Shown here in pieces: positions 1 to 64,000 of a stretch of DNA of 64,000 nucleotides (position 1 is the stretch's first letter; each line of letters starts with the position of its first letter). The position numbers and the translations under genes are program-made. The stretch is from the NCBI GenBank assembly GCA_016124745.1, contig WGNC01000010.1, forward strand, positions 62,001-126,000. The letters are read 5' to 3'. The notes under the pieces were generated by a model. That model made no database searches. It had not been told where the DNA came from and was given only the letters and a program-made list of their open reading frames with translations. Source of the DNA: Thiobacillus sp. (GTDB taxonomy: Bacteria; Pseudomonadota; Gammaproteobacteria; Burkholderiales; Thiobacillaceae).

Positions 1-588
1 ACGCTGGCGTGCGGCCGCGACGTGACGATCGACGTCAACTGCGTGTTCGAAGGTCTTGTGGAATTGGGCGACGGCGTGCAAGTGGGCGCCAACTGCGTGC
101 TGCGCAATGTGCAGGTGGCGGCAGGCACGCGCATCGACGCCTTCACCCTGATCGACGAAGCCCGCATCGGCGAGGCCAACCGGCTTGGGCCCTTCTCGCG
201 GATTCGGCCGGGCACCGTGCTGGCGCGCGACGTCCACGTGGGCAACTTCGTCGAGATCAAGAACAGTCAGATTGACGAGGGCTCCAAGATCAACCACCTG
301 TCCTACGTCGGCGACACCACCATGGGCAAGAAGGTCAACATCGGGGCTGGCACCATCACCTGCAATTACGACGGCGCCCACAAGCACCGCACGGTGATCG
401 AGGACGAGGTCTTCGTCGGCTCCGACACCCAGCTGGTGGCGCCTGTGACCGTCGGTCGCGGCGCGACGCTGGGGGCCGGAACCACCTTGACCCGTGATGC
501 ACCCGCCGGCGAACTCACCCTGTCGCGGGCGAAGCAACTCACCATCAGCGGCTGGAAGCGGCCGGTCAAACAGAAAAGGGAAGGCTAA
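1..588 (+). CDS. glmU: GlmU C-terminal part (partial, 5' end outside window)
   Basis: This is the acetyltransferase half of bifunctional GlmU, which acetylates glucosamine-1-phosphate and then uridylylates it to UDP-GlcNAc for peptidoglycan and LPS. The frame is open from base 1 with no start, so the pyrophosphorylase half lies upstream of the window. The visible 195 residues show the hexapeptide repeats of a left-handed beta-helix and the family motifs [29 protein letters not shown] and [12 protein letters not shown]. The TAA stop lies 2 nt before glmS, so the two genes are probably co-transcribed and supply successive steps of one pathway. Confidence 0.97.
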
Positions 589-590
589 TC

Positions 591-2420
591 ATGTGCGGCA
601 TTGTCGGCGCGGTTGCGCAGCGTAATGTTGTTCCCATCCTGCTCGAAGGCCTGCGGCGGCTGGAATACCGTGGCTACGACTCGGCCGGGCTTGTCACAAT
701 CAACGGCGGTCTGAAACGGGTACGCAGTATCGGCCGTGTCGCCTCTCTGGCGGAAACCTGTGCAGCACAACAGGTGCATGGCCACCTCGGCATCGCGCAC
801 ACGCGCTGGGCGACCCACGGGGCGCCTTCGGAGGCCAACGCGCACCCGCATGTCAGCGGCCATCTGTCGGTCGTTCACAACGGCATCATCGAAAACCACG
901 AAGCCTTGCGCATCCGGCTCAAGGCAGCTGGCTTTGTTTTCACTTCGGAAACCGACACCGAGGTCATCGCGCACCTGATCGCGCTGCATTACCGCCAGAG
1001 CAAGGACCTGCTCGCCGCCACCCGCGCCGCAGCGGCCGAACTCGAAGGTGCCTATGCCATCGGCGTGGTGAGCGAAGAGGCGCCCAACCAGCTGGTATGC
1101 GCCCGCAAGGGCAGCCCGCTGTTGATCGGGCTGGGCATCGAGGAAAACTTCATCGCCTCCGATGTCTCGGCCCTGCTGCCGGTGACCCAGCGCGTGATGT
1201 ATCTGGAAGAAGGCGACGTGGCGGATATCGGCCTGCTGTCGGTGACTGTCTACGACGCCAGCGGCAACCGGGTCGACCGCAGTGTGCATATCTCCGAACT
1301 GTCGGCCGACATGGCCGAGCTCGGCAATTATCGCCACTTCATGCAGAAGGAAATCCACGAGCAGCCACGCGCGCTGACCGACACGCTGCTCATCGCGGTG
1401 GCGCAGGATCACATCCAGCCCGAGTGGTTCGGCTTCGACGCCGCCGCAGTGCTGAGCAAGGTGAATGCGGTGACGTTCCTGGCCTGCGGCACCAGCTTCC
1501 ACGCGGCCAAAGTGGCCACCTACTGGCTGGAGGAAATTGCGGGCATTCCGGCGCACGCCGAAATCGCCAGCGAATACCGCTACCGAACCAGCGTACCCAA
1601 CCCGGACGCGCTCATCGTCACCATCTCGCAATCGGGCGAAACCGCCGACACGCTGGCGGCGCTGAACCACGCCAAGGCGCTCGGCCAGGACAAGACGCTG
1701 ACGATCTGCAATGTGCCGGAGTCCGCCCTCACTCGAGCGTCGCGGCTGAAGTTCCTGACCCGCGCCGGACCCGAAATCGGCGTCGCGTCGACCAAGGCCT
1801 TCACCACCCAGCTGGCCGGGCTATTCCTGCTGACGCTGGTGCCGGCAAAGCTGCGCGGCAATTTGACGCCCCTGCAGGAAACCGCCCATCTCACCGCGCT
1901 ACGTGGCTTGCCGAACAAGGTGCAGCAGGCCTTGGCCCTGGAGCCGCTGGTCGAAGCCTGGTCGCAGCGCTTCGCCAACAAGCACCATGCGCTGTTCCTC
2001 GGCCGTGGCGTGCATTATCCGATTGCACTCGAGGGCGCGCTGAAGCTGAAGGAGATTTCCTACATCCACGCCGAGGCCTATCCGGCGGGCGAACTCAAGC
2101 ACGGCCCGCTGGCGTTGGTCGACGAGGACATGCCGGTCATCACGATCGCGCCCAACGACCAGCTGATCGAGAAGCTGAAGTCGAACCTGCAGGAGGTCCG
2201 TGCGCGGGGCGGCGAGCTCTATGTATTTGCCGACGGCGACGTGCATATCGAGGAATCCGCCTACGTGCACGTGATCAGGCTGCCAGGCGGCCACAATGGC
2301 CCGCTGTCACCGATCCTGCACACGGTGCCGTTGCAGCTGCTGTCGTACCACGCAGCGTTGCAAAAGGGCACCGACGTCGACAAGCCGCGCAACCTAGCGA
2401 AATCCGTGACTGTCGAGTGA
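591..2420 (+). CDS. glmS: Glutamine-fructose-6-phosphate aminotransferase (isomerizing)
   Basis: GlmS converts fructose-6-phosphate and glutamine to glucosamine-6-phosphate and glutamate, the first committed step towards UDP-GlcNAc. The 609-residue length is normal. The N-terminus MCGIVGAV gives the catalytic Cys2 of the Ntn glutaminase domain, followed by [11 protein letters not shown]. The C-terminal half carries two SIS domains ([37 protein letters not shown]) and ends in the conserved form [11 protein letters not shown]. The start is fixed by Cys2 and by a purine-rich AAGGGAAGG just upstream. Directly follows glmU. Confidence 0.98.
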
Positions 2421-2474
2421 GCGCAGGGGCGGTTGGGTTTGCCGGTGGTAAGAGGCAAATGAAAGTTGGGCCGA

Positions 2475-2783
2475 GACAAATAAATTTGGTTTGCCGCTTT
2501 TGGACAAACTTAACTGGACTGGCTCTTAACCGAGTTGCAACGCAAGGACAAATTAAGCTGGACTGCTCCGCTGTGTGCCGCAAAACGTGTGGGTGTCGCA
2601 GTCCCTGTCAACATATTGGCAGGGTCCGAATATTCCTGCGTCCTCTTCTGTCCGGTGCCGGCTGTCAAAAGCCGTGATGGCGCCGCGGAAATTCCGCTCG
2701 TCGCAAAAACAACGGGTTACTGGATCCGCGAACAAAGTTAGTTGGGCTGGATAAGGCGAACGGTCAGACAAAGCTGGATTGGG
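2475..2783 (+). repeat. Five degenerate 20-bp direct repeats, possible insertion-sequence end
   Basis: Copies of a unit near GACAAANTTAANTGGACTGG start at 2475, 2503, 2547, 2731 and 2767, all in the same orientation. They lie in the 420-nt stretch after glmS, where no convincing gene is seen. Multiple short terminal repeats of this sort occur at the ends of IS21-type elements, but no transposase remains. The identification as an IS end is inference; the repetition itself is read directly from the bases. Confidence 0.45.
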
Positions 2784-2841
2784 TCTCGTCCAGTGGGGGT
2801 CGGACTTGAAGCCCACAGCACAGCCCGCTCCTGGAGCCTGT

Positions 2842-3096
2842 TCAGGCTTTCCTCTCGACCTTCGAACGAGCCTCGGGCAAAGGCCCGATGTCAACTTTCT
2901 CCACACCCAATGCGCGCATGCACATGATGAAGAAGGCAAAGGAGAAGGTCCCTCGTGACACCTTGTTCACGATCGACCGTTCCGTTTCCGCCGCTATTCC
3001 AGCTGCCCGAAGCCGCTGAATAAGCGGGCTATACGCAAGATCGCGCCGGGCCAGCTCAGACTTGAGAATGCGCCTGAGCCATGAGCAACGGCACAC
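2842..3096 (-). CDS. DUF6471-like small protein
   Basis: An 84-residue protein with a GTG start; an in-frame TGA lies eight codons upstream, which limits its length. The stretch RRILKSELARRDLAYSPLIQ, then ETERSIVNKVSRGTFSFAFF and the ALGVEKVDI segment match my memory of the DUF6471 family, small helical proteins with a helix-turn-helix look and no assigned function. It sits alone between repeat debris and the decayed end of the DUF1254 array, in an accessory setting. No good ribosome binding site is visible. The function is unknown and a DNA-binding role is only a guess. Confidence 0.6.
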   Translation of the reverse strand: MCRCSWLRRILKSELARRDLAYSPLIQRLRAAGIAAETERSIVNKVSRGTFSFAFFIMCMRALGVEKVDIGPLPEARSKVERKA

Positions 3097-3169
3097 GCGA
3101 ATCGAGGCCGAGCGTCACGCTGTCACCATGGGTGAACGATTTACTCTGGGAAGCACTGCCGCTGCAGTA

Positions 3170-3355
3170 TTAGCCCTGTATCGGCAATGACCAGCCCGGC
3201 GTTGCCGGGACCGCGGCGAAGCTCGCGTACTGACCCGAGAACCAGAACGGTACCCCGCCCTGGTCGGCTGAAGCCGAAAGCGGAAGCAACGCAAGCGCCG
3301 CGGCGATCGCAAGGCGTTGCGGGTGGGTCGATGATGGCCCCGCCGAGCCGGCCAT
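3170..3355 (-). pseudogene. 5' fragment of an exported porin-like protein (PF13557-type)
   Basis: The reading begins with an ATG and a signal peptide (LAIAAALALLPLSASA) and continues QGGVPFWFSGQYASFAAVPA, then TPGWSLP, where it hits a stop. This resembles the mature N-terminus of the 'transporter/phenol MetA degradation' outer-membrane beta-barrel family, which should run for about 200 more residues. It starts 11 nt after the stop of the DUF1214 fragment, in the place such a gene would occupy in an operon with DUF1254 genes. I read it as a truncated remnant. Family assignment is from memory of the motif. Confidence 0.5.
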
Positions 3356-3366
3356 TTCGAATCTTG

Positions 3367-3540
3367 TTACTTCTGCAACTCGAACTCACCCGGTTTCCAG
3401 GTCTTGTCGAACCAACTCTTCTCGGGGCCGTACATTCTCAGAACCACGTTCCAGCCCTTGCCCGGCGCGGTTTCAACCCAGTTGGATGCCTTGCCAGCCG
3501 GCGGATTGAGACCGAAATACACGTCGATCGCGCCATGCTC
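3367..3540 (-). pseudogene. 3' fragment of a DUF1254/DUF1214 protein
   Basis: Minus-strand translation gives about 57 residues ending PEKSWFDKTWKPGEFELQK and a TAA. This is nearly the same as the C-terminus of the intact protein at 6669-8192 (PEKSWFDKTWRPGELELVQ), including NWVETAPGKGWN before it. Only the end of the DUF1214 domain remains. The fragment abuts the stop of the next intact paralogue at 3539, so most of the gene was lost by deletion or recombination at that point. Confidence 0.85.
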
Positions 3541-5053
3541 AATTCTTGACGCGCTGTACTAAAGGTGGCTTCCACGTTCCGTTCAGCGCTTTCTCCTCCG
3601 GCCAGTAGAGACGCATGACAAGATAGATTGGGCCGTCCGGGGCCGGCAGCCAGTTCGCTTTCTGGTCAGGGTCGGTCGGTTCGGCATGCTGAACATAAAG
3701 CGTCAGCGACCCGTCGCTGTTCTTCTTGAGGTCCGGCAGCATCGGCGAATTGACCAGGTAGCGGTCGATCGAGTTGGCGACGAGAAGCTGCGTCTTGCCG
3801 TCATACATCGTGATCGACCAGAAGGCGTTCACCGGCGGCAGCTCGCCATCCTTGAAGGTGATGGTGTAGGTCGCCTTGCTGCCGTCCAGCGGCTGACCGT
3901 CCTGATCAACCTTGGTTGCCGGATAAAGCGCCTCGGCGGAATCGTTTCCATAGATACCTGCAACCGCAGCAACCGAGCGGATCATGTAGTTTTCGCCAAG
4001 CATTTCCCGGCTGCCGAACAGGCCCGTGCTGATCTGCCAGCCGTTCACGTTCTTGCCAAAACCCTTGACCTGCTTTGCGACCTCCACGGTCCCGGCCTTG
4101 ATGCCTTCCGCCAGCGCTGACTTGGCCTCATCCGACCAGCCGTCCGTCGAGAATGGCTTGCCGGCCTCTATGCCGATGCTGGCGAATTTCTCACGCAGGG
4201 GAGCTTCGACGGCGGCCGGGCCGATCGGTGGCGCGAACTGCAGCACGAAACTGAGGTACGAGAACGGGTCCATCTTGGCGATGGCGGCGTCGAACTTGGG
4301 CCAGTCCTTGTTCGACAGTACGGTCGACGCTGGCTCGCCGAGAACTTTCGAGAGGGTCTCGAACTTCGGCCACTCGACCTTTGGGGCAGCTGCGGGTGCG
4401 GTCGTTCCAAGGAACGCGGAGAGGGGCTTCAAACTGTACTTTGCCTGGATCGCCCGGACGTTTTCGATGTCATCAGCGTTGAACAACTGTGTGCGAAAGA
4501 CCGCAAAGGCAAACTGCGACCCCGAGGTGATGACCTTGTCGACACCGGCAGGTGTCTTACCGGTCCAGTCCGGTCCGGCGACGGCGTAGCACCCGCCGCC
4601 ATTTCCGGTGGTGCGACTGCCGAGATACCCGAAGTTGTAAGTGTAAAGCGACGTCAGCATCACCGAGTAGTAGCGATTCTTCTCGATCTTGGGGATGCAG
4701 ATCACCATCGGCTCGGCGCGCAGGTCCATCCAGGCGAAGGAATAGGGCGTGTCGGCATTCGGGGTGACGACCCCGGTATCGGCTGGTGTGAAGGTGCGGG
4801 CTTCGTTGAAAAGCTGGTTGATCGGGGCCTTGAAGTTCGGCGACTTCGGGTCGATTGCGAAGCCATACATGACGCCGTAGCCCATCACGACAGGCAGGCC
4901 ATAAACAAGCGCTTCCTGCGCGATCTCCCTGATCTCGCCGGGCGAGGGGAGATCTTTTGCGTGAGCGGCCGCCGGGGCGGCCCAGACATTGGACATCCCC
5001 GTGAAAGCGAATGCCGCGAGTGCAAGCGTTGTGACAAACCGATGACATTTCAT
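3539..5053 (-). CDS. Exported DUF1254/DUF1214 protein, type A copy 1
   Basis: A 504-residue protein. I use the ATG at 5053 because AAAGGAGA precedes it and a signal peptide follows (FVTTLALAAFAFTGM, Ala-rich cleavage region). The DUF1254 domain lies around residues 50-190 (PNADTPYSFAWMDLRAEP, YLGSRTTGNGGG, FRTQLFNADDIENV) and DUF1214 in the last ~120 residues (PPVNAFWSITMYDG, ANWLPAPDGPIYLVMRLYWP). The biochemical role of the family is not established; the protein should be periplasmic. It belongs with the copy at 8296 and the fragment at 11006 by its LYWP..W.PP ending. It is last in a run of four same-strand paralogues and ends against a broken fifth. Confidence 0.9.
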   Translation of the reverse strand: MKCHRFVTTLALAAFAFTGMSNVWAAPAAAHAKDLPSPGEIREIAQEALVYGLPVVMGYGVMYGFAIDPKSPNFKAPINQLFNEARTFTPADTGVVTPNADTPYSFAWMDLRAEPMVICIPKIEKNRYYSVMLTSLYTYNFGYLGSRTTGNGGGCYAVAGPDWTGKTPAGVDKVITSGSQFAFAVFRTQLFNADDIENVRAIQAKYSLKPLSAFLGTTAPAAAPKVEWPKFETLSKVLGEPASTVLSNKDWPKFDAAIAKMDPFSYLSFVLQFAPPIGPAAVEAPLREKFASIGIEAGKPFSTDGWSDEAKSALAEGIKAGTVEVAKQVKGFGKNVNGWQISTGLFGSREMLGENYMIRSVAAVAGIYGNDSAEALYPATKVDQDGQPLDGSKATYTITFKDGELPPVNAFWSITMYDGKTQLLVANSIDRYLVNSPMLPDLKKNSDGSLTLYVQHAEPTDPDQKANWLPAPDGPIYLVMRLYWPEEKALNGTWKPPLVQRVKN

Positions 5054-5112
5054 GGTTGCAGTCTCCTTTGGTTTTTCCGAATGTGTGGGCGAGTCATGAA
5101 TGAGGTGCGTGC

Positions 5113-6642
5113 CTATTTGGCCGGTTCCAGATCGCCAGGCCGCCAGCTCTGGTTGAACCACGGCTCCAGCGGTCCATACAGCCGCAATGCGGCGTTGTAG
5201 CCCTTGCCGGGCATGGTTTGCACCCAGTTCTTTTCATGGCCTGCCGGCGCCTTGGGTCCAAACCAGACGGTGACCCCGCCGTCCGCGTTCATCTTGATGC
5301 CCGGAAGTGTACTGTCGATTCCGGCCAGTTTCTGATCGGTCGGGAGCATCGAACGGGTCTGGTTGTCATACACGCTGAACGACCAGAAATCCTTCGCCGG
5401 GATCGGTCCGGGCAAGGTCACCTTGTAGGTGCGGCCACCCTCCAGGTAGTGCCCGTTCGTGTCGCGCACGGTGATTGCGTAGGCGGAACCGGAGCCCGGC
5501 TTGGCAAAACTCATCGACGGGGTGATGCCCGTTGCGTAGAAGAAGAACATCGTGCGCGCGTCGAGCAGACGCTCAGCACCGTTGAGAAACAGGTAGCTGT
5601 TGCCTACGAATGGCGAAAACCACTTCCGGTCGGAGAACAGTGGGGCTTGCGGATCCCGCGAGGCAAAAAAATCCGAGCGGGCAATGGCATTGCCCACGGC
5701 CACCGAGTCGGTCAGGATCTTTCTCATCCGTGCGTCGGGTGCGAATGGCTGTCCTTTGCGTATGCCAATCGCCGCGTACAAGCCCACGGTATCCGCATCG
5801 ACCCAGTCCGCCGGCTCGTTCTGGACGACATCGTTCAACTCCTCATAGAAGCTGAAGTCGTTGGCGCTGATCGTGTTGAACTTCATTCCCGATGTGTTGA
5901 TGAAGTTTGTGGCCGGCGGATTGGTGGCTTCGGACAACGGGAACACGGCTGCCTTGGCTTTGACCCCCGCCACCGCCGCCGCGATGTCGCCCTTCTCGAC
6001 GAACGCGCGATAGAAGATCAGCAGACGATTGCTGCGCGGCCGCTCGACGTGATAGCCCGTCGTCGGAATGGTTTCCTTGTGGCCCGGCGGAACGAACAGG
6101 TAGTCACCGCCTGCTCCCTTGTCCGGGCCGGTCATCCCGACGTCGGTCACCCAGCGAAAATCGGCGTCATCCACCGGGCCAAGTACCCGCGGCGGTATCC
6201 GCACAACCACCGGCCCATCCGTCAGGTCGAGGCAGAAGTAGGCGTAGACGGTGGTGCTGTTGGCGGTCAGGAACAGCGAGCGGGCATCCATCAACTGCTC
6301 GGTCATGCCGATGTCGCGGTTGGGCTTGATGCCCACCGACTCGAAGCCCTTGCACAACGCATATACCGATGTGGCTGACATGCCCTTGAGGAAAGCTTCG
6401 GTCCCCCGCTGGAAGTCCAGTTGATCGTAGGCCAGCTGCACGGTCCCGGCATCAGGCGCGCCGTCCTTGAAGTGCAGCGCGCCGATGCGGGTCGTGACCG
6501 TATCCGGCGTGGTGATCTTCGCCGGAATATCGGGAGCGTATTCCGGTTCAGCAGCTGCTGGCGACTGGGCACTTGCCGCAATACTGATCGATACCAAGGT
6601 CGCCGCTGTGAACACACGTATTGAAAGGCGTCTTTTGTCCAT
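5113..6642 (-). CDS. Exported DUF1254/DUF1214 protein, type B copy 1
   Basis: A 509-residue protein with a signal peptide (FTAATLVSISIAASAQ). The start is supported by CTGGAG upstream. DUF1254 occupies roughly residues 60-200 (RGTEAFLKGMSATSVYALC, DARSLFLTANSTTVYAYFC) and DUF1214 the C-terminal quarter (PAKDFWSFSVYDNQTRSML, NWVQTMPGKGYN). The type B ending ...LRLYGPLEPWFNQSWRPGDLE is shared with the gene at 6669. The gap to that gene is only 26 nt, so the two are probably co-transcribed. Function unknown; periplasmic location inferred. Confidence 0.9.
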   Translation of the reverse strand: MDKRRLSIRVFTAATLVSISIAASAQSPAAAEPEYAPDIPAKITTPDTVTTRIGALHFKDGAPDAGTVQLAYDQLDFQRGTEAFLKGMSATSVYALCKGFESVGIKPNRDIGMTEQLMDARSLFLTANSTTVYAYFCLDLTDGPVVVRIPPRVLGPVDDADFRWVTDVGMTGPDKGAGGDYLFVPPGHKETIPTTGYHVERPRSNRLLIFYRAFVEKGDIAAAVAGVKAKAAVFPLSEATNPPATNFINTSGMKFNTISANDFSFYEELNDVVQNEPADWVDADTVGLYAAIGIRKGQPFAPDARMRKILTDSVAVGNAIARSDFFASRDPQAPLFSDRKWFSPFVGNSYLFLNGAERLLDARTMFFFYATGITPSMSFAKPGSGSAYAITVRDTNGHYLEGGRTYKVTLPGPIPAKDFWSFSVYDNQTRSMLPTDQKLAGIDSTLPGIKMNADGGVTVWFGPKAPAGHEKNWVQTMPGKGYNAALRLYGPLEPWFNQSWRPGDLEPAK

Positions 6643-6668
6643 CTGAATCTCCAGAGTAAAAGTGACAG

Positions 6669-8192
6669 CTACTGCACCAGCTCAAGCTCACCCGGCCTCC
6701 AGGTCTTGTCGAACCAGCTCTTCTCGGGTCCATACAGGCGCAGCAGCACGCTCCAGCCCCTGCCGGGAACGGTCTGGACCCAGTTTTTTTCATGCCCATT
6801 GGGGGCCGTCGGGCCGAACCAGACATCCACCGAACCATCGGCATTGATGACGATGTCCTTGTCTTTGCTGCCGATGCTCGGGAACTGCTGGTCGGTCTGC
6901 AGCATCGAGCGGCTCTGGTTGTCATAGGCGACGAAGGACCAGAAGTCCTTGGCCGGGATGTTCGGCGGCAGCCGGATCTTGTAGGTCTTGGCACCTTCCA
7001 GCGGCATGCCCTTGGAATCGGTGGTCGCCATCACGTACTGCGAGCCGATGCCCACCATCTCGAAGGCCATCGCCGGGGTGATGCCGGTGTAGTTGTAGTG
7101 GAACAGCACGCGTGCCGCCAGGTTGCGTACGCCCGGTTGCGACAGGAACTGGTAGCTGCCGCCGACAAAGGTGAAGAACCATGCGCTGCCCGGGCTCAGG
7201 TAGGCCTCCTTCATCCGCGGCTTGAAGGCGATGGTGCGCGCGGTGGCATTGCCCACGTCCACGGCTTCGGTGAGCGTCTTCTTCAGCTTGTCGTCCGGAG
7301 CGAAGACCTTGCCCTTCTCGATGCCGATGGCGGCGAGCATGCCGAGGATCTCCGCGCTGTAGGCCTCGTTCGGCTCGGCCTGGACGATTTCGTCGATGTC
7401 AGTGAAGAAGCTGAAATCGTTGCCGCCGATGGTGTTGAAGTACTTGCCGGACACATCGATGAATTTCATCGGCGGCGGGTTCTTGACGTCGGCAAGCGGG
7501 TAAACCTTGGCGAACTTCTTGGTGTTCTCGACCGCGCTCGCGGTGCTGCCGTCCTTGATGAAGCCACGCCAGAAATACAGGTTCTGGTAAGTCTGTGAGC
7601 GCATCACGAAGTAGCCCTTCGGCACGCTGCCCTTGTAGCCCGGCGGCAGCAGCAGGTACTTGCCGCCCTTGCCCCTGTCGGGGCCGGCGTTGCCGATGTC
7701 GCCGACGTAGCGGAACCAGTGGTCGTTGACGATGCCCAGGATATCGGGTGGTGACTCGATCACCAGTGGGCCGTCCTTCAGGTCCAGCCACATCATGCTG
7801 TAGATGCTTTCGGTGTTGGCGGTGAGGAACAGCGACCTGGAGTCCATCAGCTGCTCCATGATCAAGACTGTGTGGTTGTCTCCACCCATGCTCTTGATGC
7901 CCCGGCCGGCCGCATGGACCGACGCACCCGGCAAGGCGTAGAGGAAAGCTTCCACGCCATGCATGAAGTCCAGATGCTCATAGAGCTTGTCGGCCGTGCT
8001 GTCGGTTGGGTAGCCCTGCGGAAATTCGAGGGTGCCGAGCCGGCTTTCGATCCTGGCGGGCGTCGTGATCTTCTCCGGGATCGGCGTCGTCATCTTCATT
8101 TTCGGGCTCGTCTGGGCCCATACGCCTGTAGCGAACAACAGGCCGGCGATGACAGCGCTGGTCAGGCTGAGAGTGGGGGAGAACGTTTTCAT
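6669..8192 (-). CDS. Exported DUF1254/DUF1214 protein, type B copy 2
   Basis: A 507-residue protein with signal peptide LTSAVIAGLLFATGVWAQ and AGGAG before the ATG. Its domain order equals that of its downstream neighbour: DUF1254 (DSRSLFLTANTESIYSMMW, GGKYLLLPPGYKG) then DUF1214 (PAKDFWSFVAYDNQSRSML, NWVQTVPGRGWS). Its C-terminus is almost the same as the 3367-3540 fragment, so that fragment is the remnant of a close type B copy. A strong hairpin separates it from the type A gene upstream. Function unknown. Confidence 0.9.
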   Translation of the reverse strand: MKTFSPTLSLTSAVIAGLLFATGVWAQTSPKMKMTTPIPEKITTPARIESRLGTLEFPQGYPTDSTADKLYEHLDFMHGVEAFLYALPGASVHAAGRGIKSMGGDNHTVLIMEQLMDSRSLFLTANTESIYSMMWLDLKDGPLVIESPPDILGIVNDHWFRYVGDIGNAGPDRGKGGKYLLLPPGYKGSVPKGYFVMRSQTYQNLYFWRGFIKDGSTASAVENTKKFAKVYPLADVKNPPPMKFIDVSGKYFNTIGGNDFSFFTDIDEIVQAEPNEAYSAEILGMLAAIGIEKGKVFAPDDKLKKTLTEAVDVGNATARTIAFKPRMKEAYLSPGSAWFFTFVGGSYQFLSQPGVRNLAARVLFHYNYTGITPAMAFEMVGIGSQYVMATTDSKGMPLEGAKTYKIRLPPNIPAKDFWSFVAYDNQSRSMLQTDQQFPSIGSKDKDIVINADGSVDVWFGPTAPNGHEKNWVQTVPGRGWSVLLRLYGPEKSWFDKTWRPGELELVQ

Positions 8193-8232
8193 GGGAACTG
8201 CTCCTGTCTAACACTATTGCATGTATGTGTGC

Positions 8233-8264
8233 GCTGCCCCGGATGGTTCACGATCCGGGGCAGC
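8233..8264 (-). terminator. Perfect 12-bp hairpin between two array genes
   Basis: GCTGCCCCGGAT and ATCCGGGGCAGC pair perfectly around an 8-nt loop, in the 103-nt gap between the DUF1254 genes at 8296 and 6669. No T-run follows on the minus strand, so it may be a partial terminator, an mRNA-processing or stabilising stem inside the operon, or an operator. Confidence 0.6.
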
Positions 8265-8295
8265 CTGAACGTAAGGGTCGATTACCAGACCCGTT

Positions 8296-9717
8296 TCACT
8301 CAGCCTTGATCATCTGTGGATGAGTCCACGAACCATCCAGCGCGGCTTCCTTGGGCCAATAGAGCCGCATGATTACCCAAAACGGGCCCTTGGGTGCAGG
8401 CAACCAGTTCGCTTCCCTGTTTTTTCCGGGAGACTCGTTCTGGAAGTAGAGGGTGATGCCACCGTCGGCATCCTTCACGAATTGCGACAGCATCGTCGAA
8501 TTCAGAAGGTAGCGGTTGAGCGGATTGGCCACCAGCAGACTGGAAGGCAACTCGTACATCGTCAATGACCAGAAGGCATTTACCGGTGGAAGTTCGCCCG
8601 CCGGGAATGTCAGGGTATAGCGATTCGCGCCGTTCAGTTTTTCGCCTCTGGAATCAACCGCAAGAACCGGATAGATCGCCTCCTCTTTGGCGTTGCCGTA
8701 GATGCCAGTTGTGCCAAGCCAGCGGTACAGGTAATTGTCCCCCAGGAATTCGCGGCTGCCGAAGACATCACCCGAGGTGATCTTGCCTTCGTCCATCTGC
8801 TTAACGACTCCGGCAAAAGCTTTCCAGGCGTCCGCGCGACCCTGCTCAATGGCCGTTTTCATTTCAGGTGAGAGCGTGGCCGGGTCGAAGGTTTTGCCAC
8901 CCTCGATACCGATCCTGGCAAAGCGTTCCCTGAGGGCCTTCTCGCTCGGCACCACCGGGCTGTATGTCAGCACGAAGTTCATGATGTTGAAGAACTCCAG
9001 TGACGTCTTCAGCTCGGCCTTGGTAAGTGGCTTGATGAAATCCACGGCCGGTGCAGCCGGTGGAGAAGCTGTGCCCAGGAACGCGGACAGCGGCTGCATC
9101 TTGTACTGCGCCTGGATCTTCTCGACGTTGCCGATGTCGTCCGGATTGAACAACTGCGTGCGTATCACCAGAACACCGAAATCTGTATCGGAAACATACA
9201 CCTTCTTGATGCCTTCGGGCGTCTCGTCTTTCCAGCCCGGCCCGACCACCATGATATTGCCGGCATCATTGCCCGTGGTTCTCGACCCCGCGTAGCCGAT
9301 GATGTAATTGTAGGCATCCCAGATCTCGACATCGTAGTAGCGCTTCTTCTCGATCGCCGGCAAGGAAAGCACGATCGGCTCGGCGCGCAGGTCCAGTCCC
9401 GCCCAGGAATACGGCGTGTCCGAATTGGGCGTCTGAACCGACGTATCGGCCGGCGTGAAGACTCTGTTAATGTTCCTGAGATTGTTCCAGGGCGCCTTGA
9501 AATTGGGATCGTCCTTGTCCACGTAGTAGGCGTACGAGATGATGTAGTTGTCCACCAGCGGGTAGCCGTAGATGTACGCTTCCTTGGCAATGGCGCGGGC
9601 TTCGGCTGGCGTGACAGCGGGTGCAGCACTGGCGCTGGTCGCCCCGGCCAGCAGCATGGCCAGCGCAAACACGCTAGCCATGGCCAATTTGAAGATGGTG
9701 TGAAGGAATGTTTTCAT
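8296..9717 (-). CDS. Exported DUF1254/DUF1214 protein, type A copy 2
   Basis: A 473-residue protein, first of the intact array after its regulator. I place the start at 9717 because AGGAGT lies just upstream and a signal peptide follows (LAMASVFALAMLLAGATSA). DUF1254 signatures are PNSDTPYSWAGLDLRAEP, YAGSRTTGNDAG and IRTQLFNPDDIGNV; DUF1214 signatures are PPVNAFWSLTMYELP and ANWLPAPKGPFWVIMRLYWP. The 262 nt ahead of it hold the AraC gene's 3' end and repeated CAGACACCCAA motifs that could be regulator sites. Function unknown. Confidence 0.9.
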   Translation of the reverse strand: MKTFLHTIFKLAMASVFALAMLLAGATSASAAPAVTPAEARAIAKEAYIYGYPLVDNYIISYAYYVDKDDPNFKAPWNNLRNINRVFTPADTSVQTPNSDTPYSWAGLDLRAEPIVLSLPAIEKKRYYDVEIWDAYNYIIGYAGSRTTGNDAGNIMVVGPGWKDETPEGIKKVYVSDTDFGVLVIRTQLFNPDDIGNVEKIQAQYKMQPLSAFLGTASPPAAPAVDFIKPLTKAELKTSLEFFNIMNFVLTYSPVVPSEKALRERFARIGIEGGKTFDPATLSPEMKTAIEQGRADAWKAFAGVVKQMDEGKITSGDVFGSREFLGDNYLYRWLGTTGIYGNAKEEAIYPVLAVDSRGEKLNGANRYTLTFPAGELPPVNAFWSLTMYELPSSLLVANPLNRYLLNSTMLSQFVKDADGGITLYFQNESPGKNREANWLPAPKGPFWVIMRLYWPKEAALDGSWTHPQMIKAE

Positions 9718-9785
9718 ACTGATGACTCCTGATTCATGACTTGTTTGTGCTGACTCGGACGCTTGTTGGCCTGGCATTCATTATC

Positions 9786-9959
9786 TTCAGACACCCAAGG
9801 CCATGCTCCAAAGGGAGCTTAACCGCAAGTTAATGAAGTTATGACGGTCCACTGATTTCACTGCTGCGAACCGGGTATGTGTGTCTAGCGCGTGATCCCT
9901 TCGCAGACACCCAAAGGTGCTAGAAAGTCTAGAGCATGGCAAGTGGCCAAACTTGCCAT
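9786..9959. promoter_or_regulatory. Candidate control region of the DUF1254 array
   Basis: CAGACACCCAA occurs twice, starting at 9788 and 9904 (116 bp apart). An inverted repeat ATGGCAAG/CTTGCCAT with an 8-nt loop lies at 9936-9959. Both sit between the AraC-type gene and the first array gene. The direct repeats could be binding sites of the regulator. The inverted repeat, 20 nt past its stop, could instead end its transcript. No promoter boxes were assigned. Confidence 0.35.
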
Positions 9960-9979
9960 TTGGTGCCACACAGATGTCC

Positions 9980-10975
9980 TCAGACGACCTGGTGCTGGCG
10001 TCGATACTCGTGGGGAGAGAGCGCTGTCCAGCGGTGGAAAGCGCGCGTGAAATGAGCGGCGTCACTGTAACCGAGGTCGTAGGCGATTTCGGTCAAGGGC
10101 ACATCGGGATTGCTTAAAAACGACAGTGCCTGCTTAAGTCGTATCTGGTCGATCAGTGTGCTGTAGTCGAGCTGCAAATCTGCCAGACGGCGTTGAAAGG
10201 TTCTTGTGGAAAGACCAGCCATCTCGGCTGCGAGTTGGATATTCATAGTGCGATATTGAAGGTAGGTGCCGATGATCGCGCCAAGTGAATCGAGAAAGGT
10301 GTCTGCGAGTGGATTCGGCAATTGCAGTCCGCATGGATGTGCCAGCCCCTGCATTGGCCAAGCCAGCATGTCGGCCGGGAATGCCACGCAGGTAAAAGTG
10401 TCACTGCGCCGGATCCGCACCCGCTCGAATTCTTTGCTTCGGGTCAGACGCAGGACATTCACTGGACTCACGAACACTTCGGGAGGGGCCCATTCCCGGC
10501 CTGCCGCCAGTTGCACGATCTGGATCATCAATTTCAGATCGTAGAGCTCGGATTGGTCTTCGCCGGGAGCACTCGGGATCTGGTCGCATTCCAGCAGGGC
10601 TTGATTTCCCTTGCGTGTAATCTCAAACCGCACCGTGTTGCTGTACTGCCTGGACAGGCGGCAGAACCGCGACAGGGCAATCCAGAGCGTCGGCAAAGAC
10701 CGAAGCAAACCGATGAGTTCTGGCTCCGACTCCCACACTGGCATGTGTGTTGCCGCCAGGAGGCCGAAGTCCTCAATGCCCTGGTTGCGCGCAACCTTGT
10801 CTGCCAGTTCCCATAGGAAGAGCTCCGGCAATACAGCCTCGGCGTCGTCGTATGCGAGCAGAGGCAGCTTTGACTGGCGCAGAAGCCGCTCGCGCGGTGC
10901 ACCGATGCAGTCCATAGCAGCGAGAAAAGGGCGGACCTGAGATGCGCGTATGAGCGGGACTGCATCGATGTTCAT
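9980..10975 (-). CDS. AraC family transcriptional regulator
   Basis: A 331-residue one-component regulator. Residues ~20-200 match the arabinose-binding-like domain (PF12625 type) of the OruR/ArgR-like AraC subgroup. The last ~100 residues are the double helix-turn-helix DNA-binding domain (MAGLSTRTFQRRLADLQ, then LTEIAYDLGYSDAAHFTRAF and HRWTALSPHEYRRQ). It lies in the same orientation just upstream of four DUF1254 genes, with a broken DUF1254 gene just behind it, so it very likely controls the array. The inducer cannot be read from sequence. Confidence 0.93.
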   Translation of the reverse strand: MNIDAVPLIRASQVRPFLAAMDCIGAPRERLLRQSKLPLLAYDDAEAVLPELFLWELADKVARNQGIEDFGLLAATHMPVWESEPELIGLLRSLPTLWIALSRFCRLSRQYSNTVRFEITRKGNQALLECDQIPSAPGEDQSELYDLKLMIQIVQLAAGREWAPPEVFVSPVNVLRLTRSKEFERVRIRRSDTFTCVAFPADMLAWPMQGLAHPCGLQLPNPLADTFLDSLGAIIGTYLQYRTMNIQLAAEMAGLSTRTFQRRLADLQLDYSTLIDQIRLKQALSFLSNPDVPLTEIAYDLGYSDAAHFTRAFHRWTALSPHEYRRQHQVV

Positions 10976-11005
10976 GGGAATGGGCCTCGCATTCCTGTCA
11001 AAAAT

Positions 11006-11420
11006 TTATTTTGCAAGCACAATGCTCGGTGGCTTCCAGGTGCACTTGCCGGCGGGAAGGATCGACAGCGCCTCGGTGGCCGGCTTCGGCCAGTATAGGC
11101 ACATGACCAGGTAGACGGTGTCATCCGGCGCCGGCAGCCAGTTGGCTTCCTTGGCCTTGCCCGGCGAATCCTTCTGGATGTAGATCGTCACGGAACCGTC
11201 CGCAGTTTTTTTCATGCCAGACGTCATCGCCGTATTGACCAGATAGCAATTGATCGGATTCTTGATCAGCAGCTGCGTCTCGCCGTCGTACATGGTCACC
11301 GACGCAAAATGCGTTCACCGGCAGCATCTGGCCGGCGGCGAAGGTGGGTAAGGGAATCGTGCCCGACAACCTTTGAATATGTCACCGTTCCCGGTGAGTT
11401 TCTGACCATCGAACCGACGC
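11006..11420 (-). pseudogene. 3' remnant of a type A DUF1254/DUF1214 gene, frameshifted
   Basis: The last 97 codons (TMYDGETQLLIKNPINCYLV ... ANWLPAPDDTVYLVMCLYWP) are the end of a DUF1214 domain, ending CTWKPPSIVLAK. Just upstream the homology moves to another frame (PTFAAGQMLPVNAF), so a shift lies near 11300-11310. Farther up a third frame gives GQKLTGNGDIFK near 11370-11400. The N-terminal two thirds are absent. It ends 30 nt before the AraC start. It is a decayed sixth member of the family. Confidence 0.85.
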
Positions 11421-11804
11421 CGCTACGCCCGATCGCAGTTGACTCACGTGTTGATCCAACCACAGATACCGCTGCATTGATTTGCCCCTGGAGGCAGAAA
11501 TGTACACACAGATGCACAAGTGCATCGCCGCAACCAGCCCTCGTCAGCCCCCGATCCACTAGGGCGGATGCGCGACCTTCGCGCTGCCGCGAGGGTGCTC
11601 GCCAAGGGACAGAGGGTGCGATTCATTTCAGCATTACGCCTCAGCCCAACCTTTAGTTGTCACTTGGGCGCTCTGCGTGAACGCGATCGGCTCAACTTAT
11701 ATTGGTCGGCCTTTTTGAGCCAGGATCCGGCTGTCTTGAGGAAACAATGGGTTACGTGATTTCTCAGTCCAGCTTTTATTTGTTCGTTACCAGTGACGGT
11801 CGAA
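11421..11804. other. Intergenic stretch without a recognisable gene
   Basis: Nothing convincing is seen on either strand between the decayed DUF1254 gene and the hairpin after the response regulator. Codons for the missing part of the DUF1254 gene are not recognisable here, so that part was deleted rather than merely mutated. AACAATGGGTTACGTGAT near 11744 weakly resembles a string near 2709 after glmS. Confidence 0.5.
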
Positions 11805-11842
11805 CGAGACAAGAGGCGGCGTGGAAAGCCGCCGTTGTCTCG
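11805..11842 (-). terminator. Hairpin after the response regulator gene
   Basis: CGAGACAA..GGCGGC pairs with GCCGCC.TTGTCTCG around a 7-nt loop, 13 nt past the regulator's stop on the minus strand. The long stem fits a transcription terminator, although the trailing T-run is weak. Confidence 0.65.
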
Positions 11843-11854
11843 AATGAATGCGGA

Positions 11855-12487
11855 CTAGTGCCGCTTGTGGTCTTCCTTCAGCGCCAGGGTGGCGACCTGG
11901 ACGCGGTTGCGCAGGCCGAGCTTTTCCATGATGTTGCGCAGATGGTTGCGCACCGTGTTTTCCGACAGGGTCATCTTGTAGGCGATGGCCTTGTTGGAAA
12001 GCCCTTCCTTCACCTGGTCGACGATTTCCATCTCGCGCGCGGTCAGCGCCGACAGCGCGTTGTTGTTGAGTTCGCCGCGCGCCATCTTCTGCATGATATT
12101 GAGCGGGAAGCTGCTCTGTCCTTCGCAGACGCTGCGGATGGCGGAGAGCACCTGCTCGGGATCGCTGGACTTGACGACATAGCCATCGACGCCGGACGAG
12201 ATCGCTTCCGAGATTTCCTCGTCCGAATCGGCAATGGTGAGCATGATGACCTTGATCCCGAGGTCGCGCAGGTCGGACACGAGATCGAGCCCATCGGCGT
12301 CGGGGAGCGAACGGTCGAGCAGAGCGGCATCGGCCCGGTTTCCCGCTGCCAGCCAGTTGCGCAGTTCGGCCGCGTTGGCCAGTTGTGCCGTCAACTTAAA
12401 ATCAGGCTCTTGCTGGATATAGCCTGCCACCCCCATGCGCAATAGCGGATGATCGTCAATGAGGATGATGGTCAAGGGTGCAGGCAT
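11855..12487 (-). CDS. NarL/FixJ-type response regulator
   Basis: A 210-residue regulator with an N-terminal receiver domain: acidic pair D11-D12, phospho-acceptor D58 (ALLDRSLPD), T/S in MLTIAD, and K106 (YVVKSSD). A C-terminal LuxR-type helix-turn-helix follows (LTAREMEIVDQVKEGLSNKA, LSENTVRNHLRNIMEKLG). It should bind DNA when phosphorylated. No histidine kinase gene is adjacent, so it is an orphan or is served by a distant kinase. It follows the SDR gene by 30 nt on the same strand and may share its transcript. Confidence 0.93.
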   Translation of the reverse strand: MPAPLTIILIDDHPLLRMGVAGYIQQEPDFKLTAQLANAAELRNWLAAGNRADAALLDRSLPDADGLDLVSDLRDLGIKVIMLTIADSDEEISEAISSGVDGYVVKSSDPEQVLSAIRSVCEGQSSFPLNIMQKMARGELNNNALSALTAREMEIVDQVKEGLSNKAIAYKMTLSENTVRNHLRNIMEKLGLRNRVQVATLALKEDHKRH

Positions 12488-12517
12488 GAATTCTCCGTTG
12501 ATTGTTCTGGCCGCTTG

Positions 12518-13303
12518 TCAGGTCGGCAAGCCCCGGGGCTTGCGCGGCGCTTTCTCGAATAATGCATCATAAACCGGAATCGGCAAGCATCTTAGCATTC
12601 GCGCCACCCACGCCATTTGCCAGGGAATGACCGTGTAGGCGCGGCGCAACGCGATGCAGCGCGCCACTTTGCCGGCAGCAAGCTGCGCCGTCATCTTGAA
12701 TGGCATGGCATAGGGATTGACCTGCGTCATCGGCGTGTCGATGTAGCCGGGAGCGACGGTGACCACGGCGATGTCGCGTGCCTTCAGTTCCAGCCGCAGC
12801 GCTTCCAGATAGACGGTGGCCGCAGCCTTCGACGCCGAGTAGGCGCCGCCGCCCGGCAAGCCGCGCACCCCGGCCACGCTGGAAATCGCGCACAGTACCC
12901 CGCCACCCGCCTGCATTGCGGCGATGAAGGGCTGGAAGGTATGCACCAGCCCCAGCACGTTGGCGTCCATCACGGCGCGGAAAACCGCCACGTCGGCGGC
13001 TTCCTCGGTCAGCGTGCCGACGCTGATGCCCGCCGCCGCGATCACGATGTCCGGCGCTCCGACCGCCTGCAGGTAGGCTTCGGCCGCGTCTTGCATGGCG
13101 GCGGCATCGCGCACGTCGGCCAGATACAGTCGCGCGTCCGCGCCGGCGGACGTCTCCTGCAGGCCTTCGAGTCGGCGCCCAGCCAGTCCGAGCTGCGCGC
13201 CCTGCGCGGCATAGTGCCGTGCCAGCGCCGCGCCAAGGCCCGAACTTGCACCGGTGATGAATACGCGGAGGGGTCTTGCGGGAGGCGTTGCGGGCTTATT
13301 CAA
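12518..13303 (-). CDS. Short-chain dehydrogenase/reductase
   Basis: A 261-residue NAD(P)-dependent oxidoreductase. The Rossmann nucleotide motif TGASSGLG lies near residue 17, followed by the AAAG segment, and the catalytic YSASK (Tyr and Lys) near residue 155, preceded by the conserved serine in AISSVAG. The only usable start I see is TTG at 13303, because no ATG or GTG lies ahead of the glycine motif in frame. The substrate is not predictable. It lies downstream of dsbA after a 109-nt gap. Confidence 0.88.
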   Translation of the reverse strand: MNKPATPPARPLRVFITGASSGLGAALARHYAAQGAQLGLAGRRLEGLQETSAGADARLYLADVRDAAAMQDAAEAYLQAVGAPDIVIAAAGISVGTLTEEAADVAVFRAVMDANVLGLVHTFQPFIAAMQAGGGVLCAISSVAGVRGLPGGGAYSASKAAATVYLEALRLELKARDIAVVTVAPGYIDTPMTQVNPYAMPFKMTAQLAAGKVARCIALRRAYTVIPWQMAWVARMLRCLPIPVYDALFEKAPRKPRGLPT

Positions 13304-13412
13304 GCTTGGGTGCGGATCGGAAGGGGGTAGCCCTGGTTCGGTGAACGGTCCGGCAGGCCTGCGGCCACCCGGCGCCAGGGCGCACGCCGGTGTCGCCGTC
13401 AGCCAGCCGGGG

Positions 13413-14063
13413 CTATCGGGCGGCTTTCTTGCTGCCGCGTGCTGCGCGTGACATGTCGATGAGCTGGTCGAGCACCTCGAACAGACGCGGCTCGCTGCCG
13501 GTCATCGACATCGAGGTGGAATACCTGCCCTCGACGATGAAGGCCGGAACGCCGGTAATGGCGTAGGTCGTGGCCAATTTCGCCCCCTGCATGGCCTTGG
13601 CCTGCACCGAGAACGAGTTGTAGATGGCCTCGAATTTCTTGCGATCCACGCCCTGCTGTGCAATCCAGTTTCCCAGGATCCCCGGATCGTTCAGGTTGAG
13701 GTTCTGCTCGTGGTAGGCCGCGAACACCTTGCTGTGCAGGCGGTCAAGCAGACCCATCTGCTCCAGCGTGTAATAGAGCTTGGCGCCAGGCAGCCAGTCG
13801 TCGCGGAACACGGCGGGCACGCGACGGATCTGCACGTCCTTCGGCAGTGTCTTCACCCATTTCTCGAGGCCGGGCTCGAGCTGGTAACAATGCGGGCAGC
13901 GATACCAGAAGAATTCCAGCACCTCGATCCGGTTGCCGGTCGCGACCGGCTGCGGGTTTTTCAGCAGGGCGTAATCGTGGCCTTCGAAGGCGGCATCCGG
14001 GGCGGCAAAGGCAGACCAGGACAGTACGGCGGCGGCGAACATCGCCAATGCACGGGTGAACAT
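13413..14063 (-). CDS. dsbA: Thiol:disulfide interchange protein DsbA
   Basis: A 216-residue periplasmic oxidase that puts disulfide bonds into exported proteins. It has a signal peptide (ALAMFAAAVLSWSAFA), the thioredoxin-like active site CPHC within FFWYRCPHCYQLEP, and the cis-proline loop TGVPAFIVEG. Its ATG overlaps the stop of the SPOR gene (TGATG), so the two are translationally coupled. A longer open reading in the same frame runs back through the SPOR gene but is spurious. Confidence 0.95.
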   Translation of the reverse strand: MFTRALAMFAAAVLSWSAFAAPDAAFEGHDYALLKNPQPVATGNRIEVLEFFWYRCPHCYQLEPGLEKWVKTLPKDVQIRRVPAVFRDDWLPGAKLYYTLEQMGLLDRLHSKVFAAYHEQNLNLNDPGILGNWIAQQGVDRKKFEAIYNSFSVQAKAMQGAKLATTYAITGVPAFIVEGRYSTSMSMTGSEPRLFEVLDQLIDMSRAARGSKKAAR

Positions 14064-14602
14064 CAAGGCGTCTCCTGTTGGGTGGGAACTTCTTTGACCA
14101 GCGTAGCCGGAATATTGTTCTGCGTCAGCAGGGTGCGGGTGCGGTTGATCTCGTCCATGGCGTGGAATGGACCGACGCGAACCCGATGGAACACGCCCTT
14201 GTCTCCGAGGTCGCGGGTCTGAATCGAGGCCTCGACGCCGAGCAATGCCAGCTGGGCCTTCAGGTTGTCGGCGTCGGACGGATTCTGGAACGCGCCCGCC
14301 TGCAGGTAATACAGCGGGGTGCCGGGCGCAGTGCCGGGCATCGGCGGCATCGCGCCGGGGGCGTCTCCTGGCAGCACCTTGTAGAAGTCGAAGCTGGGTG
14401 CCGTGTCCGGCGCGGCCGACGCGGCGGGCTTGGGTTCGACCGCTGCGGGCTCGAGCGGTGACGACTTGAACGGGTTGCTGCCGGTGACCCACAACGCCAC
14501 GCCCACCGCCAGCACGGCGCCGAAGGTGAGGCCGATCAGCACGCCGGTAAACACGGAGCGGCCGCCCGAGCGGCCGGAATTGCGGGTTGCGGGTTTTGCC
14601 AT
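14063..14602 (-). CDS. SPOR domain-containing membrane protein
   Basis: A 179-residue protein with a basic N-terminus, one transmembrane helix (VLIGLTFGAVLAVGVALWV, residues ~20-40), a Pro/Ala-rich periplasmic linker, and a C-terminal SPOR domain (LYYLQAGAFQNPSDADNLKA, then FHRVRVGPF). SPOR domains bind denuded septal glycan, so a role in division or cell-wall work is likely (FtsN-like). It starts 2 nt after argS and overlaps dsbA. The order argS-SPOR-dsbA is one I associate with betaproteobacteria. Confidence 0.92.
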   Translation of the reverse strand: MAKPATRNSGRSGGRSVFTGVLIGLTFGAVLAVGVALWVTGSNPFKSSPLEPAAVEPKPAASAAPDTAPSFDFYKVLPGDAPGAMPPMPGTAPGTPLYYLQAGAFQNPSDADNLKAQLALLGVEASIQTRDLGDKGVFHRVRVGPFHAMDEINRTRTLLTQNNIPATLVKEVPTQQETP

Positions 14603-14604
14603 GG

Positions 14605-16278
14605 CTACATTTTCTCCGGGGCGGACACGCCGAGCAAGGCCAGCCCGTTAACAATCGTAATGCGCGTGGCGTCGGCCAGCGCGAGCCGGGCGTGTTTCGT
14701 CGCCGCCTGCTCGACCAGGAATTTCTCGGCGTTGTACCAGGCGTGGAAATCGCCCGCCAGCACCTGCAGGTAATGCACCAGCAGGTGGGGGGCCAGTTCG
14801 CGTGCGGCGGTGGCGACCGTTTCAGGGAACTCGGCCAGGCGCTGCATGAGCGCAGTTTCGTGCGCTGCGGTCAGCGGCGCGAGGTCGATGCCGTCGAGCG
14901 TGGCCGGATCGCCGCCCCATTCCTCGAACACGCGGCAGATCCGGGCGTGCGCGTATTGCACGTAATACACCGGGTTGTCGTTGTTTTTCGCGAGGGCCAG
15001 ATCGATGTCGAAGATGTACTCGGTATCGGCCTTGCGCGACAGCAGGAAAAAGCGCACAGCATCCTTGCTGGTCCAGTCGATGACGTCACGCAGGGTGACG
15101 TAGCTGCCGGCACGCTTGGAGATTTTCACCTCCTCGCCGCCGCGCATCACCCGCACCATCGTGTGCAGCAGGTAGTCCGGGTAGCCTTGCGGTATGCCCA
15201 CGTTCGCCGCCTGCAGGCCGGCGCGCACGCGGGCGATGGTGCCGTGGTGGTCGGTGCCCTGGATGTTGATCGCGCGCTCGAAGCCGCGCTCCCATTTGGC
15301 GATGTGATAGGCGACGTCCGGCACGAAATAGGTGTAGGTGCCGTCGGACTTCTTCATCACGCGGTCCTTGTCGTCGCCGTAGTCCGTCGTGCGCAGCCAC
15401 AGCGCGCCGTCCTGTTCGTAGGTCTTGCCGGCGTCGACGAGCTTCTGCACCGTCGCCGCGACGCGCCCGCTGTCGTACAGGCTCGACTCCAGGTAGTAGT
15501 GGTCGAAGCGCACCGCGAAGGCCTTGAGATCAAGGTCCTGCTCGTGGCGCAGATAGGCCACGCCGAACTGGCGGATCGAATCGATGTCGTCGATGTCACC
15601 GGTCCCGGTGTATTCGCGGTCGTCCGACTTCACCGTCTTGCCGGCGAGGAAATCTGTCGCGATGTCGGCGATGTAGTCGCCGTTGTAGGCAGGCTCCGGC
15701 CAGCCGGCGTCGCCGGGCTTCAGGCCTTTCGCGCGCGCCTGAACGCTGCTGGCGAGCGTGGCGATCTGCACGCCGGCGTCGTTGTAGTAGAACTCGCGCG
15801 TTACGTCCCAGCCCTGCGCCGCATACAGGTTGCAGATCGCGTCACCGAGCGCCGCCTGGCGGCCATGGCCGACGTGCAGCGGGCCGGTCGGGTTGGCCGA
15901 AACGAACTCGACCAGCATCTTGTGGCCCGCCTTCTCGCTGCTGCGGCCGAAAGCGGCGCCCGCTGAACGGATCTGCGGCACCAGGCCGTGCCATGCCGCG
16001 GGTGCGAGATGGAAGTTGATGAAGCCGGCGCCGGCGATTTCCGCCTTGGCGATCAGCGGCGATTGCGGCAGTTCGGTCAGGATCAGCTGCGCCAGCTCGC
16101 GCGGATTCTTCTTCAGCGGGCGCGCCAGCTGCATCGCGGCATTGCTCGAAAAATCGCCGTGGGCGGGATTCTTCGGGCGCTCGATCTCGAGGCTCACCGG
16201 AGCGTCGGGCGCCACCGTTTCGAGCGCTTCGCCAATCAGCAGGGCGATCTGGTCTTTGAGCGGATGGGTGTTGGACAT
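14605..16278 (-). CDS. argS: Arginyl-tRNA synthetase
   Basis: A 557-residue class I synthetase that charges tRNA-Arg. The HIGH-type motif is in [18 protein letters not shown]. The KMSKS counterpart is the degenerate [12 protein letters not shown], as is usual for ArgRS. The N-terminal additional domain ([16 protein letters not shown]) and the C-terminal anticodon-binding DALR domain ([13 protein letters not shown] onward) are both present. Full length. First gene of the argS-SPOR-dsbA unit. Confidence 0.97.
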
Positions 16279-16419
16279 GATGACAAAGAGGGAGGCACGA
16301 CGCGTGTCCTGTCCTGGTCGCCATCGAAGGCGCCCAGGGTTCGAATTGGGTAGCCCGCGATTATAAGCGCCGCACGCGGGGCATCCAAACGCGGCTGCGC
16401 TGGAACGCGACGTTCCGGC

Positions 16420-18579
16420 TCAGAACACCAGCGGATCGACATCGAGCGACCAGCGCGCCACACGTGGCCGGATGGTGTCGAGCTGCGGCCGCCAGTCGCG
16501 CACGAAAGCCTGCAGGGCGGCTCTCGAAGCCGACTGGATCAGCAGTTGCGCGCGCTCCAGGTTGGCGACGCGCGCCATCGGCGCCGGCGTGGCGCTGAAC
16601 ACGCTGACGTCGGCCGCGTCCGGCGCCAGCGCGGCGGCACGCTGCAGGAAGGCCAGCGCTGCGTCCATCGTCGTCGCTTCGGCGCGCAGCAGCACCTGCC
16701 GGGTGATGGGGGGCAGCTCGAGCTGGCGGCGTTCGGCCAGCAGTGCACGTGCATAGCCGGCGTAGTCGTGGCGCTGCAGATAACGGAACAGCGGATGGTC
16801 GGGGAAGGCCGTCTGGATCAGCACGCGGCCCGGCTTGTCGGCGCGCCCGGCGCGGCCGGCCACCTGCATCAGCTGCGCGAACAGGCGTTCGGTGGCGCGA
16901 AAGTCGGGGCTGTAGAGCGCGCCGTCGGTATCGAGAATCAGCGCCAGCGTCATGTTGGGGAAGTCGTGACCCTTGGCCAGCATCTGCGTGCCGACCAGGA
17001 TGTCGACTTCGCCGCCATGCACCGCGTCGCCGAGCTCGGCCCATGCACGCGGGCGCATGCTGTCGCGGTCGATGCGGCGGATGCGCGCGGCGGGCAGCAG
17101 GGTGGTGAGCGTTTCCTCCAGCCTCTGGGTGCCCTGGCCAAGGGCTTTCAGATCCGGATTGCCGCAGCTCGGGCATTCGGCCGGGATGCGCGTTTCGAAC
17201 CCGCAGTGGTGGCATTTCAGACGATGTGAGGTTCGATGCAGCACCAGCCGCGCCGAGCAGCGCGGACAGGGCGACACCCAGGCGCAGCTCGGGCAGTACA
17301 GTGCCGGTGCGTAGCCGCGGCGGTTGAGGAATACCAGGCTCTGTTCGCCGCGCGCCAGCGTGTCTGCCAGCGCCTGCACGGCCGGACGGGTGAGGCCGTT
17401 GTCGACCGGGATGTGCTTCAGGTCGACCAGTTCGATCGCCGGCAGCTGCGCCGCGCTGATCGCGCGCTGCTTGAGTTCGACCAGCTGGTAGCGGCCATTC
17501 AGCGTCTGTGCATAGCTTTCCAGTGACGGCGTGGCCGAGCCGAGCACAACCGGCACGTCGCGCTGCTTGGCGCGCGCGATGGCGACGTCGCGCGCCGAGT
17601 AGCGCAGGCCGTCCTGCTGCTTGAACGAGGCATCGTGTTCCTCGTCCACCACGATCAGGCCCAGTCGCGGCAGCGGCGCGAACACCGACAGGCGGGTGCC
17701 GAGGAGGACATCGCAGTCGGGTGCGGCAAGCCAGTTTTCCGTGCGTGCCCCCTCGCCGAGCCCGCTGTGCAAGGTGGCGATGCGGCGTCCAGGGAAACGC
17801 TTGCGAAAATGCATTTCCAGCTGCGGGGTGAGCGCAATTTCAGGAATCAGCACCAGCGACTGTCGTCCCTGTGCCAATACCGCGTCGATCAGGCGCAGGT
17901 AAAGCTCGGTCTTGCCGCTGCCGGTGACGCCGTGGATCAGGTGCACCTTGAAGTGCGCGAGTGCAGGGCGCAGGTGCTCGAGCGCAGCGAACTGCTCAGG
18001 TGTGGCGGGAGGGGGCGGGGTTGTTTGCAGCGGAGCGCTCGCTTGAGGGGGCACCCGCGTCCAGGCCGCCCAGCCGGCCGTCACCAGCGTGGCCGCGTGT
18101 CGGCCCTGCTTCTGCGCGCGCAGCTGGTCGCGCGACTGCGGCGCCACCTTCAGGGCATCGAGCAGGGTACGCTGCGCCCTGGCGCGGGCAGGCGGGTCCG
18201 CCAACCGGCCGGCGTCGGTCAACATCAGCCAAGGCGTATCCGCGACAAAGGGCGCGGCGTTCTTCAGGCGGGGCGGCAACGACGCCAACAGGATGGCACC
18301 CAGAGGGTAGTGGTAATAGTCGGCGCAAAACTTGGCCAGCCGCAGAATCGCGGGCGAGAGCGCAGGACGATCATCCAGCACGCGGATCACGTTGCGCAGC
18401 TTGTCGGTCCCGATGCTGCTGTCAGCCGTCTCGCCTAGCGCGACGCCGACCTGGCGGGTCCGCCCGAACGGAATTTCTACCAGGCTGCCGGGCGGCACAT
18501 TGCCCATGTCATCCGGCAGGCGATAGTCGAACAGCCGGTGGAGCGGTGTATCGAGCGCGACCTGAAGAATGGAAGACAT
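16420..18579 (-). CDS. priA: Primosomal protein N' (replication restart helicase)
   Basis: A 719-residue superfamily 2 helicase that reloads the replisome at stalled forks. It has an N-terminal DNA-binding domain, Walker A GVTGSGKTELY, DEEH box (VVDEEHDASFKQQDG), and paired zinc-binding cysteines (CPSCAWVSPCPRC, then CHHCGF and CPSCGN). Helicase motifs V-VI follow (GTQMLAKGHDFPNMTL, QVAGRAGRADKPG). Length is normal. The spacer upstream of its start carries DnaA-box-like 9-mers. Confidence 0.96.
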   Translation of the reverse strand: MSSILQVALDTPLHRLFDYRLPDDMGNVPPGSLVEIPFGRTRQVGVALGETADSSIGTDKLRNVIRVLDDRPALSPAILRLAKFCADYYHYPLGAILLASLPPRLKNAAPFVADTPWLMLTDAGRLADPPARARAQRTLLDALKVAPQSRDQLRAQKQGRHAATLVTAGWAAWTRVPPQASAPLQTTPPPPATPEQFAALEHLRPALAHFKVHLIHGVTGSGKTELYLRLIDAVLAQGRQSLVLIPEIALTPQLEMHFRKRFPGRRIATLHSGLGEGARTENWLAAPDCDVLLGTRLSVFAPLPRLGLIVVDEEHDASFKQQDGLRYSARDVAIARAKQRDVPVVLGSATPSLESYAQTLNGRYQLVELKQRAISAAQLPAIELVDLKHIPVDNGLTRPAVQALADTLARGEQSLVFLNRRGYAPALYCPSCAWVSPCPRCSARLVLHRTSHRLKCHHCGFETRIPAECPSCGNPDLKALGQGTQRLEETLTTLLPAARIRRIDRDSMRPRAWAELGDAVHGGEVDILVGTQMLAKGHDFPNMTLALILDTDGALYSPDFRATERLFAQLMQVAGRAGRADKPGRVLIQTAFPDHPLFRYLQRHDYAGYARALLAERRQLELPPITRQVLLRAEATTMDAALAFLQRAAALAPDAADVSVFSATPAPMARVANLERAQLLIQSASRAALQAFVRDWRPQLDTIRPRVARWSLDVDPLVF

Positions 18580-19158
18580 AAATTTAGCGGCGAGTCTTGG
18601 GTATGTTTCGTGGAATATTCACTAACTGGCTGTTAGCCAAGGATTTATCAAGGTTGTCCACGTAAGCTGTGGATAATTGTGTGAGTGATTTGTGTTGAGT
18701 GCCCCCAATCGCCCGTATTCAGGCGAGCATGAATCACAGTCCAAAAAGCAGGCATTTGATAAAAGCCTTATCAATCATCAACATACAAACATTGGATTTC
18801 TGTCAAGGATTTGCAGCAAAAAAAGTTCCCTTGCGCCAAAAATGTGCATAAGTTAATGCTTCTATTCCCGGGATCGTGGTTTCCGATGCGCGAAAAATGG
18901 ACGCAGGCCATTGTTTATTAGGGCTTTATTGCGAGGCCAGCGGCAAGGATTCTGCCGCTGACGGTTTGTAGAGCGTCCCGACCTTCTTGCCGGGCGCAGT
19001 TGTGGCTTTTCGAATCGGACTCGATGAACGTGCGCGGCGAGTTTGTCGGTTGCCTGCTTCTGGCGCTTCAAGCACTTGGGCGTCGGGCGATCCGACATCG
19101 GGGTTCCGGCCGAGTCGGCAGGCGGAGGCCTGGTTCGCCAATACTGTGTGACGCCGTC
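18580..19158. other. A+T-richer spacer with DnaA-box-like 9-mers
   Basis: The spacer between hemE and priA holds TTGTCCACG (18654-18662), a consensus DnaA box TGTGGATAA (18668-18676, reverse of TTATCCACA), and TGTGCATAA (18843-18851, fits TTATNCACA reversed). The first 280 nt are clearly more A+T-rich than the neighbours. This could be a DnaA-binding regulatory or titration site; origin function is not shown. Two overlapping short minus-strand readings at 18862-19141 have no family I recognise and are not called. Confidence 0.5.
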
Positions 19159-20223
19159 TCAGGCACGCAAAACACGGCTGTGGTTATGCACTGTTTCGAC
19201 CAGCACACTGACGTTGTCAGGATTGGTGAATTGTGAAATGCCGTGGCCGAGATTGAATACGTGACCGGGGTGGTTGCCGTAACTGTCGAGGATGCGCGTG
19301 GCCTCGTTGCGGATGCTTTCCGGCGTGCCGTGCAGGGCGCAGGGGTCGAGGTTGCCCTGCAAGGCCACTTTGCCGCCCACCCGATGGCGAGCGTCGCCGA
19401 TGTCGACCGTCCAGTCCAGCCCGACTGCATCGGCACCTATCTCGGCAATGGCCTCCAGCCAGTTGCCGCCACCCTTGGTGAAGACGATGCTCGGCACGCG
19501 ACGGCCATCGCGCTCGCGGATCAGGCCGGCGACGATGCGTTCCATGTAGGCCAGCGAGAATTCCTTGTATGCGTGCGGGGTGAGGCTGCCGCCCCAGGAA
19601 TCGAAAATCATCACGGCCTGGGCGCCGGCCTCGATCTGCGCGTTGAGGTAGTCGGTGACGGCCCGGGTGTTGATCTCGAGGATGCGATGCAGCAGGTCGG
19701 GGCGGCTGTACAGCATGGTCTTGATGTGACGGTAGTCGTCCGAGCTGCCGCCTTCGATCATGTAGCAGGCCAGCGTGTAGGGGCTGCCGGAAAAGCCGAT
19801 CAGCGGCACCGAACCGTCAAGTGCCCGGCGAATCGAGCGCACCGCGTCCATCACATAGCCGAGCTTGTCGGTCGGATCCGGCGCCGACAGGTCGCGAACT
19901 TCCCATTCGTCGCGCAGCGGACGCTCGAAACGCGGCCCTTCGCCCTGTGCGAAATACAGGCCCAGGCCCATCGCATCGGGCACGGTGAGGATATCGGAAA
20001 ACAGGATGGCGGCGTCGAGCGGGTAGCGCGCCAGCGGCTGTAGCGTGACTTCGGTCGCCAGATCGGGCGTCTTGCACAGGGTGAGAAAATCGCCGGCGCG
20101 CGCACGGGTGGCGTTGTATTCAGGCAGGTAGCGTCCGGCCTGGCGCATCAGCCACAAAGGCGTGTGATCGGTGGGTTGACGCAGCAGGGCGCGCAGGAAG
20201 GTATCGTTTTTGAGGGTGGACAT
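19159..20223 (-). CDS. hemE: Uroporphyrinogen decarboxylase
   Basis: A 354-residue cytosolic enzyme that decarboxylates uroporphyrinogen III to coproporphyrinogen III in heme synthesis. Signatures are [15 protein letters not shown] near the N-terminus, [17 protein letters not shown] in the middle, and LQGNLDP and FNLGHGI near the end. I start at 20223 (MSTLKND), which gives the usual family length; an in-frame ATG 24 nt upstream is less likely. Transcribed alone or with the upstream glycine-zipper gene, 81 nt away. Confidence 0.97.
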
Positions 20224-20304
20224 GGTGTAGCCACGAAACGTGGCCATGACGCAAAAACGGCATTTTAGCAGGCTTGGCGCCGCGGGGCCGGCGCCCCGGG
20301 CGGA

Positions 20305-20847
20305 TTAGTTGCGGAATACCCAGTTCCCGCGCCCGGACGGGCAGGCCAGCACTTCACGCGGTTTGCGGCCATCGACCACGATGGTCGCATAACGGCAACC
20401 ATTGGCCGCATCGCTGCGTGGCGTGAACTGGTACAGGTGGGCGCCATCGCGCCACACTACCGGCGCACCGGGTTTGCCAAGTTCCAGCACATGCCCCATG
20501 CAGGCGCGGTCCCGGTCGTCCATGCGGTCGCCGATGGCGTGCCCCAGCACGGCACCGAGCGCCCCCCCGATCACCATGCCGACGACCTGATTTTCCCGGC
20601 TGGCAACCTGGCTGCCGATGACGGCGCCGGTCACGCCGCCGATGACGGCACCGATCTCGTCGCGGTTGCAGCGGCCGGACGAGATGCCGTAGTCGTTCAC
20701 ATAGACGACCCCGCTTTTGGCCTTGTACTGCTTGGCCTTCGGCGGGTTCTTGTAGTAGCCGTAGGCAGGTGCGTGGCTGGGTGGGTCAGCCAGCGCCAGC
20801 GTCGATGCCACCATTGCGGCAAGGGCCATCGTCAGGGGAAGCTTCAT
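20305..20847 (-). CDS. Glycine-zipper 2TM surface protein
   Basis: A 180-residue exported protein: a signal peptide (LPLTMALAAMVASTLALA), a tyrosine/lysine-rich segment, then the glycine-zipper region (GAVIGGVTGAVIGSQVASR and MVIGGALGAVLGHAIGDRMD) typical of the 17-kDa surface antigen family, and a C-terminal domain with three cysteines (CMGHV, CRYA, CPSG). No lipobox cysteine follows the signal peptide, so it is probably periplasmic or outer-membrane associated rather than a lipoprotein. The exact role is unknown. Confidence 0.85.
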   Translation of the reverse strand: MKLPLTMALAAMVASTLALADPPSHAPAYGYYKNPPKAKQYKAKSGVVYVNDYGISSGRCNRDEIGAVIGGVTGAVIGSQVASRENQVVGMVIGGALGAVLGHAIGDRMDDRDRACMGHVLELGKPGAPVVWRDGAHLYQFTPRSDAANGCRYATIVVDGRKPREVLACPSGRGNWVFRN

Positions 20848-20915
20848 TGCATACTCCTTGGAATGGTGCTTGTGTTTAACGGCAAAACGCTATCCGAATG
20901 AAGCGTTGCGCCGGA

Positions 20916-21315
20916 TCAGTTGGACCAGAGGTTGTAGGCAATCCGTGCCTGGCGGTCATGCTTTTCAGCCCGGATATTCTGGCTGGCGATATCCAGCGCA
21001 CGATCAAGGCGCTTGAATTCACGTGGGCTGATGAAGCCGTCGGCGCGGAAGTGTCGTTCCATGGCGCGAATCGCGCATCAGTTTGTGGAATTCGGACCGG
21101 GTCAGGCTGCCGGTGCGCCTGCCATCCTGCATGCGATCCCTCTGTTGTTGCTGGCGTGCGTTGATCTGCTGGGCAAACATGTTGCTTCGCTGGATGGCGT
21201 CGCTAACGTGATCATGGCCGTCACGGTTCCAGTCGGCCTGAGCACCGCTTGTCATCAGTCCCAGACTGCCGAGTGCCAGAACTGCGAGGGATTTCTTAAT
21301 TGTCGTGCTTTTCAT
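20916..21315 (-). pseudogene. Small secreted helical protein, frameshifted
   Basis: The first part encodes a signal peptide (SLAVLALGSLGLMTSGAQA) and a helical region to SEFHKLMRDSR. From about 21066-21078 the continuation is in another frame: AIRAMERHFRADGFISPREF, KRLDRALDIASQNIRAEKHD and a natural end ...YNLWSN at 20916. Reading straight on instead gives an unrelated Arg-rich tail (stop 21019). The two halves together make one plausible ~130-residue protein with an EF-hand-like DGFISPREF segment. Either a small deletion inactivated it or the assembly has an error. Confidence 0.75.
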
Positions 21316-21524
21316 GGTGTTGCTCCTTTTCGGTTGACGGATGCCGCTTCAGAACTGTTTCGTCAGCGGACAACTGCACTCTAGGCGCGCCATGTAAGCT
21401 GGATGTTTGAGTCGGGTAACGAGGTGTAACGCAAGGTAACTGCGTGATGGCCGGGCATTTTCATGCGGCTGTCATGCCCCGGGTTGGGTGCTCGATCACC
21501 ATCAGGACAAGGGGCAAAACGCGA

Positions 21525-21553
21525 AAGGCCGGAGCTGAGTCAGCTCCGGCCTT
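21525..21553 (-). terminator. Hairpin after gltD
   Basis: AAGGCCGGAGCT pairs perfectly with AGCTCCGGCCTT around GAGTC, 30 nt past the gltD stop on the minus strand. It is followed by a short mixed T/C stretch. A plausible intrinsic terminator for gltBD. Confidence 0.75.
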
Positions 21554-21582
21554 GCTTGTGCTCCCAGGACGTCAGTTGCGGC

Positions 21583-27494
<5,912 letters not shown>

Positions 27495-27781
27495 GGTTCC
27501 GTATGCTCAGGCAACAGCGGCCTGCCCGGGGGCAAGCCGCAAAAAATAAGCGAAAAGTGCGGCATTTTAATCCCTCGCGCCACATGCGGCAATGATTGCC
27601 CTGGTCAAAGCCTTGCCTCTGCTAGGGTTTCCGCACTTACCGGGGCTAGTGCTCGGAGCGGAAATGCCCCGATAAATTCCATGGTGCCGCTCAATCGAGC
27701 CTTCTCCCGTCTCGACGCGGCCAGCTGGCTCCGCCACTTGGCCCGTTCGTCATCCTTGAAGGCATGGGGTAGGCTTGTGTC

Positions 27782-28294
27782 ATGACCGATGCCTCCCTGC
27801 CGCCATGGCCGCCCAGCGACGTATTGTCCGATCCGCCAGAAGTCGACGTGGTGATCGAAGTGCCTCGCGGCAGCTTTCTGAAACGCGGGTCCACGGGCCA
27901 TATCGATTTCGTTTCGCCTTTTCCGTGTCCGTTCAATTACGGCGCGGTGCCGGACTATCTCGGACTCGAAGGCGACCTGCTGGACGCGCTGGTGCTGGGG
28001 CCGCGTTTGGCCCTGGGCACCCGCGTACGGGTCAAGGCATGGGGCGCGATCACCCTGACCGACCGCGGCATGGCGGACGACAAGCTCGTTTGCAGCGCCG
28101 AACCCCTGACCGCCGAGCAAAGCGCGTTCGTGCTGCGATTTTTCCGCTTCTACGCCAGATGCAAGGGCATGCTGAATTTCGTAAAGGGCCGCCCGGGGCG
28201 CAACGCGTGCGAGGGTTGGCGCAGCGCCCGCGAGGCCATTGCACGGGCCCGGCCGAGGCTGGAGTCATGGCAGGGTCCCCCTGTCGAATATTGA
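27782..28294 (+). CDS. Inorganic pyrophosphatase family protein
   Basis: A 170-residue protein like soluble family I pyrophosphatases, which split pyrophosphate to drive biosynthesis. Visible features are VVIEVPRGSFLKRGS (the catalytic Glu and Lys stretch), FPCPFNYGAVPDYLG, and WGAITLTDRGMADDKLV. The signature usually written DGDPxD reads EGDLLD here, so the first Asp is Glu and the Pro is Leu. Activity may therefore be altered. It is divergent from gltB and begins the short plus-strand pair with the EEP gene. Confidence 0.8.
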   Translation: MTDASLPPWPPSDVLSDPPEVDVVIEVPRGSFLKRGSTGHIDFVSPFPCPFNYGAVPDYLGLEGDLLDALVLGPRLALGTRVRVKAWGAITLTDRGMADDKLVCSAEPLTAEQSAFVLRFFRFYARCKGMLNFVKGRPGRNACEGWRSAREAIARARPRLESWQGPPVEY

Positions 28295-28358
28295 AGGCAA
28301 TTCCTTCGATCCGGATTTGCCTATTCTTTGACAAGGGACCACTCGAATTGGGAAAGCC

Positions 28359-29207
28359 ATGAAACTGTTGAGCTGGAACATCCAATGGGGACGCGGCATG
28401 GACGGGCGGGTCGACCTCGCGCGCATCCTCCGCACCATCCATGAAACAGGCGATTTCGACGTCCTCTGCCTGCAGGAGGTCGCGGTCAATTTCCCCGGCC
28501 TGCCCGGCAGCCACGGCGAGGACCAGGTTGCCGAACTGTCCGCCGGCCTGCCCGGCTACACCGTTATCTATGGTGCGGCAATCGACGTCCCGGATGGCCG
28601 CGGTGGCCGCAGCCTGTTCGGCAACGCCATTTTTTCCCGCCTGCCGGTCGGCCAGGTGTGGCGGCACCTGCTGCCGTGGCCGGCCGAGGCGGACGCGCCC
28701 AGCATGCAGCGGGTGCTGGTCGAAGCGGTGGTCATGGCCGATGTCGGCCCGGTGCGGGTCATGACGACCCACCTCGAATACTACTCGCAGCCCCAGCGCG
28801 AAGCCCAGATCAAAGCCATCCGCCGTCTGCATGCCGAGGCCTGCGCCATGTCCACCCGCGTGCCCTTGGTCGAGGAGCAGGGCGGTTCCTTCGAGGTGTT
28901 TCCGCGGCCCGCGCAGGCGCTGCTGTGCGGCGACATGAACTTCCCTGCCTCGGCCCCTGATCGGCTGCGACTGCTCGCACCGTTCAGCGATGGAACGCCG
29001 GGTTTTCACGATGCCTGGTCCGAACTGCATCCGGGCGAAACGCACGCCCCTACGGTCGGCATCCACAAGGTCGATTTCGTCGACCGCCCGGAGTGTTTCG
29101 ATTTCGTTTTCGTGACCGAGGGACTGGCGGGACGGCTCAAGTCGCATGGCATCAATGCCGCCACAGACGCTTCGGATCATCAACCGGTCTGGGTCGAGCT
29201 GGCTTGA
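28359..29207 (+). CDS. Endonuclease/exonuclease/phosphatase family hydrolase
   Basis: A 282-residue EEP-fold metal-dependent hydrolase. Conserved elements: LLSWNIQWG at the N-terminus (Asn), LCLQEV (metal-binding Glu), MTTHLEYYS, LLCGDMNFPASAPD (GDxN), and the closing SDHQPVWVEL (Asp-His). These keep the catalytic residues. The substrate could be a nucleic acid, a phospholipid or another phosphodiester and cannot be decided here. It lies 64 nt after the pyrophosphatase-like gene and ends at a clear hairpin. Confidence 0.88.
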   Translation: MKLLSWNIQWGRGMDGRVDLARILRTIHETGDFDVLCLQEVAVNFPGLPGSHGEDQVAELSAGLPGYTVIYGAAIDVPDGRGGRSLFGNAIFSRLPVGQVWRHLLPWPAEADAPSMQRVLVEAVVMADVGPVRVMTTHLEYYSQPQREAQIKAIRRLHAEACAMSTRVPLVEEQGGSFEVFPRPAQALLCGDMNFPASAPDRLRLLAPFSDGTPGFHDAWSELHPGETHAPTVGIHKVDFVDRPECFDFVFVTEGLAGRLKSHGINAATDASDHQPVWVELA

Positions 29208-29220
29208 GCCAGGATGAAAA

Positions 29221-29252
29221 CAAGGCGCCTCCGGTTTTTTGGAGGCGCCTTG
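29221..29252 (+). terminator. Strong hairpin terminator after the EEP gene
   Basis: CAAGGCGCCTCC and GGAGGCGCCTTG form a perfect 12-bp stem with an 8-nt loop rich in T. It lies between the convergent EEP gene and the defence-like island, so it may serve both strands. It also marks the left edge of the island. Confidence 0.8.
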
Positions 29253-29287
29253 CCGGATGTGATGGCGGTGCGTAGTTTACAACCGAA

Positions 29288-31696
29288 CTACGCGCTATTG
29301 TGGCCAGAGAGCAAGTCTGCGGCTTCCTGCGGATGTTCCACAACGCGATAACCCATTGCCCGATATCCACGCTGCCGCTTATCCCACATCCGCAGCAACG
29401 CCGGGTGTCCGGTGTCCACGAAATCAATGATTCGGACATCGGTCTTGGTGGTGTGCTCACGATGGAGGCGGCCGGCATATTGCTGCAGGGTTCCCTTCCA
29501 CGAAATCGGCATTGCCAGTACCAGCGTGTCGAGGGCGGGGTGGTCAAACCCCTCGCCGACTAACTTGCCGGTCGCGAGCAAAATCCGCGGCGCCTCGGGT
29601 GGTAGCCCGTCAAGTTCAGCGATCATTGCGGCCCGTTGCTTCTTCGACATCCGGCCGTGCAGCACGAAGGGCGCCGTCACATGCCCATCCAGGGCGGCGA
29701 GGATCGCATCGAGGTGCTCTGTGCGTTCGGTCAGAACAAGCACCTTGCGGCCTTGCTGGTAGGCACCCCGGACTTCGGCGGCAATGGTGTCGGTCCGTGT
29801 CTGATCGATTGCAAGATGCCGAAATACATCCTGAATACCCGCTTGGGAAGGCAAATCAATCTGCGTGAAAAGTGATCGTGGCTGCACGACCAGATCGTGT
29901 GGCGCGCTGGCCGGTTTGGCCGCCGTGTAACGGATCGGCCCGCACTGCATAAAGATTATTGGCTGCTGACCGTCACGACGAATCGGCGTGGCGGTCAGGC
30001 CAAGCACGTATTTGGCCTTGACCACTTTCAGAATCGCGTCGAATGAGGCAGCGCCAACATGGTGGCACTCGTCGATGATGACGTGGCCGTAGTTCTCGAC
30101 GACAGGATCGATCTCGCCCTGTCGTGACAACGACTGCATCACGGCGATATCGATCTTGCCGGTCGGCTTGGCTTTGCCGCCACCAATGGTACCGACCACG
30201 CCCTTGCCGACACCAAGGAAGGATTGCAGACGCTCCTGCCATTGCTTCAGCAATTCGGTACGATGCACCAGAACCAGCGTATTGACTCCCCTCCGGGTGA
30301 TCATCGCCGCCGCAGTCACCGTCTTGCCGAAGGCGGTCGGCGCGCACAGTACACCGGCGTCGTGGTGCAGCATCGCGGCCAGGGCTGCTTCCTGATCCAG
30401 GCGCAGCGTCCCGGTGAAGGCCACGTCGAGCGCCTCACCAGTAAAGCGCTCCTCGCGCAGATCGAAGCGGATGCCGTTGTTCCGCAGCAGGTCCTGCGCG
30501 GCGTCCAGGCAGCCGCGCGGCAACGCGATGTGGTTCGGGTAGTTTTCAGCGCAGCCGATCACCCGGGGCTTGTCCCAGACCGACATTCGCATCGCCTGCG
30601 CCTTGTAGAACTCGGGGTTCTGGAACGCTGCGAGGCGAATCAGCCGGTTGGCCAGCGGCTGCGGCAGCTGCGCCTTCTCAAAGTAAACGAGGTTGGCCAG
30701 CGTCACCGTGAGCGCCTCCGGCATCGGCACCGACAGCCTCCTGTGCATGGCAGCCTGCCGTGTCCACGGCGCAGCCAGATCCTCCTCGTCGATGAACGTC
30801 ACATCGAGTGGATGCGCATTGCCCGTGGCGCGCAGGATAGCGGGTTCGATATCGTGCGGCGGCATCGGCTGGATAGATGCCAGGAACACCCATTGGTCAG
30901 GATGCGGGCGCAATGCGTCATCGACGAAGATGCTGCAGCCGCTCTCCCTGGGCTTTTTCTGCAGCGGCAATGCAATCAGATTGCCAAAACCACCTTTGGG
31001 CATTATGTCCTGATTGGGGAACAGGCGGTCGTAGGACGCCAGCTTCAGTTGCCGGGTACGCGAACAGGTGTGGCTGATGATCGCTGTCCCCAGCCGCCGG
31101 GCATCGCGCGCCGACACCCGGCCAGAGAAAAACAGCCAGGCGTGCGCGCCGTTACCGGAGCGGGAAATCTCAAGGGCGACCGGCACCCCAAGCGCGTGAC
31201 ATGACTGGGCGAAGGCCAGCGCATCTTCTCTCCATTCGGCCTCGTCGAAATCGACAGCCAGGAAATAACAAGTGTCGTCGGCCAGGAGCGGATAGATGCC
31301 GACGGTGTGCTCGCCAGCCAGGTGGCCGTAAATGACCGTATCCGACAACGGGACCAGCAGACGGTTGGCGCAGTCTGAGCACTTGATGCGCGGCTTCTCG
31401 CAGACACCGGCACGCCACTCGTTGGCGCAGGCCGGGGCGTAACCCGACTTGCCGCTCGTTTTGCTTTCCCAGCGAACCGGATAGACATCGGTACGCCCCC
31501 TGAACAGGCGGCGAAACAGTGCCACTTTCTCTGCAGAAGAGAGCCGCGAGCTTTCGGGTACCGTTGCCGGCGCCGGCGATGGTTCAAGCGGCGGGCGCCA
31601 TTCAATCCCATGTGCCTCCAGCAGCGAAACCAGCCGGGCGATTTCGGCATGGAGCTTTTTCCGCTCCAATGCCGGATCGTCTCCCGGCAAAGTCAT
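29288..31696 (-). CDS. TOTE-type primase (AEP)-SF2 helicase fusion
   Basis: An 802-residue two-part protein. The N-terminal third matches the archaeo-eukaryotic primase domain known from TOTE conflict systems: a four-cysteine knuckle (C90, C99, C106, C109), catalytic D149-x-D151 in FLAVDFDEAEW, H185 in SGNGAHAWLFF, and GNLIALPLQ near 238-246. The C-terminal half is a RAD25/XPB-like helicase: Walker A APTAFGKT (452-459), DECHH (542-546), LGLTATP, and motif VI QYAGRLHREH. All key residues are intact. Its start overlaps the upstream 111-residue gene by ATGA. Probable role: anti-phage or anti-plasmid nucleic-acid processing (inference). Confidence 0.87.
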   Translation of the reverse strand: MTLPGDDPALERKKLHAEIARLVSLLEAHGIEWRPPLEPSPAPATVPESSRLSSAEKVALFRRLFRGRTDVYPVRWESKTSGKSGYAPACANEWRAGVCEKPRIKCSDCANRLLVPLSDTVIYGHLAGEHTVGIYPLLADDTCYFLAVDFDEAEWREDALAFAQSCHALGVPVALEISRSGNGAHAWLFFSGRVSARDARRLGTAIISHTCSRTRQLKLASYDRLFPNQDIMPKGGFGNLIALPLQKKPRESGCSIFVDDALRPHPDQWVFLASIQPMPPHDIEPAILRATGNAHPLDVTFIDEEDLAAPWTRQAAMHRRLSVPMPEALTVTLANLVYFEKAQLPQPLANRLIRLAAFQNPEFYKAQAMRMSVWDKPRVIGCAENYPNHIALPRGCLDAAQDLLRNNGIRFDLREERFTGEALDVAFTGTLRLDQEAALAAMLHHDAGVLCAPTAFGKTVTAAAMITRRGVNTLVLVHRTELLKQWQERLQSFLGVGKGVVGTIGGGKAKPTGKIDIAVMQSLSRQGEIDPVVENYGHVIIDECHHVGAASFDAILKVVKAKYVLGLTATPIRRDGQQPIIFMQCGPIRYTAAKPASAPHDLVVQPRSLFTQIDLPSQAGIQDVFRHLAIDQTRTDTIAAEVRGAYQQGRKVLVLTERTEHLDAILAALDGHVTAPFVLHGRMSKKQRAAMIAELDGLPPEAPRILLATGKLVGEGFDHPALDTLVLAMPISWKGTLQQYAGRLHREHTTKTDVRIIDFVDTGHPALLRMWDKRQRGYRAMGYRVVEHPQEAADLLSGHNSA

Positions 31697-32028
31697 GGCC
31701 GCCGTTCCGCCTTGAGTGCGGAGTCATCCCCGAGGTGAATGAAAATGCGCCCTTCGACCAGGTCGTCGTTGACTGCCAGCCACCCGCGCCCATTCACGGG
31801 GTTGTTGTCGTCAAATCCCGACCAGGAAAATTCAAAGCGCACCGCGCCGTTGCGGGTTTCCACCCGTCCATCGAGCTCACCCTGCACCATGCCGAACTGG
31901 AATTCGCCGGTCAAATCCTTGCGGACAATGATGTGTGCCGGCACCTCCATATCGAAATAGTCGGCATCCCAGGTTTCCATTTCCGTGATGCGCCAGTGGC
32001 CGATGAAGGTAGGTTTCGTCCGTCTCAT
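31693..32028 (-). CDS. Conserved protein of unknown function (111 aa)
   Basis: A 111-residue soluble protein with a mostly beta look. Marked motifs are GHWRITEMETWDADYFDMEV, FQFGMVQGELDGR, VRFEFSWSGFDDNNP and IFIHLGDDSALKAE. I recognise it as a widespread conserved hypothetical with no assigned activity. Both its ends are 4-nt ATGA overlaps, with the 183-residue gene upstream and the primase-helicase downstream, so it is produced with them and may be a partner or regulator. Cys and signal sequences are lacking. Confidence 0.8.
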   Translation of the reverse strand: MRRTKPTFIGHWRITEMETWDADYFDMEVPAHIIVRKDLTGEFQFGMVQGELDGRVETRNGAVRFEFSWSGFDDNNPVNGRGWLAVNDDLVEGRIFIHLGDDSALKAERRP

Positions 32029-32576
32029 TCCGCCACAATCAAACCTGCGCGATACCAGGATTCAATGAATTCACCGGCCACCCAGCCGCTGATATTCTGG
32101 TCAGAGGCTCTCACTTGATCCAGACGATCAAGAAATGGAGCGCGCTGCGCCTCGGGCAGCAACATCACGGTTTTCAATGCCTGCTCAAACATCCGCACCA
32201 CGGCATCGTAATAGCCCTCGTCATCCAGTCCAACATCGTTGGCGAACCCAATGGCGCGCTCGCAGTAAAACACCATCAATTCGGCCAGCCCCTCAGTTTG
32301 GCCAATGGCTTTCCTGTAATCGGCAATGGCTTTTTTCGCCTTGGCGACGGAAGTGTCCTGGTTCTTGATTATGTCCGGCCACAGCCAGCGGTCGATGGTG
32401 GCCTTGTAGGGTATGAGCGGGTCGTCTCCCAGCCCGAAACGGGCGTGCAGGAAGGCCTGGTTGTCCCCACTGGCTGCGTACAGGTCGTGCACCAGGTCGA
32501 GCAGGCCGGCGCGGTCGAAGTCGGTCAGCCTGGTTTTGAGGTCGCTCCATGTGGGCGTGGTTTTCTTGGTCGCCAT
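32025..32576 (-). CDS. Conserved helical protein of unknown function (183 aa)
   Basis: A 183-residue, mostly alpha-helical, acidic protein: TWSDLKTRLTDFDRAGLLDL, LYAASGDNQAFLHARFGLGD, a central AKAKKAIADYRKA segment, and AELMVFYCERAIGFANDVGL. The pattern resembles the broad DUF6155-like group of conserved hypotheticals, but I am not certain of the name. It begins 32 nt after the Res gene and overlaps the 111-residue gene by ATGA. It could be a regulator, immunity or structural partner of the primase-helicase; none of this is shown by sequence. Confidence 0.78.
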   Translation of the reverse strand: MATKKTTPTWSDLKTRLTDFDRAGLLDLVHDLYAASGDNQAFLHARFGLGDDPLIPYKATIDRWLWPDIIKNQDTSVAKAKKAIADYRKAIGQTEGLAELMVFYCERAIGFANDVGLDDEGYYDAVVRMFEQALKTVMLLPEAQRAPFLDRLDQVRASDQNISGWVAGEFIESWYRAGLIVAE

Positions 32577-32608
32577 CCTTTACTTGTCTGTCTTGCCGGG
32601 CTCAGCCC

Positions 32609-35308
32609 TCACAGCAGGCCCTCGATCAATTCCCAGTGCTTGTCCTTCACCATCACGAAGCGACAGCGTCCCCCGGAAAGCCCGGCCCACAAGCCCCCGA
32701 TCAGGCGGTCATCCTCGGACGCCGCCCAGCGGTCGCCGCCCTTGTATTCGACAGCGAGGATCGCGCCCGGTTGGTCGCCAGAGGCAGGCAACTGGCACAG
32801 GAAATCCGGGTAGAAACGGCCATCAGCTTTTTGCAGGAAGAAGGAACTGCCTTCCCGCCTGACCAGGTTGCGCACCCAGAACTGGAGTCGTCCTTTTTGT
32901 GCCCGCATGTCGAGCCAGCAGGCGCATTCGAATTCCTCCTTGCTGTCGAAGTCGCCGATGCGGCCATAGAAGTGCTTGCGGAAATCGAACTGGCCAAAGC
33001 GTCCGTCGTAGTCGCGGCTGGGCGCGTAGGCCTGGGCCTGAAACTCGAACGCGTCGTGATCGGTGACGGCCACGCGTGAGGCCGCATCGTCGCCGAACAG
33101 CGCCTGCTGAAATGCCTTGCCGACCGCCTGCTTGCGCAAGCCGCGAATGCGCGCTTCCAGCAGATTGCGGATCAGGAATTTCTGCAGGTTGGCGCGGGCC
33201 AGCGTGAATCCCTCGCGCCGCAACAGCTCGGTCAGCCAGGCCGCGACGAAAGCCTGCTTGCTGGCGTGCGTCAGCGATGGTTCCGGCAGGTTGCGGCACA
33301 GCCAGGTCGCCAATCGGACTTCGTCCCAATGTTCGGGCTGGTAAACCAGCCCCAGGTCGCGCTGCAGTTCCGGCAGGAAGCGCGACACCATGTGGCCGCC
33401 TTCATCGATGTCGATCTCGCCGCCTTCGGATACCTTGAGTCCTGCACCCAGCGCAGTTACGTCATCAGCCGATGGCGTCGCATCGTAGGGCGACACGTCC
33501 CACGGATATTCCAGCACCTCCGGGTCATCGAACAAGGCAAGCTCGCCCTGCACGCGCAATGCCAGTTGCGGCACACGGAAGCGCTCGCCCAGTTCGGCGG
33601 GCGTCTGGAAGAACTCGATGGCCGTGGTGCGGCTGACCTCGGCCGCCTCGACGATGGCGGCCATAGCGGTTTCCGATGTGACCGAGGCCTTGAGCACTTC
33701 TGCTTCGTCCTCGGTCAGCGGCGTGCTGATGGTCAGGGTGTTGAGCTTGCCGTCCCAGCTCACCTTGTCGCGCACCGGTTTCGGCACGCTCCTGAGGTCC
33801 GGCTTTTCCGACAGGGTGATCGCCACCGGCCGAACGACCACGCGCCCGGCATGGCCCTCCAGGTCAAACCGCGCCTGCTCTTGCCTGGCCGCCGTCACGA
33901 ACTCGCTCACCTCGCGCCGCTCGAAACCGGCGCCGGCCACCAAGCGGTCGCGCAGCGCGCTCGCGGTTTCCGCGAAATTGCGCGACACCACGAAGGCATA
34001 GGACTGATTCAGCGCTTTGGCTTGCCGGTGACTGGCGCCCGGCTGCCGCAGCACGCGACCAAGCAGTTGCTCCACCGCCGTGGCCGAATGCAGCGAAGCC
34101 ATGCTGACCAGGATGTAGGCAAACGGGCAGTCCCAGCCCTCGGCCAGCGCCTTCTGCGTGATGACGAATTTCACCGGGCAGGCCGGGTCGGCAATGCCCA
34201 GCTTGTAGTCCGTCTCGATCTGCTCCAGCCCCTTTTCCTCGCCGGTGGCGACGACAATCTCGCTGGCCGGGATGCCGTGGTTGGTGATCAGCTCGGTGCG
34301 CACGCGCTCGAAATCCAGCGTCTCCACCCCGGCACGGCGCGGCTCCGACTGGATCAGCACCAGCGGCCGCAAGTAGGGGCTGCCGGCGCGGCGCTCTTCG
34401 TCGGCGAGCTTGTGCAGGGCGTCGCGCCGGCCGATGGCGTCGGCCAGGCACTGCTGCCAGTTCGGCTCGGTTTCCAGCACCACCGGCAGCTTGATCATTT
34501 CCTCCGCCTTCAGCTCGGCCGCCGACACGCTGTGCAGCACGTTCGACGGCGTGCGCTCCAGGTCGGGCGTCGCGGTCAGTTCCATCACCCCGCTGGGGCG
34601 GAAGCGCGCCAGCATGTCGAAGGCGAGTTCGGTGCGGCTGTTGTGCGCCTCGTCGACGACCACGAAAGGCCGGCGCAGCCGCAGCACGTTGGCCAGCGAA
34701 TAGGGAACGGTGCGCTCCGCGCCGTCGCCCTCGGTCAGCAGCTCGTCGCGCTGGCTGGGCGAGAGGTTGTCGAAGTGGTGCATCAAAGCGCCGCTCGACT
34801 GATACACCTTGCGGCATTCCTCGTCTTCCACCTGGAACGCCTGCCGCGTCGCCACGATGATCGTGGTCGAGGTATCCAGCGTGGCGCGGGTCACGCTCTT
34901 GGTCTCGTCCAGGTCCATCACGGTGATGGGCCCGGCCTCGCGCAGCGCCGTGTGGTAAGGGTGGTTGCGATCCTTCAACGCCCGCAGCGTTTGTTCGCGG
35001 ATGGGCTTCGAGGGCACCAGCCACAAAATGACGCTGTGCTCGCAGCGCAGCAGATGCGTGTTGACCAGCGCTACGCTCTTGGCCGCCAGCCAGGTCTTGC
35101 CACCGCCGGTCGGCACGCGCAGACAGAAATAGGGCATGTCGGCCGGAAAGCCCGGCAGCGGGTTGTACGACAAGCCGCGGCCCCACAGCCGTTCGGTGGT
35201 CGCGGTGAAGGCAATCGAGGGCGAAGGCAGCTCGTGGCAGGCCTGGAAATAGGCCTCCACGCTTTCGAGCACCTGCTGCTGATAGATTTTTGGGGCAAAA
35301 CTGCTCAT
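32609..35308 (-). CDS. Type III restriction enzyme Res-like helicase-nuclease
   Basis: An 899-residue protein. The N-terminal helicase core has Walker A PTGGGKT (66-72), DEAH (219-222), ELTATP (243-248) and the VEQLLGRVLRQPGA motif. The C-terminus ends in a PD-(D/E)xK nuclease: P834-D835 in RFYPDFLC, then E854-x-K856 in AVEYKGG. This is the layout of type III Res subunits and close DEAD/DEAH relatives, which cut DNA after translocation when paired with Mod. The Mod-like gene is in the same operon two genes upstream. It overlaps the small 73-residue gene by ATGA. All motifs look intact. Confidence 0.9.
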   Translation of the reverse strand: MSSFAPKIYQQQVLESVEAYFQACHELPSPSIAFTATTERLWGRGLSYNPLPGFPADMPYFCLRVPTGGGKTWLAAKSVALVNTHLLRCEHSVILWLVPSKPIREQTLRALKDRNHPYHTALREAGPITVMDLDETKSVTRATLDTSTTIIVATRQAFQVEDEECRKVYQSSGALMHHFDNLSPSQRDELLTEGDGAERTVPYSLANVLRLRRPFVVVDEAHNSRTELAFDMLARFRPSGVMELTATPDLERTPSNVLHSVSAAELKAEEMIKLPVVLETEPNWQQCLADAIGRRDALHKLADEERRAGSPYLRPLVLIQSEPRRAGVETLDFERVRTELITNHGIPASEIVVATGEEKGLEQIETDYKLGIADPACPVKFVITQKALAEGWDCPFAYILVSMASLHSATAVEQLLGRVLRQPGASHRQAKALNQSYAFVVSRNFAETASALRDRLVAGAGFERREVSEFVTAARQEQARFDLEGHAGRVVVRPVAITLSEKPDLRSVPKPVRDKVSWDGKLNTLTISTPLTEDEAEVLKASVTSETAMAAIVEAAEVSRTTAIEFFQTPAELGERFRVPQLALRVQGELALFDDPEVLEYPWDVSPYDATPSADDVTALGAGLKVSEGGEIDIDEGGHMVSRFLPELQRDLGLVYQPEHWDEVRLATWLCRNLPEPSLTHASKQAFVAAWLTELLRREGFTLARANLQKFLIRNLLEARIRGLRKQAVGKAFQQALFGDDAASRVAVTDHDAFEFQAQAYAPSRDYDGRFGQFDFRKHFYGRIGDFDSKEEFECACWLDMRAQKGRLQFWVRNLVRREGSSFFLQKADGRFYPDFLCQLPASGDQPGAILAVEYKGGDRWAASEDDRLIGGLWAGLSGGRCRFVMVKDKHWELIEGLL

Positions 35309-35526
35309 GCCTTATCGCCATACGGCGCGTTAGCTTCCTGAACGCTGAGGACTTCAAGCTCCGGCGCATCGGGTTGGAAGTGCTCGACGATCCCGTCCCG
35401 GCTCACCACAATGGCTGTCCCCGTCTTGCGCGCCAGCTCCCGGGCACGTACCGCTGCGCGCTGCATTGCCGCAACAGAAAGCCGTAAATCGGCATCAAGT
35501 GCCTTTTCGATGGGCTGCTTGTTCAT
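35305..35526 (-). CDS. Small protein, putative antitoxin of the zeta-like toxin
   Basis: A 73-residue helical protein (IEKALDADLRLSVAAMQRAA, RARELARKTGTAIVVSRDG, then an acidic tail). It sits between the zeta-like toxin and Res. Its ATG overlaps the toxin's ancestral stop by ATGA and its own stop overlaps the Res start by ATGA. Position and size suggest an antitoxin, and I recall similar small genes beside chromosomal zeta-family kinases. No DNA-binding motif is evident. Confidence 0.7.
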   Translation of the reverse strand: MNKQPIEKALDADLRLSVAAMQRAAVRARELARKTGTAIVVSRDGIVEHFQPDAPELEVLSVQEANAPYGDKA

Positions 35527-36049
35527 GGTTTTTCGCTCCAGTCCAGCAACACCGGTTGCGCGCCGGCATTGTCATAAAGTGTCCAGGCATCCACCTTGGG
35601 CGCATACAGCGTTTCGAGATTGACCAATCCCGCCGCAAAAAACGGCGGCGGATAACATTCTCGGGAATGTTGTGCCCACCCTGTTTGACACGTTGCTCGA
35701 CCCGCGCAATGGCCTCTTCCGCGCTGGCGAGTTGCAGGAATATCAGTTTGACGCGATAGCCCGCCGCCTGCCACTGGTCGATCAGGCGCAGATAGCCGCG
35801 CCCGGACAAGGTGGTTTCGAAGCCAAAACTCGTGCGCGTGGCGAAATGGCGCGCCAGCTCCTGCAACATCAAGCGGCCAGCGTGAATCGCCGCCGTTTCC
35901 GGCGCAAACGGGGCAATGCCGGCAGCAATCAGATCGGCATTTACAAACACGGGGCAGCCCGCCTCATTGGGCAGAAACTCACGGGCAAACGTGGTCTTAC
36001 CCGCACCGTTCGGTCCGGCAATCATGATGACGCGCGGCTGGGTTTCCAT
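35523..36049 (-). pseudogene. Zeta toxin family kinase, frameshifted near its 3' end
   Basis: A zeta-type P-loop kinase, a family that phosphorylates UDP-sugars or small molecules. Residues 11-20 give the Walker A AGPNGAGKTT; NADLIAAGIAPFAPE and FGFETTLSG follow. At the T6 tract (A6 on the plus strand, 35637-35642) the frame slips. Family-like sequence resumes in another frame as AAGLVNLETLYAPKVDAWTL, then YDNAGAQPVLL, ending at 35523 in an ATGA overlap with the small gene. The straight reading runs into that gene and ends at 35495 with an Arg-rich tail. The start has GGAGG upstream. It could be a null mutation, phase variation, slippage or a sequencing error. Confidence 0.8.
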
Positions 36050-36051
36050 GC

Positions 36052-37404
36052 TTACACCTCCAGCGCGTAAGGCGTCTGCTTGAAGACGATGCCCTCGCGC
36101 GCGGCGCGGGCGCCCATGCGGTTGGCGGCAGCGTAGATCACCTTCGGCCCGGCGAATTTCGGCAGCACCTCGAATACCGGCCCGGTCAGCACGTTGCCGC
36201 CCGCGACTGACTTGTCTTTCAGGATGCCGTTGTAGAGCAGGTAGATCGCGCGGCCCTCAAACACGCCGAGCAAGGGCGACAGTATTTCCCCCTCTCCCTC
36301 TGGGAGAGGGCCGGGGAGAGGGCGCGCGGTGCCGGTTTCGGCAAACCAGACGAATTCGGCAAGCTGCGCGAATGTCACGTCGCTGCGGATCTGGCCGTCG
36401 GCATCGAACAGCGGTTCGGCCGACAGGCGGCAGAACTGGAAGCCGCCGCCCAGGCCTTCGACGGCGTTGCCCCTGGCGTTGGTGTAGCCGCTGGCGACGC
36501 GCTTCACCCGTTCGGCGGTCACGGTGCGGGCGATGGTGCCGTCCATCTCGACCAGGATGAAACGGCGGTTGCCGCCGTCTTCGGCATTCTGTTTAAGCAC
36601 TGCATGACCCGTGGTGCCTGAGCCGGCGAAGCTGTCGAGGATCAATTCGCCGGGCTTGGTTGCGATCTGGATGACGCGCTGGATCAGGCGTGTCGGCTTG
36701 GGTGTATCGAACGCGGTCTGCGTTCCGAACAAGCTTTGGACTTCCTTGCGTGCCTCATCGGTATGGCCGACCTCTTCGTGTGGCCACCACGTCCATGGAA
36801 CGAAGCCCTCAACTTCTGATAGATAGCGAATCACATTGGGCTGCGAATCACCATTTTTTCCAAAGTAAATGCGTCCTTCAGCCTTGAGTTTGAGGAACTC
36901 GCTTTCGATGGTTGACCAGCAACGCCCTTCAGGTGGTTTCAGCTTCTTCCCCGTCGGTGTTTCGATCTCATACATTTGATTGGGACGGAAGCCCTGCGCA
37001 GTCATCGGGATACCGCGCCACCGTCCGTTCGGATCATTGTTCGGGTTCTTGTAAACAGCCGCCTGTTTCTCATCGATGGGCACGCGATTACGAACCCCCT
37101 GAAACAAGACCGGATTCTTGGCGTATACGACAAGGTACTCGTGCACATCGCCGATCGCGCCCCGGTTTTCGCGCGAGTAGCGCTTCTGCCAGACGTTGCT
37201 GGCAATGTAATTGGACGCCCCGAAAATCTCATCCATCAACAGCCGCAGCGTCGCCACTTCGTTGTCGTCGATGGACACGAAGATCGCCCCGTCCTCACGC
37301 AGAAACTGCTTCAGCAGCACCAGCCGCGGATACATCATCGACAGCCAGCGGTCGTGCCGGTCCAGCGTCTCGCCTTCCTTGCCGATCCAGTTCAGTGTGG
37401 GCAT
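36052..37404 (-). CDS. Type III DNA methyltransferase (Mod), catalytic region deleted
   Basis: A 450-residue beta-class adenine methyltransferase relative. SAM-binding motif I is intact (LILDSFAGSGTTGHAVL), and the SMMYPRLVLLKQFLREDGAI and FVSIDDNEVATLRLLMDEIF blocks are typical of Mod. However, the N-terminus runs MPTLNWIGKE directly into GETLDRHDRW. In full-length Mod proteins about 80-100 residues lie between these points, including the catalytic DPPY motif, which is absent here. It is therefore probably inactive. An in-frame deletion between similar GGCAAGGAA strings is the likely cause. The ribosome binding site is weak. It precedes the toxin gene by 2 nt. Confidence 0.85.
   Translation of the reverse strand: MPTLNWIGKEGETLDRHDRWLSMMYPRLVLLKQFLREDGAIFVSIDDNEVATLRLLMDEIFGASNYIASNVWQKRYSRENRGAIGDVHEYLVVYAKNPVLFQGVRNRVPIDEKQAAVYKNPNNDPNGRWRGIPMTAQGFRPNQMYEIETPTGKKLKPPEGRCWSTIESEFLKLKAEGRIYFGKNGDSQPNVIRYLSEVEGFVPWTWWPHEEVGHTDEARKEVQSLFGTQTAFDTPKPTRLIQRVIQIATKPGELILDSFAGSGTTGHAVLKQNAEDGGNRRFILVEMDGTIARTVTAERVKRVASGYTNARGNAVEGLGGGFQFCRLSAEPLFDADGQIRSDVTFAQLAEFVWFAETGTARPLPGPLPEGEGEILSPLLGVFEGRAIYLLYNGILKDKSVAGGNVLTGPVFEVLPKFAGPKVIYAAANRMGARAAREGIVFKQTPYALEV
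36288..36323. repeat. REP-like palindromic repeat inside the Mod gene
   Basis: CCCTCTCCCT and GGGAGAGGGC arms followed by GGGGAGAGGG, a C/T-G/A-rich palindromic form common as an interspersed repeat in Proteobacteria. Here it lies within the coding sequence and is translated in frame as RPLPGPLPEGEGE, near residue 370 of Mod. Likely a past repeat insertion that kept the frame. Confidence 0.6.
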
Positions 37405-37558
37405 GAGGATTCAATGTCCGTGCTTGTCATGGCTATCGCCCTGGTCCGGTCGAAACGGGGCGATATAAGTCTCTGATTTTTTGTGGAAGCCTGGGCGTAT
37501 CGCCCAAGGTCTATTGCCCGGGTGGTTCCGATAACGTGCTTCATGTCCGATAGCCGTC

Positions 37559-39196
37559 TCATTGAGCCAACCGGTAGCGCCGCCATCGCCTGTCGCCTTC
37601 GAAACGCACCTCGCCTTTGTCGATGAGTCCGTCCAGTGCACGCTTGACCTGTTTGGGGTGGATTTCGCCGCCGATGCGCTGGCGGATTTCGCCGATGGCA
37701 GATTGCGGATAGCGGCCCAGATCTTCCAGGATCAGGGCGGCGAGTCGGTGCGGTTCGATCCGCTTGAGGGTGGTGCCACTGGCAAAGTTCAGGTTCCGCA
37801 GCAGGCCTGGGTCGACGAAGTAGCGGGTGGCCTGGGTGCGGCCACTGCTCTGAACGATGCGCCAGTCCAGCAGCCGGGACAGCCAGGGCTGCAATGCCTC
37901 CACTGCGGGCAGTTCCAGGGCCACGGTCAACTCGCGTGCGGTGAGCGCATCGTGTTGTGCCAGCAGCCCGATGACGATGCGTTCGCGCTGGGTCAAAGGG
38001 TAGGTTTGATCGGCCTTGGCGATGAAATCGATAACCTCGGGCTTGAGGATGCGCCGCCGCACAGTTACCTGCACGCGGTCGTGCGTCTCGATCAACTCGG
38101 GCGCCGGCCGTCCCTGTGAAAGCAGCACTTCGTAGATCTTGTCGAAGCCGCTGCCTTCGCGTTCCATCAGTTTGAGGTCGTGGAACAGGCGGGCCATGTG
38201 ATCGTTACGCCGAACGGTGGTGTGCAGAATATTGCCGGGCGTGACGCCCAGCGGCAGCAAGCCAGGGTTGACCACCTCCAGGCGATCCGGATACAGGTTC
38301 AGAAAAATGTCGCCCCGCTGCGTGTAAGGACGATGCACCAGCGCATTGACTAGCAGTTCGCGTACGACGATCTCGTCGTAGGCAGGTACGTTCTGGCGAT
38401 AGAGGCCGTCCGGCAATTCGTAACGCTCGCGAAAGTCCGGTATTTCCTGCCATATTGCCTCGATGAGTTCCATCGGGTTCAAGTTGAAGTCGTCCCAGGT
38501 GAGCTTGTTGACCTTCTGGCCAAGTTCGTCGTACTTGATGAACTGGATGACCGGCGCCGTACCCAGATTGGCGCGATCTTCGCGCTTGCCTATGCACAGC
38601 ACGCCAAGATGGGTGAGCCATTCGCCTTGCGCCAGCAGGTAATGGTCAAGCAGTTCCTCCTCGGTTTTCTCCTTGACCGAGTCCTTGACGCGGTCAGAGG
38701 CGCGAACGGCAGCCACCAGGACAGCCTTCCTCTGCTCATCAAGACGGGTTCGTGGAACATTCAGCGAGGTTAGTGTTTCCCACGGCAAGGCCGTGCGCTC
38801 GGCAGCAAGCCGCATGACATCGTCGCCGAGAACTGGCTTGCTTTCGTCCGAGACGCGCAGAAAGTAGCGGCCATCCGTGGTGGACGCTACTGACATTGCG
38901 CGCGGGATGCCCAATTCGAGGAACTCGCCGCCGTTATCGGCACGGCGAATGTCGGGCAGGGAGGCGACATTAACAGTGCGTTCGCTGATTTTTCGCCGCA
39001 GAATGTCGGCTAGCGCGGGATCGATACGTTGGTCCGGTGCCGGGGTGTCAGCATTGTCCTCAATCCCGATGAGCAAACGGCCGCCTTGGGCATTGGCAAA
39101 AGCGACGCAATCTTTGGCGAGTGCATCCCAGTCGGGGTTGCGGCCCGTGAGGACACGCAGGGATTTTTTGTCGACCAGTTGCCCTTCTTGGCTCAT
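37559..39196 (-). CDS. AlbA_2 (Schlafen-like) domain ATP-binding protein
   Basis: A 545-residue protein. The N-terminal AlbA_2 domain (residues ~1-130) shows DCVAFANAQGGRLLIGIEDN. A HATPase_c_4-type region follows around 260-380 (IVVRELLVNALVHRPYTQRG, LEVVNPGLLPLGVTPGNIL, RLFHDLKLMEREGSGFDKIY). Winged-helix segments end the protein. Such proteins are often named RecG-like or Slf-type regulators and are frequent in defence islands. It is first in the minus-strand block, 155 nt ahead of Mod, and may regulate or act with it. The molecular activity is unknown. Confidence 0.87.
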   Translation of the reverse strand: MSQEGQLVDKKSLRVLTGRNPDWDALAKDCVAFANAQGGRLLIGIEDNADTPAPDQRIDPALADILRRKISERTVNVASLPDIRRADNGGEFLELGIPRAMSVASTTDGRYFLRVSDESKPVLGDDVMRLAAERTALPWETLTSLNVPRTRLDEQRKAVLVAAVRASDRVKDSVKEKTEEELLDHYLLAQGEWLTHLGVLCIGKREDRANLGTAPVIQFIKYDELGQKVNKLTWDDFNLNPMELIEAIWQEIPDFRERYELPDGLYRQNVPAYDEIVVRELLVNALVHRPYTQRGDIFLNLYPDRLEVVNPGLLPLGVTPGNILHTTVRRNDHMARLFHDLKLMEREGSGFDKIYEVLLSQGRPAPELIETHDRVQVTVRRRILKPEVIDFIAKADQTYPLTQRERIVIGLLAQHDALTARELTVALELPAVEALQPWLSRLLDWRIVQSSGRTQATRYFVDPGLLRNLNFASGTTLKRIEPHRLAALILEDLGRYPQSAIGEIRQRIGGEIHPKQVKRALDGLIDKGEVRFEGDRRWRRYRLAQ

Positions 39197-39265
39197 GCCG
39201 CGTACAGGCCTCTGTCCAGTGGGAAGGTGCGTCGGGTTTGACCCGACATTAAGTTATCGTGAATT

Positions 39266-39341
<76 letters not shown>

Positions 39342-39360
39342 AGTGCGGCGGATTATAGCT

Positions 39361-39780
39361 TCAGCGGCTCCGTGCGGGAAGCGCGGCGAGGGATTGGGGG
39401 AGGTTGGGCAGGACGCGGGCGGCGAGCCAGCCGAACAGGACGCCGCCGCTGTTGGCGAGCGCGTCCAGAATGTCTGGCTGGCGCTCGGGAGTGAGGCCTT
39501 GCAGCCCTTCGATGGCAATGCCGTATAGGACCACTGCAATGGCGAGTTTCCAGCGCCGTTGGGTTACCAGCTGCGCCCACCAGAACATCAGAAGTGCGTA
39601 GCCGAACAGGTGCACGAGTTTGTCGGCCTGGCTGTCAGCGTTGCCCAGTGCGGGTGGCATCAGCGATACCACCAGGGTGACGATGACGCCGAGCCAGCCG
39701 CACGCGAGCCACACGCGGGTGATTCGGGTGGCGCGCCGGTTGCGGGTTGCCCCAATCCGGCGTCGGAGCGTTGCGGTCAT
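39361..39780 (-). CDS. VanZ-like membrane protein
   Basis: A 139-residue integral membrane protein with about four helices ([64 protein letters not shown]). [12 protein letters not shown] and EGLQG are typical of the VanZ family, named for a teicoplanin-resistance protein but mostly of unknown role. I start at 39780, where ATG overlaps the lgt stop (ATGA). It is the last gene of the lgt unit, just before the tRNA. Confidence 0.87.
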
Positions 39781-40559
39781 GCCTGACGCTTCGCCCAGCG
39801 CAGCATCAGCACGCCGGCGACAATCATCGGCAGCGACAGCCATTGCCCCATGGAAAGACCCAGACCGAGCAGGCCGAGGAAACTGTCGGGTTCGCGGGCG
39901 AACTCAGCGAGGAAGCGCAAGCTGCCGTAGCCGATGAGGAAGACGCCGGAGACAGCGCCGACCGGACGCGGTTTGCTCGAATAGAGCCACAGGATCACGA
40001 ACAGAAGCAGGCCCTCGCCGGCCAGCTGGTAGAGCTGTGAAGGGTGGCGCCCAATATTGTCGCCCGCCTGCGGGAAGATCATGCCCCAGGGCAGGTTGGT
40101 GGCACGCCCCCACAGTTCGCCGTTGATGAAGTTGCCGAGCCGCCCGGCGGCCAGTCCCAGCGGGACCAGTGGCGCGATGAAGTCGGTGACGGCGAGCCAG
40201 CGCAGCTGATGGCGGCGCGCGAACAGCGCCATTGCGATGATCACGCCTAGAAATCCCCCGTGAAAGCTCATGCCGCCTTCCCACACCCTGAGAATGTCGA
40301 GCGGGTGGGCCAGGAAATCTGCCGGCTTGTAGAAAAGCACATAGCCCAGCCGCCCGCCGAGGATGACGCCGAGCACTCCATAGAACAGGACGTCGTCGAG
40401 CATCTTCGCGTTCCAACCCGACCATGGCCGGTGCGTGATGCACCAGCGCCCGAGCAGGATGACCTGCATGAAGGCGACCAGGTACATGAGGCCGTACCAG
40501 TGGATGGCGACAGGCCCAAGCTGCAGGGCGACGGGGTCGAATTGCGGATGTACGAGCAT
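39777..40559 (-). CDS. lgt: Prolipoprotein diacylglyceryl transferase
   Basis: A 260-residue inner-membrane enzyme that moves diacylglyceryl from phosphatidylglycerol to the lipobox cysteine of prolipoproteins. It has seven predicted helices and the signature [14 protein letters not shown]. Other features are the N-terminal [21 protein letters not shown] and [12 protein letters not shown], which carry essential His and Arg residues. Full length. Translationally coupled to the VanZ gene; divergent from ilvD. Confidence 0.97.
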
Positions 40560-40652
40560 GAATGAAAAGGTCAGGATTCAGGGGGTGGGATTCAGTGTTA
40601 CCAAAGCGCGAGTAAAATGGACGGCTGATTATAGATTGCCTGAGTGACCATC

Positions 40653-43430
40653 ATGCCTGACTACCGTTCCTGGACAACCACCCGTGGCCGCAACATGGCT
40701 GGAGCGCGCGCGCTGTGGCGCGCCACCGGCATGAAGGACGGCGATTTCAACAAGCCCATCATCGCGATCGCCAACTCGTTCACCCAGTTCGTGCCGGGCC
40801 ACGTGCACCTGAAGGACATGGGCCAGCTGGTGGCGCGCGAGATCGAGGCGGCGGGCGGCGTGGCCAAGGAATTCAACACCATCGCGGTAGACGACGGCAT
40901 CGCCATGGGCCACGGCGGCATGCTGTATTCGCTGCCGAGCCGCGACCTTATTGCCGACTCGGTCGAATACATGGTCAACGCGCATTGCGCCGATGCGCTG
41001 GTGTGCATTTCCAACTGCGACAAGATCACGCCCGGCATGCTGAATGCCGCGTTGCGGCTGAACATCCCGACGGTGTTCGTCTCCGGCGGCCCGATGGAAG
41101 CGGGCAAGGTGGTGTGGGACAAGCAGACCATCAAGCTCGACCTGGTCGACGCCATGGTGTCTGCAGCCGATGCCAGGTTCAGCAACGAAAAGGTCGACCA
41201 GCTCGAACGCTCGGCCTGCCCGACCTGCGGTTCCTGCTCGGGCATGTTCACCGCCAACTCGATGAACTGCCTGACCGAGGCGCTCGGCCTCTCGCTGCCC
41301 GGCAACGGTTCGTTGCTGGCGACCCATGCCGACCGCCGGAACCTGTTCCTGGCCGCCGGCCGGCTGATCGTGAAAAACGCGCGTCGTTATTACGAAGATG
41401 GTGACACCCGCGTGCTGCCGCGCGCGATCGCCAGCTTCGACGCATTTGAGAACGCCATCGCGCTCGACATCGCCATGGGCGGATCGACCAATACCGTGCT
41501 GCACCTGCTGGCAGCCGCGCATGAGGCCGGCGTCGACTTCACCATGGCCGACATCGATCGCATGAGCCGCCGCGTACCGCACCTGTCGAAAGTGGCGCCG
41601 TCGATCCAGACCTACCACATGGAAGATGTGCATCGCGCCGGCGGCGTGATGGCGATCCTCGGCGAACTGGAGCGCGGTGGCCTGGTGCATCGCGAGCTGC
41701 CGACCGTGCTGTGCGATTCGCTGGGCGAACAAATCGACACCTACGATATCCGCCGCACCATGAACAGGGACGTGAAGGACTATTTTCGTGCTGCGCCCGG
41801 CGGCGTACCGACACAGACCGCGTTCTCGCAGGACCGTCGTTTTGCCAGTCTCGACGATGACCGCGTGAATGGCTGCATCCACGACATCGAGCATGCCTAC
41901 TCGAAGGATGGCGGCCTGGCGGTGCTGTACGGCAACCTCGCCATGGACGGCTGCATCGTCAAGACCGCCGGTGTCGACGAGAGCATATGGAAATTCTCGG
42001 GACCTGCGCGCGTGTTCGAATCGCAGGAAGCGGCGGTGGAGGCCATCCTCGGCGACCGGATCGTCGCCGGCGACGTGGTGGTGATTCGTTACGAAGGCCC
42101 GCGCGGCGGCCCTGGCATGCAGGAAATGCTGTATCCGACCTCGTACCTGAAATCCAAAGGCCTCGGCAAGGCCTGCGCGCTGATCACCGATGGCCGCTTC
42201 TCTGGCGGCACCTCGGGGCTGTCCATCGGTCATGCCAGCCCGGAAGCGGCTGAAGGCGGCACCATCGGTCTGGTGCAGGAAGGCGACATGATCGACATCG
42301 ACATTCCGAACCGCACGATCAATGTGCGGCTGGCCGATGCCGAACTGGAACGTCGCCGCAACGAGATGGATGCGAAAGGCGCGCAGGCATGGAAGCCGGT
42401 CAACCGTGAACGCACGGTGTCCGCCGCCTTGCGTGCCTATGCGGCGATGGCGACGTCGGCCGCCTTCGGCGCGGTGCGCGATGTCAGCCTGGTGGAGCAT
42501 CCGAGCGAAGCGCAGGCGCACGCCGATCCGCTGGCGCGCTTCACCATCCCCGGCCAGTTGAGCTTCCGCGTCGGTTCAGGCGGCCTGACCTATGCCGATA
42601 TCGACAATCACGGCGGTCGCGCGACGATCTGCCTGCAGGGCGCGCATGTGGTGAGCTACCGGCCCAAGGCGCAGCAGGTGCCGCTGGTGTGGGTGTCCGA
42701 TGCGGCCAAGTTCGCAGCGGGCAAGTCCATCCGTGGTGGCGCCCCGGTGTGCTGGCCGTGGTTCGGCCCGCACGAGAGCGAGGCTTCGTTCCCCGCACAC
42801 GGGTTTGCGCGAACGGTTCCATGGACGGTAGTCGGCAGCCGCAAGCGCAACGATTCCAAAACCGAGATCACCCTGCAGTTGGCCGACAGCGACCAGACCC
42901 GCGCGCAGTGGCCCCACCCCACCCGGCTGACGCTCACGGTAGTGGTGAGCGACAAGCTGGACATGCATCTGGCGACCACCAACCTGGACGACAAGCCGGT
43001 GCAGATTGGCGAAGCGCTGCACACCTATCTGCAGATCAGCGATGTGGGCGCGGTGAGGATCACCGGGCTGGAAGGCAGCAGCTTCCATGACAAGGTCGAC
43101 AATTTCGCAAAGAAGAAGCAGTCCGGCGCGATCGCGCTGAAAGGCGAGGTCGACCGCGTCTACGTCAATACCCCGGCCGACTGCGTGATCGAGGATGCGG
43201 GCCTGAAGCGCCGAATCCGCATCGCCAAGACCGGTTCATTGTCCACGATCGTCTGGACGCCGTGGACCGAGAAGGCCGAGAAGATGGGCGATATGGGTAA
43301 AGGAAAATCGGGTGAGGGCTGGCGCGAAATGGTCTGCGTCGAGTCGGCCAACGCGATGGACAACGTCGTCACCGTCGCGCCGGGCGAGACGCACACGATG
43401 ACCGTTGCCTACAGCGTCGAGACGCTCTGA
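40653..43430 (+). CDS. ilvD: Dihydroxy-acid dehydratase fused to a hexose-6-phosphate mutarotase-like domain
   Basis: A 925-residue protein. Residues 1 to ~615 are a complete IlvD (valine/isoleucine synthesis, Fe-S dehydratase) of the E. coli type: [70 protein letters not shown], ending [20 protein letters not shown]. Without a stop the frame continues through [15 protein letters not shown] into about 300 residues like YeaD mutarotases: [55 protein letters not shown]. Neither half looks damaged. I start at ATG 40653 (MPDYRS); a GTG 9 nt upstream is less likely. The fusion is unusual. Confidence 0.93.
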
Positions 43431-43441
43431 GTCAGGAGAAG

Positions 43442-44056
43442 ATGCCCGATATGCGCGTAATTCTTGTAGCAAATCCCAAGGGTGGCAGCGGCAAAACGAC
43501 GCTGTCGACCAACCTCGCAGCTTTTCTGGCAGCGCGGGGGGAGCGCGTGGCCATGCTCGATCTGGATCGGCAGAAATCGGCTACCCACTGGCTGGCGATG
43601 CGCGACATGGCCTTGCCGGATATCGAGTTGCTGCGGGAAGGCCACAAGGGCGAGGGTGACTGGTTGGTGATCGATTCACCTGCCGGGCTGCACGGCAAGA
43701 ACCTCGAACGTGCGCTGAAGCTGTCGCACAAGGTCGTGGTGCCGATTGCCCCCTCGCTGTTCGATATCCGTGCCAGCCAGGAGTTTCTGTCCGCGCTGCA
43801 TGCCGAAAAGGCGGTGCGCAAGGGCCATGCTTATGTTGCGGTGGTGGGAATGCGTGTCGATCCTCGCACCCGGGCCGGCGTGACGTTGGAACAGTTCATG
43901 GCGCAGCAGGATCTACCGGTGCTGGCCTATCTGCGCAACACCCAGCATTACGTCAACGCCGCGTTCGAAGGCAAAAGCCTGTTCGATCTTCCGCATCATG
44001 TCGCCGAGCGCGACATCGAACAATGGCAGGGGCTGATCGACTGGCTGGATCGATGA
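43442..44056 (+). CDS. ParA family ATPase
   Basis: A 204-residue deviant Walker-type ATPase: PKGGSGKTTLSTNLAAFLA (residues ~12-30), DLDRQKSATHW, and LVIDSPAG. This short, ParB-less form is a stand-alone ParA/MinD relative such as those that position proteins or chemoreceptor arrays. AGGAGA lies ahead of two possible starts, 43442 and 43451 (MRVILVANP); I keep the first. It follows the ilvD fusion by 11 nt, so it is probably on the same transcript. The cargo is unknown. Confidence 0.88.
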   Translation: MPDMRVILVANPKGGSGKTTLSTNLAAFLAARGERVAMLDLDRQKSATHWLAMRDMALPDIELLREGHKGEGDWLVIDSPAGLHGKNLERALKLSHKVVVPIAPSLFDIRASQEFLSALHAEKAVRKGHAYVAVVGMRVDPRTRAGVTLEQFMAQQDLPVLAYLRNTQHYVNAAFEGKSLFDLPHHVAERDIEQWQGLIDWLDR

Positions 44057-44064
44057 ATGCGATT

Positions 44065-44128
44065 TGTAGGAGCGGCGCCCTCGCCGCGAATGTCCGCCCG
44101 TAATCGGCCCGAGGGCGGGCCTCCTACA
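44065..44128. repeat. REP-type palindromic element between convergent genes
   Basis: TGTAGGAG at 44065-44072 pairs with CTCCTACA at 44121-44128. The inside holds GCGCCCTCGCCGCGAA and a GCCCGAGGGCGGGC stem. The pattern TGTAGGAGCGGC...CTCGCCGCGA is that of the REP/BIME repeats of Proteobacteria. It separates the convergent parA-like and ankyrin genes and may end both transcripts. Confidence 0.8.
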
Positions 44129-44131
44129 TCA

Positions 44132-44710
44132 TCAGTGCGTGTTCGGCTTCATCAGGTTGACTACTTGTGGCTTGGCCACCCCCCGGGTCGACGAGCACGA
44201 ACCGTCTACCGACACGCCCAGCTGCTGCTCGGCCTCGTGCAGCAGGTTGATCACATCCACGTAGAACTTGTCGTCCGCCATCATGCGTGCGGTGCGGCCG
44301 CCTTCGTTGGCGGCGAGCACATCGGCGCCGTTGTTGATCAGCCATTCCACCACCGGGGCATCGCCGCCGCCCGCCGCCAGCATCAACGGGGTGATGCCGA
44401 AGAAAATGCGCTCGTCGAGCGAGGCACCGGCTGCATGCAGCACTTCGATGATCTCGACATATCCGCGCTCGGTCTCACCGTTGTAGGCAGCCTTGGCGAG
44501 CGCCGTCCAACCCTGTGGCGACTTGGCGTTGACGTTGGCGCCGGCGGCGATCAGTAGCTGCACGACGGCAAGGTGGCCACCGTGGGCGGCGTGCATCAGC
44601 GCGGTTTCGCCCGCTTCGTCGGCGGTGGCGTGATTGGCGCCGGCATTGAGCAGGCTTTTGACTTGGGTGGCATCGCCCGACTGGGCGGCAGAGAATAATT
44701 CCTGGGACAT
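44132..44710 (-). CDS. Ankyrin repeat protein
   Basis: A 192-residue protein with about four ankyrin repeats: [60 protein letters not shown] and [20 protein letters not shown]. No signal peptide, so it is cytosolic and most likely mediates protein contacts. I start at 44710, preceded by AGGAGT; an upstream in-frame start is unsupported. Divergent from the DUF255 gene with 84 nt between. The partner is unknown. Confidence 0.9.
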
Positions 44711-44794
44711 GACGACTCCTGCAGATTTCAGAATGACGTGAGCGTACAATTGTTGAGTGATTTAATCAACTATTGGCCTCTGGCTCGACCCACC

Positions 44795-46810
44795 ATGCCC
44801 AACCGACTCGCCACCGAACCCAGCCCCTACCTGCTGCAGCATGCCGACAACCCGGTGGACTGGTATCCCTGGGGCGCCGCAGCGCTGGAGCGTGCGCGCC
44901 ATGAAGACAAGCCTATCCTGCTGTCGATCGGCTATTCGGCCTGCCACTGGTGCCACGTCATGGCGCATGAATGCTTCGAGGACTCTGAGGTGGCGGCGGT
45001 GATGAACCGGCTGTTCGTCAACATCAAGGTCGACCGCGAAGAGCGGCCGGATCTCGACCAGATCTATCAGTCGGCGCATCAATTGCTGACGCAGCGCGGT
45101 GGCGGCTGGCCACTGACGGTGTTCCTGGCGCCTGACCAGACGCCTTTTTTCGCCGGTACCTACTTTCCGAAAACGCCGCGCTACCAGTTGCCAGGCTTCA
45201 TCGATCTGATGCAGAACGTGGCGCGCGCCTGGCACGAGCGGCGCGGCGAGATCCAGGAACAGAACGAGGCGGTGCGCGATGCGCTTGCCCGCCAGCAACC
45301 CACGCCAGCCGGATCGAAAGCCCTGACTGACGCGCCGTTGGCCGAAGCAGTGCGCGACCTGGCCCAGGCCTTCGATCCGGTGTGGGGCGGCTTCTCGCGC
45401 GCGCCCAAGTTCCCCCGACCGGGAGAACTGTTCTTCCTGCTGCGCCAAGCACAGGCATGCAACACGCAGGCGCGCGAGATGGCCTTGTTTACCCTGCGCA
45501 AAATGGCATCGGGCGGGGTCGTCGACCAGTTGGGGGGTGGTTTTTGCCGTTATTCAGTCGATGAGCAGTGGGCCATTCCGCACTTCGAAAAGATGCTCTA
45601 CGATAACGGGCCGTTGCTGCATCTGTATGCCGATGCCTGGGCACTGAGTGGCGAAACGCTGTTTGCAACCACCGCCGAAGGCATCGTCGACTGGCTGCTG
45701 CGTGAGATGCGGGGACCGGACGGCGGATTCTGCTCGGCGCTTGATGCCGACAGCGAAGGCCACGAAGGCAGGTTCTATGTGTGGCTTCCGGACGAAGTGC
45801 GTGCGCTGCTGTCCGCCGACGAGTATGCGGTGGCTGCTCCGGTATACGGGTTCGACCAGCCGCCGAATTTTGAAAATGCCCGCTGGAACCCCGTTCTCGC
45901 GCGGCCGTTGAAGGAAGTAGCGGTCGAGCTGGGGCTGGCGGAAAGCGAGGCAGAAATGCTGTTGCGAGGTGCGCGTTCCAGGCTGCTGGCCGCGCGTGAA
46001 ACCCGTGTGCGTCCCGGGCGTGACGACAAGCAGCTCACAAGTTGGAACGCGCTGATGATCGCCGGGCTGGCGCATGCCGGCCGGGTGATGAACCGTCCCG
46101 CCTGGATCGATGAAGCGCATGCCACAATCGATTTTCTGAACCGCAATCTTTGGCAAGACGGGCGACTATTGGCGAGCTTCAGGCATGGCGAAGCACGGCT
46201 CAATGCTTACCTGGATGACTATGCGTTCTTGCTGGATGCGTTGCTTGAATCGATGCAGGCCGGCTACCGGGAGCGGGACATGGCGTGGGCACGTGAACTC
46301 GCCGATGCCTTGCTGCTGCATTTCGAGGACGCCGAGCAGGGCGGTTTCTTCTTTACCGGCCACGACCACGAGGCGCTCATCAGCCGGCCAAAATCCGGGT
46401 ACGATAACGCCACGCCATCGGGCAACGGTGTCGCGGCATTTGCCTTGCAACGGCTGGGGCATCTTCTGAGTGAAGCACGCTATCTCGACGCCGGTTCGCG
46501 ATGCCTGCACCTGTTCATGGCGCAGCTTATCCAGCAGCCGATCGCCTACCCTACCCTGCTTGCCGTTCTGGACGAAGCGCTGACGCCCCCGCGAGTGATC
46601 CTGCTGCGAGGTCCGGCGTCAGGTCTGCGCGAGTGGTCAGCAGCGTTGGCTTCGAGGCTGTTCGCGCGCGACATGCTGCTGGCCCTGCCCAATGGTTTGT
46701 CATTGCCCGCCGCGCTGTTCAAAGCGGAAGCGGATCGCCCGACCGCATGGGTCTGCAGCGGCACGTCCTGCCAACCGCCCGTTACCAAGGTGTCGGATCT
46801 TCCGGGTTGA
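44795..46810 (+). CDS. DUF255 thioredoxin-like protein (YyaL/SSP411 family)
   Basis: A 671-residue protein. The N-terminal thioredoxin-fold DUF255 domain has [20 protein letters not shown] and a CxxC in [28 protein letters not shown] follows. The rest is an alpha/alpha-barrel like six-hairpin glycosidases ([57 protein letters not shown]). The family is widespread (human SPATA20) and its reaction is not settled. I start at 44795 (MPNRLATEP), which matches family N-termini. Confidence 0.92.
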
Positions 46811-47030
46811 ATCCGGGAGGCAACCGGTTTGACCGCCTTGGCGCCGACGATGTTCTGGTTGGTGCGAGCCGGCGGGCATGGTTGGCTGAGCCGCTCAGGC
46901 GGGAATAACAATCTTTTGCGGCCCTTGGTAGCAAATAACCAAGCTGTGTCCTTGCGCGGCGGCGATTTTCCCATAATATTGCAAGCGCGATGATGTGTGC
47001 GCGCCAACCCGACCCTTACGGAGACTGTAA

Positions 47031-47351
47031 ATGAAAAGTATATGGATGATGACCGCAGCTGGTGCTGCCCTGTTGATGATGTCCGGCCTGGCCTCCGCCG
47101 ATGACGGCCGGGCGCTGGCCCAGAAGAACGCCTGCATGTCCTGTCACGGCGTGGACAAGAAGATCGTCGGCCCCGCCTTCAACGAAGTGGCCAAGAAGTA
47201 CGCTGGCGACAAGGGCGCGCAGGCAATGCTGGTTGCCAAGGTGAAAGCCGGCGGTAAGGGCACGTGGGGACAGGTGCCGATGCCGCCGAATCCGCAGGTC
47301 AAGGATGCAGACCTGAACGCGATCGTTGCCTGGATTCTAAGCCTGAAGTGA
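47031..47351 (+). CDS. Periplasmic class I cytochrome c (c551/c8 type)
   Basis: A 106-residue cytochrome with a signal peptide (MTAAGAALLMMSGLASA), heme-binding CMSCH at mature residue ~11, GPAF, and the distal Met ligand in VPMPPNPQV. The C-terminal helix is AIVAWILSLK. It resembles small c551/c552 electron carriers between respiratory complexes and periplasmic reductases or oxidases. GGAGAC precedes the ATG, a CATAAT box lies near 46972, and a strong terminator follows, so it is probably a single-gene transcript. Confidence 0.95.
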   Translation: MKSIWMMTAAGAALLMMSGLASADDGRALAQKNACMSCHGVDKKIVGPAFNEVAKKYAGDKGAQAMLVAKVKAGGKGTWGQVPMPPNPQVKDADLNAIVAWILSLK

Positions 47352-47365
47352 TCTGAAGCACGAGT

Positions 47366-47397
47366 AAAAAGGCCGACGCTTGCGTCGGCCTTTTTTT
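47366..47397 (+). terminator. Rho-independent terminator after cytochrome c
   Basis: GGCCGACGC and GCGTCGGCC form a perfect 9-bp stem with a 2-nt loop, flanked by AAAAA before and TTTTTTT after. A classical intrinsic terminator. Confidence 0.95.
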
Positions 47398-47419
47398 GTG
47401 CTTGGTCTGTTTCCGCCGC

Positions 47420-47450
47420 AATTTGTTATTGTTGCGGACAATAACAAATT
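47420..47450. promoter_or_regulatory. Perfect 13-bp palindrome before the AGCS gene
   Basis: AATTTGTTATTGT and ACAATAACAAATT are exact inverted arms around TGCGG. The element is A+T-rich in a GC-rich setting and ends one base before the AAGGAG of the symporter gene. It looks like an operator for a dimeric repressor, or a leader stem beside the ribosome binding site. The regulator is unknown. Confidence 0.75.
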
Positions 47451-47462
47451 CAAGGAGCGCTG

Positions 47463-48983
47463 GTGGTGATTCATCCTTATCTTTTCATCGCGGCCGCAGG
47501 GCTGTTTCCGCAAATCGCGCAGGCGGCCGGGCCCGGGGTGATCGACAGCTTCTTTGGCACGCTCAATGGCTATCTCGCCAGCGTCATCTTTTTCGACGTG
47601 TTTCCCGGTGAACCGGTGCTGCCCTTCATCGTTGGCTGGCTGATCGTGGCCGCGGTCTTTCTCACGCTGCGCTTCAGCTTCGTCAACCTGCGCATGATGC
47701 GCCATGCCTATGCGGTGCTGCGCGGGAAATACCGGACCGCGGACGACAAGGGTGAAGTCAGTTCGTTTCAGGCATTGACCACCGCCCTGTCGGCCACAGT
47801 GGGTCTGGGCAACATCGCAGGGGTGGCCATTGCGATTTCCATCGGCGGTCCGGGCGCAACGTTCTGGATGATCGTGGCGGGCTTTCTCGGCATGACCACC
47901 AAATTCGCCGAGGCCACCCTGGCGCAGCGTTACCGCGAGGTGCGTCCCGATGGCCGCATCATGGGTGGAGCGATGGAATACCTGTCCAAAGGTTTTGCCG
48001 AGTACAACATGCCGCGTACCGGCAAGGTCCTGGCCGGAATGTTCGCCGCCTTTACCGTACTCGGTTCATTTGGGGCGGGCGGCGCATTTCAGGTGAGCCA
48101 GTCGCTCGGTGCAGTTCAGGAACAATTACCCTTCTTTAGCGCAACGCCGGTTGCCTACGGGCTGATCATGGGGCTGGCGGTCGGCGTGGTCATCATCGGC
48201 GGTCTGCGCCGTATTGCCCACACTGCCGAGGCGGTCGTTCCGACCATGATCCTGGTTTATCTGGCAGCCTGTCTGTGGATCATTCTGGGGAATGTCGAGC
48301 AGGTACCGCAGGCGCTGACCAAGATTGTCACCGAAGCCTTTGCGCCCGTCGCCGTTGCGGGAGGCATGGTGGGCGTGCTGGTGCAGGGCTTCAAGCGTGC
48401 GGTATTTTCCAGCGAGGCGGGTTTGGGATCGGCGGCGATCGTGCACTCGACCGCGTCGGTCAAGTACCCTATTCGCCAGGGTATGGTCGCCCTTTATGAA
48501 CCCTTCATCGACACCATCATCATCTGCACCATGACGGCACTGGTCATCGTCATTACCGGGGTTTACAACGACCCGGCTACGCTCGCGCTGCGCGAGGCCA
48601 GCAAGGGGGCGGCGCTGACCTCGGTGGCCTTTGCCACGGTATCGGACTGGTTTCCGGTCATCCTTACCTTCTCGGTGGTCCTGTTCGCCTACAGCACCAT
48701 GATTTCATGGTCCTACTACGGTGAACGCTGCTGGACCTACCTGTTCGGTGAGCGTACTTCAATGGTGTACCGCCTGCTGTTTCTGGCCTTTATCGTCGTC
48801 GCATCGGTGGCGAGCGCGGCCAACATGGTCGACTTTACGGATCTCCTGGTATTGGCGATGGCGTTCCCGAATCTTCTCGGCCTCTATTTGCTGAGCGGCA
48901 AGGTGAGAAGCATGTTGACGGACTACCAGACGCGCCTGAAGACCGGCGAGCTTGAAAGGGAAAGGAAACTGCGGCCGTCCTGA
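47463..48983 (+). CDS. Sodium:alanine/glycine symporter (AGCS family)
   Basis: A 506-residue inner-membrane transporter with about ten helices. Family motifs: SATVGLGNIAGVAIAISIGG, PGATFWMIVAGFLGMTTKFA, VFSSEAGLGSAAIVHSTA and FAYSTMISWSYYGERCW. AGCS members import alanine or glycine with Na+ (or H+). The N-terminus is longer than usual. GTG at 47463 is chosen because AAGGAG lies 5 nt upstream; GTG at 47466 is also possible. Downstream genes face the other way. A palindrome upstream suggests specific control. Confidence 0.94.
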   Translation: MVIHPYLFIAAAGLFPQIAQAAGPGVIDSFFGTLNGYLASVIFFDVFPGEPVLPFIVGWLIVAAVFLTLRFSFVNLRMMRHAYAVLRGKYRTADDKGEVSSFQALTTALSATVGLGNIAGVAIAISIGGPGATFWMIVAGFLGMTTKFAEATLAQRYREVRPDGRIMGGAMEYLSKGFAEYNMPRTGKVLAGMFAAFTVLGSFGAGGAFQVSQSLGAVQEQLPFFSATPVAYGLIMGLAVGVVIIGGLRRIAHTAEAVVPTMILVYLAACLWIILGNVEQVPQALTKIVTEAFAPVAVAGGMVGVLVQGFKRAVFSSEAGLGSAAIVHSTASVKYPIRQGMVALYEPFIDTIIICTMTALVIVITGVYNDPATLALREASKGAALTSVAFATVSDWFPVILTFSVVLFAYSTMISWSYYGERCWTYLFGERTSMVYRLLFLAFIVVASVASAANMVDFTDLLVLAMAFPNLLGLYLLSGKVRSMLTDYQTRLKTGELERERKLRPS

Positions 48984-49002
48984 CCGGGGTGGGTGAGGTT
49001 CA

Positions 49003-49350
49003 TCAGGCCGCGCGGACCAACGATTCGAGCAGGCTGATCAAGGCCGGACCCGGTGTGTCGCTCGCCGGCAATATTCGAACGACAATCCCGCGCGCTTCGC
49101 ATGCCTTGTCATCGACTGCCGCTGGGCCGGTCACAACAACACGGCTGAGCTTGTGCAATTGGTCGATGCTGCCGGCATCGAGCGGGCAGGCATGGGTGAT
49201 CGCGGTGGTGGCCCAGAACAGCCGTGGCACCAGGTCGGCCGCCTCGGTCGCCGGGTATTCGCTCCAGTTATGGTCGAAGCTCGGGATCGGCAAGTCGTCC
49301 GTAGTGAAGGCGGCGCGATCGAGGAAAACAACGCGCTCCTTGATGCTCAC
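49003..49350 (-). CDS. Truncated D-2-hydroxyacid dehydrogenase-like protein
   Basis: A 115-residue protein that matches only the N-terminal catalytic-domain half of D-2-hydroxyacid dehydrogenases (VVFLDRAAFTTDDLPIP, ATTAITHACPLDAGSIDQL, then EARGIVV). The NAD-binding domain and catalytic residues of a ~315-residue enzyme are absent. GTG at 49350 overlaps the reductase stop (GTGA), so it is still coupled to that gene. It could be a decayed enzyme, or a short protein kept for another role. A longer open reading upstream in this frame is spurious. Confidence 0.65.
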   Translation of the reverse strand: MSIKERVVFLDRAAFTTDDLPIPSFDHNWSEYPATEAADLVPRLFWATTAITHACPLDAGSIDQLHKLSRVVVTGPAAVDDKACEARGIVVRILPASDTPGPALISLLESLVRAA

Positions 49351-50225
49351 TTCATTTCGCCGACCAGCCGCTCCAGCGCGCGCATGAGGGCGGACGAATC
49401 GAGTTCGCTGTCGCCGGCGCCCATCAGTGCATTCATCTGCTGGGCGATCAGCGCGGCGCCGGGCAGCGGGGTGGCGGTTTCCTGTGCGTTGTCCATGACG
49501 ATGGACATGTCCTTGTGGTGCAATTTGACCTTGAAACCGGGCTTGTAGTTGGAATCGAGCATGCGCTGGCCGTGGACTTCGAGGATGCGGCTGCCGGCAA
49601 ATCCGCCCAGCAGCGCTTCGCGCATCTTGATGGGGTCGACGCCGTTGCGGCGCGCCAGCAAAATTGCCTCGGCCACGCCTTCGAAGGTGAGGCCGACGAC
49701 GATCTGGTTGCAGCATTTGACGACCTGGCCGGCGCCGTGGCCGCCGACGTGGACGATGTTCTTGCCGAGCACTTCGAACAGCGGGAGGACCTTGTCAAAG
49801 ATGGGCGCATCGCCGCCAACCATGATCGACAGCGTGCCTTCGCGTGCGGCGACTTCGCCGCCCGACACTGGCGCGTCGAGCATGTGGACGCCGCGTTCGG
49901 CCAGCGATGCGGCGATGCGGCGGGTGGCGGCGGGCGACACGGTGCTCATGTCGACGATCGTATGGCCGGGTTTGGCGCCGTGGACGAGACCACGATCGCC
50001 GAAGATGATCTGTTCGACATCGGTGGTGTCGGAGACGACGGTGAAACTGATATCCGCTTCGGCGGCGACTTCGGCAGGCGTGCCCTTGCCGAGCGCACCG
50101 GCGACCAGCATGGGTTCGAGACGGTCGAAGCGACGACCGTAGACGTACAGTTGATGCCCGGCGCGGAGCAGATTTTCCGCCATCGGGCGCCCCATGATGC
50201 CGCTGCCGATAAATCCGATTTTCAT
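49347..50225 (-). CDS. 2-hydroxy-3-oxopropionate reductase-like dehydrogenase
   Basis: A 292-residue beta-hydroxyacid dehydrogenase (GarR/GlxR type), which reduces tartronate semialdehyde to glycerate with NAD(P)H. Motifs: IGFIGSGIMGRPMAENLLRA (nucleotide binding), DAPVSGGEVAAREGTLSIMV (substrate binding), and GHGAGQVVKCCNQIVVGLT with the catalytic Lys. Coupled by 4-nt overlaps to the AEC transporter upstream and the truncated dehydrogenase downstream. A link to glycolate/glyoxylate metabolism fits glcF at 59142, but glcD and glcE are not in the window. Confidence 0.9.
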   Translation of the reverse strand: MKIGFIGSGIMGRPMAENLLRAGHQLYVYGRRFDRLEPMLVAGALGKGTPAEVAAEADISFTVVSDTTDVEQIIFGDRGLVHGAKPGHTIVDMSTVSPAATRRIAASLAERGVHMLDAPVSGGEVAAREGTLSIMVGGDAPIFDKVLPLFEVLGKNIVHVGGHGAGQVVKCCNQIVVGLTFEGVAEAILLARRNGVDPIKMREALLGGFAGSRILEVHGQRMLDSNYKPGFKVKLHHKDMSIVMDNAQETATPLPGAALIAQQMNALMGAGDSELDSSALMRALERLVGEMK

Positions 50226-51181
50226 GACGCCAATCCCTTCACCACGACAAGCCAGAATGGCAGCGTAACCAATCCTGCCAGCGTTGACCAGCCCATGATG
50301 AGGCCTGCCAGCCGGGTATCGAGGCCGAAACGGTCAGCCAGTGCGATCACCATCACCATGGTCGGCATGGCGGCCTCCAGCACACCCGCTTCGCCCGGCT
50401 CTGAAAGCGTGCCCGGCCAAGCCAGCGCGATGCCCAGGGCCAGCAGCGGCATCAGTGCCAGCTTGATGCCCATTGCGACAAACACGGCCTTGTGCGGGCG
50501 CAAATCGTGCCAGGGTATCGTCAGACCCAGCACGAACAGCATCAGCGGGATGGTCGGACTGCCGGCCCAGTGTGCGGCCTCGATCAGCGGCGTCAGTGGC
50601 AGGCCGGACAGATTCACCGCCAGGCCCGCGGCGAATCCCCACACCGGCGGCAGCCTCAGCCACATTTCCAGAAACGAGGCATGTTCGGTGTGCTCGCCGC
50701 AACGGAACGCAATCCAGACGCCGAGCGACCAGACCAGTGGGGTGGTGGCGAGCATGTCGGCGAAGAACGGGTAACGCGCGCCCGATTCGCCGTACACCGT
50801 GGTGAGAAATGGGTAGCCGAAGAACAGCACGTTGCCGAAGCCGGAGGCCAGCATGATGGTGCCGCGCTGCGGACGCGACAGGCTGCGCCCGAGCGGTGTG
50901 GTGAACAAGGCCAGCGCGGCCAGCCCCAATCCAGACAGCGTGGCCACCCCCAGAATCAGCGGCACCTGCAGCAAGCTGAGATCGACCGTTGCGGCGGCAC
51001 CAGCCGAGAAAAACAGCATCGGTGCAAAAAAATTAAGCACGAGCCGGTTGATTTCACCGCGCAGGCCGACGACGGAAATGCCGCTTTGCCAGCGCGGCCA
51101 GATGCCGCCCGCCGAGATCAGCAGAGACAGGGGCAACAGCGTTTTAAGCAGTAGTTGCTGCGCAAGATCGGGCGACATCAA
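50222..51181 (-). CDS. AEC family transporter
   Basis: A 319-residue inner-membrane protein with about ten helices of the auxin efflux carrier family. Typical stretches are INRLVLNFFAPMLFFSAGAA, LASGFGNVLFFGYPFLTTVY, TIPLMLFVLGLTIPW and a closing GWSTLAGLVTLPFWLVV. Members move organic acids such as malate or malonate. It overlaps the reductase gene by ATGA, so it may carry that enzyme's substrate or product. The 202 nt upstream hold a GC-rich hairpin (CCGCCGAC/GTCGGCGG) and no gene. Confidence 0.88.
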   Translation of the reverse strand: MMSPDLAQQLLLKTLLPLSLLISAGGIWPRWQSGISVVGLRGEINRLVLNFFAPMLFFSAGAAATVDLSLLQVPLILGVATLSGLGLAALALFTTPLGRSLSRPQRGTIMLASGFGNVLFFGYPFLTTVYGESGARYPFFADMLATTPLVWSLGVWIAFRCGEHTEHASFLEMWLRLPPVWGFAAGLAVNLSGLPLTPLIEAAHWAGSPTIPLMLFVLGLTIPWHDLRPHKAVFVAMGIKLALMPLLALGIALAWPGTLSEPGEAGVLEAAMPTMVMVIALADRFGLDTRLAGLIMGWSTLAGLVTLPFWLVVVKGLAS

Positions 51182-51383
51182 GCGAAAAACCGAGCGATAG
51201 ATTGTTCATCATACCGCCGACATCGAGGCGCCGACGTCGGCGGCACCGCACAAACGGTCCCCGATTAGCTCCCTGTAAGAAAAGGGGTCAGTGCCCATGG
51301 GGTGTCGCGCTGTCCGTTCGCGCTGGGGGCGCTTGCGCCCGCCAGGGTCAGGATCCTTGAGAGATCCTCACGTGGACAGAAAA

Positions 51384-52349
51384 TCAGGTACGTGAAGCGG
51401 GGGTGTAATGATCGGTGTGTTGCGAAGGGCTGCCGGACTCCAGCCAGGTCTTGATGCGTGTGGCGTCGCCGGCACGATTGTTCCGGCCCTGTGCATCGAG
51501 CAGCACGATGATGACGTCACGTTCAGCCACGCGTGCCTGCATTACGAGGCAATGCCCGGCTTCGTTGATGAAGCCGGTTTTTGACAGGCCGATGTCCCAG
51601 TCATCCGCGCGCGTAAAGCGATTGGTGTTGTTGAACGCCACGGCGCGGTAGTAAACCTTGGGCTTGCGGTGTCTTTTCTTTACCACCACGCGCCGGGTGC
51701 CGAGGGAATAGCTGCCGGTCGAGGTGATTTCGCGGATTTCCGGAAAGTTCTGGTAAGCGTAATCGGCCAGCTTGGCGAGGTCGAACGCGGTAGACCGATT
51801 GTCACTCGACAGGCCGGTCGGTTCGACATACGCCGTGTCGTTCATGCCCAGTACACGCGCCATTCGGTTCATGTTGGCGACGAAACGATCCAGCCCCCCC
51901 GGGGCGCTACGTGCCAGCGCGTGTGCCGCGCGGTTATCGGAGGCGATCAGCGCCAGATGCAGCAACTGGCCACGCGTGTAGGTGGCACCGATGGCCAGCC
52001 GCGAACCGGTGCCTTTCAGCGTGTCGCGGTCTTCTGCCGTGATGGTGATGCGCTCGTCCAGCGGCTGTCCTGCATCCACCACCAGCATCGCCGTCATCAG
52101 TTTGGTAATCGAGGCAATGGGCGTCTGCATGTCGGCGTTTTTAACAAGCAGCGGCCGGCCGCTGGCCTGATCGTATACCAGTACCGACTGGGCGCTCAGT
52201 TCCGGAATCGACGCGGCGTCGAGCGCCGGTTGCGGTGCAGACGTGACAGCACTGATCTGGCTGCTCAATTGCAGCGTGGTATTGCCATCGAGTGCGCTGG
52301 CACTCGCATGGGCGCACAACAAGATCAACCCGGTCAAAACTTTTTTCAT
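51384..52349 (-). CDS. pbpG: D-alanyl-D-alanine endopeptidase (PbpG/PBP7-like)
   Basis: A 321-residue periplasmic serine peptidase of family S11 that cuts peptidoglycan crosslinks. It has a signal peptide (VLTGLILLCAHASASA) and the three penicillin-binding motifs: SxxK in PIASITKLMTAM, SDN in LIASDNRAAHALA, and KTG in GLSKTGFINEAG. The layout and the RRVVVKKRHRKPKVYYR insert fit PbpG rather than DacA carboxypeptidases. Divergent from the histidine kinase gene. Confidence 0.92.
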   Translation of the reverse strand: MKKVLTGLILLCAHASASALDGNTTLQLSSQISAVTSAPQPALDAASIPELSAQSVLVYDQASGRPLLVKNADMQTPIASITKLMTAMLVVDAGQPLDERITITAEDRDTLKGTGSRLAIGATYTRGQLLHLALIASDNRAAHALARSAPGGLDRFVANMNRMARVLGMNDTAYVEPTGLSSDNRSTAFDLAKLADYAYQNFPEIREITSTGSYSLGTRRVVVKKRHRKPKVYYRAVAFNNTNRFTRADDWDIGLSKTGFINEAGHCLVMQARVAERDVIIVLLDAQGRNNRAGDATRIKTWLESGSPSQHTDHYTPASRT

Positions 52350-52506
52350 CTGTATTCGCTTGAACAGTAGGCGTTGGAAATGTACCAGCTTCGACGAACT
52401 ACGGACACATCATAAGAAACTTGAAAACAACAATTCACGTAAATGCCCAAAGTATTTTGCACTCCTGATTGACTGTTTAGCAAAAATTATTATATATAGC
52501 AATGAC

Positions 52507-54498
52507 ATGCGAGAACTTCCGGATAATTTACTAAAGAAATCGGAGCTAACGGCCTGTCTCTGCGCCCCTGGCGTGGTGGCGGAGGCCCTGGAGCATCTGA
52601 TGCGCGGCGACGCCGGGCGTGCCGAGCTTGCCGCCAGTCTGCGTTGCGATCCGGTTCTGGCGTTGCGTTTGCGCCTGCTGCCCCCAGGTTTCAGCCTGTT
52701 GCAGCCGGATCTGCTGCGGGCGCTGCTGCTTGCCGCACCGGTTGCGGTAGGGGTTTCCCAGGCGACGTATGCAACGCGCTGGCGGCAGTCGATCACCGTC
52801 GCGCTGCTGTCACAGGCCTTGGGCGCACGTTCCGCTGTGGTCGATGCCGATACCGCCTGGATGGCGGGCTTGACTCACAACCTGGCGGCATATTTCGAAA
52901 ACGCCGCCGCCTCCACCGCGCACATTGCAGACTGGCTGAACGCGCTCGACCCCGACGGCTGGCTGGCCGATGCAGTGCGCTACCACGCCGAACCGCTGGC
53001 GCGATCGCGGGCAGCGCATCCGCTGGTGCGCATCGTCCAGCTGGCCTATCAACTGGTTGCCCGGGCCGATGCCGTGGACAGCGTCGATGTCCGCGCCGCG
53101 CTGGCGGCGCTGCAGATGAGCGCGGGTGAGGCGGCCCAACTGCTGGCCGACAGCCAGTCGCAGGCGCGCCAGCAGGCGCTGCGCTTCGGTCTGGTCGATA
53201 CGGTGACACCATCCCATGGCACGGGATTCGATCGCCTGGCCCTGCTGTATGCCGGGCAGGCTGCGCAATCGGCCCTGCACAGCCATTTTCGCCGCGCCAG
53301 CGCGGCCGAGTTGGTCTATCCGCTGTTGCAGGACAGCTTGCGCGCACTGTTCGGGATCGAAGTCGCCTGTGTGTTCGCCCCTGCTGCCGACGGCAATCTG
53401 CGCCTCAGCGGGCTGATCCCGGCGGCATCCGGTCTGAGTGCGCTGGCGATTCCGCCCGACGACGGCCTTTCGGCTCTGGCACGCGCGCTGTCGAGCAACG
53501 CGCCTCAACATTTCGTGCATGGCGGGGCGGAAGGTGCACTGGTCGATGAGCAGATCGCCCGACGGCTCGGTGTATCGCGTTTTATCACTCAGCCGCTGGC
53601 GCTGCACGATGGCCGGGTCGGGGTGCTCGTAGCGGGCGATGCGGCGGCCGACCTGAGCGAGTCGCCGTTGTGGCGGTTCGCTCTGGCCGAGTGCACCGAG
53701 GGCCTGCGGCCCATGGCTCTTGGCGCGGCCTCATTGCCCCAGGCCATGACTGCTCCCACCACGGTGCCCGCTGCGCCTAGCGACGACATCCCGCGCGAGC
53801 GGGTGCGGCGCGCCGTTCATGAAGTGGCCAACCCGCTCACCATCATGCGCAATTACGTCAACCTGTTGTCCGAGCGCCTGGGCACGGATTCGGCAGTGCA
53901 GCGCGACCTTGGCATCATCGGTGACGAAATCGAGCGGGTGGCGCGCATCGTGCGGGGCATCGTCGCGAAGGAGGACGTCGTGGCGCCCGACGCGACGCTC
54001 GAGCTGGTCTCGGTCAACGGGATCGTCTCCGAGCTGGTGCGGATGGCACTCGGCACCCTGTTCACGCCCAACAAGGTCAATGTGCAGATCGACCTCAATC
54101 CCGACGTGCCGCCGATGCCGTTGCAGAAGGATCTGCTGAAGCAGGTCCTGTTCAACCTGGCCAAGAATGCGGTCGAGGCCATGCATGCCGGTGGTCATCT
54201 CAAATTCACCACCCGCCTGGCCATGCTGGACGGACAGCGCCAGGTCGAAATCGAAGTGGCAGACACCGGTCCGGGTCTGCCGGATACCGTGGTGTCGCAG
54301 CTGTTCGAACCGGTCGTGAGCGACAAGGGCGGCGACCATGCCGGCCTCGGTTTGACCATCAGCCGCAGCCTGATCGAGCGCATGAACGGCCACATCAGCT
54401 GCACCAGTACGCCGCAAGGCACCCAGTTTCTGATTCGCCTGCCGACCGTGCAACACGGCCAGGCTCCGCTTACGACAACGCGCTTCGGGTCGATGTAA
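52507..54498 (+). CDS. HDOD-GAF sensor histidine kinase
   Basis: A 663-residue cytosolic kinase. The N-terminal ~230 residues resemble an HDOD signalling domain (SLRCDPVLALRLRLLPPGFS, DTAWMAGLTHNLAAYF). A GAF-like region lies at ~265-400. The HisKA box is VHEVANPLTIM with phospho-accepting H438, followed by the HATPase (NLAKNAVEAM, DTGPGLPD, GLGLTISRSLIERMNG). I start at ATG 52507; an upstream open extension overlaps the divergent pbpG and looks unlike protein. The upstream leader is A+T-rich. A response regulator gene begins 24 nt downstream, so the two probably form a pair. Confidence 0.88.
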   Translation: MRELPDNLLKKSELTACLCAPGVVAEALEHLMRGDAGRAELAASLRCDPVLALRLRLLPPGFSLLQPDLLRALLLAAPVAVGVSQATYATRWRQSITVALLSQALGARSAVVDADTAWMAGLTHNLAAYFENAAASTAHIADWLNALDPDGWLADAVRYHAEPLARSRAAHPLVRIVQLAYQLVARADAVDSVDVRAALAALQMSAGEAAQLLADSQSQARQQALRFGLVDTVTPSHGTGFDRLALLYAGQAAQSALHSHFRRASAAELVYPLLQDSLRALFGIEVACVFAPAADGNLRLSGLIPAASGLSALAIPPDDGLSALARALSSNAPQHFVHGGAEGALVDEQIARRLGVSRFITQPLALHDGRVGVLVAGDAAADLSESPLWRFALAECTEGLRPMALGAASLPQAMTAPTTVPAAPSDDIPRERVRRAVHEVANPLTIMRNYVNLLSERLGTDSAVQRDLGIIGDEIERVARIVRGIVAKEDVVAPDATLELVSVNGIVSELVRMALGTLFTPNKVNVQIDLNPDVPPMPLQKDLLKQVLFNLAKNAVEAMHAGGHLKFTTRLAMLDGQRQVEIEVADTGPGLPDTVVSQLFEPVVSDKGGDHAGLGLTISRSLIERMNGHISCTSTPQGTQFLIRLPTVQHGQAPLTTTRFGSM

Positions 54499-54521
54499 CC
54501 CAGGCCCGAGAGGAGAACACC

Positions 54522-56729
54522 TTGTCAAACGAACCCATTGAACCCGTCGAACTACATAGCACCGTCAGCAGTTTTCCGGTGCGCTCCCGCCTCCTGGTGG
54601 TGGACGACGAACCACTTATTCTGGAAGGCCTCACGCGGCTGCTCGCCACCCGTGAGTATGAAGTGGTGACCGCCAACGGTGGCTGCGAGGCCCTGATCGC
54701 CATCGGCAAGCAGCAGTTCGATGCGATTCTGCTCGACCTCGGCATGCCGGACCTGAACGGCAACGAAGTGCTGCGTTTCGTCGCTGATCGCAGCGCCGAT
54801 ACACCGGTGATCGTGGTATCCGGCGACAGCACCATCGATGCCGCGATCCGGGCCCTGCGCGGAGGTGCCGCCGACTTCGTGCGCAAACCGTACGAGCCGG
54901 AAGAACTGCTGCGCCGCATCGACAACACGCTGACGCGGCGACGGCTGGAAAAGGAAAACAACCACATCCTGCAGCGCCTGCAGCAATCGGAAAAGTGGCA
55001 CCGCTTTCTGGTCAACAGTTCGCCGGATTTCATCTATACGCTCGACTGCGAAGGCCGTTTCACCTTCGTCAACGACCGCGTCGAAAGCCTGCTCGGCTAC
55101 CGGCGCGAGGATCTGCTGGGCCAGCACTACAGTCTGGTGATACACGAAGACGACATAGCCCGCGCTGAACACGTATTCAACGAGCGTCGCGCCGGCGACC
55201 GCAGCGCCCGCAATATCGAAATCAACCTCAAGTGCAATCCCGGCGTCCGGCGGCCACGCCTGATGAATGGCCGCTGCAAGTCGGTCGAACTGACCGCCAC
55301 CGGCATGTACGACGAAGAGGCCAGCCAGTTCGACCGGCGCTTCATCGGCAGCTACGGCGTCGCCAAGGATGTGACCGAGCGCAAGCAGGCCGAGGAAACC
55401 GTGCATTACCAGGCCTACCACGATCTACTGACGGGGCTGCCCAACCGCGCCCTGTTCCGCGACCATCTGGGCCTCATGCTGGCGCAGGCCAAGCGCAATC
55501 AGAAACCGCTGGCGGTACTGAGCCTCGACCTCGATCACTTCAAGGTGATCAACGACTCGCTCGGTCACGCCATCGGCGACGAACTGCTGCTCGCAGTCGG
55601 CGCGCGGCTGCGCCAGTGCCTGCGCGAAGGCGACACCCTGGCGCGTCTTGGCGGTGACGAATTTGCCGTGCTGCTGCCGACCCTGGTATCGCGCAGCGAC
55701 GTCGAACACATCGGCCGCAAGATCATCCAGGTGCTGTCCAAGCCGGTGTACGTCAAGAGCCACGAGATCTACATCTCGGTCAGCATCGGTGCCTGCGTCG
55801 CACCGGAAGATGGCGACCTGATCGACAGTCTGATCCGGCAGGCGGAAATCGCCATGTACCAGGCCAAGTCGCAAGGGCGCAGCCGTTTGCAATTCTGGGA
55901 AGCCGGCATGCAGGCGCCGTACTCCGAGCGCATGCAGATCGAGGCCGACCTGCGCCGCGCGCTGGCGCGCAACGAGTTCGTGCTGTTCTATCAACCGCAG
56001 GTCGACACCGCTACCGGCGAAGTGCGCGGATTCGAAGCCCTTCTGCGCTGGTGGCATCCGCAGCGCGGCATGCTGGCGCCGGCTGATTTCATCCCGGTCG
56101 CCGAAGAGGCTGGCGTCATCGTCCCGATAGGGGATTGGGTGATGCGCCAGGCCGGCGCGCAAATGGCTGAATGGCGCAAGGATGGCCTGCCGCCGGTGCG
56201 CATCTCGGTTAATATCTCCGCACGCCAGCTCGAAAGCCCCGATTTTGTCGACAGCATCATGCGCGCCGTGCAGGTCTATTCGCTCGACGGTAACCTGCTC
56301 GAGCTGGAAATCACCGAAAGCCTGCTGATGCGCGATTTCGAGGCCAACGCCATCAAGCTCGGGCGGCTTTCGGCCTCCGGTATCCGGCTCGCCATCGACG
56401 ACTTCGGCACCGGCTACAGTTCGTTCAAATATCTGTCGCGCTTTCCCATCCACACCCTGAAGATAGACCAGTCATTCGTGCAGGAGCTCGACCGCGAGGA
56501 AAACATGTCGATCGTCAACGCCATGATTGCCATGGGGCGCGGCATGAACCTCAACGTCGTCGCCGAAGGCGTCGAAACCGAAGCCCAGCGTGTGCGACTG
56601 CAGCAGATGCAGTGCCATGAAGTGCAGGGCTATTTTTACAGCCCCCCTGTTTCCAGCCATGAAGCGACAGCCATGTTGAGACAGCATGTTCGGGGCTTCG
56701 ATCGCGCGAAGCAGCTGGCGGCGAGCTGA
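54522..56729 (+). CDS. REC-PAS-GGDEF-EAL response regulator (c-di-GMP turnover)
   Basis: A 735-residue regulator. The receiver domain has D28-D29, phospho-acceptor D72 (LLDLGMPD) and K122 (RKPYEP). A PAS domain follows at ~155-295, then GGDEF with an intact RLGGDEFAVLL, and EAL with an intact GFEALLRWWHP, NISARQLESPDF, DDFGTGYSSFKYL and VVAEGVET. Both cyclase and phosphodiesterase motifs are complete. The start is TTG at 54522, chosen because AGGAGA lies 6 nt ahead. It is paired with the kinase upstream. Likely controls motility, attachment or a similar output. Confidence 0.93.
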   Translation: MSNEPIEPVELHSTVSSFPVRSRLLVVDDEPLILEGLTRLLATREYEVVTANGGCEALIAIGKQQFDAILLDLGMPDLNGNEVLRFVADRSADTPVIVVSGDSTIDAAIRALRGGAADFVRKPYEPEELLRRIDNTLTRRRLEKENNHILQRLQQSEKWHRFLVNSSPDFIYTLDCEGRFTFVNDRVESLLGYRREDLLGQHYSLVIHEDDIARAEHVFNERRAGDRSARNIEINLKCNPGVRRPRLMNGRCKSVELTATGMYDEEASQFDRRFIGSYGVAKDVTERKQAEETVHYQAYHDLLTGLPNRALFRDHLGLMLAQAKRNQKPLAVLSLDLDHFKVINDSLGHAIGDELLLAVGARLRQCLREGDTLARLGGDEFAVLLPTLVSRSDVEHIGRKIIQVLSKPVYVKSHEIYISVSIGACVAPEDGDLIDSLIRQAEIAMYQAKSQGRSRLQFWEAGMQAPYSERMQIEADLRRALARNEFVLFYQPQVDTATGEVRGFEALLRWWHPQRGMLAPADFIPVAEEAGVIVPIGDWVMRQAGAQMAEWRKDGLPPVRISVNISARQLESPDFVDSIMRAVQVYSLDGNLLELEITESLLMRDFEANAIKLGRLSASGIRLAIDDFGTGYSSFKYLSRFPIHTLKIDQSFVQELDREENMSIVNAMIAMGRGMNLNVVAEGVETEAQRVRLQQMQCHEVQGYFYSPPVSSHEATAMLRQHVRGFDRAKQLAAS

Positions 56730-56915
56730 TCCCGCTGCTGGGATTGAAGACATCAGCCAGGCAGTGGCTCACGGCTGGGCTCTGCGCTGTCTGGAGAGCT
56801 CGCGGTTCTGCGGACCTCTGTTGTTTCGTGGACAAATCGCGGATGAACATGCGAAGCTGTCCTCGGCGATGAGGCGTGAACAAATCGTTCGGGCTGCCAC
56901 GAATCCCTTGAGACC

Positions 56916-57800
56916 ATGACCTACCGTTTCTACATCGTCGACGTCTTTGCAGAGCGCCGTTACGCGGGGAACCAGCTTGCGGTCGTACTTGGCACGGAGA
57001 ATCTGTCCGACGAAACGATGCAGCAGATCGCTGCGGAGACGAACTACTCGGAAACGACCTTCGTGACACCAGCGCCCTCGGCGGATGGCGGTTACCGTGT
57101 CAGGATCTTTACCCCGGCCCGGGAAATCGCCTTTGCCGGCCACCCGATCCTTGGCACCGCGTGGGTGCTTCGGCATCATGGTTCGGGTGCGGCTTCCGGG
57201 CCGGTGCGGCTAAATCTCGCAGTGGGACAGGTTTCCGTGACGTTCGAAATGTCGGCTGAGGGCGACGAGGTGGCGTGGTTTCTGGCGCCGCCGGTCGCAC
57301 TTGGCGCGACGTGTGCCATTGAACCAATGGCGGCAGCACTGGGTCTGTCCCCGGACGACATTGCCACCGAGAGCCCCGTGCGGCAGGCGACTGCCGGCGT
57401 TTCGGCGATGATCGTGCCGCTGCGCAGTCTTGACGCCCTGCGTCGCAGCAAGCTCGATCTCGACGCCTACGCGTCGTTGGCGGCGCGCGGCTTCCCGCCA
57501 CTCGTCTACCTGTTCTGTCGCCAGACGCATCATCCACAGAACGACCTGTGTGTGCGGTTCTTCTTCGAGGCCCACGGCGTGCGCGAAGATCCGGCGACCG
57601 GAAACGGCGCGGCCTTCCTCGGCGCCTATCTGCTGGAACATGGTCTGTTAGGTGGCGCCGAATTGTCACTGCGGATCGAGCAGGGCTACGAAGTTCGCCG
57701 TCCTTCCCTGGTCATGCTGCGTGCGCGCATGCGCAAGGGGTCGCCCGAAATCGGCGTGGGAGGGCGCGTCGTTCCCACGCTGCAGGGAGAATTGCTTTGA
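56916..57800 (+). CDS. PhzF family isomerase-like protein
   Basis: A 294-residue protein with two diaminopimelate epimerase-like halves. Features: VDVFAERRYAGNQLAVVLGT, NYSETTFVTP (catalytic Glu), RIFTPAREIAFAGHPILGTA, and EDPATGNGAAFLGAYLLEH. Named for phenazine PhzF, but most members work elsewhere on unknown substrates, and no other phenazine genes are present. It starts 186 nt after the GGDEF-EAL gene with no gene between. Confidence 0.9.
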   Translation: MTYRFYIVDVFAERRYAGNQLAVVLGTENLSDETMQQIAAETNYSETTFVTPAPSADGGYRVRIFTPAREIAFAGHPILGTAWVLRHHGSGAASGPVRLNLAVGQVSVTFEMSAEGDEVAWFLAPPVALGATCAIEPMAAALGLSPDDIATESPVRQATAGVSAMIVPLRSLDALRRSKLDLDAYASLAARGFPPLVYLFCRQTHHPQNDLCVRFFFEAHGVREDPATGNGAAFLGAYLLEHGLLGGAELSLRIEQGYEVRRPSLVMLRARMRKGSPEIGVGGRVVPTLQGELL

Positions 57801-57882
57801 CACCCCAAGCGCTGTTTCTTCCCTTGGCCGTTCCGAGACCTCGCTTGTCAGCAGCCATGGATTGCCTGGCCTAGGGGAAGCC

Positions 57883-58407
57883 GTGGAGTCCGTCCTGGTG
57901 AGCGCGTGTCTGCTGGGTGAAGCCGTTCGCTACAATGGCGGCCACATGGGCTGCGATGACGACATCCTGCAGCGCTGGCTGCGCGAAGGGCGCGTCATTT
58001 CCGTGTGCCCGGAAGTTGCCGGGGGCCTGCCTGTTCCGCGTCCGCGCGCCGAGATCGCCAATGGCGCCGACGGCATGCAGGTGCTTGCGGGCAATGCCAG
58101 GGTTATCAATTCCAATGGCTGCGACGTGACCCCTTATCTCGTGTGCGGGGCGGAGCACGCATTGCAACGGGCACGTGCAAAGCAGATCAGAATTGCGGTC
58201 CTGAAAGAGGGCAGCCCATCGTGCGGGACGGGCCACATCTTCGATGGCAGCTTCACCGACGCCCGAGTGCCCAATCGTGGTGTGACGGCCACGCTGTTGC
58301 AACAGGCCGGTATCCAGGTGTTCAGCGAAGCCCAACTGGCGGAAGCGGATGCCCTGCTTAAGCAGTTCGAGGCCGGCGTCCAGCCTGAACAGGAGTCGCC
58401 ATGCTGA
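57883..58407 (+). CDS. DUF523 domain protein
   Basis: A 174-residue protein of the DUF523 family. Conserved pieces: VSACLLGEAVRYNGGH, ICPEVAGGLPVPRPRAEI-like VCPEVAGG, NGCDVTPYLVCGAEHAL, and EGSPSCGTGHIFDGSF. The fixed cysteines suggest metal or Fe-S binding. Function is not established. GTG at 57883 is taken as start because AGGGGAAG precedes it and the family N-terminus follows at once; a longer upstream reading overlaps phzF. It overlaps the GST gene by 7 nt. Confidence 0.85.
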   Translation: MESVLVSACLLGEAVRYNGGHMGCDDDILQRWLREGRVISVCPEVAGGLPVPRPRAEIANGADGMQVLAGNARVINSNGCDVTPYLVCGAEHALQRARAKQIRIAVLKEGSPSCGTGHIFDGSFTDARVPNRGVTATLLQQAGIQVFSEAQLAEADALLKQFEAGVQPEQESPC

Positions 58408-59021
58408 AACTTCATGACCGCGATAAGTCAGGGAATGCCTACAAGATTCGATTGCTTCTGAGCTTCCTGAACATACCGTACGAACGCATTCCGGTTGCCC
58501 TGAAGAACGGCAGGAACCAGGTGGATAGCAGCTATCTTCAGCTGAACCCGCGTGGTCAGATTCCCACGCTGCAGGACGGTGACGCCGTACTCTGGGGCTC
58601 GACGGCCATCCTGAGCTATCTGGCATTGCGCTACGACAAGACCGAACACTGGCTACCGCGTGATCCGGTCCGCTTTGGCCAGGTCATGCAGTGGCTTGAA
58701 CTCGCCCAGAACGAAATACAGAGCGGCCTGTTCCAGGCCCGCGCAATCGTGCAATTCGGCCTCGCGGGTGACCTGCAGGCAGCACAGCGGGTCGCCGGGC
58801 AGGCACTCGACGTTCTGGAGTCGCGTCTGCGTATCGAGCAGTGGCTGGCCGGCCCGGAGCCGACGATTGCGGACATTGCCTGTTTTCCCTACGTTGCGCT
58901 TGCCGGGGAGGGAAAGGTGGACGTTTCACCCCACCCCGGCGTTCAACGCTGGATCGATGACTTCAGGTCACTGGATCGCTTTGTCGGCATGCCAGGCACC
59001 GAAGCGCGTTGCCCAGACTGA
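58401..59021 (+). CDS. Glutathione S-transferase family protein
   Basis: A 206-residue cytosolic protein with a thioredoxin-fold N-terminus (KSGNAYKIRLLLSFLNIPYE, LNPRGQIPTLQDGDAVLWGS with the cis-Pro and glutathione-binding Ser) and a helical C-terminal domain (QWLAGPEPTIADIACFPYV). It may detoxify electrophiles or take part in small-molecule metabolism. Overlaps the DUF523 gene, so phzF-DUF523-GST is probably one transcript. Substrate unknown. Confidence 0.9.
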   Translation: MLKLHDRDKSGNAYKIRLLLSFLNIPYERIPVALKNGRNQVDSSYLQLNPRGQIPTLQDGDAVLWGSTAILSYLALRYDKTEHWLPRDPVRFGQVMQWLELAQNEIQSGLFQARAIVQFGLAGDLQAAQRVAGQALDVLESRLRIEQWLAGPEPTIADIACFPYVALAGEGKVDVSPHPGVQRWIDDFRSLDRFVGMPGTEARCPD

Positions 59022-59081
59022 ACGGGGCCTGCAAGCCTGAAGCCGGGAAGCGTGACGCTTTAGTGAAGCGCTGAGCTATTC

Positions 59082-59119
59082 CGTTCGTGGTGAGCCCTTC
59101 GACAAGCTCAGGGCGAACG
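59082..59119. repeat. REP-like palindrome between convergent genes
   Basis: CGTTCG ... CGAACG arms enclose GAGCCCTTCGACAAGCTCAG. This is the widespread interspersed repeat usually read as CCTGAGCTTGTCGAAGGG. It sits between the GST gene and the convergent glcF and could act as a terminator for either. Confidence 0.75.
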
Positions 59120-59141
59120 AACCTAATTAATCAGGTTTAGC

Positions 59142-60476
59142 TTATAGCTTTGAAACTATGTCCTCACACCCCGGTGTGGCCTGTGCGTCTGCGGCAGCAA
59201 GGGTTTCGTCCAGCAATTCGATCCAGTGGCTGACGGGTACCGGTGACACCGCTGCCAGATGGTTCAGGCAGCCGATGTTGGCCGTCGCGATGGCCGTCGG
59301 GCGGCTGGCCATCAGTGTTTCGAGTTTGCCCGCACGCAGCGACTGCGCGAGATCGGGCTGCAGGATCGAATAGCTGCCCGCCGCACCGCAGCACATGAAG
59401 GGATAGCGGACCGGCACCAGCTTGAACCCGGCGCGCTTCAGCAGTTTCTCGACCACGCCGTTCAGCTTTTCGCCGTGCTGCAGGCTGCAGGACGACTGGA
59501 AGGCGATGCGTCGCGGGGGTTGCGACGCAGGCGCCTCCTGAAGCGGCGCCTCCTTCCATTCCTCGGCGACGATCTCCGCGATGTCGCGTGTCATCTCGGA
59601 GACGCGCTGTGCCTTGTCACGGTAGTGCGGGTCATCGAGCAGCAACTGCCCGTATTCGCGGAAATGCGTGCCACATGCACTGGCGGTGAGGACGATGGCT
59701 TCGACCCCGGCCTCGATATGCGGCCACAAGGCATCGATATTCCTGCGCATAAAGTTGCGCGCCTCTTCTGTCGCGGCCATGTGATGGCTGAAGGCACCGC
59801 AACAGCCGTCTGCAGCGGCAGTCAGCCGGATGCCGAAACGGTCCAGCACCCGCGCCGCGGCGGCATTGATGTCCGGTGCCAGGGCCGGCTGTACACACCC
59901 CTGCCAGACCAGCATGCGCCGGGCGTGCGCGCGGTCTGGCCAGGCACCGGCCGGGCGGCGTTCGGGGATTCGGGCGCGCAGCTTGTCCGGCAGGTATCGG
60001 CGCAGGACCTGGCCGGTGCGCAGCAACGCAGTGAACCGGAAGCGGTGGGGGACCACGGCGCGCACGGCCCGGCGCGTCAATTGTTCCTTCAGGGAACGTG
60101 GCGCGGCCCTTTCGACCAGATCGCGCCCGATATCGAGCAGGCGACCGTAGCGAACGCCTTGCGGGCAACTGGTTTCGCAGGAACGGCAGCTGAGGCAGCG
60201 ATCGAGATGCAGTTGCAGGTTGGCGCTCAGGGACCTGCCCGCCAGCGTTTCGATGGAAAAGGCAGGGGGCAATGTGGTCGGGTCGGGTTCCTTTCCCTCC
60301 AGCATCAGCTTGATCAGATAGATTCGACCGCGCGGTCCATCCCATCCCTCGTTGAGCAGGCGGAAGGTCGGGCACACGGGCTCGCACTGGCCGCAAATCA
60401 CGCAAGGAGACAGCAGGGCTTCCGCTTCGCGCCCTGCATCGGTATCACGGTAAGGTTCAGCCAGCTCGACTTTCAT
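59142..60476 (-). CDS. glcF: Glycolate oxidase iron-sulfur subunit
   Basis: A 444-residue protein. Two 4Fe-4S ferredoxin motifs (CVICGQCEPVCPTF, residues ~25; CLSCRSCETSCPQGV, ~93) are followed by two cysteine-rich CCG domains (DGCCGAFSHHMAAT, FMCCGAAGSYSI). It passes electrons from glycolate oxidation to the quinone pool. The partner subunits GlcD and GlcE are not in the window, so it is separated from them here or used by another dehydrogenase. A REP-like repeat lies past its stop. The 226 nt upstream show no gene. Confidence 0.92.
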   Translation of the reverse strand: MKVELAEPYRDTDAGREAEALLSPCVICGQCEPVCPTFRLLNEGWDGPRGRIYLIKLMLEGKEPDPTTLPPAFSIETLAGRSLSANLQLHLDRCLSCRSCETSCPQGVRYGRLLDIGRDLVERAAPRSLKEQLTRRAVRAVVPHRFRFTALLRTGQVLRRYLPDKLRARIPERRPAGAWPDRAHARRMLVWQGCVQPALAPDINAAAARVLDRFGIRLTAAADGCCGAFSHHMAATEEARNFMRRNIDALWPHIEAGVEAIVLTASACGTHFREYGQLLLDDPHYRDKAQRVSEMTRDIAEIVAEEWKEAPLQEAPASQPPRRIAFQSSCSLQHGEKLNGVVEKLLKRAGFKLVPVRYPFMCCGAAGSYSILQPDLAQSLRAGKLETLMASRPTAIATANIGCLNHLAAVSPVPVSHWIELLDETLAAADAQATPGCEDIVSKL

Positions 60477-60702
60477 TTGTATGCATTGCCCAAGGGTCGT
60501 CGGTCCAAACTATGGGCCAGGCTGAAAAACCTGTCCAAGACCTTGTGCCGATCGTGCCGATAGGATTGGATTATCGATGTTCGAATTCCGGTTCATCAAA
60601 CGATCTGCGGGCAAGACGGATATGAACCTGGAGTGCCGGACAGGCGCGGAAGAAACCTTGACCGCCGCCCTGCCAGGAGATTTCCGTCCTGCATCCGCTC
60701 GC

Positions 60703-61764
60703 TCAGGGCCTCCGGGAACTGCCACGATCATCGGACACAACTGCCGGCGTCGCGTCAGGCACCTTGCCCTGGTCTGGCCTGAATTCGCTATGGCTGCACT
60801 TGTCGGTCAGGGGGCAGGGCCTGAACCGGTGACAGGTCTTCAGCTTGCACCGGACCGTGGTCCATTCCGCTGCCAACTCCGAAAAAGCCTTGCAAGCCGG
60901 GCTCTTGTAGGCGCCCTTGCGGCAGATCAGACTGATCGTGTGGCGGGGCAATTCAGGCAGCAGGTCGATCGAATGAAGTCCGTGCTGCGCGCAGGCAATG
61001 GTTTCCGGAAGGATGGTCGCGAGACGGCCCAGACGGACGATCTCGATGATGACGCTTAGCGAGGTGGCCTCCATCGAGACGGGCGGCATGATCGCATGCT
61101 CCAGACAGTACCGGTCGATATGGCGCCGAAGCGCGTAGTCCGTATTGAAAAGGACCAGCGGTTCCTGCTCCAGGGCATGTTTGCTCAACGGCCCCTGTTG
61201 GTTGGCCAGGGGGTGGTCCTTGCCGACGGCGAGCTTGAGTGTTTCGACGAAGAGGATGTGGCTGTCGACATCGTCCGAGCTTTCCTCGGTCGTGAGTGTG
61301 CTGCTGAAGGCGATGCCCATGTCTACACGGTCTTCAGCCAGGGCCGACACAATGTCGTTCTGGGGCATTTCAAACGTGCTCACCGTGATGCTGGGATGGC
61401 GCGCGTTGAACTGGTCCAGCAACGGCGTGGCCAGGAAGTCGGTGATGGGCGTCATGCCGAGCCGGAGCGAACCGCGACTGAGATCCTGCAGCTCGTGGAT
61501 GGCCCGCTTTGCCACGTCGAGCTCCCCCATCGCGCGGCGTGCATAGTGCAAATAGACTTCGCCGGCAGCGGTCAGCCGCACGTTCCGTCCGGAGCGGTCA
61601 AGCAACTGCACTTCCAGCAAGTCTTCCAACTGCTTGATTTGCTGTGACAGCGTCGGCTGCGAGACATACAACACTTCTGCAGCCCGTGTGAAGCTGTGGT
61701 GTTCCGCCACTGCGAGCAGGTAGCGGATCGAACGGGGGAAGATGATGTTTCTATCCATAGCCAT
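60703..61764 (-). CDS. LysR family regulator, CynR-like
   Basis: A 353-residue regulator. The N-terminal winged helix-turn-helix is typical (IRYLLAVAEHHSFTRAAEVL, then YVSQPTLSQQIKQLEDLLEV). An effector-binding domain occupies residues ~95-300, with LATILPETIACA resembling CynR/CysB-type proteins. The last ~50 residues extend beyond the usual ~300 and look unstructured. It is divergent from the CbiM-like and cyanase genes, with a 207-nt shared region that should hold both promoters, so it probably activates them with cyanate. No operator was assigned with confidence. Confidence 0.88.
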   Translation of the reverse strand: MAMDRNIIFPRSIRYLLAVAEHHSFTRAAEVLYVSQPTLSQQIKQLEDLLEVQLLDRSGRNVRLTAAGEVYLHYARRAMGELDVAKRAIHELQDLSRGSLRLGMTPITDFLATPLLDQFNARHPSITVSTFEMPQNDIVSALAEDRVDMGIAFSSTLTTEESSDDVDSHILFVETLKLAVGKDHPLANQQGPLSKHALEQEPLVLFNTDYALRRHIDRYCLEHAIMPPVSMEATSLSVIIEIVRLGRLATILPETIACAQHGLHSIDLLPELPRHTISLICRKGAYKSPACKAFSELAAEWTTVRCKLKTCHRFRPCPLTDKCSHSEFRPDQGKVPDATPAVVSDDRGSSRRP

Positions 61765-61971
61765 CCCCTATAGCGCGCATCGGAATTTAATCTTGGAAAG
61801 CCATCGTCGCATGGTACATAGTTCAGTGCAACAGCGGCGTAGGGCGCCCGCTCGTGCAGGCTGCACAGCAGTGGATCTCCGCAGGTGCCTTGCGTCGTTG
61901 ATCGGTTTCCTGATATTTGCTGAGGCGAAGCAGGCAAATTCGGGGGAGTTCATAGATCAAAGGAGATACAC

Positions 61972-62652
61972 ATGCACATTGAACCAGGCGTCGTCGACGG
62001 CGCGAAAATTGTCCTGAGCTATGTTACGGCAGCGGGCGCGATTGGCTATGCCGTGAAACAGTCGCTCAACACGATCCGGCTGGACGGGTTGGTTCCGCTT
62101 GCGGTTCGGAGCGTCATCGCGACGGTTCTCGTGTTCTGTTTCTTCCAGGTGCTGCCGCACTACCCGATCGGGGTATCCGAAGTGCACCTCATTCTGGGCG
62201 CGACACTCTTTCTGATGTTCGGTGCCGGCGCAGCCGCAATCGGCCTGGCGGCCGGTCTATTGGCCCAGGGGCTATTCTTCGTGCCGGCGGACTTGCCGCA
62301 GTACGGCATGAATGTCACGACCCTGCTGGTACCGCTCCTGGCCGTCAGCGCGCTGGCGCGTCGCGTCATTCCTGCCGACATCCCCTACAAGGATCTCGAG
62401 TACGGACAGGTGTTTGCGTTGTCGACCGCCTACCAGGGGGGTGTCATAGCCTGGGTAGCGTTCTGGGCATTCTACGGTCAGGGGTTTGGTGCCGAGAACC
62501 TCGCTAGGGTCGGCAGCTTCGGTGCCGCCTATATGGCCGTCATCCTCATCGAGCCGCTCGTGGACCTGGCAATTCTTTCCGTCGCCAAGACGCTGCATCG
62601 ATTCGGCGACAGCAAGATATTCCATGCGCGACTGTATCGGGCTGCCGCGTGA
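61972..62652 (+). CDS. CbiM-like energy-coupling factor transporter permease
   Basis: A 226-residue membrane protein with about six helices, beginning MHIEPG, whose exposed N-terminus and His2 bind metal in CbiM. SEVHLILGATLFLMFG matches the conserved His region, and QYGMNVTTLLVPLL is also family-like. CbiM/NikM proteins take up Co2+ or Ni2+ with CbiN, CbiQ and CbiO, none of which is here. AAAGGAGA precedes the ATG. Its place between the CynR-like regulator and cyanase suggests it serves cyanate metabolism, either for metal supply or as an altered transporter (inference). Confidence 0.83.
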   Translation: MHIEPGVVDGAKIVLSYVTAAGAIGYAVKQSLNTIRLDGLVPLAVRSVIATVLVFCFFQVLPHYPIGVSEVHLILGATLFLMFGAGAAAIGLAAGLLAQGLFFVPADLPQYGMNVTTLLVPLLAVSALARRVIPADIPYKDLEYGQVFALSTAYQGGVIAWVAFWAFYGQGFGAENLARVGSFGAAYMAVILIEPLVDLAILSVAKTLHRFGDSKIFHARLYRAAA

Positions 62653-62792
62653 ATGCGCGTGCGAGAGGTCTCCGGCAGCAAGGGCGGAGGCCTCGAGCAG
62701 CAGTTTCTGACTGATTTCCTCATGCGGACGTGAGTCTGGGCATGCAGCCCTACCTTGTCGTCCTGCCGAATCGTTTACGATTGGACCGACCG

Positions 62793-63233
62793 ATGAACAA
62801 AGCTGAAATGAAAGACGCCATCCTCGAGGCAAAATTCGCAACAGGCCTAAAGTGGAGCGACATTGCCAAGGCGGCGGGCCTTTCCGCTGAATATACCTGT
62901 TCGGCTTGTCTCGGAATGAACCACCTGGACAAGCGCAATGCGGATGCGGTGGCCGACGTGCTCGGTCTTGGCGAAGACGTCTCGACTGCGTTGCAGCGCT
63001 TCCCGCACAAGAAATGGAACCAGGCCGTTCCGACCGATCCGGTGATCTACCGCTGGTACGAGATGGTGGGCGTGTACGGCGAGACCATCAAGGAGCTGAT
63101 CCATGAGAAATTCGGCGACGGCATCATGAGTGCGATCGACTTCACCATGAATATTGACAAACAGGAAGACCCGAAAGGCGACCGCGTGCTGGTCACCATC
63201 AGCGGCAAGTTTCTGCCTTACAAGTCCTGGTGA
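62793..63233 (+). CDS. cynS: Cyanase (cyanate hydratase)
   Basis: A 146-residue enzyme that converts cyanate and bicarbonate to ammonia and CO2 by way of carbamate. Catalytic residues are all present: R87 and E90 in YRWYEMVGVYG, and S113 in FGDGIMSAIDF, equal to R96, E99 and S122 of E. coli. The N-terminal helical domain is WSDIAKAAGLSAEYTCSACL. I start at ATG 62793 (MNKAEMK), which matches family length, though the ribosome binding site is weak; an upstream GTG reading is unlikely. Ammonia made here could feed the GltBD system. Confidence 0.95.
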   Translation: MNKAEMKDAILEAKFATGLKWSDIAKAAGLSAEYTCSACLGMNHLDKRNADAVADVLGLGEDVSTALQRFPHKKWNQAVPTDPVIYRWYEMVGVYGETIKELIHEKFGDGIMSAIDFTMNIDKQEDPKGDRVLVTISGKFLPYKSW

Positions 63234-63369
63234 CGGTGAGAATCGCGTGATGCTTTCGGTGCCGCGTCGGGGCTTGCAGCCCTCGAGGCGCACCGGCTTC
63301 CATGCAGTGCAGTGCCCGGTAGACAGCTATCTGTCCGGTAGTCAGGGTGAACGAGAAGTGAGGTGAGAC

Positions 63370-64000
63370 ATGTCTGCGCGTGATCCGCATCGCTTCGTCA
63401 ACGAGCTCGATGAGGTTGCAATAAACAACCTCATTGCCAGGCTCGAAAGTCGTGCCCAGGACGACGTCTTTGCCTGCTTGCTGGACAATTACGTTGTCCG
63501 TCTCGTCCTGCCACCGACAGCCCGGGTGCTGGAAGTGGGCTGCGGCACCGGCGCGATGCTGCGATCCCTGGCGCGGCGCGAGGACTTCACGGGCAAGGCA
63601 TTCGGCGTTGACCAGTGCAGTCATTTCATCGATGCCGCGAACAAGTTCGCGCGCGCCGAGAATGTCAGCGACCAGCTCGTTTTCCAGGTGGGCGACGCCC
63701 ACAAGCTCGATTTCCCCGCCGCATCCTTCGATGTCGTGATCGCCCACACCCTGATCAGTCACGTCACCGAGCCCGCGGCCGTCCTGAAAGAAATGGCGCG
63801 CGTCGTTCGTCTGGGCGGCACGGTGGTCATCTTCGACGGCGATTACGCGTCCCTGACGTACGGGTTTCCGGACCACGGCTTTGGCCATCAGATGGATATG
63901 GCCCTGGCGAACGCGACCTTCAACAACCCGCGAATCATGCGCGATCTACCGCGGCTGCTGCCGGAATTCGGTTTGACGCTGACGGCAGCCTGGGGCGATG
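63370..64000 (+). CDS. Class I SAM-dependent methyltransferase (partial, 3' end outside window)
   Basis: At least 210 residues, open to the window edge. SAM motif I is VLEVGCGTGAMLRSLA; the acidic residue after beta-2 is in FGVDQCSHFIDAANKFA; FQVGDAHKLDFPAASFDVVI and MARVVRLGGTVVIFDGDYAS complete a UbiE-like fold. The start is ATG 63370, preceded by GAGGTGAG. It follows cynS by 136 nt on the same strand. Substrate unknown; membership in the cyanate operon is uncertain. Confidence 0.9.
   Translation, partial: MSARDPHRFVNELDEVAINNLIARLESRAQDDVFACLLDNYVVRLVLPPTARVLEVGCGTGAMLRSLARREDFTGKAFGVDQCSHFIDAANKFARAENVSDQLVFQVGDAHKLDFPAASFDVVIAHTLISHVTEPAAVLKEMARVVRLGGTVVIFDGDYASLTYGFPDHGFGHQMDMALANATFNNPRIMRDLPRLLPEFGLTLTAAWGD

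Follow-up and report, generated by a model that had tools for sequence, protein, structure and literature searches.

In the 64,000-nucleotide stretch of Thiobacillus DNA analysed here (the window), a TOTE-type primase-helicase closes a co-directional run of eight genes, in the order AlbA/Schlafen, Mod, Zeta-like kinase, 73-aa protein, Res, p183, p111 and TOTE, inserted beside a tRNA-Ala(CGC) gene (Table 1). Comparison across genomes and plasmids shows that p183 is a recurrent partner gene of TOTE, and that p111 is an optional member of the TOTE operon (p183, p111 and, below, c1 are labels coined in the present analysis). We infer a defence role from genomic context, and give about an even chance to the reading that the run is a mobile conflict operon, most likely directed against invaders, at a tRNA-Ala hotspot, with TOTE joined behind a type III restriction-modification (R-M) system and a Zeta-like pair.

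Table 1. Genes of the insertion and its two borders, by position in the window.
Feature	Position	Strand	Remarks
Exo_endo_phos gene	28359..29207	+	Border of variable site; host backbone
TOTE-type AEP primase with four-Cys knuckle and XPB-like SF2 helicase	29288..31696	-	802 aa; closes the run
p111	31693..32028	-	111 aa; optional member; predicted 8-strand antiparallel beta-barrel; without Pfam family
p183	32025..32576	-	183 aa; recurrent partner gene of TOTE; divergent member of DUF6155; all-helical by prediction
Res-like type III restriction enzyme	32609..35308	-	899 aa; PADLOC REase_III E 1.3e-120
73-aa protein between Zeta and Res	35305..35526	-	Without family match
Zeta-toxin-like P-loop kinase	35495..36049	-	184 aa; Zeta_toxin PF06414 E 3.7e-11
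Mod-like type III methyltransferase	36052..37404	-	450 aa; N6_N4_Mtase; PADLOC MTase_III E 5.2e-146
Schlafen/AlbA_2 and HATPase_c_4 protein	37559..39196	-	545 aa; first gene of the insertion
tRNA-Ala(CGC)	39266..39341	-	Border of variable site; same bracket in relatives

The first-pass annotation had described p183, p111 and TOTE as a three-gene module. Its three intact minus-strand ORFs and both of its 4-nt ATGA overlaps were confirmed, the latter at 32025-32028 (p183-p111) and 31693-31696 (p111-TOTE); the trio is real, but the true run is longer, with Mod, Zeta, the 73-aa gene and Res upstream, and p111 is not a fixed part of it. From Mod to TOTE all gaps are <=32 nt, and 154 nt separate AlbA from Mod; by coordinates, the 73-aa gene overlaps Res by 4 nt and Zeta by 32 nt. 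The ATGA overlap between p183 and p111 also occurs in loci L082, L084 and L085, and that between p111 and TOTE in L083, L084, L085 and L124, the overlap type being retained within lineages. Such overlaps suggest that the trio may be co-translated. Upstream, Mod and Res form a type III R-M system, matching the PADLOC type III models and lying in one operon with two small genes between them; the arrangement differs from type III R-M in that the Zeta-like kinase and 73-aa genes split Mod from Res, and that p183-p111-TOTE follow Res.

The identity of the 802-aa protein as a TOTE-type AEP-SF2 enzyme, with its primase residues, four-Cys knuckle and XPB-like helicase, held up in both domain searches and residue alignment. 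It matches AEP-TOTE (PF22548) at E 2.3e-99, with 332 bits against a curated cut-off of 27, and also bears ResIII and Helicase_C domains; like PF22548 TOTE systems it thus combines an AEP over the cut-off, fusion to an SF2 helicase and retained catalytic residues (D-x-D, H and the helicase motifs). D149, D151 and H185, the knuckle Cys 90, 99, 106 and 109, and the helicase motifs GKT (457-459) and DECHH (542-546) are invariant in all 39 aligned TOTE rows, which represent 30 distinct loci. The solved chains 7nqd and 7nqf, which we take to be CRISPR-associated primase-polymerases (the entries say TPR_REGION protein), carry a DID and an H where TOTE has D149/D151 and H185, the aligned AEP core and the DxD and H being common to both, and TOTE matches the PADLOC PrimPol 'CAS associated' model (E 4.9e-113). 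Unlike those enzymes, the TOTE of the window bears its own SF2 helicase; apart from common helicase and primase domains, the eight island genes show no prominent match to a cas family, and positions 26000-42000 contain no 20-mer in three copies. TOTE was found in 26 of 274 genomes of the class sample and in 16 of 329 of the phylum sample (15 of which exceed the cut-off). For its conflict role the Pfam name is the sole source; a literature search covering open sources and few subscription papers returned no paper using the term TOTE and no text on TOTE mechanism.

The run has been inserted at a site bounded by the Exo_endo_phos gene and tRNA-Ala(CGC), which lie 10058 bp apart in the window. Relatives of Exo_endo_phos were sought in 41 genomes, 18 of which matched, some weakly, and the site was compared in 13 same-genus stretches (L197, L216-L227). 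Eight of the 13 have Exo_endo_phos followed by tRNA-Ala(CGC) and vanZ/lgt, at intervals of 58, 829, 2141, 6805, 8085, 9715, 10180 and 12300 bp: L197 (58 bp) is close to empty, L225 has 829 bp, and L216-L220 and L222 carry 2.1-12.3 kb. The remaining five show no such tRNA within the stretch, two of them being short contig ends. The cargo varies. L217 holds TOTE (81%), p183, Res (85%), AlbA and an interrupted Mod, without p111, and between its Res and p183 lies a gene, broken by an in-frame stop, that we presume to be RhuM-like by likeness to other proteins; L222 holds Mod-Res, and L218 retains a short remnant of TOTE together with an AlbA gene split in two. Positions 29150-29400 and 39150-39420 share no exact repeat of >=11 nt, and domain searches found no integrase or transposase family among the eight island genes.

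The window p183 matches DUF6155 at only E 0.012 (15.9 bits; Pfam cut-off 27), and 17 of 19 p183 homologues match that family at E values up to 0.5, the best being 2.9e-21. Its AF2 model (pLDDT 85.5) found only generic helical repeats among known structures. The gene was detected in ten class-sample and ten phylum-sample genomes (18 distinct overall), and its class-sample relatives, together with those of p111, show 28-72% identity. In six of the 18 it stands directly upstream of TOTE (G000, G122, G136, G340, G354, G484). Eight sampled genomes hold both genes, immediately adjacent in those six and on different contigs in G218 and G227; the p183-TOTE linkage is strong where both occur, despite the unfavourable overall count of p183. 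Locus by locus, p183 directly precedes TOTE in the window, L050, L051, L176-L178, the plasmids L228-L230 and the same-genus L217, and in all of these but the window without an intervening p111, so that the claim of the first-pass annotation that the two small families are fixed partners of the primase-helicase is not supported, although the recurrence of their linkage to TOTE is far beyond chance. The order is Mod-Res-p183-TOTE in L051, and Zeta precedes p183-TOTE in L176-L178.

The case of p111 is looser. It was found in five class-sample and 12 phylum-sample genomes (16 distinct overall), and TOTE adjoins it in one of the 16, the window's own; TOTE was not found in 12 of them, and in G136 the two lie about 348 kb apart. 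Homologues of the small proteins are thus mostly found elsewhere than beside TOTE, the outcome that had been named in advance as counting against the proposed module: this is so for p111 and, by count, also for p183, because 12 of the 18 p183 genomes and 15 of the 16 p111 genomes show no adjacent TOTE (in G264 and G384 the genes are on different contigs, so that adjacency is not fully excluded there). A p111-seeded scan of named genomes gave 53 loci, with p111 identities of 40-65%. In 16 of these TOTE follows p111 on the same strand within 1.5 kb, and in 20 it is present anywhere in the stretch; p183 adjoins p111 in 13, and c1, a third family of 383 aa, in 16. All of p183, p111 and TOTE occur in eight, in the order p183-p111-TOTE in L082-L085 and p111-p183-TOTE in L092, L096, L097 and L100. 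Four of these trios (L085, L096, L097, L100) have a full-length TOTE; in the remainder the gene is cut or truncated. In seven loci c1 replaces p183, giving c1, p111 and TOTE together in seven of the 53 (in L122 c1 is a fragment only).

The AF2 model of p111 (pLDDT 91.1) consists of strands and one 4-residue helix only, and a Pfam scan of 35 p111 homologues gave no consistent match. The receptor barrel of CBASS Cap15 (7n34) counts among the closest known systems. In Cap15, by definition, membrane helices precede the barrel and a cyclase gene serves as partner; the p111 model has no membrane helices and no cyclase family occurs among the eight island genes, so that p111 does not qualify as a Cap15 effector.

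Since defence islands mix genes, recurring neighbours need not act together, and the R-M genes, the Zeta pair, p183-p111 and TOTE could be separate cargo sharing an island, their ATGA overlaps reflecting compact packing. Consistent with this, p183 occurs without p111 or TOTE in L046, L049 and L179-L182, none of p183, c1 and TOTE stands beside p111 in 23 of the 53 p111-seeded loci, and p111 matches 106 plasmid records (four of the 106 were opened and, in gene tables that are incomplete, showed no annotated helicase within 4 kb of p111). Other genes also intervene: in L091 a type I Wadjet set (JetABCD) separates p183 from TOTE, in L217 the RhuM-like gene lies between Res and p183, and in L083 further genes, RlaP among them, part p183 from p111. 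Chance cohabitation fits poorly, however, with p183 directly upstream of TOTE in six of the eight genomes that have both, in three plasmids and in a same-genus relative, and with an overlap type retained within lineages, and we regard this explanation as rather unlikely.

The gene upstream of TOTE was tallied for the 24 loci of the two samples in which TOTE is near full length, taking a co-directional gene that lies no more than about 300 nt before the open frame. This slot is taken by p183 in six (in the window with p111 in between), by toxin-antitoxin-like genes in four (AbiEii, preceded by AbiEi, in L060; ParE in L062 and L191; in L068 an HTH_3 match that falls short of the Pfam cut-off), by AlbA in two (L071, L073), and by a YgjP peptidase (L188), an RNA ligase (L061), DUF1173 (L192) and RPA (L070) in one each; the other eight have no such gene or only a short ORF without identification. 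The upstream neighbours of TOTE in the two samples are thus mostly other than p183 or p111, and the slot is apparently exchangeable between conflict modules, a pattern seen without a control set. In a 30-row TOTE tree, p183, p111 or c1 accompany 12 of the 22 rows of one clade (branch 100/100) and none of the eight outside it; that ratio is inflated because seven of the 12 rows entered via p111- or hotspot-seeded searches, and the restriction of the partners to one clade is less affected by such sampling.

Mobile elements offer a second alternative. TOTE matches 96 plasmid records at E <1e-80, 89 of them over >=80% of its length; none of 21 phage matches covers 80% of the query, and the 15 listed involve only the helicase part. 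Plasmid-rich and phage-poor matches fit inter-element conflict or the upkeep of plasmids no less well than phage defence, and TOTE might be a gene for the replication, repair or stable inheritance of plasmids and transposons, often kept with toxin-antitoxin genes. Eight of the 96 records were opened, five without p183. A recombinase gene stands directly upstream of TOTE on two, from E. albertii and Pantoea, and in E. albertii TOTE (72.8% identity) lies between that gene and a downstream Tn3 transposase gene, a likeness to Tn3-family cargo from which the window insertion differs in that its eight genes include no transposase or integrase family. The genes ahead of the two E. coli copies are other plasmid genes, and on an Aeromonas plasmid TOTE lies between an upstream NYN gene and downstream type I restriction genes. 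Eight plasmid records match p183, at least three of them with TOTE directly downstream: among the five opened, TOTE immediately follows p183, with p111 absent, in Azotobacter, Massilia and Cupriavidus oxalaticus, and the C. necator and Azonexus stretches have no TOTE. The ParE, AbiEi/AbiEii and HTH antitoxin-like genes that adjoin TOTE in the four slots listed above would also suit an upkeep gene. Against it, the TOTE of the window shares a tRNA hotspot with a restriction system on a contig of 212 kb, the site is almost empty in the same-genus L197 and L225, and R-M or AlbA genes accompany TOTE in L051, L071, L073, L217 and the Aeromonas plasmid; we consider upkeep an unlikely explanation.

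That p183 and p111 are a two-gene toxin-antitoxin-like unit acquired ahead of TOTE, as their occurrence with short overlaps and without TOTE in L048, L055 and L086 might suggest, is highly improbable, given that each gene is found without its partner, that the order flips in L092, L096, L097 and L100, and that no match of either protein to a known family of toxins or antitoxins was obtained. In L055, p111 is split between two frames.

Under the favoured reading, an anti-invader conflict operon, Mod and Res would, judging from their families, separate self from foreign DNA and cut or translocate on it. TOTE, whose catalytic residues are in place, would act on the resulting unwound or forked DNA through its XPB-like helicase and AEP primase-polymerase, and may make or extend strands, thereby blocking replication of the invader. 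The genomic linkage points to p183 as a dedicated and probably translationally coupled partner of one TOTE clade, likely binding TOTE to control or target it; p111, a barrel of ligand-binding type, may act as an optional sensor or regulator, joining either p183 or the c1 that stands in for it. Different conflict modules would be swapped into the upstream slot.

A more general and, in our judgement, doubtful proposal is that TOTE is a common effector core placed on exchangeable upstream control modules, in which p183, p111 and c1 serve one TOTE clade as dedicated adaptors; the boldest version would have the p111 barrel gate TOTE on sensing a small ligand, for which a nucleotide that the AEP primase makes or releases is a possible candidate. 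The TOTE core belongs to a known family, to which the window copy and part of its clade add p183/p111 or p111/c1 close upstream. A search of the open literature, with most subscription papers outside it, returned no text naming TOTE partner families or an exchangeable slot, a weak indication that these are new to the literature.

As a recurrent partner, p183 offers a concrete handle on what TOTE does. If the exchangeable slot holds, it would explain how one core enzyme comes to stand behind restriction, toxin-antitoxin and abortive-infection genes, and ligand-dependent gating of TOTE by p111, if real, would amount to a new route of signalling in bacterial conflict.

In the window, the type III restriction-modification operon holds a Zeta-like kinase gene and a 73-aa gene between Mod and Res. 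A Zeta-like gene also occurs ahead of the pair formed by p183 (the divergent DUF6155 protein) and TOTE (the primase-helicase) in L176-L178, stretches in which neither Mod nor Res is present. In one of these stretches, L177, five CRISPR-like direct repeats spaced 72-73 nt apart lie ~640 nt downstream of the p183-TOTE pair.

In L091 the space between p183 and TOTE is occupied by a type I Wadjet system with its full JetABCD set. In a same-genus relative (L217), a RhuM-like gene interrupted by an in-frame stop separates Res from p183.

Three copies of p111, the predicted beta-barrel protein, occur in one sampled genome (G278; L185, L186), two of them with equal scores, and maturase-like genes, as judged by eye, lie close to one copy. 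Directly after p111, 16 of the 53 loci encode c1, an uncharacterised family of 383 aa with the N-terminus MSEYQYYEF (examples in the table; further loci carry it too). Pfam gave no match for the two c1 members scanned, nor did PADLOC for the one scanned.

An Escherichia albertii plasmid also carries a TOTE gene, with a recombinase gene on one side and a Tn3-family transposase gene on the other. Within the genus, the interval between Exo_endo_phos and tRNA-Ala(CGC) ranges from 58 bp to 12.3 kb (window; L216-L222).

Coordinates of the features described in the text
Stretch	Coordinates	Feature
Window	29207-39266	Exo_endo_phos to tRNA-Ala(CGC) interval
Window	35305-36049	Zeta-like kinase and 73-aa genes
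L091	8342-16318	Wadjet set between p183 and TOTE
L094	8325-9473	c1
L131	8347-9495	c1
L177	5815-6148	CRISPR-like repeats
L217	3837-5437	RhuM-like gene between Res and p183
L236	5373-11310	Plasmid TOTE and flanking genes
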